From Orenia marismortui DSM 5156 (GTDB taxonomy: Bacteria > Bacillota > Halanaerobiia > Halobacteroidales > Halobacteroidaceae): a stretch of 64,000 nucleotides of DNA. The stretch spans positions 238,640-302,639 of the forward strand of contig NZ_KB900618.1 in NCBI RefSeq assembly GCF_000379025.1. The letters run 5' to 3'. Shown piece by piece: positions 1 through 64,000 of this stretch. The position numbers and the translations under genes were made by a program. The notes beneath the pieces were generated by a model. It did no database searches. It saw only the letters and a program-made list of their open reading frames with translations, and was not told where the DNA came from. Position 1 is the first letter of the stretch; the number at the start of each line of letters is the position of its first letter.

Positions 1-1130
1 AAAATAACCAGTTACAGGAGGGTGCACACTATGACTTACTTAAATGATACACCAAAATCCCGAAAAAATAAACACCTAAATGCTTATGAACGTGGTCAAA
101 TTGCATTATTACATTCCGAAGGAATGAATCCAAATGCTATTGCAAAACGTTTAGGTAGAGCTTCTAATACCATTAGAAACGAACTAAAACGTGGTACAGT
201 TTCTCAAATTAAAGCTAATAAAAAGATTATGGTCTATTACCCTGACACTGGTCAAAGAGTTTATGAATCTAATCGCAAGAATTGTGGTCCTAAATTTAAA
301 CTTTTGCAATGTGAAGAGTTCATTGATTATGTTATAGAACAGTTCTACGAAAAAGGACATTCTCTTGATGCTATATGTGGTGCAGCAAAACTTCATAATA
401 AATTTCCAAAGCCAGAGATGGTATCTACTAAAACGCTTTATAACTACGTCAACGCTGGATTATTGACAATTAAAAACATTGATTTACCTTTGAAGCTTAA
501 GCGTTCTTCAAAAAGAAAGCACACTAAAAATAATAAAAAGAAGCTTGGTACAAGTATAGATCAACGCCCTGAAAGTATTAATAATCGTAGTGAGTTTGGT
601 CACTGGGAAATTGACACTATGATAGGCAAAAAGACTAAAAATGAATCAGTTTTACTTACTATGACAGAACGTATGACTCGTAAAGAAATTATTCGTAAAA
701 TCCCTGCCAAGACTGCTCAAGCAGTTCAAGATGCTATTTTAAAGCTCGTTAATGAAGCAGGAGATTGTTTTCCAAAAGTATTTAAAAGCTTCACTTGTGA
801 TAATGGCTCTGAGTTTGCTCAAATGTCATTTTTAGAGCAAATTAGTGATACTAAAGTATACTTTGCACATCCATATTCATCATGGGAAAGAGGAACTAAT
901 GAGCGTCATAATGGTCTTATAAGACGCTTTATCCCTAAAGGTAATAGTCTAAACCAATTCTCTATTGAATCTATTGCTAGAGTCCAAAACTGGTGCAATA
1001 CTTTACCAAGAAAAATCTTAGATTACCTAACCCCTGATGAAATATTTGAAGATAAATTAAAACAAATTCTTTATGACTAAATAACCAAATTATTACAGTT
1101 TGAAAATGTTCAATTTATTATTGCAATTTA
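1..1130 (+). mobile_element. IS30-family insertion sequence, left end outside window
   Basis: The transposase gene fills almost the whole element. The right end is placed near 1130 because the last bases (attgcaattta) match the terminal bases of the two complete IS30 copies at 33.9 and 48.1 kb. The left terminus and any target duplication lie upstream of the window, so the element cannot be fully bounded. Its protein differs clearly from that of the other two copies, so it is a separate IS30-family lineage. Confidence 0.75.
22..1080 (+). CDS. IS30-family transposase
   Basis: DDE transposase of 352 residues. An N-terminal helix-turn-helix (about residues 18-60, with LNAYERGQIALLHSEGMN) should bind the terminal repeats. 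A C-terminal rve/RNase H fold holds the catalytic acidic residues: HWEIDTMIG near 200, the TCDNGSEF region near 260, and the final Glu in the SSWERGTNERHNG region near 290. The length is normal for IS30 and no frame break is seen. The start ATG follows an aggaggg ribosome binding site. It uses many CGT arginine codons, whereas most genes in the window use AGA, which is consistent with recent arrival from another host. Confidence 0.92.
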   Translation: MHTMTYLNDTPKSRKNKHLNAYERGQIALLHSEGMNPNAIAKRLGRASNTIRNELKRGTVSQIKANKKIMVYYPDTGQRVYESNRKNCGPKFKLLQCEEFIDYVIEQFYEKGHSLDAICGAAKLHNKFPKPEMVSTKTLYNYVNAGLLTIKNIDLPLKLKRSSKRKHTKNNKKKLGTSIDQRPESINNRSEFGHWEIDTMIGKKTKNESVLLTMTERMTRKEIIRKIPAKTAQAVQDAILKLVNEAGDCFPKVFKSFTCDNGSEFAQMSFLEQISDTKVYFAHPYSSWERGTNERHNGLIRRFIPKGNSLNQFSIESIARVQNWCNTLPRKILDYLTPDEIFEDKLKQILYD

Positions 1131-1361
1131 AGATCTATTATTCATAACGATTAATAGCAGATGTTAATAAAATAATAAAATCAAAACTTCTTAAAATATT
1201 AACTTCTAGCATATACTTTTTTTACAATCTAGCATCAATAGCTTCTAGTTATCTATAGAAATACTATTGTGTTAATTTTATTAAATTGATATAATTTAGG
1301 TATACATTATTCTAAACACATAAAATAATAAATCTATATCAAAGATTTCAGGAGGTTAAAA
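1131..1361. other. AT-rich intergenic region, promoter of the M23 gene
   Basis: Very AT-rich DNA between the IS end and the LysM/M23 gene. No gene is seen. The promoter for the downstream gene probably lies here, but I cannot choose one hexamer pair with confidence. A good ribosome binding site (aggaggt) precedes the ATG at 1362. Confidence 0.4.
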
Positions 1362-2408
1362 ATGAATTTTAACAAATCGGCATTATTTATTTTATTACTT
1401 ATGTTTGTTTCTTTAATTATTCCTTACCCAGCCCAAGGGCAGCAGAGAGTATTACAAGTAGGAATGAAAGGTAGTGATGTACAGGAATTACAAGAAAATC
1501 TGGTAATGTTAGGAGAAAGATTAATTATTGATGGTATCTTCGGCCCAAGTACTAAACAAGCAATAATTAATCTTCAAAAAAAAGCTGAACTACCTGTAGA
1601 TGGAGTTGTAGGATCAGAAACTAGAATAATAATCAAGGAAGCACTTAATTATGATGAACATACTGTAGAAGAAGGAGATACCTTATCAGAACTGGCAATT
1701 TTCTACAAGGCACCTATAAAAACTATTAAAGAAGCCAACAAATTAACATCTAATAATATACTAGTTGGACAAGAGTTAATTATTCCTAAAAATTCTTTAG
1801 GCGGAAATATCAGTACAGATTTTTATGATATTATTTCCTATAAGATAAAAAGAGGAGATAGCTTAGAGAAAATTTCTAAAAAATTCAACACTACAATTAG
1901 AACGATTAAAAAATTAAATAATTTAGAAAGTTATAATCTTAAAGCAGGTGAAACAATTAAAGTATCTAAATTAGTACTTGATTTATCAAATGCTTCTAAA
2001 AATACCTCGAAGGTAAAAAAAGATTTTATCTGGCCTGTCTTTATTAAAGGTAGAATTAGCTCTGATTATGGTTGGCGTATACATCCTATTTTAAAGAAAA
2101 AATCATTTCATAAAGGAGTAGATATTGCCCTTCCTACTGGAACCTCAATCAAAGCAATTAAAGCAGGTAAAATATTAAGCAGTGGCTGGATAAGAGGATT
2201 TGGAAAGACTGTTACTATTGACCATGGTAATGGAGTAGTGAGTTTATATGGACATAACTCTCAGTTATTAATTAAAGCTGGACAAAAGGTAAATCAAGGA
2301 CAAATTATTGCTAAATCAGGAAATACAGGCAGAAGTACAGGTCCCCATCTAGAATTTAGAATGATGATTAATGGCAAAGCAATTAATCCACATAAATATA
2401 TAAATTAA
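1362..2408 (+). CDS. secreted peptidoglycan-binding/LysM/M23 endopeptidase
   Basis: Predicted cell-wall hydrolase of 348 residues. It has a signal peptide (about 1-26, ending near AQG), a PG_binding_1 domain (about 31-92), two LysM domains (about 95-140, HTVEEGDTLSELA, and 156-200, YKIKRGDSLEKIS), then a LytM/peptidase M23 domain (about 240-345). The zinc ligands are visible: the FHKGVDIA histidine and aspartate, and the GPHLEF histidine. It would act outside the inner membrane on peptide cross-links, in remodelling or daughter-cell separation. It stands alone, with its own strong ribosome binding site and a terminator shared with the convergent gene. Only the exact bond cut is uncertain. Confidence 0.9.
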   Translation: MNFNKSALFILLLMFVSLIIPYPAQGQQRVLQVGMKGSDVQELQENLVMLGERLIIDGIFGPSTKQAIINLQKKAELPVDGVVGSETRIIIKEALNYDEHTVEEGDTLSELAIFYKAPIKTIKEANKLTSNNILVGQELIIPKNSLGGNISTDFYDIISYKIKRGDSLEKISKKFNTTIRTIKKLNNLESYNLKAGETIKVSKLVLDLSNASKNTSKVKKDFIWPVFIKGRISSDYGWRIHPILKKKSFHKGVDIALPTGTSIKAIKAGKILSSGWIRGFGKTVTIDHGNGVVSLYGHNSQLLIKAGQKVNQGQIIAKSGNTGRSTGPHLEFRMMINGKAINPHKYIN

Positions 2409-2420
2409 TTATTATAGGGC

Positions 2421-2453
2421 AAAAAGTCAAGGATTATTAATCCTTGACTTTTT
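2421..2453. terminator. bidirectional rho-independent terminator
   Basis: A perfect 16-bp stem (aaaaagtcaaggatta and its complement) with a one-base loop, A-tract on one side and T-tract on the other. It lies between the convergent M23 and GT39 genes and can serve both strands. Confidence 0.85.
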
Positions 2454-2477
2454 GTTCATTAGAATAAATTGAATATA

Positions 2478-4121
2478 TTAATTTTTACTCTTAATTAGCA
2501 ACATATCATTACTTCCAACTTTGTATTTTTTGATCAACATATTACCTTTTACTTCGAAAGATTTGTAGAATTTATCTTGATTAGCAACAATTAAAATCAC
2601 GCTACCTTCTTGCTTTAAAAACTTCTTAACTTCATCTTTATTATCAAAGATATGATCGTAATAAATTCCATTATAAAAGATAAAGCCACTATCATTATTA
2701 TGGGAACCCCATAATGCTACTCTCTCATTATTTGTCCTCAAACGAGCCAAATCTTCTGCTAAATACCTCTCACTCTTAACTAGATTAACCCTTGGCATAA
2801 TCGTAATCTTCATTAATAAAATCAATATTACTGAAAAGCTTGCAGTAATCATAAATACTCTTTTACTACTTTTTTGAAATAATAGAGAAATAAAAAGAAA
2901 ACCGAAAATAATAAAAAATAGTGCCAATGATTTAATAAGAACATTAAATCCATACTCTTTTATTAGCAAAGAAGTCAACTCTTTTTCTAACAGCTTAGGC
3001 CCTTGTAATGCCAAAAATACCCCTACTATTAAAATAAGAAGGCCAAAAATTAATACAGGAATCTTTAATCCTTTTAAAGACTGTATATTCTTCTTGAAAA
3101 ACTCACTAAAATACCAACTAATCAAAAGTGCGAAGGCTGGATATACTTGTAATAAATAAATTCCCCTTTTGCTTCCTACAAAACTCAATATAATCAGAAT
3201 ACTCATAAACCAGATAGAATTAAAAGCTATAATTTTAGGTAGAGTATCTCTTTTACTCCATAAATAATAAGCAGCAGGAATTAAGAATAATGTCCATGGC
3301 AAAGCTTCAATTGGAAAATTAACAAAGTAATAATAAAAAGGATTGGGATGTCCCTGTGCCCCAGTAGAATACTCGAATAACTGATCTAATACTGTTACCT
3401 TAAAATAGTTATATCCTGCCACTTTAAATACTAAAGCTATCCAAGTTCCCACTACAGCTGTAAAGAAAAGAAAGCCTCTAATCCAAGCAATATTCTTTAA
3501 CTTAGCCAATTCTTTAGTTGAAGCAGCATAAATTAAGATAACTACTACTGGTAATAAAGCTACTGGACTTTTAACTAAAGAGCCAATTCCCATTAAGAAG
3601 AAGGCTAAACAAGACTTCCAACAACTATCCTTATCTTCTAATTGCTCATATAATAATATCATAGCTATGGTAGTACAAAAAATAAGTGGTATATCTAGAT
3701 TAACTCTCATAGCAAACCAAAAATAGTTGACAGTAGTAGCCAATATAATTCCTGTTAAAACCCCAATCTTTCTACCTAATTTTCTTCCATAATAATAGCT
3801 CAATAAAGCAAGCAACAGACTAGCCAGAAAAATCACAGGCAATCTAACTGTTGTAACCGTCATTTTACCAGCTAGTGCCGAAAAAGCTGCAATTACTCCA
3901 AAAAATAATGGAGGTTTCTCATAGTAAACCTCTTGATTTAAATGTGGAATAACCCAGTTTCCCTCTGATAACATCTCCCTAGCCACTTCTGAATACCGTG
4001 GTTCATCAGGAGACCATAAATCATAATTCCAAATATTAAAAAGATATAAACTAAAAACAATAATAGTCAATAATAAAGTATAGACCAAAAGCTTTTTATC
4101 ATACTTAGCCCTTTTAATCAA
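2478..4121 (-). CDS. ArnT/PMT-family (GT39) membrane glycosyltransferase
   Basis: About 547 residues with a dozen or so hydrophobic segments. Near residue 45 it has the GT39/ArnT signature DEPRYSEVAREML, followed by NWVIPHLNQEVYYEKPPL. ArnT-type enzymes move a sugar from a polyprenyl phosphate to lipid A or other envelope acceptors on the outer face of the inner membrane. It is the last gene of a five-gene minus-strand operon that also holds a GT2 enzyme and a LABN protein, which supports envelope glycan modification. I prefer the TTG start at 4121, seven bases after a GGGGGG ribosome binding site, over an in-frame TTG at 4136 with no such site. The sugar and acceptor are not readable from sequence. 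Confidence 0.85.
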   Translation of the reverse strand: MIKRAKYDKKLLVYTLLLTIIVFSLYLFNIWNYDLWSPDEPRYSEVAREMLSEGNWVIPHLNQEVYYEKPPLFFGVIAAFSALAGKMTVTTVRLPVIFLASLLLALLSYYYGRKLGRKIGVLTGIILATTVNYFWFAMRVNLDIPLIFCTTIAMILLYEQLEDKDSCWKSCLAFFLMGIGSLVKSPVALLPVVVILIYAASTKELAKLKNIAWIRGFLFFTAVVGTWIALVFKVAGYNYFKVTVLDQLFEYSTGAQGHPNPFYYYFVNFPIEALPWTLFLIPAAYYLWSKRDTLPKIIAFNSIWFMSILIILSFVGSKRGIYLLQVYPAFALLISWYFSEFFKKNIQSLKGLKIPVLIFGLLILIVGVFLALQGPKLLEKELTSLLIKEYGFNVLIKSLALFFIIFGFLFISLLFQKSSKRVFMITASFSVILILLMKITIMPRVNLVKSERYLAEDLARLRTNNERVALWGSHNNDSGFIFYNGIYYDHIFDNKDEVKKFLKQEGSVILIVANQDKFYKSFEVKGNMLIKKYKVGSNDMLLIKSKN

Positions 4122-4205
4122 AATCCATCCCCCCAAATTATCAAAAATTTATAATTATTATTTTAATCTATATAAAAATTCTTCAAATTTTATCTCTTTC
4201 CTTCA

Positions 4206-5801
4206 TTATTCTTGCTTTAATAATAAAAGATAATCATTAGATGAATAAACCTCTTTGAAAGCTTTAGATAATTTATTCCCTATTTTCTTCCAATGCTTTG
4301 CTTTCATAATTATTAAAACTTCTTTCTTGCTTTTAATATAATTAAATAAGTTCTCTTTTCCTTTTATCTCTGGAATAATAAATCCTGTATAAACACCTAA
4401 AGTTTCAGGCTGACCATATTCATAAGCAATAATATTATTCACACCTGATTCTTTAAAATCTTTGACCTTATTAGCAATAGGTCTTTTAGTATAAGTTGCA
4501 CTTAAAGAAGGTGCTACTCCCCATGAGAAATTCAACCAAAAGGCAGAAATTAATAGCAAGAACATATAGGGTATAAACTTATACCTCTGCTTTATTACTA
4601 AAAGTAGGATAACTATACTAGATAAAGTCATAACAATAAGTCCTGGTTTTAATATACTTCTTAATGCTATACCTTCTACATTTTTAGGAATTAGAAATAC
4701 AATAATTATAAATAAAATAGCAGTCATAACTGTAGGAATAGTAAAATATTTTTTATTCTGCTTCTCCTCTAAAACCTCTTTAAATAACATTACTACTAAT
4801 AAACTAGCTGCTGGATAGATAGGTAACAAATAAATATCTAACTTACCACTAATCATAGAAAATAATAAGAAAGGTGCCCAAAACCAAGCAAAGAAAAACT
4901 TAAATTCACTTCCTAGAGTTTTTCTATTCTTAAACCCATAAACAAAACTACTAATCAAGAATAAGGACCAAGGTAAAAAAGTTAAAGGAAATGTAGTAAA
5001 GTAGTAATAAAATGGTCTCTGATGAGCAAAAGACTTCAGTGAACGACCAAAGGTTTGTACAACTAGTAATTCATAAGCATAATCTTTACCACCACTAAGA
5101 ATAGCTGGTATGATCCATAATAAAACTACAGTAGCAAAAATCAAGAACCCTTTTGCTAAATTCATCCTCTTCAGTTCCGCTAAATTCTTTTCTAATAAAA
5201 GGAAGACAAATACTACTACTAAAGGATCTAAAAATCCAGCTGGACCTTTAATCACTGTAGCAATTCCCATTAACAGAAACATTAAGTTATAATATTTACT
5301 CTTAGACTCTTTGTTACTACAATACCCCGCAAAGAATATTAACAAAGATGCAGTAATAAAGAGATTCATCATCATATCCATTCTGACAAAAATCGACATT
5401 CCAAAAAATAGAAAACTACTTGCTAAAACTAATGAAGTTAATAATGCATATTTAAATTTCATAAATAATTTAGCTGTTAGAAAGGTTAGTATTACAACAA
5501 TTATTGAACTAATTATACTCGGTAATACCATAGCTAATGTTGAATAAGTTCCAAAAATCATCTTAAATAAATTTAAAACCCAAAAATAAGCAGGTGGCTT
5601 ATCAGAATAAAATTTTCCGCCTAGCTGAGGAACTAACCATTGTTGATTAGCTAGCATCTCTCGAGCGACCTCTACATATCTCAATTCATCGCGATAATGT
5701 AAATCACGATAAACTGCTGAGGGGATATACATAAACCCACAAAACATAATGATTACTAGCAATGACAATATAATCTTCTCTTTATTAATATTAATCTTCA
5801 T
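4206..5801 (-). CDS. second ArnT/PMT-family (GT39) membrane glycosyltransferase
   Basis: Polytopic protein of about 531 residues, paralogous to the gene downstream. It has the same N-terminal pattern (RDELRYVEVAREML, then QWLVPQLGG..YSDKPPAYFW), containing the acidic residue expected for GT39 catalysis. Two adjacent ArnT-like genes suggest two different sugar transfers or two acceptors. The ATG at 5801 lies directly after an AGAGGGGG stretch inside the 3' end of the LABN gene, so translation is probably coupled. An in-frame ATG at 5816 has no ribosome binding site. Confidence 0.84.
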   Translation of the reverse strand: MKININKEKIILSLLVIIMFCGFMYIPSAVYRDLHYRDELRYVEVAREMLANQQWLVPQLGGKFYSDKPPAYFWVLNLFKMIFGTYSTLAMVLPSIISSIIVVILTFLTAKLFMKFKYALLTSLVLASSFLFFGMSIFVRMDMMMNLFITASLLIFFAGYCSNKESKSKYYNLMFLLMGIATVIKGPAGFLDPLVVVFVFLLLEKNLAELKRMNLAKGFLIFATVVLLWIIPAILSGGKDYAYELLVVQTFGRSLKSFAHQRPFYYYFTTFPLTFLPWSLFLISSFVYGFKNRKTLGSEFKFFFAWFWAPFLLFSMISGKLDIYLLPIYPAASLLVVMLFKEVLEEKQNKKYFTIPTVMTAILFIIIVFLIPKNVEGIALRSILKPGLIVMTLSSIVILLLVIKQRYKFIPYMFLLLISAFWLNFSWGVAPSLSATYTKRPIANKVKDFKESGVNNIIAYEYGQPETLGVYTGFIIPEIKGKENLFNYIKSKKEVLIIMKAKHWKKIGNKLSKAFKEVYSSNDYLLLLKQE

Positions 5802-6060
5802 CCCCCTCTCTTTCATTATCTTTATTAATTAAAATTAAATTTCTTAAATAGATAAAAGAACCTGCCGCCTGCCCCAAAATAAATACAGGATCTCTTTGAT
5901 GAATAGCATAACTTAATAAAGTCAGACTACCAGCAATGCTCAAATACCAAAATACATTAGGAATAACACTCTTTTGGGCCTTCTCTGAAGCTATCCACTG
6001 AATAATAAACCGTAAAGAGAAGATTGCTTGTCCAATTAATCCAATCCCTATCCATAACAT
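5791..6060 (-). CDS. lipid-A-biosynthesis N-terminal-like (LABN) membrane protein
   Basis: Small membrane protein of 89 residues with about three hydrophobic segments. The pattern FSLRFIIQWIASEKAQKSVIPNVFWYLSIAGSLTLLSYA is characteristic of the LABN family, which occurs fused to lipid A disaccharide synthase or as a stand-alone neighbour of ArnC/ArnT-like glycosyltransferases. Its start codon overlaps the stop of the GT2 gene, and its end overlaps the first codons of the GT39 gene, so all three are co-translated. Its role is likely in handling the polyprenyl-linked sugar donor, but this is inferred from context. Confidence 0.82.
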   Translation of the reverse strand: MLWIGIGLIGQAIFSLRFIIQWIASEKAQKSVIPNVFWYLSIAGSLTLLSYAIHQRDPVFILGQAAGSFIYLRNLILINKDNEREGDED

Positions 6061-6785
6061 TAGTTATCTTCCCCTTTAATCTGATAATTTATCTGTCTGC
6101 TCTGCATCCACCTTACAGCTAAGGTATCCTTCAAACCTGCCCAAAGTCGATTACTAATTCCATATTTAGATTTACCCTCATGTCTAGGATAATGATTAAC
6201 TGGCACCTCTACTACACTATAACCTTTCATTTTAGCCAAAGTAGGAAAGAAGCGATGCATCCCTTCAAACAAGTTATAATCCTTAACCACTTCATTTCTA
6301 AATAATTTCAAAGGGCATCCTGTATCAACTATCTCCTCAGCAGTTAACCAATTTCTAACCCCATTGCCAATTTTTGAGGATATCTTCTTAATAATTGTAT
6401 CTTCACGGTCTACCCTTACTCCACAGACTAGATCATACTCTTCAATTTTAGTTAATAATTTAGAAATATCTGCTGGATCAACCTGTAAATCGGCATCTAA
6501 TGTAGCAACTAATCTACCTTCTGCTTTATCAAAGGCTGCTGCAAAAGCAGCAGTCTGTCCATTGTTTTCCGTAAAATGATAAACTTTAACCACTTCATAC
6601 TCTACAGCCAACTGATCAAGTAAGTCACTACTCCCATCAACACTTCCATCATCAATATATATAATTTCAAAGGATTCAACCTCATTACTTATTGCTTCTA
6701 TAATCTTCTTAGTTAATGGTATTAAATTACCATATTCATTATAAACTGGTGCAACTACTGACAATTCTACTTGATAATCCTTCAT
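6060..6785 (-). CDS. GT2 dolichol/undecaprenyl-phosphate sugar transferase (DPM1/ArnC-like)
   Basis: 241 residues forming a GT-A fold. VSVVAPVYNE-like start (LSVVAPVYNEYGN), EIIYIDDGSVDGS, then ATLDADLQVDPADI with the DxD-type metal site near residue 96. There are no C-terminal membrane helices, as in soluble DPM1-type enzymes. It probably makes the polyprenyl-phosphate sugar used by the two downstream GT39 proteins. The RBS aaggaga precedes the ATG, and the stop overlaps the start of the LABN gene. The nucleotide sugar used is unknown; the upstream epimerase may supply it. Confidence 0.86.
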   Translation of the reverse strand: MKDYQVELSVVAPVYNEYGNLIPLTKKIIEAISNEVESFEIIYIDDGSVDGSSDLLDQLAVEYEVVKVYHFTENNGQTAAFAAAFDKAEGRLVATLDADLQVDPADISKLLTKIEEYDLVCGVRVDREDTIIKKISSKIGNGVRNWLTAEEIVDTGCPLKLFRNEVVKDYNLFEGMHRFFPTLAKMKGYSVVEVPVNHYPRHEGKSKYGISNRLWAGLKDTLAVRWMQSRQINYQIKGEDN

Positions 6786-6812
6786 TATATATCTCTCCTT
6801 CTTTTTTAGAAT

Positions 6813-7757
6813 CTATTTATATATTACTTTAAGCCATTGAATTTCCCTTTTTAGCCCTTCTTTTAAATCTATCTTAGGCTGATAATCAAGCTTCTTTCTA
6901 ATCTTACTTTCATCTGCTTCAGTATGTCTAACATCACCTTTAGCAACTGCTTTATATTCACGTTTAGCTTTCTTCCCAATTATATCTTCCATAATATCAA
7001 TCGTTTCATTTAGTGTAATTCTTTCTCCAGCACCACCTACATTAAAGACTTCACCTCTTATATCACTTAAAGCTGCAAGTATATTTGCTTCCACTATATC
7101 ACCAACATAAGTGAAATTTCGTGATTGCTCTCCATCACCAAAAATAGTTAACTTTTTATCCTGTAAAATAGCCTTTATAAAAATATGAAAAGCCATATCT
7201 GGTCTTTGTCTCTCCCCAAAAACCGTAAAATATCTCAATGATATTGTTGGAACACCAAAATTCTTCCAATATAAATAACATAAGTTCTCTGCTGCTAACT
7301 TTGATACACCATATGGTGATACTGGCTGTAAATAATTATTTTCTCTCATTGGTAGTTGATCAGTATCACCATAAACTGATGATGAAGAGGCATAAACAAA
7401 CTTTTTAATTTTTGATTCTTTAGCAGCTTCTAATAATTGTTGAGTTAAACGAATATTATTATCGGTATAAATATCAAAATTACTTCCCCAACTAGCTCGA
7501 ACCCCTGCCTGAGCTGCTTGATGATAAACATAGTCTACTCCTTCTAATAGTTCTACTAGATCCATATCTAATAGATCTTCTTCAATAAAATTGAAATTCT
7601 TATCTTTAATAATAGACGCTAAATTCTTTTCTTTCAGCTCACGAGAATAGTAATCAGTAAAACAATCTACCCCGATTACTTGCTCCCCTCTTGCTAATAA
7701 TTCATCAGCCAAATTAGAAGCAATAAATCCAGCTACTCCTGTTATAAGATGTATCAT
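6813..7757 (-). CDS. NAD-dependent nucleotide-sugar epimerase/dehydratase
   Basis: Extended short-chain dehydrogenase of 314 residues. An N-terminal Rossmann motif (GVAGFIASNLADELL) binds NAD. The catalytic pair is Tyr and Lys of YGVSKLAAE with the serine run ASSSSVYG ahead of it. The whole resembles UDP-glucose/UDP-glucuronate 4-epimerases. It is the first gene of the envelope glycan operon and likely supplies the sugar donor. The RBS aaaggag precedes the ATG. Substrate is uncertain because this family is hard to assign from sequence. Confidence 0.85.
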   Translation of the reverse strand: MIHLITGVAGFIASNLADELLARGEQVIGVDCFTDYYSRELKEKNLASIIKDKNFNFIEEDLLDMDLVELLEGVDYVYHQAAQAGVRASWGSNFDIYTDNNIRLTQQLLEAAKESKIKKFVYASSSSVYGDTDQLPMRENNYLQPVSPYGVSKLAAENLCYLYWKNFGVPTISLRYFTVFGERQRPDMAFHIFIKAILQDKKLTIFGDGEQSRNFTYVGDIVEANILAALSDIRGEVFNVGGAGERITLNETIDIMEDIIGKKAKREYKAVAKGDVRHTEADESKIRKKLDYQPKIDLKEGLKREIQWLKVIYK

Positions 7758-7814
7758 CTTTTTACACTCCTTTGTATATTATTAAATTTAAAATCATAGT
7801 TAATAGCTGTTGAT

Positions 7815-7910
7815 GAGTATAGTGCGATACTTTTAGGTGATAGGTCATAGGGGATAGTAAGGTCTTCCTACCTCCTATTTCCTAACGCCTAACTCCGAAA
7901 GTGTCGTTTT
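7815..7910. repeat. dispersed palindromic repeat, TAGGTGATAGG core (copy 1)
   Basis: An imperfect inverted repeat with left wing ttttaggtgataggtcatag and right wing cctatttcctaacgcctaac, about 70 bp long. The same core recurs near 17.0 and 63.5 kb with shared ends (…cgaaagtgtcg here, …cgaaactgtcg at 17.0 kb). It lies between the envelope operon and the histidine kinase gene and is not coding. Confidence 0.7.
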
Positions 7911-7962
7911 ATCTTTCTTTTCTATTAATTTCTCTATTAAACCTACTTATAAAACAACTAAT

Positions 7963-9366
7963 TTATCTACTTTGTGGAAGGAAGATAGTAAAGGTACTTC
8001 CTTGATTAACTTCACTTTCAATTTCAATATTACCCTTATGCAATTTAATAATCCACTGACAGATTGATAAACCTAATCCACTACCACCACTAGCCCTAGA
8101 ACGAGATTTATCTACTCGATAAAATCTATCAAAGATATAAGCTTGATCCTCTTTTGAAATACCAATACCAGTATCTTTAATCTCAATCTCAATCTGATTA
8201 TTTTGGGCTTTAGCCCTAATATAGATATTACCCCCACTAGGTGTATACTTAATAGCATTGTCTAAGAAATTTATTAATAACTGAGTTAACATACTTTGAT
8301 CACCATAAATTGCAAGGTTGTCTTCAATATCCATTGCTATATCTATATTCTTTCTTAGTGCTAACTCTTGCATCTCTTCAACTACTATTTCAATCAGTTC
8401 TGTCAAATTTAAATTTTCTTTTTCTATAGATAACTGCTTAGTATCACTACGAGCCAATAATAATAATTGTCCTACTAAATGGCTCATATAGTCAGTTTGC
8501 TTTTGAATTATCTTTAATGCATGCTGACACTCTTCAACTGATCGTCCCTCTTTCAAATTCTCCTCAGCATGAGCCCTAATTATAGCAATAGGAGTTCTAA
8601 GCTCATGGGATGCATCACTAGTAAATCTCTTTTCTCTACTAAAAGCTTCTTCCAAACGATCTAATAAATCATTTAAAGTAGCTATTAAACGGCCAGTTTC
8701 ATCATCATTATTTTTGGCAACTATTCTTTTTGAAAGGTTACTATGACTTATAGCTTGCGCAGTCCTACTAATTTGATCAATAGGTTTTAATGCTTTATAA
8801 GCTAAGAAATAGCCACCACTAATAGCCAATAATAAAGTTAATGGTATTCCTAAGATCAGTATAGTTATTAGCTTATTTAATGTAGCTGCTTCATCAGCTA
8901 AAGAACGTGCTAATCTTAAATACCCTATAGTTCCCTGCTTATTTTTAGCCGCTACAGTTACTACTACAAAATCATCATCATTCCCTTTCTTCTCTAATTC
9001 AATTAAGAATTTAGATTCAGCAGGGCTGATTACTTTCGGTATTACTTCATCACTATCCCCCATAATTAATTCTCCAGATTGATTATAAAAAGCACTAATA
9101 GTACCTTTAAAAACGATCTCTTCTAATTCAACCTCCAACTGAACTAAATATGGATTATTATCCTTCGACTCTTCTTTACTGGCCTCTTTTAAAACCTTTT
9201 TAGCTTGAATTTCTAGTTGATTTTTCACTCTATTAATAATATAATCTTCCATACTCCAATATAGCAATGTACTAAATACTATCAAAACCAATGACAAGAT
9301 AATAATATACCATAAAGTAAGTCTAACCTTAATTCTTGAAAAGAAACTCTTTAATCTATTCTTCAT
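7963..9366 (-). CDS. sensor histidine kinase, two-component
   Basis: 467 residues: membrane helix near 13-35, an extracytoplasmic sensor region to about 170, a second helix near 175-198, a HAMP linker, a HisKA domain with FTSDASHELRTPIAI (phospho-His near 250), and a HATPase_c domain with N, G1 (DTGIGIS) and G2 (GGSGLGLSI) boxes. It overlaps the end of the response regulator gene by one base, so the two are co-translated. The layout resembles CusS/ArlS-type envelope or metal sensors, but the signal is unknown. The PAP2 gene just upstream on the other strand is a plausible target. Confidence 0.92.
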   Translation of the reverse strand: MKNRLKSFFSRIKVRLTLWYIIILSLVLIVFSTLLYWSMEDYIINRVKNQLEIQAKKVLKEASKEESKDNNPYLVQLEVELEEIVFKGTISAFYNQSGELIMGDSDEVIPKVISPAESKFLIELEKKGNDDDFVVVTVAAKNKQGTIGYLRLARSLADEAATLNKLITILILGIPLTLLLAISGGYFLAYKALKPIDQISRTAQAISHSNLSKRIVAKNNDDETGRLIATLNDLLDRLEEAFSREKRFTSDASHELRTPIAIIRAHAEENLKEGRSVEECQHALKIIQKQTDYMSHLVGQLLLLARSDTKQLSIEKENLNLTELIEIVVEEMQELALRKNIDIAMDIEDNLAIYGDQSMLTQLLINFLDNAIKYTPSGGNIYIRAKAQNNQIEIEIKDTGIGISKEDQAYIFDRFYRVDKSRSRASGGSGLGLSICQWIIKLHKGNIEIESEVNQGSTFTIFLPQSR

Positions 9367-10040
9367 TACTCTACCACTCTCAATCTATAGCCTCGTCCTC
9401 TAACAGTCTCTATTAATTTTTTATCAAAGCCTTTATCAATCTTTTTTCGTAAATAACGAATATACACATCCACAATATTAGAATTACTACCATATCTGTA
9501 GTCCCAAACATGCTCTTCTATTTGAGTTCTACTTAGAACTTGTCCACGATTTCTGATTAAATATTCTAAAACAGAATATTCCTTAACAGTTAAGTCAATA
9601 TCTTTTCCTCCCCTACTTACTTTATGGGTTATAGTATCTAATACCAGATCATCTACTTTTAAAACATTATTACTTTCTCCCAACTTTCTTCTAAATAAAG
9701 CTCTAATTCTAGCTCTTAATTCATCAAAGGCAAAGGGTTTGGTCAAATAATCATCTGCCCCCAAATCTAAACCTGCCACCTTATCTTCTACTGAATCTTT
9801 AGCAGTTAAAATTAGAACAGGAACTTTATTACCTTCTTCTCTCAATTCTCTTAATACTTCTATTCCACTTTTAATAGGAAGCATTAAATCTAAAATAATT
9901 AAATCATACTGTATTACAACAGCTAAATCTATTGCTTCTTGACCATTATTAACAGCATCAACAGCATAGCCATCTTCTTTTAGACCTTTTTGTAGGACTT
10001 CTGCCAAATGATATTCATCTTCTACTATTAAAATCCGCAT
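9366..10040 (-). CDS. OmpR/PhoB-family response regulator
   Basis: 224 residues: receiver domain with the acidic pair in VEDE, phospho-acceptor Asp51 (LIILDLMLP) and the lysine of LTKPF, then a C-terminal winged helix ending RTQIEEHVWDY..VDVYIRYLRKKID..RGRGYRL. It activates or represses DNA targets after phosphorylation by the kinase encoded immediately downstream. It faces the PAP2 gene across a 380-bp AT-rich region that may contain its binding sites. Confidence 0.94.
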   Translation of the reverse strand: MRILIVEDEYHLAEVLQKGLKEDGYAVDAVNNGQEAIDLAVVIQYDLIILDLMLPIKSGIEVLRELREEGNKVPVLILTAKDSVEDKVAGLDLGADDYLTKPFAFDELRARIRALFRRKLGESNNVLKVDDLVLDTITHKVSRGGKDIDLTVKEYSVLEYLIRNRGQVLSRTQIEEHVWDYRYGSNSNIVDVYIRYLRKKIDKGFDKKLIETVRGRGYRLRVVE

Positions 10041-10422
10041 TTATCTCACTACTCCTTTCTCCAACTATATCCTGATATTATTAATTTAATCAAATTTATC
10101 CCTAAAACTCAAAATTAAATTCATATTATAATTTATTTTTAATTTTGATAATTAGCTTCATCATAGATCTTAATAATTTAAAATTGTATATTATAGCATT
10201 ATCACTCACAATACTATATAAATAACCTTATATATATATCCTACATTAAAAAGATTAAGCTAAAATTAAAAGAAGATTAAAAAAAATTAATATAAATTAT
10301 GGATATTATGTAAAAATATATTTGTTTAAAATTAAAAAATACTAATTTTAATTTCATTTACCTTTAATATTACTACTATAAAATTAAACTAGATAAGATA
10401 AAAAATTTAAAGGAGTGAAATT
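10041..10422. other. divergent AT-rich promoter region
   Basis: About 380 bp between the response regulator gene and the PAP2 gene, almost entirely A and T. Direct repeats of the form AAATTAA are abundant and could bind an OmpR-type regulator, but base composition alone would produce many of them. No gene or stable hairpin is seen. Confidence 0.35.
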
Positions 10423-11157
10423 ATGTTAACACCATCTATATATATGTATATTATTTTTATTTCTATAGTTTTCTATTTAGTCAAAGAGGGATATTGGAAT
10501 AATTCCTTTACAAATCTATATACTACAATTAAAAGTAATCTAAAGCTATTTCTTTTAACCCTATCTTTAACAATATTCTCAATCTTAGTCTTGGATTTAC
10601 CAATCTCGGAGTACTTTTCTGACCGAGATAACCTAACTTTTCTAAACCATATCATCGCTATGATAAATAATTTGGGCGATGGATCCTTTATCTTCTCTTT
10701 ATTTACTACTTTAGTGATTATTTCTTTAATAATTAAAAAAGATAAATATAAGAGAATATTATTAATCTCTCTAAGTTCATCAGTTTATGCAGGATTATTT
10801 AATTTATTTCTAAAGATCTTCTTTAACAGAGCAAGACCTTATGTTAATTTAAATCCCTATAAACTATTTACTTATGGCAATACTCATATATTTAGATCAG
10901 ATTATTGGAGTATGCCTTCTGGACATACAATTGTAGCATTTGCTGCTTTTATCCCTTTAGCAATCCACTCTAAAAATAAAATATTAAAACTCTTCTTTAT
11001 TAATTTATCAATTTTAGTAGCCTTTGCTCGTATCTATCTTTTTAAACATTGGCTTAGTGATGTAATTATAGCTGCATTTCTGGGAACTATGATTGGAATA
11101 ATGACTTATCAACATAATAATATTAAAAAGAGTAATGAAGCAATTAAAGCACTTTGA
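10423..11157 (+). CDS. PAP2-family membrane phosphatase
   Basis: 244 residues with about six membrane helices. The three-part phosphatase signature is complete: KIFFNRARP (KX6RP), SMPSGHT (PSGH), and ARIYLFKHWLSDV (RX5HXXXD). Such enzymes dephosphorylate lipid phosphates, for example undecaprenyl pyrophosphate, phosphatidylglycerophosphate or lipid A phosphates. A two-component system diverges from it and envelope glycan genes lie close by, so a role in envelope lipid turnover is likely. The RBS aaaggag precedes the ATG. Confidence 0.87.
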   Translation: MLTPSIYMYIIFISIVFYLVKEGYWNNSFTNLYTTIKSNLKLFLLTLSLTIFSILVLDLPISEYFSDRDNLTFLNHIIAMINNLGDGSFIFSLFTTLVIISLIIKKDKYKRILLISLSSSVYAGLFNLFLKIFFNRARPYVNLNPYKLFTYGNTHIFRSDYWSMPSGHTIVAFAAFIPLAIHSKNKILKLFFINLSILVAFARIYLFKHWLSDVIIAAFLGTMIGIMTYQHNNIKKSNEAIKAL

Positions 11158-11273
11158 GAAGGTCTATTAAAGATATCTTAAAAATAATTTTACTAGCTAT
11201 ACTCTTAATGGTACTAGTAATTAAATCATAGATATTTAAGATAGTTACTTCAACAGCAAAAATCATAAAAAAA

Positions 11274-11307
11274 TAAGGAACTCTTATCAGAAGATAATAG
11301 TTCCTTA
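11274..11307 (-). terminator. terminator of the hyp operon
   Basis: A 15-bp stem with one mismatch and an agaa loop. Read on the minus strand it follows the hypE stop codon directly and is trailed by TTTTTTT. Confidence 0.8.
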
Positions 11308-11308
11308 C

Positions 11309-12313
11309 TCAACATATTCTAGGTAATAATTCTCCAACTAAGGCATTAACTATTCTAGTTCCATTAATGCTAGTTTCTAAATAGACTCTATTATTATCAT
11401 CCTCTACTACTTCTCCAATCACTCTCGCTTCTCTTCCTAAATCATTCTTTCTCATAACTTCTAAAACCCTATTACTTTCACTATTATCAACTACTACCAC
11501 TACTTTACCTTCATTAGCTAAATATAAGGGATCAAAACCAGCAATTTGGCAAAGACTTCTGACTTCATCTCTAATCAAAAGCTTCTCTTCCTTTAATTTA
11601 ATACTCACTTTACTCTGTCCAGCAATTTCATTTAAAGTAGTAGCTAATCCTCCCCTTGTAGGATCACGTAATACTTTCACCTTATTAGAATTATCCAAAA
11701 TCTCAACTATCAAATCATTTAATAAAGTACAATCACTTTGTAAACTACTATTCATCTCTAATTCTCCCCTTTGAGTAAAAATACTAGCTCCATGATCTCC
11801 TATACTTCCATTAATTATTATCTTATCTCCTACTTCTGCTCTAGCTCCTCCTAATTTAATATTTCTTTCTAAGACACCTATGCCCGTAGTATTAATATAT
11901 ACTCCATCACAGCTCCCTCTTTCAACAACCTTTGTATCCCCACTAACTATCTTTACCTTAGCCTTTAATGCAGTTACAGCCATAGATTCTACTATTTTCT
12001 CTAACTTATTAATCTCAAATCCTTCTTCAATAATAAACCCTACAGTTATATATAGAGGTCTAGATCCACTCATTAGCAAATCATTAACAGTTCCGCAGAT
12101 TGATAACTTTCCTATATCTCCACCTCTAAAAAATATAGGCTTAACTACAAAGTTATCTGTAGTAGCAACTAATCTTCCCTTAATAAAAGATAACAAGGTC
12201 GAATCATTAGCTTGTAAAAGAAGATCATTCTTAAAGGATTTATAAAAAATCCCTTCTATCAACTCTTCAGTCAACTTTCCTCCACTACCATGGGCCATAG
12301 TAATTATCTTCAT
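11309..12313 (-). CDS. hypE: hydrogenase maturation factor HypE
   Basis: About 334 residues, AIR-synthase-like fold. It dehydrates a carbamoyl group carried on its C-terminal cysteine to thiocyanate, the precursor of the active-site cyanide ligands. The family's C-terminal LPRIC ending is intact, as is the N-terminal MAHGSGGK. I choose ATG 12313, six bases after an AAGGTG site, over the in-frame GTG at 12322. It is the last gene of hypA-B-F-C-D-E and is followed by a terminator. Confidence 0.95.
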   Translation of the reverse strand: MKIITMAHGSGGKLTEELIEGIFYKSFKNDLLLQANDSTLLSFIKGRLVATTDNFVVKPIFFRGGDIGKLSICGTVNDLLMSGSRPLYITVGFIIEEGFEINKLEKIVESMAVTALKAKVKIVSGDTKVVERGSCDGVYINTTGIGVLERNIKLGGARAEVGDKIIINGSIGDHGASIFTQRGELEMNSSLQSDCTLLNDLIVEILDNSNKVKVLRDPTRGGLATTLNEIAGQSKVSIKLKEEKLLIRDEVRSLCQIAGFDPLYLANEGKVVVVVDNSESNRVLEVMRKNDLGREARVIGEVVEDDNNRVYLETSINGTRIVNALVGELLPRIC

Positions 12314-12318
12314 TAATT

Positions 12319-13413
12319 TCACCTTCTATATTCATAGTAAATATTACAACTTCCTTCTTCTGATACCATACATGGACCTTGAGGATTTAAAGGATTACAA
12401 TCTCTAGCAAACAATTGGCAATCTGATGGCCTCTTCTTTCCTGTTAAAACATCACCACAACTACAAAAAATTTTTTTCTCTTGAGGTACTACCTTAAATT
12501 CAAATTTATTCTCTGCATTAAAGTTTTGATACTTCTCCTTTAATCCTAAACCACTATTTCTTACTAGTCCTAAGCCTCGCCAAGTACTATCTTTAACTTC
12601 AAAAAATTCATTCATTATGGCTATTGCCTTTAAATTACCTTTAGCTTTAACCACTCTACTATACAAATTATCTACTGTAGTAATCCCTTCTTTAACCATC
12701 TTTAATATTCTAGCTAAAGCCATAATAATATCAACCCTTTCAAAACCAGCTATTACTGCAGCTAAGTTATAATTATCTGCTATAAAATTAAAAGCTTGAC
12801 TACCAATGATTGTACTAACATGGCCAGGACAGATAAAGCCATCTATCTCTGATTCTAAATCTAATATTAATTTTTCAATTATAGCTGGCATAGTCTTTAA
12901 TGATAATAAGATAGAATAATTATCTAGCTTTAATCTATCTGCTTCCTTAAGACTTAAAGCTATTATAGGAGCTGTAGTTTCAAAACCAATAGCTAAGAAG
13001 ACAACTTCTTTATCATAATTTTTCTGAGCAATTTTTAGAGCTGATATAGGAGAATGAACTACCCGTACATCCCCTCCCAAAGCCTTTATCTGCTGTAAAG
13101 AACTATTATTTCCTGGTACTTTTATAAAATCAGCAAAGCTTGTAATTATCACATTACTCTTCTTAGCAAGTTCAATAGCTTTGTCAATATAAATTTGAGT
13201 AGTAACACAGATAGGACAGCCTGGACCAGAGATTAAAGTTATATGATCAGATAATAATTTAGGAATACCACCAACAAAGATAGCCCTAGTATGAGTTCCA
13301 CAAACTTCCATAATCTTTACCTCTTTGTCAAAATTTCTAATTTGATTAAGCATTTCTTTAAGTAAATCTATATCCCTAAATTTATTATAATAAGCCATTA
13401 TTTTTTTCACCAT
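12319..13413 (-). CDS. hypD: hydrogenase maturation factor HypD
   Basis: Up to 364 residues. It is the iron-sulfur scaffold on which, with HypC, the Fe(CN)2CO unit is assembled. Conserved motifs are present: MEVCGTHT, SGPGCPICVT, and the C-terminal cysteine-rich tail (CSCGDVL, DCQLFARDCNP, GPCMVSEEGSC) that binds a 4Fe-4S cluster. The ATG at 13413 overlaps the end of hypC; an ATG at 13398 preceded by a GGTG site is equally possible. Confidence 0.95.
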   Translation of the reverse strand: MVKKIMAYYNKFRDIDLLKEMLNQIRNFDKEVKIMEVCGTHTRAIFVGGIPKLLSDHITLISGPGCPICVTTQIYIDKAIELAKKSNVIITSFADFIKVPGNNSSLQQIKALGGDVRVVHSPISALKIAQKNYDKEVVFLAIGFETTAPIIALSLKEADRLKLDNYSILLSLKTMPAIIEKLILDLESEIDGFICPGHVSTIIGSQAFNFIADNYNLAAVIAGFERVDIIMALARILKMVKEGITTVDNLYSRVVKAKGNLKAIAIMNEFFEVKDSTWRGLGLVRNSGLGLKEKYQNFNAENKFEFKVVPQEKKIFCSCGDVLTGKKRPSDCQLFARDCNPLNPQGPCMVSEEGSCNIYYEYRR

Positions 13414-13633
13414 CTACATTATTGACTCTTCCTTGTTCTAGTAATCTTTTGGTCTCTTGGGCAGCTTTTTGATTTAATTTCTCAATAGCACAACCACAGT
13501 GAATTAAGAGATAATCTCCTAGCTTGACATAATCTATTAAATCAATATTCACCCTTTGACTAACTCCACCAAAATCTACAATAGCCATCATCTCATCAAG
13601 CTCAATCACTCTTCCTGGTATTGCTATGCACAT
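13385..13633 (-). CDS. hypC: hydrogenase maturation chaperone HypC
   Basis: 82-residue HypC/HupF chaperone that carries the iron unit from HypD to the large subunit. Function needs cysteine as the second residue (exposed after Met removal), so the start is the second of two adjacent ATG codons (13633), giving MCIAIPGRVIEL. The RBS AAGGAG lies nine bases ahead. The gene starts inside the 3' end of hypF and overlaps the start of hypD, a sign of tight translational coupling. Confidence 0.95.
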   Translation of the reverse strand: MCIAIPGRVIELDEMMAIVDFGGVSQRVNIDLIDYVKLGDYLLIHCGCAIEKLNQKAAQETKRLLEQGRVNNVDGEKNNGLL

Positions 13634-15896
13634 CATTTTTAGCTCCTTTTTGATAATTAGCAATTACTAACTGTCCTACTGCTAATCCTCCATCATTAGA
13701 AGGTAGTTTGCTGTGAAAATATACCTCAAATTCTTTTGCCACTAATTGCTGATAAATACCTTTTAATAAAATTTGATTTTGAAAGACTCCACCACTTAAA
13801 GCAACTAGTTTTGTCTTATATTCATCTCTAATCAACTCGCAGAGAGCAACTGAAAAGCTAATTATAGTATTGTGAAACTTTCTGGCAATCACTTCTTTAT
13901 TTAGCCCTAATTTAATATCATCAACTATAGCTTTAATTAAAGGGATTGTATTGATTAGATAATAACCATTATTATTTTCAATCTGATAAGCATATTTCCT
14001 TGCTTCTGTAGCAGTAGCAAGACTTTCTAACTTAATAGCTCCTTGTGCTTCATAGCTAATCACTTCTCCTAAAGCAATTAAACTTGCTACTGTATCAAAT
14101 AAACGTCCCATACTAGAAGTTTCAGGAGAATTAATATCTGCTTTGATTAATCTAATTACCTTCTCAATCCTCTCTATTTTAATATCAATTAATTCATTAA
14201 ATAATTCTAAATCAGCTCCATAAGCTTGATAGAGATGACTAATAGCTATCCTCCAGGGTTCTTTAATAGCTTTTTCTCCCCCAGGCAGCTTAATATAATT
14301 CAACTGCCCTACCCTTTTAAATTTAGTATAATCGCAAAGTAAAAATTCCCCTCCCCATAACCTACCATCTGTCCCCACCCCTGTTCCATCAAAAGCCAAA
14401 CCAATTACCTGTTCACTAACCTCATTCTCTACCATACAACTAACTATATGAGCATGATGATGCTGAACTGGAACCTTCTCCTCCTTCTGATTTTGGGCAA
14501 ATCTTGTAGTTAAGTATTCTGGATGTAGGTCATGAGCGATAATTTGAGGATTAATTTGATAGAGATCTTTAAGGTGTCTAATCACCTGTTTATAGTTTTG
14601 ATAGCTCTCTAAATTATCTATATTACCTATATGTTGACTTAGAAAAATATAATCTGACTTAGCAATAGCAAAGGTATTTTTAAGCTCAGATCCACAAGCT
14701 AAAGTCTCTTTTAAACCATTAAATTTAATAACTAAAGGTGTATAACCTCTTCCTCTCCTAATTAAAGTTTCTTGACCTAAAATAATTCTTGAAACTGAAT
14801 CATCAACTGGAGTCTTTATCTCACGGTCATGTAATAAAAAGTAATCAGCAAGCTCTTTTAAATTATCTAAAGCTCCTTGATTTCTATATTCCAATGGTAA
14901 TCCACTCAAATTAGCACTGGTCATTACTAGAATTTCTAAGCCCTCCTCAAATAATAATTCATGTAAAGGAGTATAGGGTAACATCACCCCCAAATAATTA
15001 TTATCAACAGAAATATTAGCTGGCAAAGAATTATTCTTTCGCTTTAATAATAAAATTGGTCTTTTAATTCCTGTTAAGATCTCTTCTTCCTGAGCATTAA
15101 GATAGCAATATCTCTTAGCCACTTCTAGATTTTTCATCATCAGAGCAAAAGGCTTATCTGCTCTTCTCTTTCTAAGCCTTAACTTATTAATAGCAACTTC
15201 ATTCTTTCCATCACAAGCTAAATGAAAACCTCCTAAACCCTTAATAGCAATTATCTTTCCTTTTTGAAGTAAGTTGATAGTTTGTTTTAGTGGATCTAAT
15301 ACTAATTTACTCCCTGAATCATCTGCTAAATAAACTTGAGGACCACAATTAGGGCAAGCATTGGTTTGAGCATGGAACCTCCTATTACTAAGGTCTTCAT
15401 ACTCTTCTCTACAGCTATCACAGATCTTGAAATCTTTCATAGTAGTTACTGCTCGATCATAGGGCAAAGCTTCAATTATAGAATAACGTGGACCACAATT
15501 AGTGCAATTAGTAAATGGGTATTGATAACGGCGATTATTACAATTATTTATCTCTTCATTACAATCTGAACAGATTGCTATATCTGGGGAGATTAAGGTT
15601 ATATCTTTTCTATTAGTTGAACTTTTCCTAATACTAAAACTACCATAACCTTTTAAATGCAACTCTTTAACCTCTACACTATCTATTTTGGCTAAAGAAG
15701 GTGTATTTGAGTGAATAAGAGATAAAAAAGAATTGATTTTTTCCCTCTCACCTTCGATATCAATAACCACTCCATTTGAAGTATTATTAATCCAGCCTGC
15801 TAAATTATATTTAGCTGCTAAGTTATAAATAAAAGGTCTAAAGCCAACTCCCTGCACTATTCCTCTAACCTCAATTCTCTTACAAATTTTGACCAT
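13602..15896 (-). CDS. hypF: carbamoyltransferase HypF
   Basis: About 764 residues in the standard order: acylphosphatase domain (VRGIVQGVGFRPF near residue 15), two zinc-finger CxxC repeats (CSDCNEEI, CTNCGPRY, CDSCREEY, CPNCGPQ), a YrdC-like domain, and a C-terminal Kae1-like domain with HHAHIVSCMVE and FDGTGVGTDG. It transfers the carbamoyl group to HypE. I prefer ATG 15896 over GTG 15908 because HypF proteins usually begin close to the acylphosphatase motif. Confidence 0.95.
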   Translation of the reverse strand: MVKICKRIEVRGIVQGVGFRPFIYNLAAKYNLAGWINNTSNGVVIDIEGEREKINSFLSLIHSNTPSLAKIDSVEVKELHLKGYGSFSIRKSSTNRKDITLISPDIAICSDCNEEINNCNNRRYQYPFTNCTNCGPRYSIIEALPYDRAVTTMKDFKICDSCREEYEDLSNRRFHAQTNACPNCGPQVYLADDSGSKLVLDPLKQTINLLQKGKIIAIKGLGGFHLACDGKNEVAINKLRLRKRRADKPFALMMKNLEVAKRYCYLNAQEEEILTGIKRPILLLKRKNNSLPANISVDNNYLGVMLPYTPLHELLFEEGLEILVMTSANLSGLPLEYRNQGALDNLKELADYFLLHDREIKTPVDDSVSRIILGQETLIRRGRGYTPLVIKFNGLKETLACGSELKNTFAIAKSDYIFLSQHIGNIDNLESYQNYKQVIRHLKDLYQINPQIIAHDLHPEYLTTRFAQNQKEEKVPVQHHHAHIVSCMVENEVSEQVIGLAFDGTGVGTDGRLWGGEFLLCDYTKFKRVGQLNYIKLPGGEKAIKEPWRIAISHLYQAYGADLELFNELIDIKIERIEKVIRLIKADINSPETSSMGRLFDTVASLIALGEVISYEAQGAIKLESLATATEARKYAYQIENNNGYYLINTIPLIKAIVDDIKLGLNKEVIARKFHNTIISFSVALCELIRDEYKTKLVALSGGVFQNQILLKGIYQQLVAKEFEVYFHSKLPSNDGGLAVGQLVIANYQKGAKNDVHSNTRKSD

Positions 15897-15901
15897 ATTA
15901 T

Positions 15902-16591
15902 TTAGCACCCACTAGATAATAGCTTATTGTTAATTTCATCCTTTAAATAATTTTCAAAGCCTAAAGTACCTCTTTCTTTAATACAAGAAACTTCAAAAAC
16001 TTTAATATCTTCTTTTAAAGATCTAAGATCTTCATACAACTCATCCATTGAAAAGTCAGTGTAATTTAATAAATCTAGCTTATTAACTACAACTGCCTCT
16101 GAATTTTGAAAGATTAGCGGATACTTAAGGGGCTTATCACTACCTTCAGTTATACTTAATAGTGTTATTTTAATATCTTCTCCTAAATCAAAAGATGCTG
16201 TACATACTAAATTGCCTACATTCTCAATGATCAATAAATCTATCTCTGCTAAATTCAAATCAGATATTGCCTCTGCTATCATATTAGCTTCCAAGTGACA
16301 AGCACCTTTAGTATTAAGTTGAATAACCTCTATTCCCTCTTGTTCAATTCGCTCACCATCTTTAGTAGTATATAAATCACCTTCTATTACTACAATATTT
16401 AATTGATCCTTCATATTCCTAATAATCTTTTCTAATAATGAAGTCTTCCCTGCTCCTGGAGAACCCACTAAATTAATTGTAAAGATCCCTTTCTTCTTAA
16501 ATAACTCCCGATTAACAGCAGCAATTTTGTTATTAGTATCAAATAAATCCTTCATCACAGTAATACTCTTCTTAACGTCAAGTTGCTTCAT
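15902..16591 (-). CDS. hypB: hydrogenase nickel-insertion GTPase HypB
   Basis: 229-residue SIMIBI GTPase with P-loop GSPGAGKTSLLEK, the metal-binding CH of KGACHLEANM, and NKLDLLNYTDF for guanine recognition. It delivers nickel together with HypA. The N terminus lacks the histidine-rich or CxxCGC nickel-storage stretch seen in some HypB proteins, so only the GTPase-domain metal site is present. The ATG lies three bases from the hypA stop. Confidence 0.94.
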   Translation of the reverse strand: MKQLDVKKSITVMKDLFDTNNKIAAVNRELFKKKGIFTINLVGSPGAGKTSLLEKIIRNMKDQLNIVVIEGDLYTTKDGERIEQEGIEVIQLNTKGACHLEANMIAEAISDLNLAEIDLLIIENVGNLVCTASFDLGEDIKITLLSITEGSDKPLKYPLIFQNSEAVVVNKLDLLNYTDFSMDELYEDLRSLKEDIKVFEVSCIKERGTLGFENYLKDEINNKLLSSGC

Positions 16592-16592
16592 T

Positions 16593-16934
16593 TTACTCCC
16601 CCTCTAACTTCTCTAATAATATTTCATCACCACTAATTAAATTATAATTAAACCGCTTACATTCTGGACATATCTTATTAGTAAAATCAGCTTTATATTC
16701 TATTCCACAAAACTGACACTTATTAATAGCTTCTACTCTATCTATTATTAGTTCAGCTCCTTCCACTTTTGTATCCTTAACAAAAAATTGAAAAGCAAAA
16801 TTCAATGATTCATCTTCTACACAACTCATCTCACCTACCTTTAATACTATTTTTGTTACTTTGTCTAAACCATACTTCATGATGTACTCTTGAATAATAG
16901 AAAATAATTGGGTCATCAAAGACATCTCATGCAT
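16593..16934 (-). CDS. hypA: hydrogenase nickel metallochaperone HypA
   Basis: 113 residues. The N-terminal nickel ligands MHEMSL are present, and the zinc site is formed by CQFCG and CPEC (about residues 73-76 and 89-92). It receives nickel and passes it to the large subunit with HypB. It is the first gene of the hyp operon, separated from the hydrogenase structural genes by 190 bp that contain a dispersed palindrome. Confidence 0.94.
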   Translation of the reverse strand: MHEMSLMTQLFSIIQEYIMKYGLDKVTKIVLKVGEMSCVEDESLNFAFQFFVKDTKVEGAELIIDRVEAINKCQFCGIEYKADFTNKICPECKRFNYNLISGDEILLEKLEGE

Positions 16935-16989
16935 TTAAAATCTCCACCTATTTATACGTAATTATTTAAAGTAAAAATAAAAGTTAATA

Positions 16990-17092
16990 GATATAAAGAG
17001 ACATTTTTAGGTGCTAGGTCATAGGTTATAGGGGTTAGTAAGGTCTTCCTAACTCCTACCTCCTAACGCCTAATCCCGAAACTGTCGTAATC
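16990..17092. repeat. dispersed palindromic repeat, TAGGTGATAGG core (copy 2)
   Basis: Near-copy of the 7.8-kb repeat. Its left wing is ttttaggtgctaggtcatag, its centre agtaaggtcttccta and its right wing cctcctaacgcctaa, and it ends in cgaaactgtcg. It lies in the short gap between the large-subunit gene and hypA, both on the minus strand, so it would be transcribed if they are one unit. Confidence 0.75.
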
Positions 17093-17125
17093 TCTATCTA
17101 TTACCTTATTTCATACCTATAAATA

Positions 17126-18535
17126 TCAAAATACCACCTTGCCTTTAACATTCCCCTTAAGATCAAGTACATGAGTAGCACAAGACATACAAGGGTCAAA
17201 GGAACGGATAATTCTCCCTAAAACAGTATACAGCTCTCCTGGATAACGTATCTTAGTTCCTACCATAGCATTTTCAACAGGCCCTAAATTTCCATGCTGG
17301 TCTTTAGGGGAGAAGTTCCAAACTGTTGGAGTGATAATATTATATTTAATTACCTCTTCATCATTAATCTTAGCACTATGTAATAAAGCACCTCGCATAG
17401 CATCATTAGTAGCTATAACTTGATCTTTTATTGGTTCTTTATTCTGCTTGATAGGAGCCTCTTGACTAGGCTTTAATTTAGCTAGCCACTTTATCATTAA
17501 TTCAGTGATTAATAAAGTTTCTAGAGTTCTAGACATAATTCTATCCATTGTTGAAGTTCCACCCTTATATAGCCCATTAATAATTAATCTTGCTAAAGGC
17601 CCAGTCTCAAACTGTTCTCCCTTATACTTAACTGTCTTAACCCAACTATAAGCACTCTCCTTTAAGGGCTCTGGCTCTAGCTCCCCATCATAAATATTAT
17701 CAGCGTCTCCCTCAAACCAAGAGTTAATAATACCTTCATTAATTAAATCAAGATCTACTTCAGCTAAACGATTACCCCTAAGTACTCCTCCCTTCCATAA
17801 ATACTTATCATTGTTAGCACCAAATCTCCACAACCCAAAAGATAATAAACGGCGTGGAGTCACTCCAATTTCAAAATAATCGCTATAAACTCTAGAGATT
17901 AATTTAATATCGGGCAGCATAGTTTTACTAACAAATTGATGAATCTGCTCAACTAAGGATAAAGCTGTATTAATCTTATCTACTGTTGGAGCTACAGCTA
18001 CCCCTCCATGAACAAAACTATGCTGATGAGGGGCTTTTCCACCAAATAATGCTAAAATCTGATGACTCTGCTGAGCAATTTTGATTGCTTTAAAATAATT
18101 ATCTACTAAACACTGATTATCTCTAGGTTTTAAACGAGCATCTAATAAATTTTGACCATGGAAAGGAGGTCGATTAGGCATCTTTACATAATCAGGAAGA
18201 CTGAAAAAATAAATTTGCCTGATATGATTCTGTAAAAAATCTGCCCCATACATAATGTTCCTTAAGTATTGAGCATCCTCTGAAATCTGATTATCATATA
18301 ATTCATCTAGTAGATAGCTTCCAATAGCACCATGAGCCAAAGAACAAATTCCACAAACTCTTTGTGTCATGTACACAGCATCAGTAACATGTCTATCTCT
18401 CATAATCCATTCAAAACCTCTAAACATCGTACTACTAGCATCAGCATCTACTACTATATTATTATCTATAGTTAATTTAACTGATAAAATTCCACTCAAG
18501 CGAGTAACAGGACTAAAAGTTACCTTCTTACTCAT
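17126..18535 (-). CDS. [NiFe] hydrogenase large (catalytic) subunit
   Basis: About 469 residues. It holds the nickel ligands in two motifs: RVCGICSLAH near residue 62 (L1) and DPCMSCATH near the C terminus (L2). A 14-residue tail (VLDLKGNVKGKVVF) follows the final His; the maturation endopeptidase should remove it after nickel insertion. GGKAPHQHSFVHGG is the usual middle motif. The start is ATG 18535, ten bases after GGAGG and overlapping the end of the small-subunit gene; the longer reading frame upstream only runs through that gene. No cytochrome b partner is nearby. Confidence 0.95.
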   Translation of the reverse strand: MSKKVTFSPVTRLSGILSVKLTIDNNIVVDADASSTMFRGFEWIMRDRHVTDAVYMTQRVCGICSLAHGAIGSYLLDELYDNQISEDAQYLRNIMYGADFLQNHIRQIYFFSLPDYVKMPNRPPFHGQNLLDARLKPRDNQCLVDNYFKAIKIAQQSHQILALFGGKAPHQHSFVHGGVAVAPTVDKINTALSLVEQIHQFVSKTMLPDIKLISRVYSDYFEIGVTPRRLLSFGLWRFGANNDKYLWKGGVLRGNRLAEVDLDLINEGIINSWFEGDADNIYDGELEPEPLKESAYSWVKTVKYKGEQFETGPLARLIINGLYKGGTSTMDRIMSRTLETLLITELMIKWLAKLKPSQEAPIKQNKEPIKDQVIATNDAMRGALLHSAKINDEEVIKYNIITPTVWNFSPKDQHGNLGPVENAMVGTKIRYPGELYTVLGRIIRSFDPCMSCATHVLDLKGNVKGKVVF

Positions 18536-19478
18536 CTCTTCTTTCCTCCCTCTTATCCTCTTTTTCTCTATTCCTCTTCTCAGATAAAGGAGTAAAGAAG
18601 GGGGTTGATCCATCTGGAAAGTCTGGATTAGTACAACCAATACATGGAGTATTAGCTTCCACTGGCCAATTTTCGTTAAGCCATTGGCGATATGGACAAT
18701 CGGCTAAGGTTTTGGGACCTACACAGCCTTGGCTAAACATACACTCAATATCCCCTAGCTTTTCTGCAAAATTACCTCGATCAAAATAAGAACGTCGCTG
18801 ACAATGGCGGTGAATAGTATATCCATAAAATAAAGTTGATCTCCCTAATTCATCAAGCTCTGGCTTACCATACATCAATAAATAGGCTAAAGTACCCACA
18901 AACCATTCTGGATTTACTGGGCAACCACTTACCTTAATTATCTCTCTATCTAAAACCTCACTTACCCCAACTCCACCAGTAATATTAGGTTTAGCAGCTG
19001 ATGGACCACCAAAACTAGCACAGGTTCCAATTGTTACAACATATTTAGCTAATCCTCCTAACCACTTTACCGCTTCTAAAGCAGTAATCTTTTCTCCTTC
19101 AGTTTCAATAACTATATTATATAAGCCATTAGCATTAGTAGGAATCGCACCTTCTACTACTAATATAAACTCTCCCTTCTTATATCTAGTAACTTTTCGT
19201 AAAATATCTAAAGCATATTTACCTTGAGCTGCCATAAAGGTATTACTATATAAAAGATCAATCATCTCTTCAAAAACCTGCCCTAAATAAGGATAGCTTG
19301 TATTCATAAACGAAATATTGTTGTCACCACTGTCACTTGTTTCTAACCATAGAACTGGCAATTTACCACTATTCTTATCTTTATATCCCCTAACACCAGT
19401 TAAGATATGTTGACTCAATTTATAATCTTTACTATTTCTTAAGATATAGCAGCCTTTTACAAACTGATCTCTATCCAT
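18528..19478 (-). CDS. [NiFe] hydrogenase small subunit with altered proximal-cluster motif
   Basis: 316 residues and no Tat signal, so the enzyme is probably cytosolic. Medial and distal cluster ligands are all visible: HRHC (His and Cys), CMFSQGC, DCPYRQW, and TPCIGC. Two proximal ligands also remain, in GTCASFGG and SGCPVNPEW. The N-terminal motif that normally gives the other two (CxxC, or CTGD/CSGN in some groups) reads WLETSDSGDNNISFMN here, without any cysteine (residues about 45-60; codons AGT GAC AGT GGT GAC). It is translationally coupled to the large subunit. Confidence 0.92.
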   Translation of the reverse strand: MDRDQFVKGCYILRNSKDYKLSQHILTGVRGYKDKNSGKLPVLWLETSDSGDNNISFMNTSYPYLGQVFEEMIDLLYSNTFMAAQGKYALDILRKVTRYKKGEFILVVEGAIPTNANGLYNIVIETEGEKITALEAVKWLGGLAKYVVTIGTCASFGGPSAAKPNITGGVGVSEVLDREIIKVSGCPVNPEWFVGTLAYLLMYGKPELDELGRSTLFYGYTIHRHCQRRSYFDRGNFAEKLGDIECMFSQGCVGPKTLADCPYRQWLNENWPVEANTPCIGCTNPDFPDGSTPFFTPLSEKRNREKEDKREERRDE

Positions 19479-19541
19479 ATTATCACCCTTTTAGATATTC
19501 CTTAAGATAATAATATGTTTTTATTATCATAAATATTAAAT
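19479..19541. promoter_or_regulatory. divergent promoter gap, hydrogenase / maturation protease
   Basis: Only 63 bp separate the divergent start codons of the small subunit and the maturation protease, so both promoters must overlap here. The sequence is dominated by TTATTATCATAAATATTAAAT. No Shine-Dalgarno site precedes the protease ATG. Confidence 0.5.
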
Positions 19542-20006
19542 ATGAATAAAATAAAATATGATATTTTAATAATTGGATTAGGAAATTTAATCATGTCTGA
19601 TGATGGAGTTGGAATCCATGTAATTAAGAAACTACAACAAGAAAATTTTGGGGAGAGAATCTTAGCCTTGGAAGTAGGAACCTCACCTCTTTATTATTTA
19701 GAGGAAATAAGTAAAGCAGCGAAGGTAATTGTAATTGATGCGGTTAAAGGAGGTGAAAAACCTGGCAGCATCTATAGGCTAGCTGAAGAAGATTTTAAAT
19801 CTAGCCAAAATATTATAAGAGATTTTCATGAGTATTCATTATTAAATGTAATTAAATTAGCCAGAGAAATCACAGGACTGCCTGTTAATTTTATAGTCTA
19901 TGGGATAGAACCTAAAAATTTGAATTTAGATCAGAAGCTATCTAAAATTGTAAGCAAATCACAACCTAATTTATTAAAACTTATAAAAAAAGAGTTAGAG
20001 GTTTAA
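19542..20006 (+). CDS. [NiFe] hydrogenase maturation endopeptidase (HyaD/HycI family)
   Basis: 154 residues. It has the family N terminus ILIIGLGNLIMSDDGVGIHV (with the nickel-sensing Glu replaced by Asp in the SDDGVG motif, as is common), then VIVIDAVKGG and IYGIEPKNL. It cuts the C-terminal tail from the large subunit encoded on the opposite strand. No ribosome binding site is visible before the ATG, and AT-rich -10-like sequence lies close to it, so a leaderless or very short-leader transcript is possible. Confidence 0.9.
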   Translation: MNKIKYDILIIGLGNLIMSDDGVGIHVIKKLQQENFGERILALEVGTSPLYYLEEISKAAKVIVIDAVKGGEKPGSIYRLAEEDFKSSQNIIRDFHEYSLLNVIKLAREITGLPVNFIVYGIEPKNLNLDQKLSKIVSKSQPNLLKLIKKELEV

Positions 20007-20019
20007 ACCTCTAACTCTT
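19990..20019. terminator. terminator between protease and deoxynucleoside kinase
   Basis: Perfect 15-bp stem (aagagttagaggttt and its complement) that includes the stop codon of the protease. On the minus strand it is followed by TTTTTTTAT and so ends the kinase transcript. Confidence 0.75.
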
Positions 20020-20053
20020 AAGTGAAATTATACAATTTTACTATAATCTAAAT

Positions 20054-20686
20054 TTAAGAGAACTCTGCTAATCTTTTATCGATAATAGATAGTACTACTT
20101 GCTTGTCCTCTTCTTTTGTGACATCATATCTATCAGCATCTATAACTAATACCTCTGAGGCATCATAGTGATTAAATACCCAGTCATCATATCTAGAATG
20201 AAGATTTTTCATATATCTTTCTAATTCAGGATTATGATCAAACTGTTCAAAATCCCTTCCTCTTTTTTCAATTCTATCTTCTATGGTTTCAAAGGATGCC
20301 TGTAAATAAATGAATAAATCAGGTGCCTTCTTAGGCATACCCTCTAATTCTTCCATCATATTATCTAGCAACTCAAGATAACAATCAAATTCAGCCTCTG
20401 CCATATTTCCATCTTCATAATTAATTCTTGCAAATAAAGCATCTTCATAAATACTACGATCTAAAACATTATTTCTATCTTCTAAGGCCTCTTTAATCGA
20501 TTTGAACCTTTTATTCAGAAAATGTATTTGTAAGGCAAAGGCCCACCTCTTTTTATTTGAATAGAATTTATCTAATAAAGGATTATCATCAACACTTTCA
20601 TAAAAAACTTTACTATCTAAATGTTCTGCTATCATTTCAGCATAAGTTGTCTTGCCAACTCCTATCATTCCACCTAATACAATCAC
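20054..20686 (-). CDS. deoxynucleoside kinase (dCK/dGK family)
   Basis: About 210 residues. Salvage kinase that phosphorylates deoxynucleosides. Walker A is GGMIGVGKTTYAE at the N terminus; the DRSIYED motif (substrate-binding Glu-Arg-Ser region) is near residue 80; the LID arginines are in EKRGRDFEQ. I choose GTG 20686, seven bases after GAAGGAGG, because it gives the family's usual MIVLGGMIG start. ATG codons at 20725 and 20707 lie upstream but have weaker sites. The exact deoxynucleoside is not clear from sequence. Confidence 0.85.
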   Translation of the reverse strand: MIVLGGMIGVGKTTYAEMIAEHLDSKVFYESVDDNPLLDKFYSNKKRWAFALQIHFLNKRFKSIKEALEDRNNVLDRSIYEDALFARINYEDGNMAEAEFDCYLELLDNMMEELEGMPKKAPDLFIYLQASFETIEDRIEKRGRDFEQFDHNPELERYMKNLHSRYDDWVFNHYDASEVLVIDADRYDVTKEEDKQVVLSIIDKRLAEFS

Positions 20687-21477
20687 ATAATTTCCTCCTT
20701 CATTCATTTCATACAGCCCCTTCATTACCAAAATAACAACTGCTCAAGTTATTAGCAATAATATTAAGATATTTAATTATCCCTTTTAGCTACTACTTGT
20801 TTTTAAACCTCCTAAATATACTCATCCAAATCTAAAGTGACAGTAACAAGTGACTAGTAACAGGTGATAAGTTAACCTCTTTACTGCTTACTCATCACTT
20901 GTCACTAGTTACTGAAGTATCTTAATATCCATAAAGATAGATTCAGATTTCACCATAAGCTTAGACAACTATAACTTATCACAAATATAAATTATCACTT
21001 TTTGGCGTTAGTTTTTCAAACTTAAGATTAAGTATCTAGCAAAAATCTAACTAATTAAAGCATTAAAATTAATTAGAATATATAAACTGCTAATTAAAAG
21101 ATTATTTCGCAATGCTAAGTCATTTAATCTAAGTCGACCTTCCTCTTATCACTTTAGTAATATAAAAATCAAATTATATTAACAGAAGATAAGCTATAAA
21201 TATGTAGTCAAACTTACTTCAGTTATGCATTATTTTAACAATAAGATATTTTCTTATGTATATTTCTGCATATCTTATTAAACAACTTACTTCTTCCCTT
21301 AATTACTATATTATATTATAGCAAAAAGTTCAATAAAAATAACAAAGTAATTCTATTCTTATGATATTTAGACAGATAAAATCATCTTTAACTGCTTAAT
21401 AGTTCAATAATATCTAAGTTTTAGAACTATTTTCCTTACTATCAAAGTAATAAATTTAAATATAAGTTTGCACAAAG
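20687..21477. other. long AT-rich intergenic region
   Basis: Nearly 800 bp without a supported gene on either strand. It contains one dispersed palindrome (20824-20930) and otherwise AT-rich sequence. No RNA gene, riboswitch or attachment site is recognised. Confidence 0.5.
20824..20930. repeat. dispersed palindromic repeat, AGTAACAAGTGACTAG core (copy 1)
   Basis: Left wing cagtaacaagtgactagtaa, right wing catcacttgtcactagttactg, with a short centre (gttaacctcttta). The left flank atccaaatctaaagtga is shared with repeats at 31.57, 32.87, 53.70 and (reverse strand) 63.62 kb that have other cores. Ends in gaagtatc as in the 32.9-kb copy. Confidence 0.72.
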
Positions 21478-21511
21478 CAAAAGGAGCAATTTAGCTAAAT
21501 TGTCCCTTTTG
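21478..21511 (-). terminator. terminator-like hairpin after the SH3 gene
   Basis: 17-bp stem with one two-base mismatch and no loop bases, 15 bp beyond the stop of the SH3-domain gene on the minus strand. The following T-rich stretch is interrupted (ttttgctttgtg). Confidence 0.65.
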
Positions 21512-21525
21512 AATACTAAATTAGA

Positions 21526-22635
21526 TTAATTACCCCAAATTCTATCCCTGTATTTATTTAAGCCATCATCCCACTTAAAGCCATTATTTTTAGCCTCTTC
21601 ATAATAATCCTTTATAATTTGATATGTAGCTGTATCTTGATATCTCTTTAAATAATTCTCATAACTCAATCTTGCTTCTTCTCTTAAGATGTAATCATCC
21701 CAATAAGCAAATGCTGGTGTATTATCTGTTCCAAATAAGTACAAGCTCAAATAAGATTTATACTCTCTTTTAGCTAAATCTACCTCTTTAAGATTAGGAT
21801 ATTCATCTATCAACTTCTCCCAAGATAATAATCTTGCAGCTAATTCATCCCATGATATTAATATTGCTGCATCTTCTCCAGCATGTTCGTTAACTTCTCG
21901 AGATTGGAGCTTTAAAAACTTAGCATATCCCTTTGAAATAAAAGCTTCAAATTTAGCTAATAAATAATCTGGATTAACCTCAAGAAGAAGGCTTCCTTCA
22001 GGAATAGATATCCTATAGCCCTCATTCCTAATCAACTCTAAGTTTTCTTTTAATTTATTATCTTGGGGGGTATTAAGCACATCTCCGATAGAAGTATATT
22101 CTTCTTGCTCAAATCCAGTTTGAAATTCAGCAAATATCCCTTCTTCGATATTTTTAAAATCACTCCTATACTTATCGATCTCCTGTTTTTTAAGCTTGAT
22201 AATATATCTTAAACCCTTATCTATTAATTTTGGATTAGAGCTTATTTCAGCATAAGCTAATAGAGTGTTTATTGCTTCTTTTGAAGCTAAATTGCTTGAA
22301 TTAAAATAATGATCTAATCTTAAATTTAACTCCTCTTCTAAAGAATTATCTTCAGCAATAAACTCTCCAAAAACCCATCCTTTTTGATCATTAAAGTTGA
22401 CTTTATAGTAATAATCCGTATAATTTTTATTATTTTCTTTAGACCTTGATCTTTCTAATATTTCTACTTTAGTACCAATATCTAAAAGCAGTTTAACCTT
22501 AGAATCTGTATTACTACCTTCCCTTAGCTTAACTGCCTTCCCTATAATATATCCCTGTCGAGTATTATTATAAGCTCTGCTACTTAAAGTAAATAGAATT
22601 AATAATCCCAGTAAAATTACCAAGACCTTCTTCAT
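21526..22635 (-). CDS. exported SH3-domain protein, C-terminal part unknown
   Basis: 369 residues with an N-terminal signal peptide or anchor (about 1-22), then a bacterial SH3 domain (about 28-95: GKAVKLREGSNTDSKV..LDIGTKVEILER..WVFGEFI). SH3b domains usually bind cell-wall peptides. The remaining 270 residues are mainly helical and polar, and I do not recognise them. They contain several Trp/Tyr-rich segments such as WDELAARLLSWEKL and FAYWDDYILREEARLSYENYL. No operon partner. It is probably an envelope-associated protein. Confidence 0.8.
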   Translation of the reverse strand: MKKVLVILLGLLILFTLSSRAYNNTRQGYIIGKAVKLREGSNTDSKVKLLLDIGTKVEILERSRSKENNKNYTDYYYKVNFNDQKGWVFGEFIAEDNSLEEELNLRLDHYFNSSNLASKEAINTLLAYAEISSNPKLIDKGLRYIIKLKKQEIDKYRSDFKNIEEGIFAEFQTGFEQEEYTSIGDVLNTPQDNKLKENLELIRNEGYRISIPEGSLLLEVNPDYLLAKFEAFISKGYAKFLKLQSREVNEHAGEDAAILISWDELAARLLSWEKLIDEYPNLKEVDLAKREYKSYLSLYLFGTDNTPAFAYWDDYILREEARLSYENYLKRYQDTATYQIIKDYYEEAKNNGFKWDDGLNKYRDRIWGN

Positions 22636-22738
22636 CTATTATCCCCCTTTTAAATTGCACTTATAAATAACTATCTTATCTAGTCATATTATACTAAAGA
22701 TTACTTCTCCTTGCATAGATTTTTATAGATGCTAATAA

Positions 22739-22767
22739 AAAAGTTGAGGTTTATCACCTCAACTTTT
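22739..22767 (-). terminator. clpB terminator
   Basis: 12-bp perfect stem (aaaagttgaggt) with loop ttatc, three bases past the clpB stop. Both sides are A/T-rich, giving a U-tract on the minus-strand transcript. Confidence 0.85.
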
Positions 22768-22769
22768 CC

Positions 22770-25343
22770 TTAATTAAATATAAAATCTTCTCCATCATAA
22801 TCTACAGTCACTTTATCACCTTCAGCAATATCACCTTCTAATAATCTTAGAGCTAATTTATCTTTAATATATTTCTGAATCACACGTTGTAATGGTCTTG
22901 CACCATAAGCAGGATCATAACCTAATTCAGCTATTTCATCTTTGGCAGCTTGAGTTAAGTCTATCTCTAAATTCTGTTTAGCTAATTTATCTTCCAAATA
23001 AGTAAGATGGATATTGATAATCTTCTTAATATCTTCTTGATCTAATGAATGGAAGATTATCTGTTCATCTATCCGATTAATAAATTCTGGACGAAAATGT
23101 GACTCAACTACATCTTTTACTTTTTTCTCCACCTCTGTCCTGTCTACAAGATCTTGAATATATTGGGAACCAAGATTTGAAGTCATAATAATCACTGTAT
23201 TTCTAAAATCAACCTTTTTACCTTTGCTATCAGTTAAAATCCCATCATCTAACACCTGTAATAAAATATTAAAGACATCAGGGTGGGCTTTTTCTATTTC
23301 ATCTAACAAAATAACAGAATATGGTTTTCTGCGAATCTTTTCTGTTAACTGCCCTCCATCTTCAAATCCAACATAACCTGGAGGAGAACCAATCAGCTTA
23401 GCTACAGCATGGCGTTCCATATATTCAGACATATCTAATCTTACAATTGCTCTTTGATCATCAAATAGATATTCTGCTAAAGTCTTAGCTAACTCAGTCT
23501 TACCTACACCTGTTGGCCCCATAAATAAGAATGAACCTAATGGACGATCTTCATCCTGCAAACCAGTTCGTGAACGGCGAATAGCATTGCTAACCGCTTT
23601 AATAGCATCTTTTTGACCTACAACTCTTTTGCTTAATTCTTTTTCTAAATGAATTAACTTATCTTTCTCTCCTTCCATTACTTTAGTTACTGGAATATCG
23701 GTCCAAGAAGCAATCACTTCTGCAATATCACCTGCACTAACCTCTTCTTTCAACAGATTTCTCTCTCTCTTCAGTAACTCTGCCTTAGTGTTAGCTGCTT
23801 TTAATTCTTCCTTCAGTTGATGAAGTTTTCCATATTTTAACCTGGCTGCAGTTTCATAATCAGCATCACGTTCTGCTGACTCTGCTTTGATTTTGGTCTC
23901 TTCTATCTCCTCTTTTATATCTTGAATTCGCTGAATAATCTCTTTTTCATTATTCCATTTAGCTTTTAATGGGTTGATATCTTCTTTTAATTCTGCTATC
24001 TCCTCTTCAATATCCTCTAAACGCTCTTTTGACATATGGTCATCTTCTTTTTTTAAAGCCTCTTTTTCTATCTCTAACCTACGTAACCTACGATCCAACT
24101 CATCAATTTCAGCAGGCATAGAATCGATCTCAATTCTTAATTTAGAAGCTGCTTCATCAACTAAATCTATTGCTTTATCTGGCAGAAATCTCTCTGTTAA
24201 ATACCTATCTGATAATTTAGCTGCAGCTACTAAGGCATTGTCTTGAATCTTAATTCCATGATGTATCTCATATTTCTCTTTTAATCCCCGCAAGATAGAA
24301 ATCGTATCATCTATACTTGGTTCATCAATTAAAATAGGTTGAAATCTACGTTCTAATGCAGCATCTTTTTCAATATGTTGCTTATATTCATCTAAAGTAG
24401 TTGCACCTACACAACGTAACTCTCCTCTTGCTAAAGCAGGTTTTAACAGATTAGCTGCATCCATAGCACCTTGAGTAGCTCCTGCCCCAACCAAAGTATG
24501 CATTTCATCGATAAATAGAATTATCTCTCCTTGGGCTTTCTTAACCTCTTTAAGTACAGATTTTAAGCGTTCTTCAAATTCACCACGATATTTTGCCCCT
24601 GCTACTAAAGCTCCCATATCAAGTGAAATTACCCGTTTATCCCTTAAACTATCGGGAATATCTCTATTAATAATTCTTTGGGCTAATCCTTCTACAATTG
24701 CAGTCTTACCAACACCAGGATCACCGATCAAGACTGGATTATTTTTGCGCCGCCGTGATAAAACCTGCATAATTCTTCTGATCTTCTCATCACGACCAAT
24801 TACAGGGTCAAGCTTACCCTTTTTAGCTAATTCCGTTAAATCAATAGTATAATTCTCTAAAGCCCTATACTGCCCCTCAGCATTTTGACTACTGACTTTT
24901 CTACCACCACGAATCTCCTTAATAGCATTTTTGACATCTTTTAAATTAAGCCCCTTTTCAGTCAATAATTTAGCAGCCTTATTATTATTTTCTGCCAGAA
25001 TAGCTAATAAGAAATGTTCAGTAGAAATATACTCATCCTCCAAACTCTTAGCTTCTTTTCTAGCCTGTCTTAATACTCTAGCTAAATCCTGAGATGTATA
25101 TAATTCTCCATCATCTGAGTATACCTTTGGAAATTTATCACTTAGTTCTTCTAATTTTTTATATAAACTATCTAAATTAATCTCTAACTTCTGTAAAATA
25201 GGTCTAATAATACCTTTATCCTGTTTTAGCAGTGCCAATAATAAATGGGTAGGATAAAGTTCTTGATTATTATAATCTTCCGCTAAATGTTGAGCTTCCA
25301 TTAATGCTTCTTGTGCTTTAATCGTAAAGTTATCCATCTTCAT
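22770..25343 (-). CDS. clpB: ATP-dependent disaggregase ClpB
   Basis: About 857 residues, full family length. Order: N domain (about 5-145), AAA-1 with Walker A GDPGVGKT, the long coiled-coil middle domain (about 400-530, [17 protein letters not shown] onwards) that separates ClpB from ClpC/ClpA, then AAA-2 with GPTGVGKTE and a C-terminal domain. It rescues aggregated proteins together with DnaK. The ATG at 25343 is eight bases after GGAGG. A perfect CIRCE operator lies upstream, so HrcA control is expected. Confidence 0.96.
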
Positions 25344-25467
25344 CTTTAGCACCTCCAGATAATATTTTTTACTGATTAGAAAAATATAAATTAGGATCTC
25401 TCTTATTTAATATTTTCTAATTTATTATGGCTATTTGACTAATCTTTAAATCAAAGCAAGTATATTA

Positions 25468-25494
25468 TTAGCACTCAATGGTATTGAGTGCTAA
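25468..25494. promoter_or_regulatory. CIRCE operator (HrcA site)
   Basis: Exact consensus TTAGCACTC, nine-base spacer, GAGTGCTAA. It sits four bases downstream of the -10 box of the clpB promoter, so HrcA binding would block transcription. It is better known before groESL and hrcA-dnaK; here the gene is clpB. Confidence 0.96.
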
Positions 25495-25498
25495 TAAT

Positions 25499-25527
25499 AT
25501 TATAAAAAAATATTCTTTAACTGTCAA
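25499..25527 (-). promoter_or_regulatory. sigma-A-type promoter of clpB
   Basis: On the minus strand, TTGACA (25522-25527) and TATAAT (25499-25504) are separated by 17 bases, both perfect consensus. CIRCE follows directly downstream. Confidence 0.93.
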
Positions 25528-25607
25528 TAGTATCTAAAAATTTTATATAGAACACAGGCTAAAGTTTAAGTTTTGAAATCTAAGTCAAAAAATAAGTTTT
25601 ACAATAT

Positions 25608-25635
25608 AAAAACTCGGGTTTGAACCCGAGTTTTT
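25608..25635 (-). terminator. terminator of the glycogen operon
   Basis: Perfect 13-bp stem (aaaaactcgggtt) with a two-base loop, five bases past the glycogen phosphorylase stop on the minus strand and flanked by an A/T run. Confidence 0.88.
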
Positions 25636-25639
25636 TATA

Positions 25640-28177
25640 TTAAATCCATTTAATTAAACCTAACTCATGCCTATGAGTTAAATTTTTTGAACTTGGTAGT
25701 ACCCTAAAAGTATAATTATAAATACCAGTTTCATCAAAATTAATCTTAGCAATATAATTATAAATCCCATCTTCTTCTAATTGAAATTCCATTGGAATAA
25801 TTTTAGTCTGAGATTCATTTAATTTATTAACTAGATAAACTTCAACTTCCACATCTTCTGCTAATAGCTGCCCCAAATCAACCTTAGCTGTTAATTCAAT
25901 CTCATCTTTAATGCTAAAGCTTCCTTGATTACCTTCTTGCTCAGAATAAATTTTTATTTTATCCCAATTAGACTTTAACTTATGCTTCCAATCCGCTAAC
26001 TCTATAGCCAATTGACAATTATCTTGATCCAATTCTTTTCCTCGCTTTATAGCAGGTAAATATAAATTGTTAGTATATTCTTGTACCATTCTATCTGTAC
26101 TATATTCTGGAGCATTAGTAATCATAGACTCTTTCATTCTAGCAATCCATTCTTCTGCTATTTCATTACTGTCAGTATCATAATATAAGGGTACTATCTC
26201 TTCTTCTAAGGTCTTATATAATGAAATACTATCAATCAGATCTTGTTCTTCAGAACTACTATACTCTGACTTATGACCAATAGTCCAACCATTCTTTCCA
26301 TTATAACCTTCACACCACCAGCCATCTAAGATACTGAAATTCAACCCAGCATTAGCTGCTACCTTCTGTCCACTAGTTCCACTAGCTTCTAAAGGCCTTC
26401 TTGGAGTATTTAACCAAACATCTACCCCTTGAACTAAATATCTAGCCAAATTCATATCATAATCTTCTAAAATAACTATCTTACCTTTGAACTCTTCACT
26501 TTCAGCTATATTATGAAGTTTTTTAATTAATTCTTGCCCTGGAATATCTGCTGGGTGTGCTTTTCCTGCAAAGATAAACTGAACTTCTTGCCCCTGATTA
26601 TTACATATTTTCTTAAGCCTTTTTAAATCTTTTAATATTAATGTAGCTCTCTTATATGTAGCAAATCTGCGAGCAAAACCGATAGTTAAACTATTCTTAT
26701 TTAATAAGTTACTATCTTTGCTTAAATTATTTATTTTACTATCCCTCTGTCTTCTTATTAAATCTCTTTTGCGAATATAATCTATCATCTTTGCCTTTAG
26801 GTCTTTATGGACTTTCCAAAACTCCTCATTAGGAATTTCTCTAACTTTTTTCCACATCTTCTGCTCTACAATTCTATCTCTCCAATTTTCTGGTAGATAC
26901 TTATCCAATAAATTCTTCCACTCTGGAGCAAGCCAAGTCAAAGTATGAACCCCATTAGTTATATAACTTATAGGATTCTCATCAGTTGGTACTCCAGGCC
27001 ATAATTCTTTCCACATAGCACTAGACACATCTCCATGTAATTTACTAACACCATTATGAAAAGATGATAAATTCAATGCTAAAACAGTCAAACCAAAACC
27101 TTCATCATAATCATGAATCTTACCAAGTTTCATAAATTCTTCTCTACTGATCCCTATCTCATTCCAATATTTAGAGAAGTATTTATCTTTAAGACTAAAA
27201 GAAAAGACTTCATTACCTGCAGGAACAGGAGTATGAGTAGTAAAGACAGTATTAGCAGATACTTTTTCTATTGCCTGATAGAAATTCATATCATAATCCT
27301 GGATTAGATCTCTAATTCTTTCTAATCCCAAATAAACAGAATGGCCTTCATTCATATGCCATGCCACTGGTTGATATCCCATTTTATATAAAGCTCTTGT
27401 TCCACCAATACCCAAAATAATCTCTTGAGATATTCTTGTTTCTGGCCCTCCACCATATAATCTAGAGGTTAAAGCTCTATCGACTTTATTATTAACCTCT
27501 AGATCAGCATCTAACAAATAAAGAGAAACCCTTCCAACCTTTACTTCCCAAACCTTTAAATATACATCTCTATCCTCTAATCTAACAGAAACAACTAGAT
27601 CATTATCATTATCCTTTACTGGATTGACAACTAGCTCTTTAAAATCTAAATCATTATAAATAGATTTTTGCCAACCCTCTTCATTGATCTCTTGTCTAAA
27701 ATAACCATTCCTATAAAGTAATCCTACTCCAACAAAAGGTAAACCTAGATCACTAGCTGACTTACAATGATCACCAGCTAAGACACCCAAACCTCCAGAA
27801 TAAATTGGCAATGATTCATGTAAAGCAAATTCAGCGGAGAAATAAGCGATTACTCTATTATCATCTAAAGAATCAAAATTTAAATTAAACCAAGTATCTC
27901 TTCTATTTAAATACTTTTCAAAAGATTCCATAACTTTATTATAACATCTTAAGAACTCTTTATCTTTACCCAAATTTTGTAGAGTTTTATAGCTTACTTT
28001 TGAAAGAAGCTTTATAGGATTTTTTTCAACCTCTTCCCATAAGTTCATATCAATTCTCTTAAATAATTCTTCTGCTTCTGGGTTCCAAGACCACCATAAA
28101 TTCTCTGCTAATTTCTTTAATCCTTCAATTTCCACTGGTAATTCTGGATTGACTGATATACTGCCATAAAATTGCAT
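25640..28177 (-). CDS. glgP: alpha-glucan (glycogen) phosphorylase, GT35
   Basis: 845 residues. It belongs to the alpha-glucan phosphorylase branch with an N-terminal DUF3417 region (about 10-110: LKKLAENLWWSWNPEAEELF). It releases glucose 1-phosphate from glycogen or maltodextrin. The PLP-binding lysine lies in EASGTSGQKVAANAG (around residue 600), followed by the usual DGWWCEGY. The last 120 residues look like a beta-rich carbohydrate-associated tail. It lies downstream of the GH57 enzyme gene on the same strand, so the two probably form one operon. Confidence 0.94.
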   Translation of the reverse strand: MQFYGSISVNPELPVEIEGLKKLAENLWWSWNPEAEELFKRIDMNLWEEVEKNPIKLLSKVSYKTLQNLGKDKEFLRCYNKVMESFEKYLNRRDTWFNLNFDSLDDNRVIAYFSAEFALHESLPIYSGGLGVLAGDHCKSASDLGLPFVGVGLLYRNGYFRQEINEEGWQKSIYNDLDFKELVVNPVKDNDNDLVVSVRLEDRDVYLKVWEVKVGRVSLYLLDADLEVNNKVDRALTSRLYGGGPETRISQEIILGIGGTRALYKMGYQPVAWHMNEGHSVYLGLERIRDLIQDYDMNFYQAIEKVSANTVFTTHTPVPAGNEVFSFSLKDKYFSKYWNEIGISREEFMKLGKIHDYDEGFGLTVLALNLSSFHNGVSKLHGDVSSAMWKELWPGVPTDENPISYITNGVHTLTWLAPEWKNLLDKYLPENWRDRIVEQKMWKKVREIPNEEFWKVHKDLKAKMIDYIRKRDLIRRQRDSKINNLSKDSNLLNKNSLTIGFARRFATYKRATLILKDLKRLKKICNNQGQEVQFIFAGKAHPADIPGQELIKKLHNIAESEEFKGKIVILEDYDMNLARYLVQGVDVWLNTPRRPLEASGTSGQKVAANAGLNFSILDGWWCEGYNGKNGWTIGHKSEYSSSEEQDLIDSISLYKTLEEEIVPLYYDTDSNEIAEEWIARMKESMITNAPEYSTDRMVQEYTNNLYLPAIKRGKELDQDNCQLAIELADWKHKLKSNWDKIKIYSEQEGNQGSFSIKDEIELTAKVDLGQLLAEDVEVEVYLVNKLNESQTKIIPMEFQLEEDGIYNYIAKINFDETGIYNYTFRVLPSSKNLTHRHELGLIKWI

Positions 28178-28230
28178 CAGACCACCTCTAAATCATCATA
28201 TTTAATCTATTATATAGACTAATTACTGAC

Positions 28231-29880
28231 TTAATTACAAATCTTAATATCCTCACCTTTACCTTCTATTCTAGGCTGATATTTTCTACTATAGACTTCA
28301 TAATTAATATCAGGGAAGATATTATCCTTCCACTCTATATCACTTAAGCAATCTTCATCAATATTTCCTGACTTGATTTGATCATATAAACCAAGAAATC
28401 TACTAATATGGGCTTTAGTTCTATTAACTGCGTATTCTACTGTAGTACCTGTCATCATAATAAATGCCCAGTCACTACTTTGAGCTAACAGTACCTCTCT
28501 AGCAGCTTGATTTAATGCTCTTCTAGTTAAATCATCAGGATAATCAATTTCTGTTGCTAACTCTATCATCTTTTCAGCCAACTGATGTAAATGACGATAG
28601 ATCCAATCATTACTTTCATCTAACCAAACATCATTATATCCTTTGGCACCCCAACTACACATTGGTGGTTGACAAACTTGATTGCTTGGGTACTCTTCCA
28701 AATAATCAATAGGGGATATCATTTTAACTACATCTTGATCAGAATATGCCTTTCTGATTAAATGATTTAAGAAATCTGGACCTTCATACCACCAATGTCC
28801 AAATAATTCAGCATCATAAGGAGACAATACCATTGGCTTTCTATCGATCAATTCACTTAAATATTCTATTTGTTTAGCTCTATTAAACAAGAAGTTTCCA
28901 GCATGATCAGCTGATTTCTCCCTAGCTCTATCTGGATCATATGGTGCTTTAGAATCTAAGCCTGCTTCATCTCCAGTAATTCTATAGTATTTGATTCCTG
29001 TATCCATTCTAATACCATCTGGATGAATATAAGGCCCAATATAATCTAAAGGTAATTCAAATCCGATATCACGATAAAACTCTCGGTAATCAAAATCTCC
29101 TGGATAACCCACTTTAGAACTCCATACTTGACGAGAAGACTCTTGATCTCTAGCAAAAGCTGCTACTCCTGATTTAGTGTAAATAGGTGCAAAAACCCCA
29201 TATTTAGGACGAGGTGTTGCATGTAAAATTCCATGGGTATCTACAACAAAAAATCTAATCTTAAATTCTTTTAATATCTTATCAACACCAGGATAATAAG
29301 CACATTCTGGCAACCAGATCCCTCTTGGTTCCCTACCTAAGTGTTTTTTATGAGTTTCTATTGCCACTTCAATCTGTGCTCTTACAGCTTCTGGATACTG
29401 TTGCATTAATGGTAAATAGCCATGTGTAGCACCACAAGTTATAATCTCTAAATAACCTAAATCTTGAAACTTCTTAAAAGCATTTACTAAATTTTTCTTA
29501 TACTTATGTAAAAAAGTATCTTTAGCTATTTCAAATCTCTCTAAGTAAAATCTAGCTGCTTTATTAATTTTAGGTTGATCTTTAGTTCGCTCTACCTCTT
29601 TATGAGCTAATTCGATTAATTTATTAATATGTCTAAGATAGCGATCCTGTAACAAAGGATCTGTCAACATAGATATTAATGGTGGAGTTAAAGACATAGT
29701 CAATCTATAATCAATACCATCTCTATGCAAACCTTCAAAATGATTAATCAAAGGTATATAGGTCTCTGTAATAGCCTCATAAAGCCAATTTTCTTCCATG
29801 AAATGTTCATGCTCTGGATGCCTTACAAAAGGTAAATGAGCATGCAATACCAATGCTAAATATCCTTTTTCTTCTACCAC
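28231..29880 (-). CDS. GH57 1,4-alpha-glucan branching enzyme (DUF1957)
   Basis: About 549 residues. GH57 catalytic barrel: LVLHAHLPFVRHPE at the N terminus, GIWLPECAYYPG containing the nucleophile Glu (about residue 190), and SPYDAELFGHWWYEGP with the general acid Asp (about 340). The DUF1957 C-terminal helical domain follows (SSDWAFIMMTGT). It forms alpha-1,6 branches in glycogen. GTG 29880, eight bases after GGGAG, is the best start; ATG-like codons upstream lack a site. The neighbouring phosphorylase and DUF4912 genes fit a glycogen function. Confidence 0.9.
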   Translation of the reverse strand: MVEEKGYLALVLHAHLPFVRHPEHEHFMEENWLYEAITETYIPLINHFEGLHRDGIDYRLTMSLTPPLISMLTDPLLQDRYLRHINKLIELAHKEVERTKDQPKINKAARFYLERFEIAKDTFLHKYKKNLVNAFKKFQDLGYLEIITCGATHGYLPLMQQYPEAVRAQIEVAIETHKKHLGREPRGIWLPECAYYPGVDKILKEFKIRFFVVDTHGILHATPRPKYGVFAPIYTKSGVAAFARDQESSRQVWSSKVGYPGDFDYREFYRDIGFELPLDYIGPYIHPDGIRMDTGIKYYRITGDEAGLDSKAPYDPDRAREKSADHAGNFLFNRAKQIEYLSELIDRKPMVLSPYDAELFGHWWYEGPDFLNHLIRKAYSDQDVVKMISPIDYLEEYPSNQVCQPPMCSWGAKGYNDVWLDESNDWIYRHLHQLAEKMIELATEIDYPDDLTRRALNQAAREVLLAQSSDWAFIMMTGTTVEYAVNRTKAHISRFLGLYDQIKSGNIDEDCLSDIEWKDNIFPDINYEVYSRKYQPRIEGKGEDIKICN

Positions 29881-30027
29881 ATTTATCACTCCCAACAAAT
29901 TTAATATAATATACAAATTTGATTTAAAATTATCATTTGTACCTTATATAATAATTTATACAAGATTATTTTTTATCCTTTATTTTTTGTAAAAAATTTA
30001 CATTGTGCTGGTTTGATATAGCTTTTA

Positions 30028-30060
30028 AATAAATATAGTTAGCAGCTAACTATATTTATT
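30028..30060. terminator. hairpin after the DUF4912 gene
   Basis: A perfect 16-bp stem (aataaatatagttagc and its complement) with a single-base loop, 14 bp beyond the DUF4912 stop. U-tracts are weak on both sides, so it may act as a terminator or mRNA-end stabiliser. Confidence 0.65.
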
Positions 30061-30074
30061 ATTTATTCAACAAA

Positions 30075-30809
30075 CTACTTAAATACATCTGAAGAACCAA
30101 CTAAACGCTCACTAGAACCTTTTATCAACTCCAAAGAACTCAATCTCTTTTCTAAAGTAGAAATGTCAATATTGAATTCCCTACTAATTTGGCGTACCTC
30201 TTTTTTAATTAGATCATCAGAACTCATTGTATCTTCTACATTAATTCCTGCAGGTAAAACTCCAGATAATAAGTAGACAATATCCATAGTTTCTTTTACA
30301 GTCATCCATTCCTCATCTAATATATCACTAACTTGATTTGCTGGCATATTAATACGATTTGATTTAAGAACAGAATGTAAATTTCCAAATTGATCCAAAA
30401 CACCCAACTTTACTTCATAAGATTTAGCTGATTTCAAATCATTTAAATACCAGCTATTATGACCTTCACTAATATCAATATCATAATAAACATTATAATC
30501 TCTTCCTAAACTCAAATTATAAACTCTTAAAATTAAAGGTATATCATCACCTTGACTATAGCCTGCTTTTGAACATACATTAGTTATTCTAGCAGATGTA
30601 TACTCCCAATATAAGTGTGCAGTAGTTGGATTTTTAACTTGTAAAACCAGCTTATTATCACCATATTGATCAGGTATTTTATTCATATCAAGATTAGTAT
30701 CTTCAATTTCATTATTATTTTTTTTAGGTACCGATTCACTAGATTGAGCACTAGTCAAAATTTCTTTATCTTTTAATTGATTTAAATTAACTTCTTGAAT
30801 TTTAGACAT
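30075..30809 (-). CDS. DUF4912-domain protein
   Basis: 244 residues. The middle (about 50-160) is a DUF4912 domain: DKLVLQVKNPTTAHLYWEYTSARI, then LILRVYNL and a beta-rich stretch ending SNRINMP. The flanks are low-complexity and charged; the C-terminal 80 residues look helical (EVRQISREFNIDISTLEKRLSSLELI). DUF4912 has an unknown function but often lies beside GH57/glycogen genes, as here. A shorter paralogue is at 62.9 kb. The RBS aggagga precedes the ATG. Confidence 0.82.
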   Translation of the reverse strand: MSKIQEVNLNQLKDKEILTSAQSSESVPKKNNNEIEDTNLDMNKIPDQYGDNKLVLQVKNPTTAHLYWEYTSARITNVCSKAGYSQGDDIPLILRVYNLSLGRDYNVYYDIDISEGHNSWYLNDLKSAKSYEVKLGVLDQFGNLHSVLKSNRINMPANQVSDILDEEWMTVKETMDIVYLLSGVLPAGINVEDTMSSDDLIKKEVRQISREFNIDISTLEKRLSSLELIKGSSERLVGSSDVFK

Positions 30810-31568
30810 ATAATCTCCTCCTTTAAAATTATTTGATTAATTTAATAATATCTCTCTAATTAGATTATGAAAAAGATATACTTATTAATAACTATTAATT
30901 TAGATTTTTTTAATAATATCAAGATCTACTAAAATTTCAAAATAGATATTTTTTATATTTAATACTCTTCTTACCCAACAAACAAAATCTTATTAATTGA
31001 TTAAAACATAAAGTAGATCATTTAAGTAAAACCGATAAACAAATTATGTATTAAACTTCAAAACTTTTCTTTTAAAAAACTTTAATTCATTCATCTCTTC
31101 TTAATTCATATCTAATATTACAGATATGTTCTACCCCTTTCAAATTATTATAAGTATAAATATTTTCTGTTTTGGATCATTCCATTTCTCTTGTAGTATT
31201 CTTTTATCTTCATACTTCTGCTCTAAATTATTTAGACTACAATCAATGAATATTGTTAATCTATTTTATAATTAATTAGATTAACAATACTATATAACTT
31301 TTCTAAACCTATTAACATACTTTAAAATTTCAACAAAATAAGATCTTTTAATCTCACATAAGTATACTAATTTATAACAATAACATCAAAAATAAATGGA
31401 TAGATTAAAGAAAAGCTCTACAAATATCTTAATATTTTCATGAAAATATTAAGGCTAATAACTATGTTTCAACAATATGTCTAACAAATAATATAAAACT
31501 ATAAAGGAACAAATTTCAAGCCAATTAATGTAAATGATTAATTTTAAATTATTCTAGACTGGTGATGT

Positions 31569-31684
31569 AGATATCCAACCTTAAAGTGAAATAAAAATAA
31601 ACTAAAAACTTTGAAACCACGAAAGGTTTAAGGTCTAAAAGATTTTTTGAATCTTTTATTAGTGTTAATTTGTGTTCATTCGCA
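31569..31684. repeat. dispersed mosaic repeat, CCACGAAA core
   Basis: Begins with gatatccaaccttaaagtgaa, the arm shared by repeats at 20.8, 32.9, 53.7 and 63.6 kb, and then carries a different core: gaaaccacgaaaggttt, a centre ttaaggtctaaaaga, and tttgtgttcattcgca. The two wings are only partly complementary. Confidence 0.5.
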
Positions 31685-31723
31685 CCCCAAGAGTATTTCC
31701 TCGGAAAAATCATCCTCGGGGCA
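31683..31723. repeat. GC-richer imperfect hairpin
   Basis: Outer CCCC/GGGG with CTCGG elements (accccaagag … ctcggggc), plus an internal tttcctcggaaa hairpin. It stands out from the surrounding AT-rich DNA. It directly follows the mosaic repeat and may be part of it or an old mobile-element end. Confidence 0.4.
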
Positions 31724-32496
31724 TGGTAAAAATAAGGTTTTAATTTACTTTTTAGAGTTGTTTATATACATGTCTTAAATACACAAAAATATTAACCTGC
31801 ATGAACAGCCTAATTATAGTATTTGTAAATTAATATAATCATTTTTGCTCATTTATAGTATAAAATTGAAAATTAAACTTGATTGTTCAATTTTTTTATA
31901 ATTATATCACACTACTCTATCTAAATAATAACAGTTAACTAACAATTAAGTTACAAAAATAAACTTAATCCTATTGAAGCATCCCCCCTAAATACCTTCT
32001 TTTCTTGAATATATTGCTAGTAATATTTCAGTTTTAAAGTAATAACTAATATTTTTATAGCATCTACCATTTTATTCTTAATTGATAAATACAACCATAG
32101 AACTTAATAAAATAGTTTTTTTATTAACAAATTCAAATATAAAAAAAGTTATTTAAATAAGAATAAGATATAAATACTTTATATCTTAAAAACTATTAGA
32201 TCATAAACTCCTTTCTCACTTATATTTTCATTACATCTCAAATAGAAAATAAAAGACTACTACAATAAAATATATTCTCTTCATCCATAATTATTCATAT
32301 TTTAGATAATAATACATAATTGCTTTTTTAATTTGAAATAAAAAGCATTAAAAATACTATATATATTGTGCACTATCCAATTATCTAACTTATTCAGCAC
32401 AAATAATAATATACCTTTTCTCTATTATTAGTATTTGTCATCAGTGTTAATATTCACTTTGAAACATAAGTTTTTTATTCTAATTATAGAAAATTG

Positions 32497-32525
32497 TTTA
32501 CATATCTTCTGAACTATCATATAAT
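32497..32525 (+). promoter_or_regulatory. promoter of the 33-residue gene
   Basis: TTTACA (32497-32502) and a perfect TATAAT (32520-32525) separated by 17 bases. The predicted start near 32532 gives a leader of about 90 nt containing an imperfect hairpin (caagttttt … aacaacttg) just before the ribosome binding site. Confidence 0.75.
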
Positions 32526-32622
32526 ATTAGTAAGAAGAGAGTAATTAGTAGAATTCGTTCTCTTTAAAGTACTGAGTAGCCGAGCAAGTTTTTATTATAA
32601 AACAACTTGTGAGGTGATATTA

Positions 32623-32724
32623 ATGTACTATGAAAGCATTTATTTCGTGAAATCTAAGGAGCAAGACCTTCTTAGAGCTGAGCGGCAGGCTGAACTAGAA
32701 CGAAAAGCTAAAAAGCAAAAATAA
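32623..32724 (+). CDS. 33-residue charged small protein of unknown function
   Basis: Encodes MYYESIYFVKSKEQDLLRAE and 13 further residues ending KAKKQK. A short aromatic N terminus is followed by a very charged helix rich in Arg, Glu and Lys. It has all the marks of a real gene: a -10/-35 promoter, a gaggtg ribosome binding site seven bases before the ATG, and a strong terminator starting two bases after the stop codon. It is isolated in otherwise gene-poor DNA. I do not recognise the family. The helix could bind nucleic acid, a membrane surface or a protein partner; no function is assigned. Confidence 0.75.
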   Translation: MYYESIYFVKSKEQDLLRAERQAELERKAKKQK

Positions 32725-32725
32725 G

Positions 32726-32765
32726 AAAAAGAGTAGATTAGGAGATTTCCTAATCTACTCTTTTT
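32726..32765 (+). terminator. strong terminator of the 33-residue gene
   Basis: Perfect 18-bp stem (aaaaagagtagattagga) with a four-base loop, ending in TTTTT, immediately after the stop codon. Confidence 0.92.
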
Positions 32766-32859
32766 CTCTTATAAGTCAAACATATGTAGATACTATTTTC
32801 AAAGCTTTAATTTAATAATTCTTTCTACTCCCTATTGTAAAATACTCTTGAATTCATAT

Positions 32860-32990
32860 AGATATCCAATTCTAAAGCGAAATTTAATGAATATAAAACA
32901 TCAGTACCAAGTAACTAGAGCAGATGACAGCTTACTTATTTACTGGTTACTCGTTACTCATCACTTGTTACTAGTTACTGAAGTATCCAA
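32860..32990. repeat. dispersed palindromic repeat, AGTAACTAG core (copy 2)
   Basis: Starts with the shared arm gatatccaattctaaagcga. The core has wings ccaagtaactagagcagatga and tcatcacttgttactagttactg, ending gaagtatcc as in the 20.8-kb copy. A 63-codon open frame across it is a by-product of the repeat. Confidence 0.72.
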
Positions 32991-33125
32991 CTATCTTCTA
33001 TCAAAAGACATCTATAAATCGGATAACTATATCAAATAAGAAAACTAATCCCCTGGCTTAATAATTTATTAAATAAAATAATAAAAACCATTCCCAGATT
33101 GGAAATAGTTACTTAAAATTAATTA

Positions 33126-33202
33126 TGGTAGCGGCGGAGGGACTTGAACCCCCGACTCTACGGGTATGAACCGTATGCTCTAGCCAGCTGAGCTACACCG
33201 CC
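33126..33202 (-). tRNA. tRNA-Met (CAT), elongator type
   Basis: 77-nt cloverleaf including encoded CCA. D stem GCTC/GAGC, anticodon loop TTCATAC with anticodon CAT, T loop TTCAAGT. The acceptor stem ggcggtg/cgccgct has G-U at both 1-72 and 6-67. A tRNA-Ile2 with modified CAT is possible, but the anticodon stem resembles elongator Met. Confidence 0.93.
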
Positions 33203-33300
33203 ACGGATATATAATTGAGAATTGATAATGTAGAATTGAGAATTAAATATCTTTAAGAACTTCATCCTCAATTTTCATTTCTCCATTCTCCATTGATTTT
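33203..33300. repeat. hairpin spacer, AATTGAGAATTG type
   Basis: The spacer between tRNA-fMet and tRNA-Met is an imperfect inverted repeat: attgagaattgataatg … and a complementary catttctccattctcc… wing, around a centre atctttaagaactt that also occurs in the other two tRNA spacers. Confidence 0.65.
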
Positions 33301-33376
<76 letters not shown>

Positions 33377-33481
33377 ACATTTATTTAATTTATAATTAAC
33401 AATTGATAATGTATAATTAAAATCTTTAAATCCAAGACCTTTAATCATCAATTATCAATTTTACATTGTTAATTATTAAAG
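33377..33481. repeat. hairpin spacer, AATTAACAATTG type
   Basis: Spacer between tRNA-Leu and tRNA-fMet. Left wing taattaacaattgataatg, right wing atcaattatcaattttacat followed by tgttaatta, and a centre aatctttaaatcc related to the other spacers. Confidence 0.65.
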
Positions 33482-33570
33482 TGGTACCGGGGGTCGGGTT
33501 CGAACCGACACGGGCATAAAAGCCCACCGGATTTTAAGTCCGATGCGTCTGCCAATTCCGCCACCTCGGC
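33482..33570 (-). tRNA. tRNA-Leu (TAA)
   Basis: 89-nt class II tRNA with a long variable arm (GGTGGGCTTTTATGCCC) and encoded CCA. Anticodon loop CTTAAAA gives anticodon TAA. The acceptor stem gccgagg/ccccggt has an A-C mismatch at 5-68 and G-U at 1-72. Confidence 0.94.
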
Positions 33571-33659
33571 ATAATTTAGTTGTTGGCTGCTAATTGTTGG
33601 CCTCTAGCTTAGATCTTTAAAAGAACTTGCTAAAAGCTAATAACCAGTAGCTAATAAAA
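33571..33659. repeat. hairpin spacer, TTGTTGGCTGCTAATTG type
   Basis: Spacer between tRNA-Tyr and tRNA-Leu. Wings ttagttgttggctgctaatt and aagctaataaccagtagcta around agatctttaaaagaactt. Its wording resembles the GCTAGCTACTAGC repeat core at 53.8 kb. Confidence 0.62.
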
Positions 33660-33744
33660 TGGTGGAGGGGAGAGGATTTGAACCTCTGAAGGCGTCGCCG
33701 GCAGATTTACAGTCTGCTCCCTTTGACCACTCGGGAACCCCTCC
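33660..33744 (-). tRNA. tRNA-Tyr (GTA)
   Basis: 85-nt class II tRNA, anticodon loop CTGTAAA with anticodon GTA, variable arm CCGGCGACGCC, encoded CCA. It is the first gene of the minus-strand tRNA operon Tyr-Leu-fMet-Met. Confidence 0.95.
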
Positions 33745-33796
33745 ACAATTATATATTTGTTTGCCTAAGGTACTATTTTCCCTTGCGACATTTAAT

Positions 33797-33825
33797 ATAT
33801 TATCATCTTAGTTGATAAGTGTCAA
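33797..33825 (-). promoter_or_regulatory. promoter of the tRNA operon
   Basis: On the minus strand TTGACA (33820-33825), 17 bases, TAATAT (33797-33802). It is the only good promoter before tRNA-Tyr. An IS30 copy with its 14-bp duplication begins 12 bp upstream of the -35 box. Confidence 0.88.
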
Positions 33826-33837
33826 GAAAAAATATAT

Positions 33838-33851
33838 AATTTTTAATATTT
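33838..33851. repeat. 14-bp target duplication, IS30 copy A (tRNA side)
   Basis: aatttttaatattt, repeated exactly at 35090-35103 on the other side of the element. Confidence 0.85.
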
Positions 33852-35089
33852 TATAAATTGCAATATAAAATGCACGGTTTTTTATTACTCAATACCTCAT
33901 AAATTTTAAGCTGCCTTTAACTGTTCTTCAAATATATAATTTGCATTCTTAAACCCAAACATTTTTCGTGGATAATTATTTATCCATCGCTCAATTCTTT
34001 TAACTTCATTTCTGCTAATATTCTTAAAGCTACTTCCTTTTGGTAAAAACCTTCTAATCATTTTATTTAAATTCTCATTACTACCTCTTTGCCAAGAACA
34101 ATAAGCATCAGCATAATATTGACTAGTTCTTGAGATATCACTTCCTGTAAAGGAAGTTTCTATCCCTTCATAATCATAGAATTCTTTACCATTATCTGTA
34201 GTTATAGTTTTAAATAAGTCTCTAAATTTTCTAACTCCTATTCTTCTTTCTACGCGATCTAATCCTTTTATTACAGATTCTTGAGTCTTATTAGGTATTA
34301 GTTCTATTATTTCTTTGCGACTATATCTCTCTGTTAAAACTAATAAAAAGGGCTCATCTTTACCTTTCCTACCCTCTACTAAGTCCATTTCCCAATGACC
34401 TATTTCTGACCTTTTATCAGCTTCCTTAGGCCTATCTGATATCTTTCTTCCCTCTTTTCTCCTTTTTGTTGATTCTTTTTCTTTCTGTTTAGATTTATTA
34501 GTCTTTTTATATCTACCATAAACCAAATCTTCTCTCTATCTATAAACAGAATGCCTTTAATCTATATAATTATATATCGTCTTCCAATGTATTTTAATTT
34601 CAAACCCATCATCCTCTTTAATCATCTCTGCAATTACCTCTGGAGAATAATTTCCTTTTATTTTTTCTTCTATGAATTCAGCTAATTGATGATCTTTTCC
34701 TATTTTAATCTTAGCTCCTTTAGCAGTCGCATTGTTATCATATAAGTTTTGAGCTATATCAGCATCGTATTCTATTCTTTTAGTGTAATCTGAATTTAAT
34801 AATACAAGCTTTCCCCTTTCAATTTCTCGACTTATTGTCGTCCTATGCCTCCCTAACTCTCTTGCTATTGCTGTCTTCGATTTGTTTTGTATATTATATA
34901 AATGTTCTATTATCTTTCTCTCTTCCCACTTTAAATGTTTTCCTTTTCTACTTTTTGTGTTATAATTATTTTGGCACATATTTAATACCTCCAATGTTTG
35001 CTTTGGTCAGTTAACATTATATATGAGGTATTAATGTGTGTCATTTTTTATTTTTTGAACTATCCGTGCATTTAATTATACAATGCACC
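33852..35089 (-). mobile_element. IS30-family element, decayed copy A (1238 bp)
   Basis: Same element as the copy at 46.9-48.2 kb, in reverse orientation. Its ends are ggtgcattgtataatt… (left, at 35089) and …attgcaatttata (right, at 33852). The termini are imperfect inverted repeats that share atgcacgg. It is three bases longer than the intact copy because of a +1 and a +2 insertion inside the transposase gene. A 14-bp direct repeat flanks it. Confidence 0.9.
33906..34979 (-). pseudogene. IS30 transposase, broken by frameshift
   Basis: Compared with the intact gene at 47.0 kb, an extra T after codon 140 (GAT AAA becomes GAT TAA) creates a stop, and about 25 bases later two extra bases (GAGAAG becomes GAGAGAAG) restore the frame. 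The N-terminal helix-turn-helix part (34557-34979) and C-terminal DDE part (33906-34526) remain open and otherwise look the same as in the intact copy, so inactivation is recent. Confidence 0.92.
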
Positions 35090-35103
35090 AATTTTTAATA
35101 TTT
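35090..35103. repeat. 14-bp target duplication, IS30 copy A (distal side)
   Basis: Exact copy of the 14-mer at 33838-33851. Confidence 0.85.
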
Positions 35104-35126
35104 AAATATTAACCCTTTCTTATCTA

Positions 35127-35873
35127 CTAATGATTACATTTAGAGTTAAAATCATTGCTTATATCACTAAGATTAAATTTTTCAGCTGAAATTATAATTT
35201 TAACCTCTTCCTTGTTAATAATCTCTTTCTTAAACTCTTCCCAACCAATTCTATTTATCATTTCTCCTAACCTTTCTCCTACTCGCCCCTGATCTTTATA
35301 ATAATCTATAACTTGATCAATTAATACTAAAACTTCTTCATGCTTTAATTTATTGGCAAGTGGCTTTGCTAACATAGGTTTATGCCCGCCAGATCCACCT
35401 AATCTTAATTCAAATCCTTCTTCATTACCTACAACCCCAATATCCCTTATTGCTGGAGCAGTACAGGATAAATGGCACCCACTTACTCCCATTTTCATTC
35501 TTGATGGTAACTCCATTCCTAAATATTTATTTTCTAAAGCCATTCCTAACTTCACTGAATCTACCTTGCCACGTTTACAGAAACTAGTACCTGGACAAAA
35601 TCTAACCCCTTTACACTTTAGTCCTGATCTATTCTTAGGTTTCATACCTAAGTCATCCCAAGCTTGGTCTACTTCTTCAGCCTTTAATCCAATTAACATT
35701 ATCTGTTGTCCTGAAGTTATCTTAATAGTACAATTATATTTTTCAGCTACATCTGCTATCTTTTTTAGAGTTTTGGGATTAGTTAAACCTCCACTTATAT
35801 GCGGAGTAATAGAATAGGTTCTTTTACTATTTTTTATCCTTTGTAAATTACCACCTTCAGGTAACTTAATCAT
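35127..35873 (-). CDS. small siroheme/4Fe-4S sulfite or nitrite reductase (1)
   Basis: About 248 residues, the size of the low-molecular-weight assimilatory-type sulfite reductases rather than of full NirA/CysI. The siroheme-4Fe-4S ligands are complete: CPGTSFC (C-x5-C, about residue 90) and CHLSC (C-x3-C, about 130). It should reduce sulfite to sulfide or nitrite to ammonia with an external electron donor. It follows a paralogue on the same strand with a hairpin between them. I choose ATG 35873, since GTG 35882 is too close to its GGAG. Confidence 0.85.
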   Translation of the reverse strand: MIKLPEGGNLQRIKNSKRTYSITPHISGGLTNPKTLKKIADVAEKYNCTIKITSGQQIMLIGLKAEEVDQAWDDLGMKPKNRSGLKCKGVRFCPGTSFCKRGKVDSVKLGMALENKYLGMELPSRMKMGVSGCHLSCTAPAIRDIGVVGNEEGFELRLGGSGGHKPMLAKPLANKLKHEEVLVLIDQVIDYYKDQGRVGERLGEMINRIGWEEFKKEIINKEEVKIIISAEKFNLSDISNDFNSKCNH

Positions 35874-35901
35874 TATTTTCACACTCCAATCTAATATAGA
35901 T

Positions 35902-35931
35902 TAAGCTGTTAGTTTTAAAACTAACAGCTTA
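35902..35931 (-). terminator. hairpin between the two siroheme reductase genes
   Basis: Perfect 15-bp stem (taagctgttagtttt and complement) without loop bases, located six bases after the first gene's stop. The following minus-strand sequence is not a clean U-tract, so partial termination or differential expression of the pair is more likely than a full stop. Confidence 0.65.
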
Positions 35932-35936
35932 TAAAT

Positions 35937-36620
35937 TCAATCTATCATTACTTCTTGCTCAAATTCCTCGAAACCAATTCGATCAATAAACTCTCCTAAT
36001 CTCTCACGTTTATTTCCATTTCCTTCGAAATAATGCATAATATTATCTATAATTTTCAGTGAATCTTCTGGTGTTTGATGTTCAGCTAAAACTTGTCCTA
36101 ATCTAGCCTTAACTCCACCATGCCCCCCGACATAAATATGAAAACCTTTTGATGTTCCCATCAATCCTAAATCCCTAAATTCAGTGGCCATACATTTATT
36201 TACACAGCCACTAACTCCAACCTTAAACTTACCTGGTAATTCCATTCCATGGTATCTTTTATCTAATTCCATACCAATTGAAACTGAATCTTGCTGACCT
36301 CTTTTACAGAAGGTGGTTCCTGGACAAAACTTAACACTTCTAACACAAACTCCTATAGCATATCCAGGATCCATCCCCAGATCATTCCATACTGCATCTA
36401 TATCCTCTTCTTTAATTCCTACAATTGCCAACCTTTGAGAACTAGTAGCTTTCACTGTTGCAGCATTATATTTTTTAGCTATTTCTCCAATCTTAATCAA
36501 TTGATCAGGTTCTAATAAACCCCCTGGACTATGGGGAGCAATAGCATATGAACCATCCCTTTGCAAAACCGCCCCTTTTGCTAAGAGATCTTTTTTTGTT
36601 CCTTGACCTGTAGTGTCCAT
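35937..36620 (-). CDS. small siroheme/4Fe-4S sulfite or nitrite reductase (2)
   Basis: 227 residues, paralogous to the gene downstream. Ligand motifs CPGTTFC (C-x5-C) and CVNKC (C-x3-C) are intact, with the conserved KFCPGTTFCKRGQQDS segment. Two such small reductases in tandem, next to a complete asrABC operon, is an unusual concentration of siroheme enzymes. The pair could form a heteromer or have different substrates. The RBS aggaggt precedes the ATG. It may be co-transcribed with the 214-residue gene upstream. Confidence 0.86.
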   Translation of the reverse strand: MDTTGQGTKKDLLAKGAVLQRDGSYAIAPHSPGGLLEPDQLIKIGEIAKKYNAATVKATSSQRLAIVGIKEEDIDAVWNDLGMDPGYAIGVCVRSVKFCPGTTFCKRGQQDSVSIGMELDKRYHGMELPGKFKVGVSGCVNKCMATEFRDLGLMGTSKGFHIYVGGHGGVKARLGQVLAEHQTPEDSLKIIDNIMHYFEGNGNKRERLGEFIDRIGFEEFEQEVMID

Positions 36621-36797
36621 GTTTTTACCTCCTTAGATTTAATCAAATATTAGTATCTGGAGGTAAAAATAAAATTATACTTCTCAACAATTATTTTATA
36701 GGATTATAGTGTTTTATATTAATATAAAAAGAGCTACTATCTAGGTTAAAACTTAACTCGTATAAATTTTAGTAATTATTCTAGACTTCTATAACAA

Positions 36798-37442
36798 CTA
36801 TAATGTAAAGATATCCTCATATTGACCATCTAGTAGTTCGCGCTCATGATTAATATCTGAGTTAATAGCAGCTACAAAGGTAGCAATCCAAATACTATAC
36901 AACTCATGCATTAATTCTATTGAAACACCTGCTGCTTTCCAAAATTCCGTATGCAATTGTCCATTATGTCTCCAAATAATCTTATCTGTTTCATTTCTTA
37001 CTACTGCAGATAAACGGTCACAAGGCATCCTTTCTACCAAGGTATTTTTCAATAGTTCAAAAGCAGCTCTTAAATCATTTGAGTCTAATTCATTTAAAGA
37101 AGCATTAGCTAATTCTGCTCCATTATTACGATATACTTCTACTAATAATTCTTTATCATTATATTGATCCATTAATGCTTTTACAATAGCAGCTTCCCTT
37201 GTTTGAGCTACACTAATAGCTCCTTCTAACCATGGATGAATATGACTATCTCCAATTAATTCTTCTAAGGGGGTCTCACCTTTTAGATTTCCATATTCTT
37301 CTCTTATAGATTCTACGATCTCTTCAATTTCTGAACTTTCATACTTTTCTTTAAAAGCATTTATAATCTCTATCTCACGTTCTTCAACCACCTTAATTTG
37401 ATTATATAACCAATGATGAATATGTCCTAATACCAAACTCAT
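36798..37442 (-). CDS. unknown 214-residue protein with duplicated HIHxWL motifs
   Basis: I do not recognise this family. The N-terminal 130 residues are an internal duplication: GHIHHWLYNQI..EREIEIINAF (His7, His9) and SHIHPWLEGAI..TREAAIVKAL (His67, His69), each followed by a long acidic helix. The C-terminal part has PCDRLSAVVRNETDKIIW and hydrophobic helices (HELYSIWIATFVAAI). The paired histidines could bind a metal or haem. A predicted Crp/Fnr site lies upstream, and siroheme reductase genes follow, so a role in sulfite/nitrite metabolism or redox sensing is plausible. The RBS aaggagt precedes the ATG. Confidence 0.75.
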   Translation of the reverse strand: MSLVLGHIHHWLYNQIKVVEEREIEIINAFKEKYESSEIEEIVESIREEYGNLKGETPLEELIGDSHIHPWLEGAISVAQTREAAIVKALMDQYNDKELLVEVYRNNGAELANASLNELDSNDLRAAFELLKNTLVERMPCDRLSAVVRNETDKIIWRHNGQLHTEFWKAAGVSIELMHELYSIWIATFVAAINSDINHERELLDGQYEDIFTL

Positions 37443-37510
37443 TTATATCACTCCTTGTTTGAAATTTAAGTAAATTTATTATTTAGACCCTTGACTTCTT
37501 TTCTAAATCT

Positions 37511-37552
37511 ATTATTACATACTATAAACTTTAGTTCGTTGATTTATATCAC
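37511..37552 (-). promoter_or_regulatory. FNR/CRP-like site and promoter before the 214-residue gene
   Basis: TTGAT-TTAT-ATCAC (37539-37552) is centred at -41.5 from the start predicted by a -10-like AATAAT (37511-37516) on the minus strand. It is weaker than the other sites but has the same spacing. Confidence 0.6.
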
Positions 37553-37589
37553 AAAAAGCAATAAATCTTATAAATAGTTTGAATTATTC

Positions 37590-38267
37590 TCAGGTCCAAT
37601 CATGCAAAGCATCTATATCCAAAATAGTTATTTGTGTATTGCCTACAAGAATAACCTCTTCTCGTTCAAGCTCTTTTAGAAAACGACTTACCGTTTCTCG
37701 GCTAGTTCCAATCATTAATGCCAATTCACGTTGACTTAAATTAAGATCTATCTCAATTCCTTCTCTATCCTCTTTTCCATAATCTCTAGCTAACTTCCAG
37801 AGCCTACTTGCAATTCTTGGCCCTGTCTTCTTTAGACCTAAATTCCTTAATTGTCGATAACTCTGCCGCAACTTTAAATTAGCGGAATTTAAGATATGTA
37901 AAGTTAAATTAAAATCTTCTTCCATAATCCTTAATAGAGGGTCAATAACTATTGAAATAATCCCTCCTTTTTCTATACATTCGGCAGTTACAGAACTTCT
38001 TCTACCATCTAAACTGATCTCATTAATTACATCTCCTCTTTCTAAGATGTGAATCATCTTTTCCTTACCACCCTCAGTGAACTTAGAAACCTTTACCCTT
38101 CCATTTACTATAATATATAACTTATTAACCTCTTCGCCATCAAAAAAAATTATTTGCCCAGGTTGATAGCTTTTTATTAATGCATATTCAGCTAAGGAAT
38201 CTATAGTTTCTCCTTTTAAATTCCAAGCTCTTAGTAATTCAATCAATATTTCTTTAACTCGAAACAT
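37590..38267 (-). CDS. Crp/Fnr-family transcription regulator
   Basis: 225 residues: cyclic-nucleotide-binding-type beta roll (about 15-120), a dimerisation helix, and an HTH_Crp domain with LSQRELALMIGTSRETVSRFLKELE. The recognition helix carries the R-E-x-x-x-R pattern that reads TGTGA half-sites in CRP. It has a single cysteine, so no FNR-type iron-sulfur cluster. It is transcribed separately from asrCBA (terminator between). Perfect or near-perfect TGTGA-N6-TCACA sites precede asrA and the FNT gene, which are its likely targets. The effector is unknown. Confidence 0.9.
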   Translation of the reverse strand: MFRVKEILIELLRAWNLKGETIDSLAEYALIKSYQPGQIIFFDGEEVNKLYIIVNGRVKVSKFTEGGKEKMIHILERGDVINEISLDGRRSSVTAECIEKGGIISIVIDPLLRIMEEDFNLTLHILNSANLKLRQSYRQLRNLGLKKTGPRIASRLWKLARDYGKEDREGIEIDLNLSQRELALMIGTSRETVSRFLKELEREEVILVGNTQITILDIDALHDWT

Positions 38268-38322
38268 TCTACTACTCCTTTATGCTTTTAGCCTTATTAT
38301 ATACCAATTTAACAAAAATGAA

Positions 38323-38349
38323 AACTCGAAGGAGCTTTTCCCTCGAGTT
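38323..38349 (-). terminator. asr operon terminator
   Basis: 10-bp stem with one mismatch (aactcgaagg/ccctcgagtt) and a seven-base loop, 75 bp after the asrC stop and trailed on the minus strand by TTTTCATTTTTG. Confidence 0.7.
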
Positions 38350-38422
38350 AAGTTATTTAAAATTTATAACAAAATATATTTTTAATTTATAATAGCTAAA
38401 ATGGTCTTCTTCTCTTCAGCTA

Positions 38423-39430
38423 TTACTTATTTCCTACTTTAGTGAAATTATTGCTTGTATTTGTTTTATATCCAGGCCAGTCTATATGTTCTGCTATTCT
38501 ACATTCTGGATTCAACTCTACACCTTTTAGAACCTCTTCTTTATAAGTTTGGAATCCAGTTCGATCTACGATATAACCTACATGCTCTTTAGCTAAACTC
38601 CGATCAATATATTTGTCTATATACTGGTAAGTATTATTAATAATATCAATGATAGCATCTTCTGTTACCCATTCTAAAAAAGGCATTGCTAAACGAGGGT
38701 TTCTCTTACCTGTACGCCCCATAATTAATAATTTATAGTATTTTTTGCTTGTATCTCTTGTCCAAGCATTAGTTGGGCATTTAGAAATACACTCACCACA
38801 GCCTATACACTTATCTTCATCTCTAACAACTTTATAATTTTCAAACTTTAATGCTCCTGTTGCTCTCTTCTTACAATTTTTCACACATACCCCACAACTA
38901 ATACAGCGATAAGCATCATAAACTGGAAGATCCATACCTAATACTCCATAGTCTTGCATATGAGCCTTAATACAGTCATTTTGACATCCAGATACTGCAA
39001 TTTTCACATGAAAGTCATTAGGAAAGATATTACGTTCAATTCTTTGAGCCAATTTAGTAGTATCATACTTAGCATAGCGACAGACTTTATTTCCAATACA
39101 AGCTGATACATTACGAGTTCCAGCTGCTGGATAACCATCTTCTGGGTTACCAATCTCTACACCAATTCCTTTTTCCATACCTTCAATCAGAGGAGCAACC
39201 TTTTTATTGACTTCCTCTACTTTATCCATTGGAATTCCTGTAATCTCAAAGCCTTGACGTGTTGTGATATGCAGATTTCCATCTCCATACTCTTCAGCTA
39301 TTTGTTGAAGAATTGTTAAATATTTCGCCTCTAAATGACCACCTGGTACCCTAACACGTAAAGCTGTAATATTACGCTCTTTTGTTATCCGATAAGCATT
39401 CTTCTTAAATTCTTTAACATTTAATGACAT
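38423..39430 (-). CDS. asrC: anaerobic sulfite reductase subunit C (siroheme)
   Basis: About 335 residues. Siroheme-4Fe-4S ligands are in CIGNKVC (C-x5-C) and CQNDC (C-x3-C). Two ferredoxin-type clusters follow (CISCGVCVKNCKKRA and CIGCGECISKCPTNAW, about 185-235). It is the catalytic subunit that reduces sulfite to sulfide. The ATG at 39430 lies seven bases after GGGGGGAG, just past the asrB stop; the longer frame to 39454 lacks such a site. Confidence 0.95.
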   Translation of the reverse strand: MSLNVKEFKKNAYRITKERNITALRVRVPGGHLEAKYLTILQQIAEEYGDGNLHITTRQGFEITGIPMDKVEEVNKKVAPLIEGMEKGIGVEIGNPEDGYPAAGTRNVSACIGNKVCRYAKYDTTKLAQRIERNIFPNDFHVKIAVSGCQNDCIKAHMQDYGVLGMDLPVYDAYRCISCGVCVKNCKKRATGALKFENYKVVRDEDKCIGCGECISKCPTNAWTRDTSKKYYKLLIMGRTGKRNPRLAMPFLEWVTEDAIIDIINNTYQYIDKYIDRSLAKEHVGYIVDRTGFQTYKEEVLKGVELNPECRIAEHIDWPGYKTNTSNNFTKVGNK

Positions 39431-39446
39431 ATTATTACTCCCCCCT

Positions 39447-40247
39447 TTAATCAACTAATTCTTTAGCTTTTGTATAATTAAATACTGGTCCTTCTAAGCA
39501 GATATAAGTGTCATCCATCTTACAATGTCCACACTTTCCAATTCCACAAGACATCTTCCGTTCAAAAGAAACCCAAATTTGTTCTTCTTGAATATCATAC
39601 TTCATAAACTCTAAACTAGTAAATTTCATCATAATTGGAGGTCCTACAATAATTACTTCCATATTATCTAGATTACTAAAGTCTACTTGATCAACAAAGC
39701 CAGTAATTAACCCAACATTCCCATCCCAAGCTTGATCTCCTTCATCAACTGTTAAAATAACATTAATGTGATCTGCTGCTTTCCATTTAGCAATTTCATC
39801 ACTAAATAAGATATTAGCTGGATTTTTAAAACCAAGCAATAAAGTTAAGGAGTTAACTACTTTAGGATTTCTATAAAAATAATTAATAATACTCTTAACT
39901 GGAGCTAAGCCAGTTCCCCCTGCAGAAATCACTAAGTCCTTGCCTTGATACTCTTCCATCGGAAAACCATTCCCATAAGGACCTCTAATCCCTAATTTAT
40001 CTCCTACTGTTAAGTGAGCTATTTGATTAGTTACCTTTCCTACATGTCGGATAGTTAAATCAATATAATCATCACCAAAATCACTAACAGAGATTGGGCA
40101 TTCTCCAATTTTGGGAATAGATACTTCTACAAATTGTCCATTATCAACATCTAAATCTACTGCTAATCTATATGTGTAATCAACTTCACTTTGTGCAGTA
40201 ATATCTGTAATCTCTACAGCTTTTGGTATATAAGGATTATTAGGCAT
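39447..40247 (-). CDS. asrB: anaerobic sulfite reductase subunit B (FAD/NADH)
   Basis: 266 residues with ferredoxin-NADP reductase architecture: FAD-binding barrel (GPYGNGFPME), NAD-binding GGTGLAPVKSII, and a C-terminal 2Fe-2S site (SCGIGKCGHCKMDDTYICLEGP). It takes electrons from NAD(P)H and passes them through AsrA to AsrC. Its start overlaps the asrA stop by eight bases. Confidence 0.95.
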   Translation of the reverse strand: MPNNPYIPKAVEITDITAQSEVDYTYRLAVDLDVDNGQFVEVSIPKIGECPISVSDFGDDYIDLTIRHVGKVTNQIAHLTVGDKLGIRGPYGNGFPMEEYQGKDLVISAGGTGLAPVKSIINYFYRNPKVVNSLTLLLGFKNPANILFSDEIAKWKAADHINVILTVDEGDQAWDGNVGLITGFVDQVDFSNLDNMEVIIVGPPIMMKFTSLEFMKYDIQEEQIWVSFERKMSCGIGKCGHCKMDDTYICLEGPVFNYTKAKELVD

Positions 40248-41259
40248 CTGCTTTCCCCTCCTTAATAGCTTGATTTAATTTCTTAATTGCTCCAACAAAT
40301 GAGATATATTTTGGACAAACATCTTCACAACGACCACAGCCCACACACATATCTATATCAAATCGCTTACGAAAGTCATAAATCTTGTGCATTGTCTTAA
40401 ATCTCATTCTATCTCCATAATTTGTTCTAAAGTCATGACCTCCAGCCATCTCTGTATATCCATCTATATGGCATCCAGCCCAAACTCTTCTTCGTTCTCC
40501 AAGATTCTCATTATCTTTATAAGCTATATCTTGCATTGTCCAACAACTACAGGTTGGACAAGACATATTACAACGACCACAACCTATACAGCGTTTACTA
40601 TATTCTTTCCAAATCTCTGATTCAAATAGATCTGTTGTAATATCTTCTAGTGCTGGTACTTCTACTGCCACTTCATTCTCTTGAATAAATTCTGGAGTAA
40701 ATTCTACCTCTTCTTGATCTACAAAGATTTGAGTTAAGCTATCATCTTTCACTTCACAAAATACTTCATCTTCACTTATTCTTAAGAAGATTGAATAATC
40801 ATCAGTTTCATTAGTCCCCATAGAAACACAAAAACAAGAATCAAAGCCCTCTGTACATTCTATTACTGCAAACTTAACCTTCTCTCTTAACCTTTTATAA
40901 TAAATATCTTCTTCTGGACCATTTTCTAAGAAGATCTTATCCAACCTTTTAAAAGCATTCACTTCACAAGGTCTTAAAAAGACAATTACTTTATCAGTAT
41001 CTTCTTCAGCCTCAATATATTCATCACCATTAAAATAGAATAATGTTTGAGTAATTGGAAAAACAATATCCTTGGGAGAATATTTAGTCTTTTCATTAAA
41101 CTCAATCTCAGCAAAACTATTTACTTGACCATAAGTAATTAGATCTGTATCAGAAAAGGTTCCTTTATCCTTCTTTCTAGTTGGTGCATAAATTTTGTAT
41201 TCATTCTGTAGCTTCTTTAGAATATCATCAGCTTCTACATAATTTAATTTATAAGCCAT
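40240..41259 (-). CDS. asrA: anaerobic sulfite reductase subunit A (4Fe-4S ferredoxin)
   Basis: About 339 residues, with two 4Fe-4S binding sequences near the C terminus (CIGCGRCNMSCPTC and CVGCGRCEDVCPKY). It bridges AsrB and AsrC in electron transfer. It is the first gene of the operon. Two predicted Crp/Fnr-dependent promoters lie upstream. I choose ATG 41259; an in-frame GTG at 41274 is the alternative. Confidence 0.94.
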   Translation of the reverse strand: MAYKLNYVEADDILKKLQNEYKIYAPTRKKDKGTFSDTDLITYGQVNSFAEIEFNEKTKYSPKDIVFPITQTLFYFNGDEYIEAEEDTDKVIVFLRPCEVNAFKRLDKIFLENGPEEDIYYKRLREKVKFAVIECTEGFDSCFCVSMGTNETDDYSIFLRISEDEVFCEVKDDSLTQIFVDQEEVEFTPEFIQENEVAVEVPALEDITTDLFESEIWKEYSKRCIGCGRCNMSCPTCSCWTMQDIAYKDNENLGERRRVWAGCHIDGYTEMAGGHDFRTNYGDRMRFKTMHKIYDFRKRFDIDMCVGCGRCEDVCPKYISFVGAIKKLNQAIKEGKADA

Positions 41260-41350
41260 ATCCTTTTCACCCACCCTTTTAATTTTTCTATTTAACTATT
41301 GAATTGTGAATTAATTCATTAAAAACTCCAAATTTTTGCATTCGCTACCT

Positions 41351-41393
41351 ATCTTATCACATTTTTAATCTATCATTTGTGACAAAACTCACA
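41351..41393 (-). promoter_or_regulatory. asr promoter P1 with perfect TGTGA-N6-TCACA site
   Basis: TGTGACAAAACTCACA (41378-41393) is a perfect CRP-type palindrome. On the minus strand a -10 TAAGAT (41351-41356) predicts a start at 41344, so the site is centred at exactly -41.5, the class II activator position. Confidence 0.85.
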
Positions 41394-41595
41394 TTTACTA
41401 TCTAGTATTATAATTTTCTAAGAACTAGTAGTATGATTAGCTCATTCTCCAAACAAGAGAGGAATCAACTGACAAAAATAATACTAATAATTAATTATCC
41501 ACTTATCCATCTCTTATTTCCTAATAAAATTAAATCTAATACTCCTTTTTCCATATAGCTGCTCTAAAGCCCTCAAAACTTTGTTCTTTACTTCA
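41394..41595 (-). other. leader between asr promoters P2 and P1
   Basis: About 200 bp transcribed from P2 toward asrA. It contains a possible 19-codon reading frame (MEKGVLDLILLGNKRWISG, ATG near 41553) without a convincing ribosome binding site. No riboswitch is recognised. The first 40 bases resemble the leader of the FNT gene. Confidence 0.4.
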
Positions 41596-41602
41596 CAACT
41601 AT

Positions 41603-41645
41603 ATAATAGCATATCTAAAGTTTTTATGTTGTGATAAATCTCACG
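41603..41645 (-). promoter_or_regulatory. asr promoter P2 with TGTGA-N6-TCACG site
   Basis: TGTGATAAATCTCACG (41630-41645), one base from a perfect palindrome, centred at -41.5 from the start predicted by the -10 TATTAT (41603-41608, minus strand). The surrounding 60 bp are clearly similar to the FNT promoter at 58.5 kb. Confidence 0.78.
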
Positions 41646-41836
41646 TTTATAAAAATAATAATTTTCTTTAAATAATTATTAAATTCAAATCTGCTATCAT
41701 TTAATTAAGACTTATTAAAAGAAGAAACTAGTCTCTCTTACTTTAGTGACTGCTAATTAATAACTAGTTACTATTAAAAGCAAAGCTATAACTTGACCAC
41801 AAACTCAAAAAGTATACTTTCTTTACTAACAAAAAA

Positions 41837-41870
41837 ATAATAGCTTCACTATCTTAAGATAGTGAAGCTA
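41837..41870 (-). terminator. terminator of the PH-domain/HD-GYP unit
   Basis: Perfect 17-bp stem (aatagcttcactatctt and complement) followed on the minus strand by TATTTTTTTG. Confidence 0.88.
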
Positions 41871-41909
41871 TTAAAAATACATCTCTTACTAAAATATAGA
41901 GTTTTTCTT

Positions 41910-42293
41910 TTATAAATTTAATAAATACTTAGCTAATGTTCTCTGAACCTCAAGAATATTACTACTATTCTTAGCAAATTGCTTTGTTAGAGGCATACTT
42001 GATCCTGCTATCCAAAGCTTTAATTCTGAATCAGCATCAAAAGTTCCAGCTGTTTCTATACTAAAATGTCTAATACTTTTATATAGTATTGAATGATACT
42101 CAACCTTCTTTCCAGTCACTCCTTGCTTATCTACAAGTATAAGGCGCTGACTGCTAAATACAAAATAATCTCTTAATACCTTATATCCTTTTTCAATTAC
42201 TTCTCCTTCGATTAATATCTCACTTAGCTCCTCTTTAAGATCTTCCAAATTCATTTCTGTTGCATTCCCCATAAGCCCATCTAAAAAGCCCAT
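41910..42293 (-). CDS. bacterial PH-domain protein (YvbH-like, bPH_1)
   Basis: 127 residues forming one bacterial PH domain: LIEGEVIEKGYKVLRDYFVFSSQRLILVDKQGVTGKKVEYHSI, then FSIETAGTFDADSELKLWIAG. This matches the cytosolic YvbH/PF08000 type. Its biochemical role is unknown. It lies 28 bp after the HD-GYP gene on the same strand and shares its terminator. Confidence 0.85.
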   Translation of the reverse strand: MGFLDGLMGNATEMNLEDLKEELSEILIEGEVIEKGYKVLRDYFVFSSQRLILVDKQGVTGKKVEYHSILYKSIRHFSIETAGTFDADSELKLWIAGSSMPLTKQFAKNSSNILEVQRTLAKYLLNL

Positions 42294-42321
42294 AAAATCT
42301 CCTCCTCTAGAGCCTTAATAA

Positions 42322-44565
42322 TTAATTATCAATTTTATTCTCTTCTAATAACTTTAAGAAAATATCCACTACCTTAGGTGCAAATTGTTTACCTCTATTC
42401 TCCTTAATCTCCTGAATAGCAATCTCTTTATCTAAAGCTTTGCGATAAGATCTATTTGATCTCATTGCATCCCAAGTATCTGCTACTGTAATAATTTGAG
42501 AAATAAGTGGAATCTGATCTTTTTTAATTTCCTCTGGATAGCCACCACCATCCCATGCTTCATGATGATATAGTACAATTTCTGCTATGTTTCTTAATTT
42601 TTCGCAACTCTTTAAGGTATCATACGCCCAAACTGGATGTTCTTTAATCAATTTATATTCTTCATCAGTTAATTTCTCTTCTTTATTTAAAATCTCTTTT
42701 GGAATTAATATTTTTCCGATATCATGAACTAATCCAGCCCAATAAGCTTGATTTATTGCTATATCTGATAAATCCATTCTTTGAGCTATCTTCTTGGAGA
42801 TTTTTGCAACATTCTCTGAATGACCAGTTGTATATTCATCATGTATTTCCAACATCTTTACGATAGAGAAGATAATCCCCCTCTTAAATTCATCCTGTAA
42901 ATCATTGTATTTTTGCATAGCATAGTAAGAAGATATAATACTCTTAAATGCATTCATTAGATCTTCTGCTTTTTTATCAAAATTCTTATTGCTATCTATG
43001 CCTATATCTAAGCTAATACCAGCTAAAGCTTCATTGTTATCATATAGATCAAAGGAGATAGTCTCCTTTATCGGTTTGGATGCTTCTTGTAATTTCTCCT
43101 TTTCATAGTCATCTGCTGAATATAAGGAAATAATATCTCTGATAACATTTACCCCTTTATTTCTCTTTTTAAATTCTTCTTCACTGAGATTTAAGTCTTT
43201 TAAGCTATCTAAATCATGACCTATAGCATCAAGAAACTTTACTTTTTTATTTTGATAGAGATAAACGCTTCCATAATCAGCTTCAGGAATGATTTTTATT
43301 GCCTTATTTAATAGATAAGATAAGAATTCCTCTTCATTCCTAATAGTTGATTGTGATAAATTAGATAACAATTCAATCAGATTTTTCAAATCATTTGCTA
43401 GTTTATTAGCGTTAATATATGCTTCTTCTAATTCCTCATTTTGGGCAGTTATTTCCTCATTATAAGCCTCTAATTGTTGATAATTTGCTTCAATTTCTTC
43501 ACTCATTCCATTAAGTGCAGCCAATAAAACTCCAATCTCATCTTTTCTTTTAATTTCAATCTTTCGAGCATTAAAAGGATCATTTGATACCCCATCGGCA
43601 AACTCTACAGCTTTCTTAATTGGAATTAATAAATATTGTCTATTAATAAGATAGACAATTAAGGTTAACATAATAATAACTACCAAGGTTAAAAGTATAA
43701 TCTTCCTATTTAATTGATTGCTAATATCATAAACCTCACTTAGAGGATTTTGTGTCAATATTACTCCATCTATCCTATCAATACTAACATAAGAAGCTAA
43801 ATTCATTTCACCTTGATACTTATACTTTAAATTACCTTCTTTATTAGCTAAAACTTTCTCGATATTAAACAATTGATTTATATCAAATTTTTTATTAATC
43901 AGACCTTGATCAGGGTGAGCAATCAATTCTCCACTTTTAGCTATCATGTAGGCAAATCCTTTTTCTCCTACCTTTTTACTAACTAATTTATTACTTAAAG
44001 TTTCTAAAGTTACATCTACTGCTAATACTCCAATAAACTTTTCAGCTGAACTGTATACTCTTTTAGCAACAGTAATAACTTTTTCGCCTGTAAATGCATC
44101 TTCATAGACCTTAGTCCAAATTATCCCTTCATTTTTTACAGCTCTTTTATACCATGATCTTAGCCTTGGATCAAAACCTTCATCATCTACTTTAGAATAA
44201 GATATAAATTCTCCTGACTTTGTGCCAAAGTATATATTTAAAAAATAATCATATTCACTGTCTATCTCTTCAAACTTCTTTAACATATATTTCTTATCAA
44301 TATTTTTAATTCCACTTTCATTACTAAGGGTCTGAACTATTATTTCTGTTTGATCTAAAAAACTATCAGCTCTCTCCTTAAAAGATCGAGCTATCTCTAG
44401 ATTTCTTTCCTGAGCTAATTTATTTACTTTAGTAGCTACCAAATTATTAATCAACAGTGCTAACACTGATATAAATAAAATTAATGCTATTATTATTATT
44501 ATATTAACCTTTAGTATCAAGCTATCATTTAATTTTATTCCTCTATTCTTTTTATTTAACTTCAC
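42322..44565 (-). CDS. Cache-HAMP-HD-GYP cyclic-di-GMP phosphodiesterase/sensor
   Basis: About 747 residues: transmembrane helix (about 15-40), extracellular dCache sensor (about 45-290), second helix near 300, HAMP (about 315-370), coiled coil, a GAF-like region (about 400-555), and an HD-GYP domain (about 560-740) with VHDIGKI, HHEAWDGGGYP and DTWDAM. It probably senses an external ligand and degrades cyclic-di-GMP. GTG 44565 follows an AGGTGAGG site; the in-frame GTG at 44574 overlaps that site. Confidence 0.9.
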   Translation of the reverse strand: MKLNKKNRGIKLNDSLILKVNIIIIIALILFISVLALLINNLVATKVNKLAQERNLEIARSFKERADSFLDQTEIIVQTLSNESGIKNIDKKYMLKKFEEIDSEYDYFLNIYFGTKSGEFISYSKVDDEGFDPRLRSWYKRAVKNEGIIWTKVYEDAFTGEKVITVAKRVYSSAEKFIGVLAVDVTLETLSNKLVSKKVGEKGFAYMIAKSGELIAHPDQGLINKKFDINQLFNIEKVLANKEGNLKYKYQGEMNLASYVSIDRIDGVILTQNPLSEVYDISNQLNRKIILLTLVVIIMLTLIVYLINRQYLLIPIKKAVEFADGVSNDPFNARKIEIKRKDEIGVLLAALNGMSEEIEANYQQLEAYNEEITAQNEELEEAYINANKLANDLKNLIELLSNLSQSTIRNEEEFLSYLLNKAIKIIPEADYGSVYLYQNKKVKFLDAIGHDLDSLKDLNLSEEEFKKRNKGVNVIRDIISLYSADDYEKEKLQEASKPIKETISFDLYDNNEALAGISLDIGIDSNKNFDKKAEDLMNAFKSIISSYYAMQKYNDLQDEFKRGIIFSIVKMLEIHDEYTTGHSENVAKISKKIAQRMDLSDIAINQAYWAGLVHDIGKILIPKEILNKEEKLTDEEYKLIKEHPVWAYDTLKSCEKLRNIAEIVLYHHEAWDGGGYPEEIKKDQIPLISQIITVADTWDAMRSNRSYRKALDKEIAIQEIKENRGKQFAPKVVDIFLKLLEENKIDN

Positions 44566-44574
44566 AGTCCTCAC

Positions 44575-45073
44575 CTATTTCATCTTAATGTGCCATACCA
44601 GAATAAAAACTTATGAATAATATAACCTTTCAATCTAACCTTATATAACCCTAATCTATGAATCTAAAATAAAAATACTTATCTTTTATTTTAATACAAT
44701 TTAATTATAAAAATCTTCTTAATTTTAATAATTAGACAAAAATATTCAAAATTCCTCTGTAATCTTTAGAATAATTAAAGTTAAGAGTTAATTTCTTTAT
44801 TGCTCTTAATAAATTAAAGTTCTAAATGAGTTGCAACACATCTTATGTAAGTCATTCAAAACTTAATATATTTATCTCTATACTACACAAATTTCTATAC
44901 TCAAAGATATAGAAAAATTTCAATAATTAAATTAACTTACCACTTGTTATTCACCATTTCTTAGTATTAGATTAGATCAATAAATATCACTAACTCTTTA
45001 ACCTCTACAATTATCTTAGATCTAAGCTTAAATTATATGAAGCTAGTAACTTTTATAAGAGGAAGCTTAATTT
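44575..45073. other. 500-bp AT-rich intergenic region
   Basis: Separates the HD-GYP gene from the L,D-transpeptidase gene, both on the minus strand. A weak hairpin (aaatttctata … tatagaaaaattt) lies near 44895. Otherwise nothing is recognised. Confidence 0.4.
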
Positions 45074-45901
45074 CTATCTTATAACTATCTTAGTTCTAAT
45101 AGGAACTGTATTATATAGCTCTTCTAGATCCCTTGCTTCCATTCTAATGCAGCCCTTAGAATTTTGTTCTTCAAGATCTACTTTCTTATTATTGCTTGCA
45201 TGTATCCCATAACTACCACCTCTAGTCCACAAATCAATTCCTATCCAATAATCACCATAGATCTTATTTTGCTCTCCTTCTAACTTAAGCTTATTCTTAA
45301 TTCTAAACTCTCCTACTGGAGTTGGATTATCAATCCCTCCTACAGCTATAGGATAACTTCTTAATATATCATTTCCCTCTCTAATAAATAACCTATTCTT
45401 AGATCTATCTACCACTAAATTATAGGGTTTAAAATCAATTGTTACATTGGAGGTTGATCTTTTATTTTCTGGTAATACTTTTACAATTAGAGAGAGTAAA
45501 TCTTTATTCTTAATTTGGTCAATCCTATAATCCCATTTAGAATTCAAGATAGATATATCTGTTAAATAATCATTTTTTAATTCCTCAATACTATTAGGGA
45601 AAGTATAATGATCTTCTAAGTAAAGTAATACAGCTGTCCTGATCTTATTTAGATCATTATTATTAAAGAGTTTATTCTTAGACTTATTCTCATAAAGTCT
45701 ATCTTCTTCTAAATAGTCATTGATACTATTATATAATTCTGTATTCATAATAGAATTTTCTTGCTTCAAAGTTTTAGTTGGAATATAAGTTTGAGCTAAG
45801 AAAATAACTAATAAGCTTAAAATAATTATTAAAATAGCTAATAAAATAATTAAATATCTTCTCTTATCTATATTAGAATAAATCTTATCACACCTCCACA
45901 T
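45074..45901 (-). CDS. membrane-anchored L,D-transpeptidase (YkuD)
   Basis: Up to 275 residues: an N-terminal membrane helix (about 17-40), a middle region, and a YkuD domain (about 155-275). The catalytic motif HASN … SKGCIRM contains the nucleophile cysteine. It forms 3-3 cross-links or attaches proteins to peptidoglycan. The only ribosome binding site (GGAGGTG) lies inside the first codons of the ATG 45901 frame and would best serve an ATT at 45883, so the start is uncertain. Confidence 0.88.
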   Translation of the reverse strand: MWRCDKIYSNIDKRRYLIILLAILIIILSLLVIFLAQTYIPTKTLKQENSIMNTELYNSINDYLEEDRLYENKSKNKLFNNNDLNKIRTAVLLYLEDHYTFPNSIEELKNDYLTDISILNSKWDYRIDQIKNKDLLSLIVKVLPENKRSTSNVTIDFKPYNLVVDRSKNRLFIREGNDILRSYPIAVGGIDNPTPVGEFRIKNKLKLEGEQNKIYGDYWIGIDLWTRGGSYGIHASNNKKVDLEEQNSKGCIRMEARDLEELYNTVPIRTKIVIR

Positions 45902-46042
45902 GGTTAATAAAAGTTAATTAACAATGAACTTCTAGTTTATTATTTGCAATAAAGTATTTTTTAACCATGCTATTTTCTTTATAATTTTAGATAGTGCAAA
46001 ATAGTTACTAACTATCGATAAAAATATAAACCCTGATAAACA

Positions 46043-46083
46043 AAAAAGTGATAAGGTAGATTAAATCTACCTTATCACTTTTT
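46043..46083. terminator. bidirectional terminator after the ECF gene
   Basis: Perfect 20-bp stem (aaaaagtgataaggtagatt and complement) with a one-base loop and A/T tracts on both sides, 33 bp beyond the ECF S-component stop. Confidence 0.9.
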
Positions 46084-46115
46084 ATCATGTATTATTTTTA
46101 ATTAATAATTAAGAA

Positions 46116-46643
46116 TTATACCCTTCGTTTATAATCAATCTTAGGCTTAGAACCTCTTTCTAAAGCCAATATAATTGTAGGAATCAATATTAATTGCCCT
46201 ATCAGACCTGGCCAACTACTAATAATACTACCTTTAACCATTAGTAGTGGATCACCTAAGTTATCAATGTTGAAAAGATTAATTCCAAACCAAATAACTA
46301 AAGCATAAACCAGTCTTCCACCTAACATAGCAGTTATTAGACTAGTCATTAAATTTAATTTTTTATAAATTAAACCACTTAAAAATCCATAAGTAGCTAA
46401 CTCAAAAAACATTAATATTAAAAAAGGCATTGGTGGCATTCCAGAGATTATAAAGTTTAATATCGGAGTTAATCCTCCTATAATTAATCCATAGCCTGGT
46501 CCTAACAATAATCCAGCCAATAAGACTGGAAAATGCATTGGAAGAAATACCTTCCCTCCAATCGCTGTCAAATGAAACATATATGGAATTAAAACTCCTA
46601 AAGCTAACAATACCCCACCCTTACTTAATTTTTTAATTTTCAA
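46116..46643 (-). CDS. ECF transporter substrate-binding (S) component
   Basis: 175 residues with about six membrane helices. The N terminus (SKGGVLLALGVLIPYMFH, GGKVFLPMHFPVLLAGLLLGPGYGLIIGGLTPIL) is typical of COG4720/PF12822-type S components for vitamins. It gives substrate specificity to an energy-coupling module encoded elsewhere. The substrate cannot be read from sequence and no riboswitch is seen upstream. Confidence 0.85.
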   Translation of the reverse strand: MKIKKLSKGGVLLALGVLIPYMFHLTAIGGKVFLPMHFPVLLAGLLLGPGYGLIIGGLTPILNFIISGMPPMPFLILMFFELATYGFLSGLIYKKLNLMTSLITAMLGGRLVYALVIWFGINLFNIDNLGDPLLMVKGSIISSWPGLIGQLILIPTIILALERGSKPKIDYKRRV

Positions 46644-46908
46644 CCAATCTCACCCCCTTCTTAGAAATAAAAAGTTATATTTTAATTAATCCTACTAAAT
46701 TATTAGCTAATATAAAATGAAAACATATTAAATAGAGTATACTCTATTATAATTAGATTATTTCTAATAAAATCCTCTTTTTTTAAATTTTATTACTAAA
46801 GAAAAATTATTTTTGATTAATTAAATAAATTCTAAAAATAAACTACAGTATAATAAGTATAAGATCATTTAGTTTTACTTGTACGTCAAAGAGTAATAAG
46901 CAACATTT

Positions 46909-46922
46909 TAACTCCCAGTAAT
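46909..46922. repeat. 14-bp target duplication, IS30 copy B (left)
   Basis: taactcccagtaat, repeated exactly at 48158-48171. Confidence 0.9.
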
Positions 46923-48157
46923 GGTGCATTGTATAATTAAATGCACGGATAGTTCAAAAAATAAAAAATGACACACATTAATACCTCATATATAATGTTA
47001 ACTGACCAAAGCAAACATTGGAGGTATTAAATATGTGCCAAAATAATTATAACACAAAAAGTAGAAAAGGAAAACATTTAAAGTGGGAAGAGAGAAAGAT
47101 AATAGAACATTTATATAATATACAAAACAAATCGAAGACAGCAATAGCAAGAGAGTTAGGGAGGCATAGGACGACAATAAGTCGAGAAATTGAAAGGGGA
47201 AAGCTTGTATTATTAAATTCAGATTACACTAAAAGAATAGAATACGATGCTGATATAGCTCAAAACTTATATGATAACAATGCGACTGCTAAAGGAGCTA
47301 AGATTAAAATAGGAAAAGATCATCAATTAGCTGAATTCATAGAAGAAAAAATAAAAGGAAATTATTCTCCAGAGGTAATTGCAGAGATGATTAAAGAGGA
47401 TGATGGGTTTGAAATTAAAATACATTGGAAGACGATATATAATTATATAGATAAAGGCATTCTGTTTATAGATAGAGAAGATTTGGTTTATGGTAGATAT
47501 AAAAAGACTAATAAATCTAAACAGAAAGAAAAAGAATCAACAAAAAGGAGAAAAGAGGGAAGAAAGATATCAGATAGGCCTAAGGAAGCTGATAAAAGGT
47601 CAGAAATAGGTCATTGGGAAATGGACTTAGTAGAGGGTAGGAAAGGTAAAGATGAGCCCTTTTTATTAGTTTTAACAGAGAGATATAGTCGCAAAGAAAT
47701 AATAGAACTAATACCTAATAAGACTCAAGAATCTGTAATAAAAGGATTAGATCGCGTAGAAAGAAGAATAGGAGTTAGAAAATTTAGAGACTTATTTAAA
47801 ACTATAACTACAGATAATGGTAAAGAATTCTATGATTATGAAGGGATAGAAACTTCCTTTACAGGAAGTGATATCTCAAGAACTAGTCAATATTATGCTG
47901 ATGCTTATTGTTCTTGGCAAAGAGGTAGTAATGAGAATTTAAATAAAATGATTAGAAGGTTTTTACCAAAAGGAAGTAGCTTTAAGAATATTAGCAGAAA
48001 TGAAGTTAAAAGAATTGAGCGATGGATAAATAATTATCCACGAAAAATGTTTGGGTTTAAGAATGCAAATTATATATTTGAAGAACAGTTAAAGGCAGCT
48101 TAAAATTTATGAGGTATTGAGTAATAAAAAACCGTGCATTTTATATTGCAATTTATA
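46923..48157 (+). mobile_element. IS30-family element, intact copy B (1235 bp)
   Basis: Bounded by imperfect terminal inverted repeats (ggtgcattgtataatt … atgcacgg at the left; ccgtgcattttatattgcaa … at the right) and a 14-bp direct repeat. It is the same element as copy A but with an uninterrupted transposase. It ends 26 bp upstream of the -35 box of the marR-MATE promoter, with the right-hand duplication between. Confidence 0.93.
47033..48103 (+). CDS. IS30-family transposase, intact
   Basis: 356 residues. N-terminal helix-turn-helix (about 15-60: LKWEERKIIEHLYNIQNKSKTAIARELGRHRTTISREI) and a DDE integrase core with HWEMDLVEG, TTDNGKEFYDYE and the final Glu in RGSNENLNKMIRRF. ATG 47033 follows GGAGG by eight bases; the in-frame TTG at 47018 overlaps that site. 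It is the probable source of the decayed copy at 34 kb and may move it in trans. Confidence 0.94.
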   Translation: MCQNNYNTKSRKGKHLKWEERKIIEHLYNIQNKSKTAIARELGRHRTTISREIERGKLVLLNSDYTKRIEYDADIAQNLYDNNATAKGAKIKIGKDHQLAEFIEEKIKGNYSPEVIAEMIKEDDGFEIKIHWKTIYNYIDKGILFIDREDLVYGRYKKTNKSKQKEKESTKRRKEGRKISDRPKEADKRSEIGHWEMDLVEGRKGKDEPFLLVLTERYSRKEIIELIPNKTQESVIKGLDRVERRIGVRKFRDLFKTITTDNGKEFYDYEGIETSFTGSDISRTSQYYADAYCSWQRGSNENLNKMIRRFLPKGSSFKNISRNEVKRIERWINNYPRKMFGFKNANYIFEEQLKAA

Positions 48158-48171
48158 TAACTCCCAGTAAT
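48158..48171. repeat. 14-bp target duplication, IS30 copy B (right)
   Basis: Exact copy of 46909-46922. Its last base is the first base of the palindromic operator of the marR promoter. Confidence 0.9.
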
Positions 48172-48232
48172 ATATAAAAGTAGTTGACAAGTCAACTACT
48201 TTTATATATTATATTAGTTGACCTATCAACTA
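48171..48232 (+). promoter_or_regulatory. marR-MATE promoter with two palindromic operators
   Basis: TTGACA (48184-48189), 17 bases, TATTAT (48207-48212). An 18-bp perfect inverted repeat with a two-base centre (48171-48208) covers the -35 box and spacer. A second palindrome, TAGTTGA-CCTA-TCAACTA (48215-48232), lies at the transcription start. Both share the half-site TAGTTGA, expected for autoregulation by the MarR protein encoded next. Confidence 0.88.
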
Positions 48233-48248
48233 TTAAGGTGGTGAAAAT

Positions 48249-48692
48249 ATGAAAGATGAACATATTGGAAGATATATCTCAATGGCCTATAGATCTAATG
48301 TTACATTATTAAATAAAAAGCTTAGTAATTACGGGATTGGAAGGGGAGAATATCCTTTTCTAATTGCTCTATATAAAAAAGAAGGCATCTGCCAAAAAAG
48401 CTTATGTGATTTTTACAATATTGATAAAGCTGCTGCAGGAAGAGCTATTAAAAAATTAGTAGATAAAGGTTTTATTATTAAAAAGACAGACCCCCATGAT
48501 AAGAGAAGACAGTTATTATATTTAACCCCCAAAAGTAAAGATTTCAAAAAAGAGTTTATAGGAATACTAAAATCTAATGAAAAAAAGATGAAAAAAGATT
48601 TAACAGAAGAAGAAATTGAAGTTTTCTTAAAAGTAATTAAAAAAATATGTTTTAATTTAGGAGTTGAATCAACTCCTTTAAAGGAGGAGTAA
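48249..48692 (+). CDS. MarR-family transcription regulator (1)
   Basis: 147 residues with winged helix-turn-helix (about 45-105: GICQKSLCDFYNIDKAAAGRAIKKLVDKGFI, wing KTDPHDKRRQLLYLT). It probably represses its own operon, and so the MATE pump, until a toxic ligand releases it. The RBS aaggtgg precedes the ATG. The MATE gene begins three bases past its stop. Confidence 0.92.
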   Translation: MKDEHIGRYISMAYRSNVTLLNKKLSNYGIGRGEYPFLIALYKKEGICQKSLCDFYNIDKAAAGRAIKKLVDKGFIIKKTDPHDKRRQLLYLTPKSKDFKKEFIGILKSNEKKMKKDLTEEEIEVFLKVIKKICFNLGVESTPLKEE

Positions 48693-48694
48693 AT

Positions 48695-50068
48695 ATGGAG
48701 ACTAAAGTAAAAGAAAATAAATTAGGAACTGAAGCAATAGTACCTTTACTACTAAAACTATCGATACCTTCTATTATAGGTATGGTTATACAAGCTTTAT
48801 ATAATGTTGTGGATAGCATCTATATTGGTAGGTTAAGTACAGAAGCATTATCAGCTTTATCACTAGCCTTTCCAATTCAAATGGTTTTAATTTCTATTGC
48901 AGTAGGTACTGGTGTAGGAACAAGCTCACTCATTTCTAGACTATTAGGAGAAAAGAAAGAACATAGAGCCAATAATGCCGCTGAACATGTAATTTTAATA
49001 ACCTTTATCTACGGAATATTAGTAGGTTTAGTTGGATTCTTTTATTCAGATATTATATTTAGAATTTTCACCTCAGACCCTGTATTGATTGATTTAGGAG
49101 TAGAATATACAAGAATTATCTTAGTTGGATCTTTGGCACTATTCTTTCCTATCGTTGCTAACAATATTTTAAGAGGAGAAGGAAATACCCTAATGCCAAT
49201 GCTTACAATGTTAATTGGAGCAATTATAAATATTGTTCTAGATCCTTTTCTAATCTTTGGAATAGGTATTTTCCCAAAGCTAGGAGTTGCAGGTGCAGCT
49301 TATGCTACTGTTTTTGCCAGAATTATTAGTGGAATCTTCATAGCTTTAATCTTGTTTAGTGATAAAAATCAAATTAAATTAAAGCTTGAAGAATTTGAAT
49401 TTGATTTTGAAATTCTGAAAGGGATTTATCAAGTTGGCTTACCAGCAATGGTTATGCAACTATTGGCAAGCTTTATGATTGCAGTTGTTAATATAATTGT
49501 AGGAGGTTATAATGCTACTGCTATTGCTGTAGTTGGAATCTATTTTAGATTACAATCCTTTGTTTTCATGCCTGTCTTTGGTTTAAATCAAGGTTACATG
49601 CCTATTATTGGTTATAATTATGGACATAATAAGCCTGACCGGATGAAAAAAACAATGAAGTATGGTTTTTTAATAGCACTTATCTTTACTACAGCAGGCT
49701 TTGTTATTTTTCAAATATTCCCAGAGCAGCTAATTAGATTATTCAATAAAGATCAGAAACTAATAGAGATTGGAGTTATAGCCTTAAAAAGAATCAGCCT
49801 TGCTTTTCCTATAATCGGTCCTGCAATTATTGGTTCTAGTACTTTTCAAGCTTTAGGCAAAGGATTACCTAGCCTAATTCTATCCTTTTTAAGACAGATG
49901 ATACTCTTACTACCGATTATGTACTTACTTGGAATCTTCTTTGGCTTAGATGTTTTATGGTTTGCTTTCCCTATAGCTGAGTTTATTGGATTGATTTTAT
50001 TGGCTTTCTGGTTATCTAAAACATTAAAAGATGTCTTTACTACTATGAAAAAAAGAAAGCTGAACTAA
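48695..50068 (+). CDS. MATE-family multidrug/Na+ antiporter (1)
   Basis: 457 residues, about 12 membrane helices in two halves typical of MATE exporters (LLKLSIPSIIGMVIQALYNVVDSIYIGRLS at the N terminus). It exports organic cations or drugs in exchange for Na+ or H+. It is the second gene of a marR-MATE operon with a strong aaggagg site and a terminator after it. Confidence 0.92.
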   Translation: METKVKENKLGTEAIVPLLLKLSIPSIIGMVIQALYNVVDSIYIGRLSTEALSALSLAFPIQMVLISIAVGTGVGTSSLISRLLGEKKEHRANNAAEHVILITFIYGILVGLVGFFYSDIIFRIFTSDPVLIDLGVEYTRIILVGSLALFFPIVANNILRGEGNTLMPMLTMLIGAIINIVLDPFLIFGIGIFPKLGVAGAAYATVFARIISGIFIALILFSDKNQIKLKLEEFEFDFEILKGIYQVGLPAMVMQLLASFMIAVVNIIVGGYNATAIAVVGIYFRLQSFVFMPVFGLNQGYMPIIGYNYGHNKPDRMKKTMKYGFLIALIFTTAGFVIFQIFPEQLIRLFNKDQKLIEIGVIALKRISLAFPIIGPAIIGSSTFQALGKGLPSLILSFLRQMILLLPIMYLLGIFFGLDVLWFAFPIAEFIGLILLAFWLSKTLKDVFTTMKKRKLN

Positions 50069-50071
50069 GCA

Positions 50072-50110
50072 AATAAAGGGCTGGTCGTATAATACGACCA
50101 GCCCTTTATT
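50072..50110 (+). terminator. terminator of marR-MATE operon 1
   Basis: Perfect 19-bp stem (aataaagggctggtcgtat and complement) with one loop base. Confidence 0.92.
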
Positions 50111-50238
50111 GTTATCATATTTAAATTTAATCTAAAATTACTCAATATAAAATCAATAAATTAGTCCTATAATCCTTTTAATAAGCAATTCATATTTTAG
50201 ACTACTCTTAAGCAATTACCTTTCCCTGATTAAGAGAA

Positions 50239-52395
50239 TTATTTATTATTTTCAATATAGACTTTGACTCTATCGCCATCAGTCAAAGCTTCAATCAATT
50301 GTGCCTTCTGATTATTTTTTTCTATAATTAACTTTCCTCCTAAAGACCTTGGAATCTTATAATTAATATGCTCTAATACTTGATTAAGTCTAATACCTCC
50401 ACTTTGATACTCAATCTCATCACCTTGCTGGATAATATCATCTAATTTTGCAGGCTTATTATTCTTTAACAATTTATAATCTTTAGCTGGTACTGCGATT
50501 GCCTTCTCATTAAAAACTATATTAATCATAGATTCTTCTGAAAGATCGCCTAATATATCTTTGATCTTCAGATTAAAAAAATTATTCTCTACAAAGCTAA
50601 TCTTATCACCTTCATCTACTTCTTTATCTAAAGAAACTTCTTTACCATTAACCTTAATCTTATAATTTTGATATTTATACTCTCTATCCTGACCATTTAA
50701 ACTGTAGTTTATCTTATTAAATCTCAACTTCTCAATAGGGAAACCTATTACATCACTTATCACATCTTCAACCGTTTGTGGGATTGTATAGCTGATCTTA
50801 TCTCCATCTGATAATTCTTGACTGCTATTAACTTTTTCTCCATTCAGATAATAAATTACATCTAATTCTATAGCATCACCATTAATAAAAATTTTCCTTG
50901 TTGGTAATTCTGGAACCACATCTTTAATTAATCCAGAACCATTTTTACCCTTTTCTCCTAATTCAATATCTACTTTATCTCCATTTTTAATCTCACTATC
51001 AATCCCTGCTTCTTCTCCATTAATAAATACTTTAGCAGAAGTACCCATAGTGCCAGGTATCATTTTCAAATTACCATTCACCTCTACTGACATAGCCAAC
51101 CCTGGACTTGCTTTTAATGCTTTAATATCAAGTTCAGCAGCCAATAATGCATCAGATACTTTAGGAGGAGTTAAAGTAAATAGATGAATTAAGTTATCAT
51201 TTAATTCAATATCAATGAAATTGGCTCTAGTTTGATTCTTCTTACAACTCATTGCAATTCCAAATGGAGTAATCGATTGTGTGCCTGAAATATCTTTAAT
51301 CTTTCCTCTTACCCCTTGAATCTCCTCTCCATCCTTAACTCCTACTCTATTAACTGGTAATTCTAGATATTGGGATACTTTTTCTCTTAATAAAGGAGTT
51401 AAGCTTCCTCCACCAATACAGATTACCGCCTGAGGTGCTCTTCCATTCAACCTTAAAATCGCCTCAGCAATTAACTTAGCCAAATTATTAATCGTAGCTT
51501 CAATATTTTTAATGATACTTTGGGTAGAAATCTTAACTTTCTGGTCTAAAATGTCCTTCATCTCTACTTCTTCTGCACTATTTAACTTTCTTTTAATCAT
51601 TTCTGCTGTATGGTAATCTACCATATAATTTTCACAAATGGCTTCTGTTATCTCATCACCAGCTACTGGAACCATATCATAACCAATAATTGCTCCATCT
51701 CTAGTAATTGCAATATCAGAAGTACCAGCCCCAATATCAACCAAGGCTAAATTAAAATTATACATCTGTTGTGGAACTATAATATTAGCAGCTGCAATTG
51801 GCTCTAAAGTTAAATGATCTACTTCTAAATCAGCCTGTCTAATTACTGTTAATAGAGAATCTACTACTATTCTTGGTAAGAAAGTAGCTATTAAATCAAT
51901 CTCTATCTTCTTGCCCCTCTGACTGATTAAACTACCCACTTCAATTCCATCTAATTTACTGCTTAATAAGGTATAGCCTACAAAGTGATAACCACTTGCT
52001 TTCTCTTTATCCTTACCTGCTGCTAGCTTCTTTTGTGCATCTTGTACAGCAGCAAATTCTAGCATCTTTACATCTTCAGGACTAATCTCTTTTTTATTCT
52101 TAAACTCTATTTCATGATGTCCTTTAACGGTCTTTAATGCTCGACCGGCTGCTGCAATTCCCACTTTATTTAGTTTTAAATCACATTTTTCCTCTAGCCT
52201 ATTTTTAATCTCTTTTACCTGATTAGCTACATCTATTACATTGTGAATCTGCCCATCTAACATTGATCTATTCTTATGCTCAACAACTTCAGAAGCAATT
52301 AAGTTTAACTCATCAGCTTCAGATTTTAATACAGTTCCTACTACAGTTCTGGTTCCAATATCTAAAGCAAAAATTATATCTTCTCTACTATCCAT
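50239..52395 (-). CDS. FtsA/actin-fold ATPase with C-terminal beta-grasp-like repeats
   Basis: 718 residues. The N-terminal 390 residues are an FtsA-type actin fold: phosphate 1 loop ALDIGTRTVVG, phosphate 2 ALVDIGAGTSDIAI, and adenosine motif VICIGGGSLTPLL. The C-terminal 330 residues contain five short repeats of the form (V/L)NGexv…dGDkI (near 465, 535, 595, 665 and 705), reminiscent of ThiS/TGS beta-grasp modules. No ftsZ or pil gene adjoins. It may be a cytoskeletal or assembly ATPase, but the role is unproven. Confidence 0.85.
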   Translation of the reverse strand: MDSREDIIFALDIGTRTVVGTVLKSEADELNLIASEVVEHKNRSMLDGQIHNVIDVANQVKEIKNRLEEKCDLKLNKVGIAAAGRALKTVKGHHEIEFKNKKEISPEDVKMLEFAAVQDAQKKLAAGKDKEKASGYHFVGYTLLSSKLDGIEVGSLISQRGKKIEIDLIATFLPRIVVDSLLTVIRQADLEVDHLTLEPIAAANIIVPQQMYNFNLALVDIGAGTSDIAITRDGAIIGYDMVPVAGDEITEAICENYMVDYHTAEMIKRKLNSAEEVEMKDILDQKVKISTQSIIKNIEATINNLAKLIAEAILRLNGRAPQAVICIGGGSLTPLLREKVSQYLELPVNRVGVKDGEEIQGVRGKIKDISGTQSITPFGIAMSCKKNQTRANFIDIELNDNLIHLFTLTPPKVSDALLAAELDIKALKASPGLAMSVEVNGNLKMIPGTMGTSAKVFINGEEAGIDSEIKNGDKVDIELGEKGKNGSGLIKDVVPELPTRKIFINGDAIELDVIYYLNGEKVNSSQELSDGDKISYTIPQTVEDVISDVIGFPIEKLRFNKINYSLNGQDREYKYQNYKIKVNGKEVSLDKEVDEGDKISFVENNFFNLKIKDILGDLSEESMINIVFNEKAIAVPAKDYKLLKNNKPAKLDDIIQQGDEIEYQSGGIRLNQVLEHINYKIPRSLGGKLIIEKNNQKAQLIEALTDGDRVKVYIENNK

Positions 52396-52790
52396 AAACT
52401 AAACCTCCTTAACTTTTTAAACCACATAGCCTTTTATAAGAATCTAAAAACTTCAGTTATAATCTCTTGATATCTATTTTGAAGAATAAATTGATATAAA
52501 TATCAACTAAGCTAATATCTAAGTATACTTTCAAAGAATTATGTATTTATATAGTAACAACTATAAATAATCTAAGCTATTATATACAGATTAACGAACT
52601 TATAAATTTAACTAATATAAAATAAATTGCTGCTCTAATAATTTATTTAAACTTTTATCATTAAACTCCTGCTTACTTTTCTATATATATTAACTGCAGA
52701 ATTAAAATTAAAATTTTGCCTTTTAAGGATATATAGACTATAATATTTGTATATAATAGCTTTTGTTTTAATATTAAGGAGGCAGAATTA
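52396..52790. other. divergent AT-rich intergenic region
   Basis: About 395 bp between the divergent FtsA-like and CPBP genes. Promoters for both must be here. No repeat, hairpin or small gene is recognised. Confidence 0.4.
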
Positions 52791-53615
52791 ATGAAAGATG
52801 GAAAAACTAATCCTAAAATCACCGATCTGATTATATTGATCTTCTTCTTTCTTTTCTTTCAATTTCTAACTATTAATATTCTAAGTCTTATATTATCTCT
52901 TTTCCAATTATCCCATACTTATAAGGCTATATTATATAGCTTATTAACCCCACCTATAACCCTAATTCTAGTTTTATATCTTGGTTTCAAGAGAAACAAT
53001 CTATCTTTTGGAAGCTTATTTTTCAAATCTAAAATTCCTATCAAAAGACTTTTACCTCTAATTATTTTAAGCCTTGCTTTAAATATTCTATTGTCAGAGT
53101 CAAATAATATCTTACAAAGCTTCTATCCTTTATCTGTAGAAATAGTAGATATTTCAAATGCTTTATTTTCTACTAATACTCCTTTAATTATGATTATATC
53201 TAGTCTGTCTATAATAATCACCTCTATATTAGAAGAACTTTTATTTCGAGGGATTATACTGAGAAAATTATTAAAAAACTATTCGATTAGTAATGGGGTC
53301 TTATTATCATCATTATGTGCAACCTTCTTATCCTTTAACCCACAATATATTTTAAGTATCTTTACCTTAAACTTACTGCTAGGTTGGCTATATGTTCGTA
53401 GCAAATCTTTAAAGTCTTGTATAATAGCAAATATTTTTTATAACAGTTGGACTCTTATATCCTTATATTTAATACCTTACAAAATTAATGGCTATAATAC
53501 TCCTTTAACCCAAACTGCAAAATTTCAACCCTTATGGTTTAACTTGCTAGGAGTCATTCTTTTGGCTCTAGGTACTTTTCTCTTAAAAAAATCCTTAGAT
53601 AACATAAAAAGATAA
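52791..53615 (+). CDS. CPBP-family intramembrane glutamic endopeptidase
   Basis: 274 residues with about eight membrane helices. The CPBP (CAAX-protease/bacteriocin-processing) motif EELLFRG lies near residue 145; the second-motif Phe/His region is weak (SFNPQY instead of FxxxH). Functions include peptide processing and bacteriocin self-immunity. No bacteriocin gene is visible nearby. The RBS taaggagg precedes the ATG. Confidence 0.82.
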   Translation: MKDGKTNPKITDLIILIFFFLFFQFLTINILSLILSLFQLSHTYKAILYSLLTPPITLILVLYLGFKRNNLSFGSLFFKSKIPIKRLLPLIILSLALNILLSESNNILQSFYPLSVEIVDISNALFSTNTPLIMIISSLSIIITSILEELLFRGIILRKLLKNYSISNGVLLSSLCATFLSFNPQYILSIFTLNLLLGWLYVRSKSLKSCIIANIFYNSWTLISLYLIPYKINGYNTPLTQTAKFQPLWFNLLGVILLALGTFLLKKSLDNIKR

Positions 53616-53650
53616 AAGAAAGGGTCTTTTAAAAGACCCTTTCTTTTATC
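53611..53650. terminator. perfect 20-bp terminator after CPBP gene
   Basis: A self-complementary 40-bp sequence without loop bases; it includes the stop codon and reads gataaaagaaagggtctttt on the first arm. Confidence 0.9.
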
Positions 53651-53699
53651 TTTTTAATTAAAATTAATTTTAAGGACTAAAGTCTTTAATAAGATATAA

Positions 53700-53855
53700 T
53701 TATCCAAATTCAAAATCAAACTTAATAAGTATAAAGTTACATTTTGGCCGCTAGCTACTAGCTTTTAGCCTCTAGCTATTAGTATTATTTTTATAAGCTC
53801 TAAGCCAGCGGCTAGTAGCCAATAACCAGCAGCTAAAAATGTAGCAACCTCTACC
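53700..53855. repeat. dispersed palindromic repeat, GCTAGCTACTAGC core
   Basis: Starts with the shared arm tatccaaattcaaaatcaaa and agtataaagttacatttt (also seen at 63.5 kb). The core wings are ggccgctagctactagcttt and ggctagtagccaataacc plus agcagct, with an A/T-rich middle. Confidence 0.72.
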
Positions 53856-53906
53856 TATAGCTATATTAATATTTCTTAATCTAATTTTATATTCACATAT
53901 CTGTTA

Positions 53907-56135
53907 CTATATTCGTTTATAAATAAACCCACTATAAGGTGGCAGTAAGAACTCATTAGATTGCTTATCTTTAATCTCCAGATTATTATATTCATTACCA
54001 CCATCTTCACTATAAACACCTTCAATATCTGCTAGTTTAAACCACAGACCTGAATAAGCAATATTTAAATCTACTTTGACCTCTTCTCTCTCAAAATTAA
54101 GTAATATTAACATCTCATCCTGATCATCTTTTGTCTTCCAACCTATAACTCTCTTGTTTCTTCCTGCTTCTGATGATAACCAAGGACCTATAACCCAATT
54201 AAATTGTCCTGACTCAATTGGATTATAGCCTGTTATCTTTAAAGCAGAATACTTCTTTCGTAGATTAATCAATTTTTGGGTCCAATGATAAAAATCATTA
54301 TACTCATACCCTGGACAATTTGGATCAGGAGTTATTTTGTTAATATCAATATTATTCCTATCCCTTCTCACACCTAATTCTTGGCCCATATAGATCATTG
54401 GCTGACCCAAAGCAACCATAGTAGCTATCATAGCAAGTCTAGACTTACGCTCTTTAATATCACATTCCAAGATATTATTACTTTCAACCTCGAATTTAAC
54501 ACTAGTCTCATCATGGCTTTCACTATAATTTATGACATTGTTTGTATGAGCTGCAAAGTGACCTTTAGAAAAATAAAAGATATCTCCCAAACCCTCTGGA
54601 CTATTATCACACCAATTTCTAAAAATCCCTTCTCTTAATAGAGCTTTTATCTTGTCATGAAAAATATCACTCCACTGGGCATAACCATTATAACCTTGAA
54701 AGTTAAGATCACTTTCATTAGGTAAGTTTTCGGCAATTAAAATTGCATCAGATTTAAATCCAGAGTTTCTAATTTCATCTTGTATTTCATAAAGTAATTT
54801 ATGATCTGTATAATTACTACTAGTTGCATCAAAACGAAAACCATCTACATGATACTCCTTAATAAATAATTTACAAGAATCTATTAACATATTATCTACT
54901 TCATCTTTGCCTGTTGCTAAACGATTACCCCATTGTGTACTCCCAGCAAAATAAAGACCACCACGATCTGACCCATCATCAATTAAATTCCACAAGGGAT
55001 TAAATTTATTAGAAGTATGGTTGAATACTTGATCTATAATAACTGCTAAACCATGCTGATGTGCTGTATTGACCAATTCCCGAAACTCATCTGGTGTACC
55101 AAAGTCCTTTTCTACAGACATAAAGCTACAGGGATCATATCCTAAACCAAAATAGGTCCAAGCTTCTGAAGTCGGCATTAAGGCTAAGGCAGTAACTCCT
55201 AAATCATTGAAGTACCCAGCTTTAATCCTTCTAATAACCCCTTGAAAAGTACTTTGTTCATCTTCAGGAATATCAGAATCTCGATCTGTAAAACCATAAA
55301 CATTTAATTCATAGATAATCAGTTCACTGATATCTGGAGTCCTCCACTTTTGATCTGTCCATTTAAAGCTTGTAGGATCAACTACAACACATCTCTTTAG
55401 TTCATCACTATAAACTCTAGTATACGGATCATAAACCTGCCTTTCGTTTCCAGCTGTGCCACCTTGTACATAAAATTTATATTCTATCTGCTCTAAGCTA
55501 TTATCAATATCTTCTGCTAAAATTATAGCCCACCAGATATTAGGCTGATTATAATAACCACGATATAGCTTTAAAGGAATTAGCTTATCATTATCTTCTA
55601 GCCTACTATAATCTACCGGCCTATAAAATCCATTTAAATTCGAGGCTAAAGATACCTGAGCTGCTCGTGGATGAAAGAAAGCAAAACTAATAGATCCATC
55701 TAATAACTTATGAGCTCCCAATAAACTAGGAATCTGAAATTCTGATACATCTGTAGTTGGCAAATAAAAGTTCTCTTGGGGAATCAAATCTTTAATTTCC
55801 TCATAGACCTCTGTAATATGACCTATCGCTTCTGCCGGCTTAACTCGATAGATATTATGCCAACCTGCCTTAGACCAAACCTCTCCTCCCAAAGCTGGAT
55901 TATAAAAACGATTACTTTGCTCCTTTTCCCAAATAACATCTTCTGCTTTTTGATCTTTAAACTTAAAGTTAAATGTTGAGTTCTTTAGCATTAGATCATA
56001 ATAAAAACCATAGCTATCCCTACCAGATGCTTTAACCTCTTGTTCAATATTTCTCTTAGCATTCTGCCAAATCCATAAGACAGGGTTCTCAAAGTTATGA
56101 CCATTATCATAGTGAATCCTAACTTTCGTTCTCAC
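53907..56135 (-). CDS. GH13 alpha-amylase-family enzyme with N-terminal carbohydrate modules
   Basis: 742 residues. The first 110 residues look like a pullulanase-associated beta module (IHYDNGHNFENPVLWIW…), then a CBM48-like region (about 150-260), then a GH13 barrel. Catalytic residues are in DGFRFDATSS (nucleophile), ILIAENLPNE (acid/base) and NYSESHDETS (transition-state Asp). No signal peptide, so it acts inside the cell on glycogen or imported dextrins. It resembles pullulanase/branching enzymes, but subfamily is not certain. GTG start with RBS aggagtg. Confidence 0.87.
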   Translation of the reverse strand: MRTKVRIHYDNGHNFENPVLWIWQNAKRNIEQEVKASGRDSYGFYYDLMLKNSTFNFKFKDQKAEDVIWEKEQSNRFYNPALGGEVWSKAGWHNIYRVKPAEAIGHITEVYEEIKDLIPQENFYLPTTDVSEFQIPSLLGAHKLLDGSISFAFFHPRAAQVSLASNLNGFYRPVDYSRLEDNDKLIPLKLYRGYYNQPNIWWAIILAEDIDNSLEQIEYKFYVQGGTAGNERQVYDPYTRVYSDELKRCVVVDPTSFKWTDQKWRTPDISELIIYELNVYGFTDRDSDIPEDEQSTFQGVIRRIKAGYFNDLGVTALALMPTSEAWTYFGLGYDPCSFMSVEKDFGTPDEFRELVNTAHQHGLAVIIDQVFNHTSNKFNPLWNLIDDGSDRGGLYFAGSTQWGNRLATGKDEVDNMLIDSCKLFIKEYHVDGFRFDATSSNYTDHKLLYEIQDEIRNSGFKSDAILIAENLPNESDLNFQGYNGYAQWSDIFHDKIKALLREGIFRNWCDNSPEGLGDIFYFSKGHFAAHTNNVINYSESHDETSVKFEVESNNILECDIKERKSRLAMIATMVALGQPMIYMGQELGVRRDRNNIDINKITPDPNCPGYEYNDFYHWTQKLINLRKKYSALKITGYNPIESGQFNWVIGPWLSSEAGRNKRVIGWKTKDDQDEMLILLNFEREEVKVDLNIAYSGLWFKLADIEGVYSEDGGNEYNNLEIKDKQSNEFLLPPYSGFIYKRI

Positions 56136-56386
56136 TATATCACTCCTAAATTTGCTTTTATCTATATAGAAACCGATAAAGGGTTCATATTATATATAAA
56201 TTTAATTATCTAATTGCTTTATCAGCATAAAAGCTGTTATTATATTATTAACTAAGAAGTAAAAATTAATTAGTGAATTTTATCGTCTTAATTAATATAT
56301 TCACAATATTAATAGAAAGTATAGCCTTCGGTTACTAGTCAATCATTACCATTGCTTTATAAATACTTAATTAGTGAGGTGCTAAA

Positions 56387-57337
56387 ATGAAGTTAATCGA
56401 TTTACATTGTGATACAATTTATAGAATTTTTAATAATGAAATCTCTTCTAATTTAAGAAAAAATCAATTTCAAGTTGATATTGAAAAATTAAAAAGAGCA
56501 GATTCCATGGCACAATTTTTTGCACTTTTTTTGGACTTAGAAGAAATTGATAAGAAAGCTTCACCACTTGAACATTGTTTGGCAATGCTAGATAGATTCT
56601 ACCAAGAGATAGATAGAAATAAAGATCAAATAGCAATAGCTAAAAACTACCAAGATTTAATTACTAATAAAAAGAATAATAAAATCTCAGCCTTTTTAAG
56701 CATTGAAGAAGGTGAAGTCTTAGAAGGTACTTTAGCTAATCTAAGAAATTTCTACCGTTTAGGAGTCAGATTAATAACCTTAACTTGGAACTATCCTAAT
56801 TCTATTGGCTATCCTAACTGTAAGAAAGAATATATGAATAAAGGTCTTAGTACTTTTGGTAAAAAAGTCATTTGTGAAATGAACCATTTAGGAATGTTAA
56901 TTGATGTTTCTCATCTATCTGATGGAGGCTTTTATGATGTAGCAAAGTTATCATCTCAACCTTTTATAGCTTCCCATTCAAACTCACGTTCTATTAAAGA
57001 TCATTCTCGTAACTTAAGCGATGATATGATCAAGATCCTTGCTAATAAAGGCGGAATAATGGGAATTAACTTTGCAGCTGATTTTTTGGGTAGTAGTGAA
57101 ATTAGTAGAGTTAATGATATGATAAAACATATCAGCCATATTAAAAAAGTTGGTGGAATAGATGTTATAGCTATCGGATCAGACTTTGATGGTATTGACT
57201 GCAGATTAGAAATTAATAATATTGCAAAAATAGCTAGACTGACTGATGCTTTAAAAAAAGCTAACTTTACTTTTGATGAGATAGAAAAGATTTATTATAA
57301 GAATGCTCAGAGAGTTATTAAAGAGGTCTTAAAGTAA
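56387..57337 (+). CDS. membrane dipeptidase-type M19 peptidase
   Basis: 316 residues. M19 zinc ligands are visible: DLHCDT (His7, Asp9), Glu in SIEEGE (about 111), DVSHLS, and SHSNSR. It hydrolyses dipeptides, often with D-residues. No signal peptide, so probably cytosolic. RBS gaggtg; followed by its own terminator. Confidence 0.9.
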   Translation: MKLIDLHCDTIYRIFNNEISSNLRKNQFQVDIEKLKRADSMAQFFALFLDLEEIDKKASPLEHCLAMLDRFYQEIDRNKDQIAIAKNYQDLITNKKNNKISAFLSIEEGEVLEGTLANLRNFYRLGVRLITLTWNYPNSIGYPNCKKEYMNKGLSTFGKKVICEMNHLGMLIDVSHLSDGGFYDVAKLSSQPFIASHSNSRSIKDHSRNLSDDMIKILANKGGIMGINFAADFLGSSEISRVNDMIKHISHIKKVGGIDVIAIGSDFDGIDCRLEINNIAKIARLTDALKKANFTFDEIEKIYYKNAQRVIKEVLK

Positions 57338-57390
57338 CACTTCATTTTTAATTTTAAACTAAATATAAAACAATATATTCTTGCAAAAAT

Positions 57391-57427
57391 AAAAATAAAC
57401 TGACCTATAATAGGTCAGTTTATTTTT
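57391..57427. terminator. bidirectional terminator, dipeptidase / FNT
   Basis: Perfect 17-bp stem (aaaaataaactgaccta and complement) with loop taa, between the convergent dipeptidase and FNT genes. Confidence 0.9.
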
Positions 57428-57454
57428 ATAAATTTATTTATAAGGTTGAAATAG

Positions 57455-58267
57455 TTAAGCTACTTCTTTAATATCTTGATCTATATTAGTCTCAGTAGAA
57501 TTATTGGATACATACCAATATACTGCTCCAATTAATAATGCTCCACCAACTATATTTCCTAAAGTTACAGGTACTAAATTTCTTAGATAACCTGCAACTG
57601 TGATAGTTTCAGGATGCCCTGGAATAAATAATCCCATTGCTAAGATTGTCATATTAGCGACACTATGTTCAAAGCCACTACCGATAAAGGCAAATAAACA
57701 CCAGAAGATTAAAATTAATTTAGAGACTTCATTCTTAGCCTTTATTCCCATCCAAATCGCTAAACAAACTAACATATTACATAAGATTCCTCTAAAAAAC
57801 AGTTCAGAGACTGGTGCATTCATCTTTCCTGCTGTTGCCCCCAAGATCAGATTTAATATTGGAGCTTTAGCAATCAATCCTGTCTTAAAAAATAGCCAAG
57901 CAACTCCAATAGATCCCACTAAGTTACCTAAATAACACCAAAACCATAACTTTATCATATCTTTAAAGCTAACCTCTCCAGATAACCAACCAACTGCCAT
58001 CACTAAATTATTTCCTGTAAATAATTCAGAACCAGCAAAGATGACTAATGTTAGTGCTACCCCAAAGCTTGCTCCCATTATCGTCTTAATCAGTGGTGAA
58101 CCTGCTGCTTTTAGTGGAGCACCAATTGAAAATACCAGCATAACTCCAAAGCCTACAAAAATACCAGCCAGCATAGACAAGACAAAATATCTAGCTAAAT
58201 TACTATTCATAAAACTTACTTTCTTCTTGGCAGCTGTTGCTACATTATCTGTTGTTTCTTTAAACAT
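57455..58267 (-). CDS. FNT-family channel (formate/nitrite/hydrosulfide)
   Basis: About 270 residues with six membrane helices in the FNT pattern (SPLIKTIMGASFGVALTLVIFAGSELFTGNN; GIKAKNEVSKLILIFWCLFAFIGSGFEHSVANM with the central histidine). FNT channels carry small anions such as formate, nitrite or HS-. The gene shares a promoter type and leader with asrABC, which makes the hydrosulfide-exporting type attractive, though formate or nitrite cannot be excluded. ATG 58267 is eight bases after AGGAG. Confidence 0.9.
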   Translation of the reverse strand: MFKETTDNVATAAKKKVSFMNSNLARYFVLSMLAGIFVGFGVMLVFSIGAPLKAAGSPLIKTIMGASFGVALTLVIFAGSELFTGNNLVMAVGWLSGEVSFKDMIKLWFWCYLGNLVGSIGVAWLFFKTGLIAKAPILNLILGATAGKMNAPVSELFFRGILCNMLVCLAIWMGIKAKNEVSKLILIFWCLFAFIGSGFEHSVANMTILAMGLFIPGHPETITVAGYLRNLVPVTLGNIVGGALLIGAVYWYVSNNSTETNIDQDIKEVA

Positions 58268-58459
58268 TCTTATCACTCCTAGTTTATTAATTATTTTGTG
58301 AAAATAAACACTATATTAATAAAAAATAATGAACTAATAAAGATAAGCTAGTAGATTAAAGTTATATATTTCAATACTTGTGAAAATAAGCACTATATAT
58401 GTTAAAAAATATTAGATAAAAAGAATTCAAAACCAGAAAAGACTTTGTTCTACCTTTCA
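58268..58459 (-). other. FNT leader
   Basis: About 190-nt untranslated leader between the predicted start and the FNT ATG. Its first 40 bases resemble the asr P2 leader (ttgtgaa … gaacaaagt). A repeated phrase cactatat…gtgaaaataa occurs twice (near 58305 and 58385). Confidence 0.4.
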
Positions 58460-58466
58460 CAATCAT

Positions 58467-58509
58467 ATCATAGCATATCTAGATCATTTATGTTGTGATA
58501 AATATCACA
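58467..58509 (-). promoter_or_regulatory. FNT promoter with perfect TGTGA-N6-TCACA site
   Basis: TGTGATAAATATCACA (58494-58509), perfect palindrome, centred at -41.5 from the start predicted by -10 TATGAT (58467-58472) on the minus strand. The context tagcatatct…tttatgttgtgataaat is nearly the same as asr P2. Confidence 0.87.
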
Positions 58510-58569
58510 ACCCAGCTAATTTATACTAAAATAAATTTACTTGGTCAAAAATTAGTTATAGTTACACAA

Positions 58570-58607
58570 AAAAAGAAGTAGATCATAATTATGATCTACT
58601 TCTTTTT
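58570..58607 (-). terminator. terminator of marR-MATE operon 2
   Basis: Perfect 19-bp stem (aaaaagaagtagatcataa and complement) without loop bases, about 100 bp beyond the MATE stop on the minus strand. Confidence 0.88.
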
Positions 58608-58704
58608 CTGCTTTATATTTATAGCTATATAACAAATAATAAGCTCATTTTATTTATCCTATAAAGATTAACTCGCTAATCAAAATCTGATCAAATTATA
58701 TATG

Positions 58705-60105
58705 CTAAGCAACTAATTTTGTTTTTTCTCGATTCCCCTGTATTTCTTGCCACTTATCTGAACTATAACGCCACATAATTAGAACTGTTCTAACTCCTAT
58801 ATCTATTACCATGGCAATCCAGAAACCTATCAAGCCATAACCTAAATAATAGCCTAATAATAAGCTTAATAACATCCTTACTCCCCAGTTTCCAATAGCA
58901 ATAATATACATTGTCCACTTAGTATCTCCAGCTCCTCTTAAAGCACCAGAAATAACCATTAAAATAGCAAAGACCGGTTGCATTAAGATACTAATCTTCA
59001 TCGCTGGCTTAGCAATACTAACTACACTTAGATTATCTGAAAATAACTTAATAATCGGGGTAGTCCAAATAAACATTGGTATAGATATCACCCCCATGAT
59101 AATCATAGTCAAATATGCAGTCTGCTTTCCATACTCCTTGGCCAACTCTTCTTTTTGGGCACCTAAGCTTTGACCAACTAAGGTAGTAGCAGCCATTGAA
59201 AATCCAAAACCAATCATAATTGGAATCATCTGTCCATTCATAATAATAGCATTAGCTGCAACTGTAATAGTACCCAAACCAGCAATTAAAAGTGTATATA
59301 CAATCTGGCTACCTTGTCTAATTAATTGTTCAATCGATGCTGGAATACCAATAATAAAGATATCCTTAATAACCTTTAAGTCTAATTTGAATTTAACTTT
59401 ACTAAGATCTATTTTTATACCTGCTTTTCCATGAATTAATACTCCAAATCCAATTAATGCTCCCACTACTCTACCTAATGCAGTTCCTATAGCAGCACCT
59501 GCTACACCTAATTCAGGGAAGAATCCAATACCAAAGATTAAAAGATAATTACAGACTGTATTAATAATATTAGTAACTACCATAATATATAATGGAGTTT
59601 TCATATCTCCAATCCCCTGCAAAAGTGCATTAATAATCATTAGTGGTAGGCCAAATATCATAGAAGCAAAAACAATTTTCAAATATACACTACCATTTCT
59701 TAGAACAAAGTTATCTACTTCCTCCATCAAAATCATCATTAATCTTAATAAATCCTCAGCAAAGATGATACCTAAAACTGCTAGTAGAGTAGATAATATA
59801 ATACCACTAACTATAGATTGGACAATTACTTGATTAGCCTTCTCTTGATTTTTAGCCCCTGTATAACGAGCTACTAATGCAGTAGAACCAATTGTCAAAG
59901 CTGTTAAAGCACCTATTAAAACAAACATCAATCTATTACTCATATCAACTGCAGCCAATGCAGCAGCGCCTAAACTACCAATCATCATTACATCTACTAT
60001 CCCTACTACACTTTGCAAAAACATACGTAAAACTGCTGGCCACGCCAATTTTAATATTCTAATTCTCATTTCTTTTTCAGTATAATTTTCTGTTAATTCT
60101 ACCAT
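58705..60105 (-). CDS. MATE-family multidrug/Na+ antiporter (2)
   Basis: About 466 residues with twelve membrane helices (LKLAWPAVLRMFLQSVVGIVDVMMIGSLGAAALAAVDMS). It belongs to a different MATE branch from the copy at 49 kb. The ATG at 60105 lies four bases beyond the marR stop. An upstream in-frame start at 60138 lies within marR and is unlikely. Confidence 0.92.
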   Translation of the reverse strand: MVELTENYTEKEMRIRILKLAWPAVLRMFLQSVVGIVDVMMIGSLGAAALAAVDMSNRLMFVLIGALTALTIGSTALVARYTGAKNQEKANQVIVQSIVSGIILSTLLAVLGIIFAEDLLRLMMILMEEVDNFVLRNGSVYLKIVFASMIFGLPLMIINALLQGIGDMKTPLYIMVVTNIINTVCNYLLIFGIGFFPELGVAGAAIGTALGRVVGALIGFGVLIHGKAGIKIDLSKVKFKLDLKVIKDIFIIGIPASIEQLIRQGSQIVYTLLIAGLGTITVAANAIIMNGQMIPIMIGFGFSMAATTLVGQSLGAQKEELAKEYGKQTAYLTMIIMGVISIPMFIWTTPIIKLFSDNLSVVSIAKPAMKISILMQPVFAILMVISGALRGAGDTKWTMYIIAIGNWGVRMLLSLLLGYYLGYGLIGFWIAMVIDIGVRTVLIMWRYSSDKWQEIQGNREKTKLVA

Positions 60106-60109
60106 AATC

Positions 60110-60562
60110 TCAGCCCTTTCTTTCCTCCATCTTCTCATAAATACAATTATAAACTTTGTTTAGTGTTTTAATTAAATTTCCCTGCTCTTCTTTAGTCAAT
60201 AATTTTATACCCTCTTCTAGAAATAATTGTCTAATATCTAATATCTTCTCTAAGCACTCTTTTCCTTTAGCTTTAACTTCTAAGAGTACTACCCTTCTAT
60301 CTTTAGGACTTCTATACCTTCTTACTAATTCATCTTCAACTAAACGATCAACAATTACAGTTAAAGTACTATTAGCGATATACATTTCTTCATGTAACTG
60401 ACTCATATTAACCGGTTCTAATTTAGCAATCATCCATAAAGTTTTGAAACGTGGTAGGGTTAATCCTTTATTGATTAATTGCTCTTTAGTATATTGAGAA
60501 AGTAATTTGTTCATATTACGAATAAGATAATCAATCTCTTTAGTTTCATCTTTTAATTCCAT
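60110..60562 (-). CDS. MarR-family transcription regulator (2)
   Basis: 150 residues with a winged helix-turn-helix (about 50-110: VNMSQLHEEMYIANSTLTVIVDRLVEDELVRR, wing RSPKDRRVVLLEV). It probably represses the operon with the MATE gene. RBS ggaggt precedes the ATG, and a 10-bp inverted repeat lies just upstream. Confidence 0.92.
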   Translation of the reverse strand: MELKDETKEIDYLIRNMNKLLSQYTKEQLINKGLTLPRFKTLWMIAKLEPVNMSQLHEEMYIANSTLTVIVDRLVEDELVRRYRSPKDRRVVLLEVKAKGKECLEKILDIRQLFLEEGIKLLTKEEQGNLIKTLNKVYNCIYEKMEERKG

Positions 60563-60588
60563 AGTTTACCTCCGATTATTTTATCATT

Positions 60589-60615
60589 ATAATATTTAGT
60601 GATTATAAATATTAT
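60589..60615 (-). promoter_or_regulatory. candidate MarR operator of operon 2
   Basis: Perfect inverted repeat ATAATATTTA-N7-TAAATATTAT, 27 bases upstream of marR. It contains -10-like TATAAT sequence. It differs from the TAGTTGA operators of operon 1, so the two regulators should not cross-talk. Confidence 0.65.
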
Positions 60616-60646
60616 AACAAAAAAATATTATCTTGTAAATTAATGA

Positions 60647-60922
60647 TTAATTCAAGATATTAGTATCCTCCTTTAATATTTTTTCAAAAACAACAAATTT
60701 ATGATCATCTGCATAATAAATTACCTTATATATACAATTTATCGGAATACAAATTACTCTTTCACTGTCATCAATTAATACAAGATAATAGTCATTTATT
60801 ATCTCAGATATAGTACCTGTATATTCACTCAATTCTGATCCTGCTTTTAATATAATAGTAACTATCCCCTTCCATTGCAGGGGTTCTAATAATTCTATCA
60901 AAACTTGATTATCATAATCCAA
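60647..60922 (-). CDS. hypothetical 91-residue protein
   Basis: I do not recognise the family. The TTG start is six bases after GGGGGA. The sequence alternates hydrophobic and polar residues (WKGIVTIILKAGSELSEYTGTISEIINDYYLVLIDDSERVICIPINCIYKVIYY), as in a small SH3- or Sm-like barrel such as the DUF2642/YlxQ-like regulatory folds. It stands alone. Confidence 0.6.
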   Translation of the reverse strand: MDYDNQVLIELLEPLQWKGIVTIILKAGSELSEYTGTISEIINDYYLVLIDDSERVICIPINCIYKVIYYADDHKFVVFEKILKEDTNILN

Positions 60923-61122
60923 TTATAGTCCCCCTTTTTATGAGATACTATATAATATTTATATAAATATTATGTGTTACTAAAAATCTTATCTTCTCTA
61001 CCTGATTAACTAAAATTATAACTTTAATTATTAATATAAAGTATATGATAATAGCTCTGCTTATAGAAGCTTAGATAATAAGCAGCTTACCTTATAGCCA
61101 TAGATAAGCTTAAAAAATAAAA

Positions 61123-61150
61123 AAGATATGAGTATAAATACTCATATCTT
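61123..61150 (-). terminator. terminator of the flavoprotein gene
   Basis: 13-bp perfect stem (aagatatgagtat) with a two-base loop, nine bases beyond the stop on the minus strand and followed by TTTTTTATTTTTT. Confidence 0.88.
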
Positions 61151-61158
61151 CTTTAAGA

Positions 61159-62520
61159 TTATTTATTTCTTTGCTTATCTGCCACAATTCCTGCTACCAT
61201 TACTCCATCCTTTGGTATAGAAAAAGGTGGTGCATAAGCTAAATCTAAATCTATCAACTCTAAAGCTTTCATTTGATTATGAATTGCAGTAACTAAGATA
61301 TCTATTCTCTTATCTACTCCAGCAAATTTAGCATCCCCTATTACCTGTGCTCCCAAGATGATACCACTATCTTTCTCCACAATTAATTTTACCGTGAATT
61401 TATTATAATTCGGATAATAACCTGAATGATTTCCAGATTTAATTACAGAACTAACTACTTCATATCCTTCAGCTTCTGCTTCAGCAAAAGTCAGACCAGT
61501 TCTAGCAACTGCTAAATCACAGACTTTGCTAATTGCTGTTCCTAATACCCCGTGAAATTTACCTTCTACCCCCATCATAGTACTTCCTGCTACTCTACCT
61601 TGCTTATTAGCAGTAGATCCTAGAGGAATCCAAACTGGATTTCCAGTTAATAAATGAGTGCTTTCTACACAATCACCAGCAGCATAGATATCAGAAACAG
61701 AAGTTTCCATTCTTGAATTGACCTTAATTGCTCCAGTTTCACCCAACTCCACACCTGCTTTTTGGGCAAGTTCTACATTAGGCTTGACACCTATTGACAT
61801 AACAACAAAGTCACAGTCTAATTCTTTTCCAGATTCAGTCAAGACTTGTTCTACATTCTCTTCACCCTTAAACTCTGTTATACCATCACCAGTAATAACT
61901 TCTACACCCTTTTCTTTTAAATGTTCTAACACTATATCTGCCATATCACTATCAAAATTAGTTAAAATTTGTTCTGCTTTTTCTACTACTGAAACATCTA
62001 TATTCTGTTCTAATAAACTTTCAGTCAATTCTAATCCTATATATCCTCCACCAATAACTACAGCTTTCTTAGGGTTATTTACTTCTATAAAATCAACAAT
62101 TTTATCGGCATCATGTACATTACGCAAAGAAAAAATATTATCTAACCCTACTCCCGGTAATGGTGGAATAATTGAACTTGCTCCTGTAGCAATTAATAAC
62201 TTATCATACTTTAGCTTCTTCTCTTTATTTTTAAGTAAATCTTTAACTATAACCTCTTTGCTATCTACTAATATATCTTCAACAGAATGTTGTGCTTTTA
62301 CTTTTGCACCTTTCTTAGCTTCAAATCGCTCTGGGGTATAAATAATAATATCATCACGTTCTTCAACAATATTAGAAATATAATATGGCAATCCACATCC
62401 TGAATAAGAAATATCACTGTCTCTTTCAAAAATGATAATTTCTGCATCTGGATTTAATCTTTTAGCACGTGCAGCTGCACTGGTTCCAGCTGCAACTCCA
62501 CCAATCACAACTATTTTCAT
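61159..62520 (-). CDS. CoA-disulfide reductase/NADH oxidase-type flavoprotein
   Basis: 453 residues. FAD-binding VVIGGVAAGTSAAARAKRL, redox-active cysteine in SYSGCGLPYYI (about residue 43), NAD-binding VVIGGGYIGLELTESL, and the IYAAGDCVES flavin motif. Single-cysteine enzymes of this type act as CoA-disulfide reductase, NAD(P)H oxidase or NADH-dependent sulfur/polysulfide reductase. No rhodanese domain is fused. Sulfur metabolism elsewhere in the window fits, but substrate is open. RBS aaggagga. Confidence 0.9.
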   Translation of the reverse strand: MKIVVIGGVAAGTSAAARAKRLNPDAEIIIFERDSDISYSGCGLPYYISNIVEERDDIIIYTPERFEAKKGAKVKAQHSVEDILVDSKEVIVKDLLKNKEKKLKYDKLLIATGASSIIPPLPGVGLDNIFSLRNVHDADKIVDFIEVNNPKKAVVIGGGYIGLELTESLLEQNIDVSVVEKAEQILTNFDSDMADIVLEHLKEKGVEVITGDGITEFKGEENVEQVLTESGKELDCDFVVMSIGVKPNVELAQKAGVELGETGAIKVNSRMETSVSDIYAAGDCVESTHLLTGNPVWIPLGSTANKQGRVAGSTMMGVEGKFHGVLGTAISKVCDLAVARTGLTFAEAEAEGYEVVSSVIKSGNHSGYYPNYNKFTVKLIVEKDSGIILGAQVIGDAKFAGVDKRIDILVTAIHNQMKALELIDLDLAYAPPFSIPKDGVMVAGIVADKQRNK

Positions 62521-62845
62521 CTTATCTCCTCCTTATATTTATTATATCCAGAGCTGAGCACTCTAAAAATTAATCATAAAATTTATCATAGTCCAATTCG
62601 ATATTCTAAACAAGAAATGTCTAACTTTCTTTATTCTTTTAATTTCACTAAAGATTTGATTTTTCCTGCATCTTTTAATAATACCCAAATTCTCTAATCT
62701 AATTTTGAAGAGAATAATTGATTTTCTGTATAAGACGATAGTCACTTGTAACTCTTACCTAACAATTTGTTATAATATAAGTATAAGAATCTCTCTTTTA
62801 AAGAAAACTGATTAATATTCTCAAAAATTCTGCAATAAAGAAATA
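62521..62845. other. intergenic region upstream of the flavoprotein gene
   Basis: About 325 bp. A 60-codon minus-strand open frame (62563-62745) has no ribosome binding site and looks incidental. The promoter of the flavoprotein gene should lie here; I cannot pick it out with confidence. Confidence 0.4.
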
Positions 62846-62873
62846 ATAAAAGCACTCAGCTGAGTGCTTTTAT
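62846..62873 (-). terminator. terminator of the short DUF4912 gene
   Basis: Perfect 14-bp palindrome (ataaaagcactcag and complement) 36 bp beyond the stop, followed on the minus strand by TTATTTCTTT. Confidence 0.85.
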
Positions 62874-62909
62874 CTTAATCCTTAATCTATAGTTATTTAT
62901 TCTATAAGA

Positions 62910-63374
62910 CTATAAGTCAATCTGATTAGATTTAATTATAGGAAAGAACTTCTCTTCTGAGTTTAATATTCCTAATTCAACTGTATAACTATGGTCTACT
63001 TTTAAATCATCTAAATAAAGATTACTATCATCTAATTCAACTCTAATATCATTATATTTTTCAACCTTATTATTTCTATCTATACTATAAACTCTTAATA
63101 ATAAAACTACTTCTCTAATATCTTCATAACCAGCTTTAAATAAAGTTTTATTAATTCTATCAAAAGTATACTCCCAATAAATATAAGCTGTCATAGGGTT
63201 CTTTAATCCTAGATGAATATTATTTACATTATATTTATCAGGGATTGAATATTTACTTTCAATATTTTTTACTAAATTGTTAGTTATCCTCTTTTTTTGG
63301 GCTAAACTACTACTTCTAAAAAAATTAGTAGATAAATCATTTTGATTTAAGTACTTCTGCAAACTTTCTATCAT
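62910..63374 (-). CDS. short DUF4912-domain protein
   Basis: 154 residues, essentially a single DUF4912 domain: VNNIHLGLKNPMTAYIYWEYTFDRINKTLFKAGYED, LLLRVYSI, and LDDLKVDHSYTVELGILNSEEKFFPIIKSNQI. Similar throughout to the middle of the 244-residue protein at 30 kb but lacking its C-terminal helical tail. Function unknown. RBS taggagg precedes the ATG. Confidence 0.82.
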   Translation of the reverse strand: MIESLQKYLNQNDLSTNFFRSSSLAQKKRITNNLVKNIESKYSIPDKYNVNNIHLGLKNPMTAYIYWEYTFDRINKTLFKAGYEDIREVVLLLRVYSIDRNNKVEKYNDIRVELDDSNLYLDDLKVDHSYTVELGILNSEEKFFPIIKSNQIDL

Positions 63375-63827
63375 TTTATTCTAACCTCCTAATATACTGA
63401 AATAATTATAGATAATTAATCTGAAAACCTTTATCTTGAAGACTATCTATAATCTACTAAACAAATAAAAAACTAAAAGCATCTAATTTGGAAGAAAATT
63501 TAAATATGAAGTTATGGAGTATAAAGTTAGATTTTTAGGTGATAGGTCATAGGTTAGTAGGTGGTAGTAAAATCTTCCTAACACCTAACTCCCAAACTGT
63601 AGCATTATCTATCTTAAATTCCACTTTGAAATTGGCTATCTAGAATAGAGTAACTAACTTCATAAGACATCTCCACCATGTATGAAGAAATATAATTATA
63701 CAACTTTTATCTAAATAACTAATATTAGTTATGGTTTTCTATATAAGTTTACTCTTAACTGTTTAAAAATATTACTTTTTGCAGTAAAAATAACTCTATC
63801 TTTAATCATAAGCCTTTCATACTTTAT
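63375..63827. other. intergenic region with dispersed repeat
   Basis: About 450 bp without a gene; holds the promoter region of the short DUF4912 gene and the repeat at 63516-63642. The rest is AT-rich and unremarkable. Confidence 0.4.
63516..63642. repeat. dispersed palindromic repeat, TAGGTGATAGG core (copy 3)
   Basis: Core wings ttttaggtgataggtcatag and cctaacacctaactcccaa. Left arm agtataaagttagattttt matches the 53.7-kb repeat. On the reverse strand the right arm (tagccaatttcaaagtggaa) matches the left arm of repeats with other cores. Confidence 0.75.
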
Positions 63828-63857
63828 GAGAATAGTAATATTAATATTACTATTCTC
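63828..63857. terminator. hairpin at the end of the next minus-strand gene
   Basis: Perfect 15-bp stem (gagaatagtaatatt and complement) without loop bases, 59 bp beyond the stop of the partial gene at the window edge. U-tract is weak. Confidence 0.65.
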
Positions 63858-63915
63858 CCAATTGATTTACTTACTCTGATTTCTACTTATATCTATTTCT
63901 ATACTTCTATCACAA

Positions 63916-64000
63916 TTATAATACCTTAATCTTTTCTAATAAGTTGTCATCTACTTTTACTACTTTCTTTTCTTCAATAGATTTTAAAATAGCTAATATT
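63916..64000 (-). CDS. C-terminal end of a gene running off the window
   Basis: The minus strand is open from the window edge to a TAA at 63916-63918 and reads ILAILKSIEEKKVVKVDDNL plus LEKIKVL. It is followed by a hairpin. The composition looks coding, but 27 residues are too few to name the protein. Confidence 0.5.
   Translation of the reverse strand, partial: ILAILKSIEEKKVVKVDDNLLEKIKVL

Follow-up and report, generated by a model that had tools for sequence, protein, structure and literature searches.

The window, a 64,000-nucleotide stretch of the Orenia marismortui DSM 5156 genome, encodes both subunits of a [NiFe] hydrogenase together with a maturation protease and six hyp genes (Table 1), in agreement with the initial annotation, which had also described the catalytic-subunit motifs as intact. 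The large subunit retains RVCGIC and DPCMSC (matching RxCGxC and DPCxxC), and its gene is the sole PF00374 gene found in this genome. The start of the large subunit is most likely the ATG at 18535, which overlaps the small-subunit stop, rather than that of a longer TTG ORF, and the two genes are therefore probably coupled. The same genome also yielded six matches to Fe_hyd_lg_C ([FeFe] hydrogenase-type; G000 C1, C4, C6; L093-L097).

Table 1 Hydrogenase genes in the window and the proximal-cluster features of the small subunit
Feature	Position in window	Strand	Remarks
[NiFe] hydrogenase small subunit	18528..19478	-	316 aa; ORF; Pfam, TIGR00391 and PDB matches
Altered proximal-cluster loop	19317..19340	-	codons T47-N54 (T S D S G D N N)
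Asp49	19332..19334	-	GAC; proposed stand-in for first proximal Cys; D 25/28, C 2/28, G 1/28
Asp52	19323..19325	-	GAC; proposed stand-in for second proximal Cys; D 28/28
Cys153	19020..19022	-	third proximal ligand, invariant
Cys186	18921..18923	-	fourth proximal ligand, invariant
[NiFe] hydrogenase large subunit	17126..18535	-	469 aa; catalytic Cys intact
HycI/HybD-type maturation protease	19542..20006	+	divergent from small-subunit gene
hypA	16593..16934	-	
hypB	15902..16591	-	
hypF	13602..15908	-	
hypC	13385..13663	-	
hypD	12319..13413	-	
hypE	11309..12322	-	AIRS domains

The small-subunit ORF includes WLETSDSGDNNISFMN, and its product matched the Pfam families NiFe_hyd_SSU_C (2.6e-29) and Oxidored_q6 (2.9e-21), exceeded the cut-off of TIGR00391 (hydA) and matched [NiFeSe]/[NiFe] small subunits in the PDB at 2.4e-53. 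An AlphaFold2 model of the small subunit alone, built from 17 sequences, had a mean pLDDT of 64, with good values at residues 1-40 and in much of 60-150 and values below 50 in the Fe-S domain; despite this weak domain, Foldseek retrieved [NiFeSe]/[NiFe] small subunits with the model (E 2e-13). Judged by these matches, the protein is a [NiFe] hydrogenase small subunit, Group 1-like. The best PDB matches, the Group 1 [NiFe]/[NiFeSe] enzymes of Desulfovibrio and Desulfomicrobium (4kl8, 1cc1, 4u9h), share with it both subunits, the active-site motifs, a HycI-type protease, and the ligands of the distal (HxxC...C...C) and medial clusters.

The difference from these enzymes lies at the proximal cluster, the first electron relay beside the [NiFe] active site, which affects catalytic bias and oxygen tolerance. 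The Desulfovibrio and Desulfomicrobium enzymes have a CxxC, four proximal cysteines in all, and are exported, whereas the protein in the window and its close relatives keep two of these cysteines and have no Tat signal. The segment WLETSDSGDNNISF is cysteine-free at the first two proximal-ligand positions of [NiFe] hydrogenases, and the loop after the WL motif reads W44-L-E-T-S-D49-S-G-D52-N-N-I-S-F. The initial annotation had reported the cysteine-free stretch AGT GAC AGT GGT GAC, and it is borne out by the ORF and by codons 47-54 (ACA AGT GAC AGT GGT GAC AAC AAT). Its description of the remaining ligands as intact holds as well: the later proximal cysteines are kept in GTC153ASFGG and SGC186PVNP, the distal (H223, C226, C246, C252) and medial (C261, C279, C282) ligands are invariant in a 17-member alignment, and Cys153, Cys186 and every medial and distal cysteine are present in all 28 members of the wider clade described below. 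Cys153 and Cys186 are thus all that is left of the four proximal cysteines of Group 1-like enzymes. The extra proximal cysteine pair of the O2-tolerant six-Cys [4Fe-3S] hydrogenases is absent from the 28-member clade, in which no extra cysteine is conserved apart from the non-invariant Cys10. The text of the HydDB paper lists no proximal-ligand motif by class.

Relatives were collected by scanning a single genome from each species and by further whole-genome searches. At 60-86% identity they come from Halanaerobiia, Desulfotomaculaceae, Desulfallaceae, Syntrophomonadaceae, Sporomusa, Syntrophaceticus, Heliobacterium and others, so the substitution, which the initial annotation had proposed to look for in related Halanaerobiales, recurs in Halanaerobiia and far beyond. 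Of 398 genomes drawn evenly from the phylum, about 10 carried the altered form, and the enzyme occurs across many anaerobic Bacillota. All 28 distinct members match ET[SNC][D/C/G]S[G/C]D[N/D]N and lack the usual CxxC; Ser50 and Asn54 are invariant together with Asp52, and Gly51 is found in 27 of the 28. At residue 49, the two cysteines belong to L020 and L030 and the single glycine to L006. A copy from the same genus, 86% identical to that of the window, shares the cysteine-free loop. The motif is beyond chance, given the universal lack of CxxC, the otherwise nearly invariant loop and the matching same-genus copy, and the double loss is fixed throughout a Bacillota clade and is not peculiar to one genome. 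Besides its DSGD copy, the genome with the same-genus copy (G001) carries three canonical [NiFe] small-subunit genes of the CxGC type in tandem (L026, L028, L029), and these are missing from the genome of the window.

In a maximum-likelihood tree of small subunits from which the motif columns had been left out, the altered members, 28 in all, formed one clade (support 100/97). CSGD is the motif of its sister group (L033, L034, L064), CxGN or CxGD that of the next lineages and CxGC that of the outgroup. The proteins with three cysteines and one Asp or Asn (L033, L034, L064 and the Desulfotomaculum ruminis-type L066), whose Asp or Asn takes the place of the second ligand, are therefore the nearest in the tree; they keep the first cysteine, whereas most clade members have Asp at residue 49 and CSGD is seen in L030 only. 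With CxGD/CxGN in the sisters and CxGC in the outgroup, this looks like a stepwise loss from four cysteines through three plus Asp/Asn to two, with the clade at its end, and the two-cysteine, two-aspartate site would derive from a 3Cys/1Asp (C-S-G-D) ancestor.

The clade also differs from the deeper lineages in the predicted location of the enzyme. The small subunit of the window has no RRxF (Tat) motif. Among the clade members and their closest sisters, no hydrophobic N-terminal stretch or C-terminal TM helix was found, but one or both of these features are present in most deeper CxGD/CxGN sequences, and the more distant of the proteins with three cysteines and one Asp or Asn retain the Tat signal and/or the helix. 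The genes that recur around the clade members are the divergent protease and the two subunits only, with hyp genes in some, and no membrane partner gene follows the large subunit at the clade loci. A cytochrome b partner has been reported for the Desulfotomaculum ruminis hydrogenase (PMC3569383), whose type (L066/L088) falls in an outgroup; the clade, in contrast, is without a conserved membrane partner. As the Tat signal, the anchor and a conserved membrane partner are all missing, the lineage appears to have shifted to a soluble, cytoplasmic enzyme. The N-terminus (residues 1-15, 19434-19478) reads MxxxxFxxLC and resembles a former Tat signal (TRRxFLKLC in outgroups); it looks like such a signal turned into a predicted soluble helical extension.

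The reading that we prefer, with a probability of roughly 0.55, is that of a soluble, presumably cytoplasmic two-subunit [NiFe] hydrogenase, maintained by selection, whose proximal Fe-S cluster would be bound through Cys153 and Cys186 and through two oxygen ligands supplied by the D49-S-G-D52 loop (2Cys/2Asp), the site having evolved from a C-S-G-D ancestor. The invariance of Cys153 and Cys186 argues that a cluster is still bound, likely as [4Fe-4S] and possibly with one Fe fewer as [3Fe-4S]. The oxygen ligands would most likely be Asp49 and Asp52, acting alongside the two cysteines, and electrons would flow from the NiFe site through the proximal, medial and distal clusters to a soluble carrier. 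Residue 49 reverted to cysteine twice, in one member giving CSGD, which suggests that this residue lies at the cluster. Put more generally, it is somewhat more likely than not that a whole lineage of cytoplasmic [NiFe] hydrogenases passes electrons via a two-cysteine proximal centre, whether this is a naturally occurring 2Cys/2Asp Fe-S cluster or a metal centre of lower nuclearity or non-standard type.

Natural single Cys-to-Asp changes are known at proximal position 1 in Methanosarcina barkeri (YP_305362) and at position 2 in Geobacter metalloreducens, and single Asp substitutions in the Alteromonas hydrogenase leave measurable activity (Yonemoto et al. 2014, PMC4070099); we count both in favour of 2Cys/2Asp ligation. 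Against it, multiply substituted Alteromonas variants (distal/medial combinations) were inactive (PMC4070099). The M. barkeri and G. metalloreducens proteins each have Asp at one proximal position, whereas the clade has lost both N-terminal cysteines, and no published case of these two being lost together was found in the open-access literature searched. A conserved natural enzyme with two of four cysteine ligands offers a test of the minimum number of cysteines for such a cluster, and the graded series CxGC, CxGD/CxGN, CSGD and DSGD allows ligand chemistry, redox potential and the loss of export to be compared.

An unlikely alternative is a [3Fe-4S] or otherwise reduced-nuclearity proximal cluster bound by Cys153, Cys186 and Asp52 only, with a raised potential, as in Huc of Mycobacterium smegmatis (7utd), whose proximal cluster likewise is without the standard fourth cysteine ligand. 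It would account for the invariance of Asp52 against the variation of residue 49 (D/C/G), and the Gly49 of L006 indicates that residue 49 is dispensable there, which leaves room for a three-ligand [3Fe-4S] site. Huc has three [3Fe-4S] clusters, as assigned by density, the fourth coordinating residue and EPR (PMC10017518). However, all but one of the 28 proteins have D or C at residue 49, suggesting a ligand role, and Huc is distant in sequence, on a distant branch (the 7utd match reaches 3.4e-23 only). Huc also differs from the clade in being aerobic and membrane-associated via HucM.

The assignment to Asp49 and Asp52 also depends on how the loop is aligned, and its register is ambiguous, a point against ligation by these residues. 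Both multiple (MAFFT) and profile (hhalign) alignments leave the loop gapless, and Ser50 and Asn53 then fall on the old cysteine positions. It is quite unlikely, in our judgement, that these two residues are the ligands or that the cluster is left with two protein ligands, although Ser50 does not vary and either N or D is found at residue 53, which recalls the alternation of CxGN and CxGD in the outgroups. In pairwise comparison, L030 aligned to the CSGD sisters with a one-residue shift, its C49-S-G-D being the sister motif, and a gapless loop would turn the conserved Gly ahead of the second ligand into Asp. Cysteines are enriched in loop columns 48-54 (4 of 196 cells vs 4 of 6993 elsewhere; Fisher p = 3e-5, indicative only as the sequences are related), and among these four none is at residue 50 or 53 and two are at 49. 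The latter, in L030 and in L020 (C49-S-C-D), use codons TGC/TGT vs GAC/GAT for Asp, that is, two-base changes. We therefore favour the shifted register, which from the aligned sequences would put Asp49 and Asp52 on the old cysteine positions: L030 reads CSGD like the sisters and aligns with the shift, cysteine came back at residue 49 twice by two-base changes, Gly51 stays ahead of the second ligand, and Asp52 is invariant. L020, from the same family, has two new cysteines in its loop (NCSCDNN, residues 49 and 51), and its large subunit has a stop.

Very unlikely is the reading that the proximal cluster has been lost from a hydrogenase that is non-catalytic or in decay, or that the motif is a sequencing error. 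The frame of the large subunit is interrupted at differing places in six relatives (L007, L011, L013, L014, L082 and L086, the last corresponding to L020) owing to frameshifts, the absence of a stretch or one in-frame stop codon. Several of the six are metagenome bins, and the interruptions may be bin errors or early decay. Between the window and the same-genus copy, dN/dS was 0.089 for the small and 0.094 for the large subunit, so both are under purifying selection and the enzyme has been kept working, in support of the initial annotation, which had considered it functional. The full maturation set in the window, the intact frames in most members and the invariance of Cys153 and Cys186 also speak against decay, and a pseudogene is not favoured despite the six broken frames. 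A misreading of TGT as AGT, which the initial annotation had raised against its own observation, is rejected because the identical motif is present in many independent genomes. The sequence comparisons lend good support to a functional enzyme whose proximal site is non-canonical.

That another cysteine, for example the N-terminal Cys10 that the initial annotation had also suggested, replaces the missing ligand is highly improbable and was rejected: Cys10 is present in 25 of the 28 members, within a variable N-terminal segment, but it corresponds to the Cys of the FLKLC stretch in outgroup Tat signals and is missing from L059, L067 and L069, which keep DSGDNN. No other clade-specific conserved cysteine was found in the small subunit across the 28 members, and no extra ligand cysteine was apparent in the large-subunit alignment.

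The large subunit itself varies at one site. In its GGKxPHQHS motif, the His of PH, which adjoins the proximal cluster in known enzymes, gives way to Asn or Glu in L001, L003, L004, L083 and L084, five members of the clade, and the His two residues beyond it is invariant within the clade.
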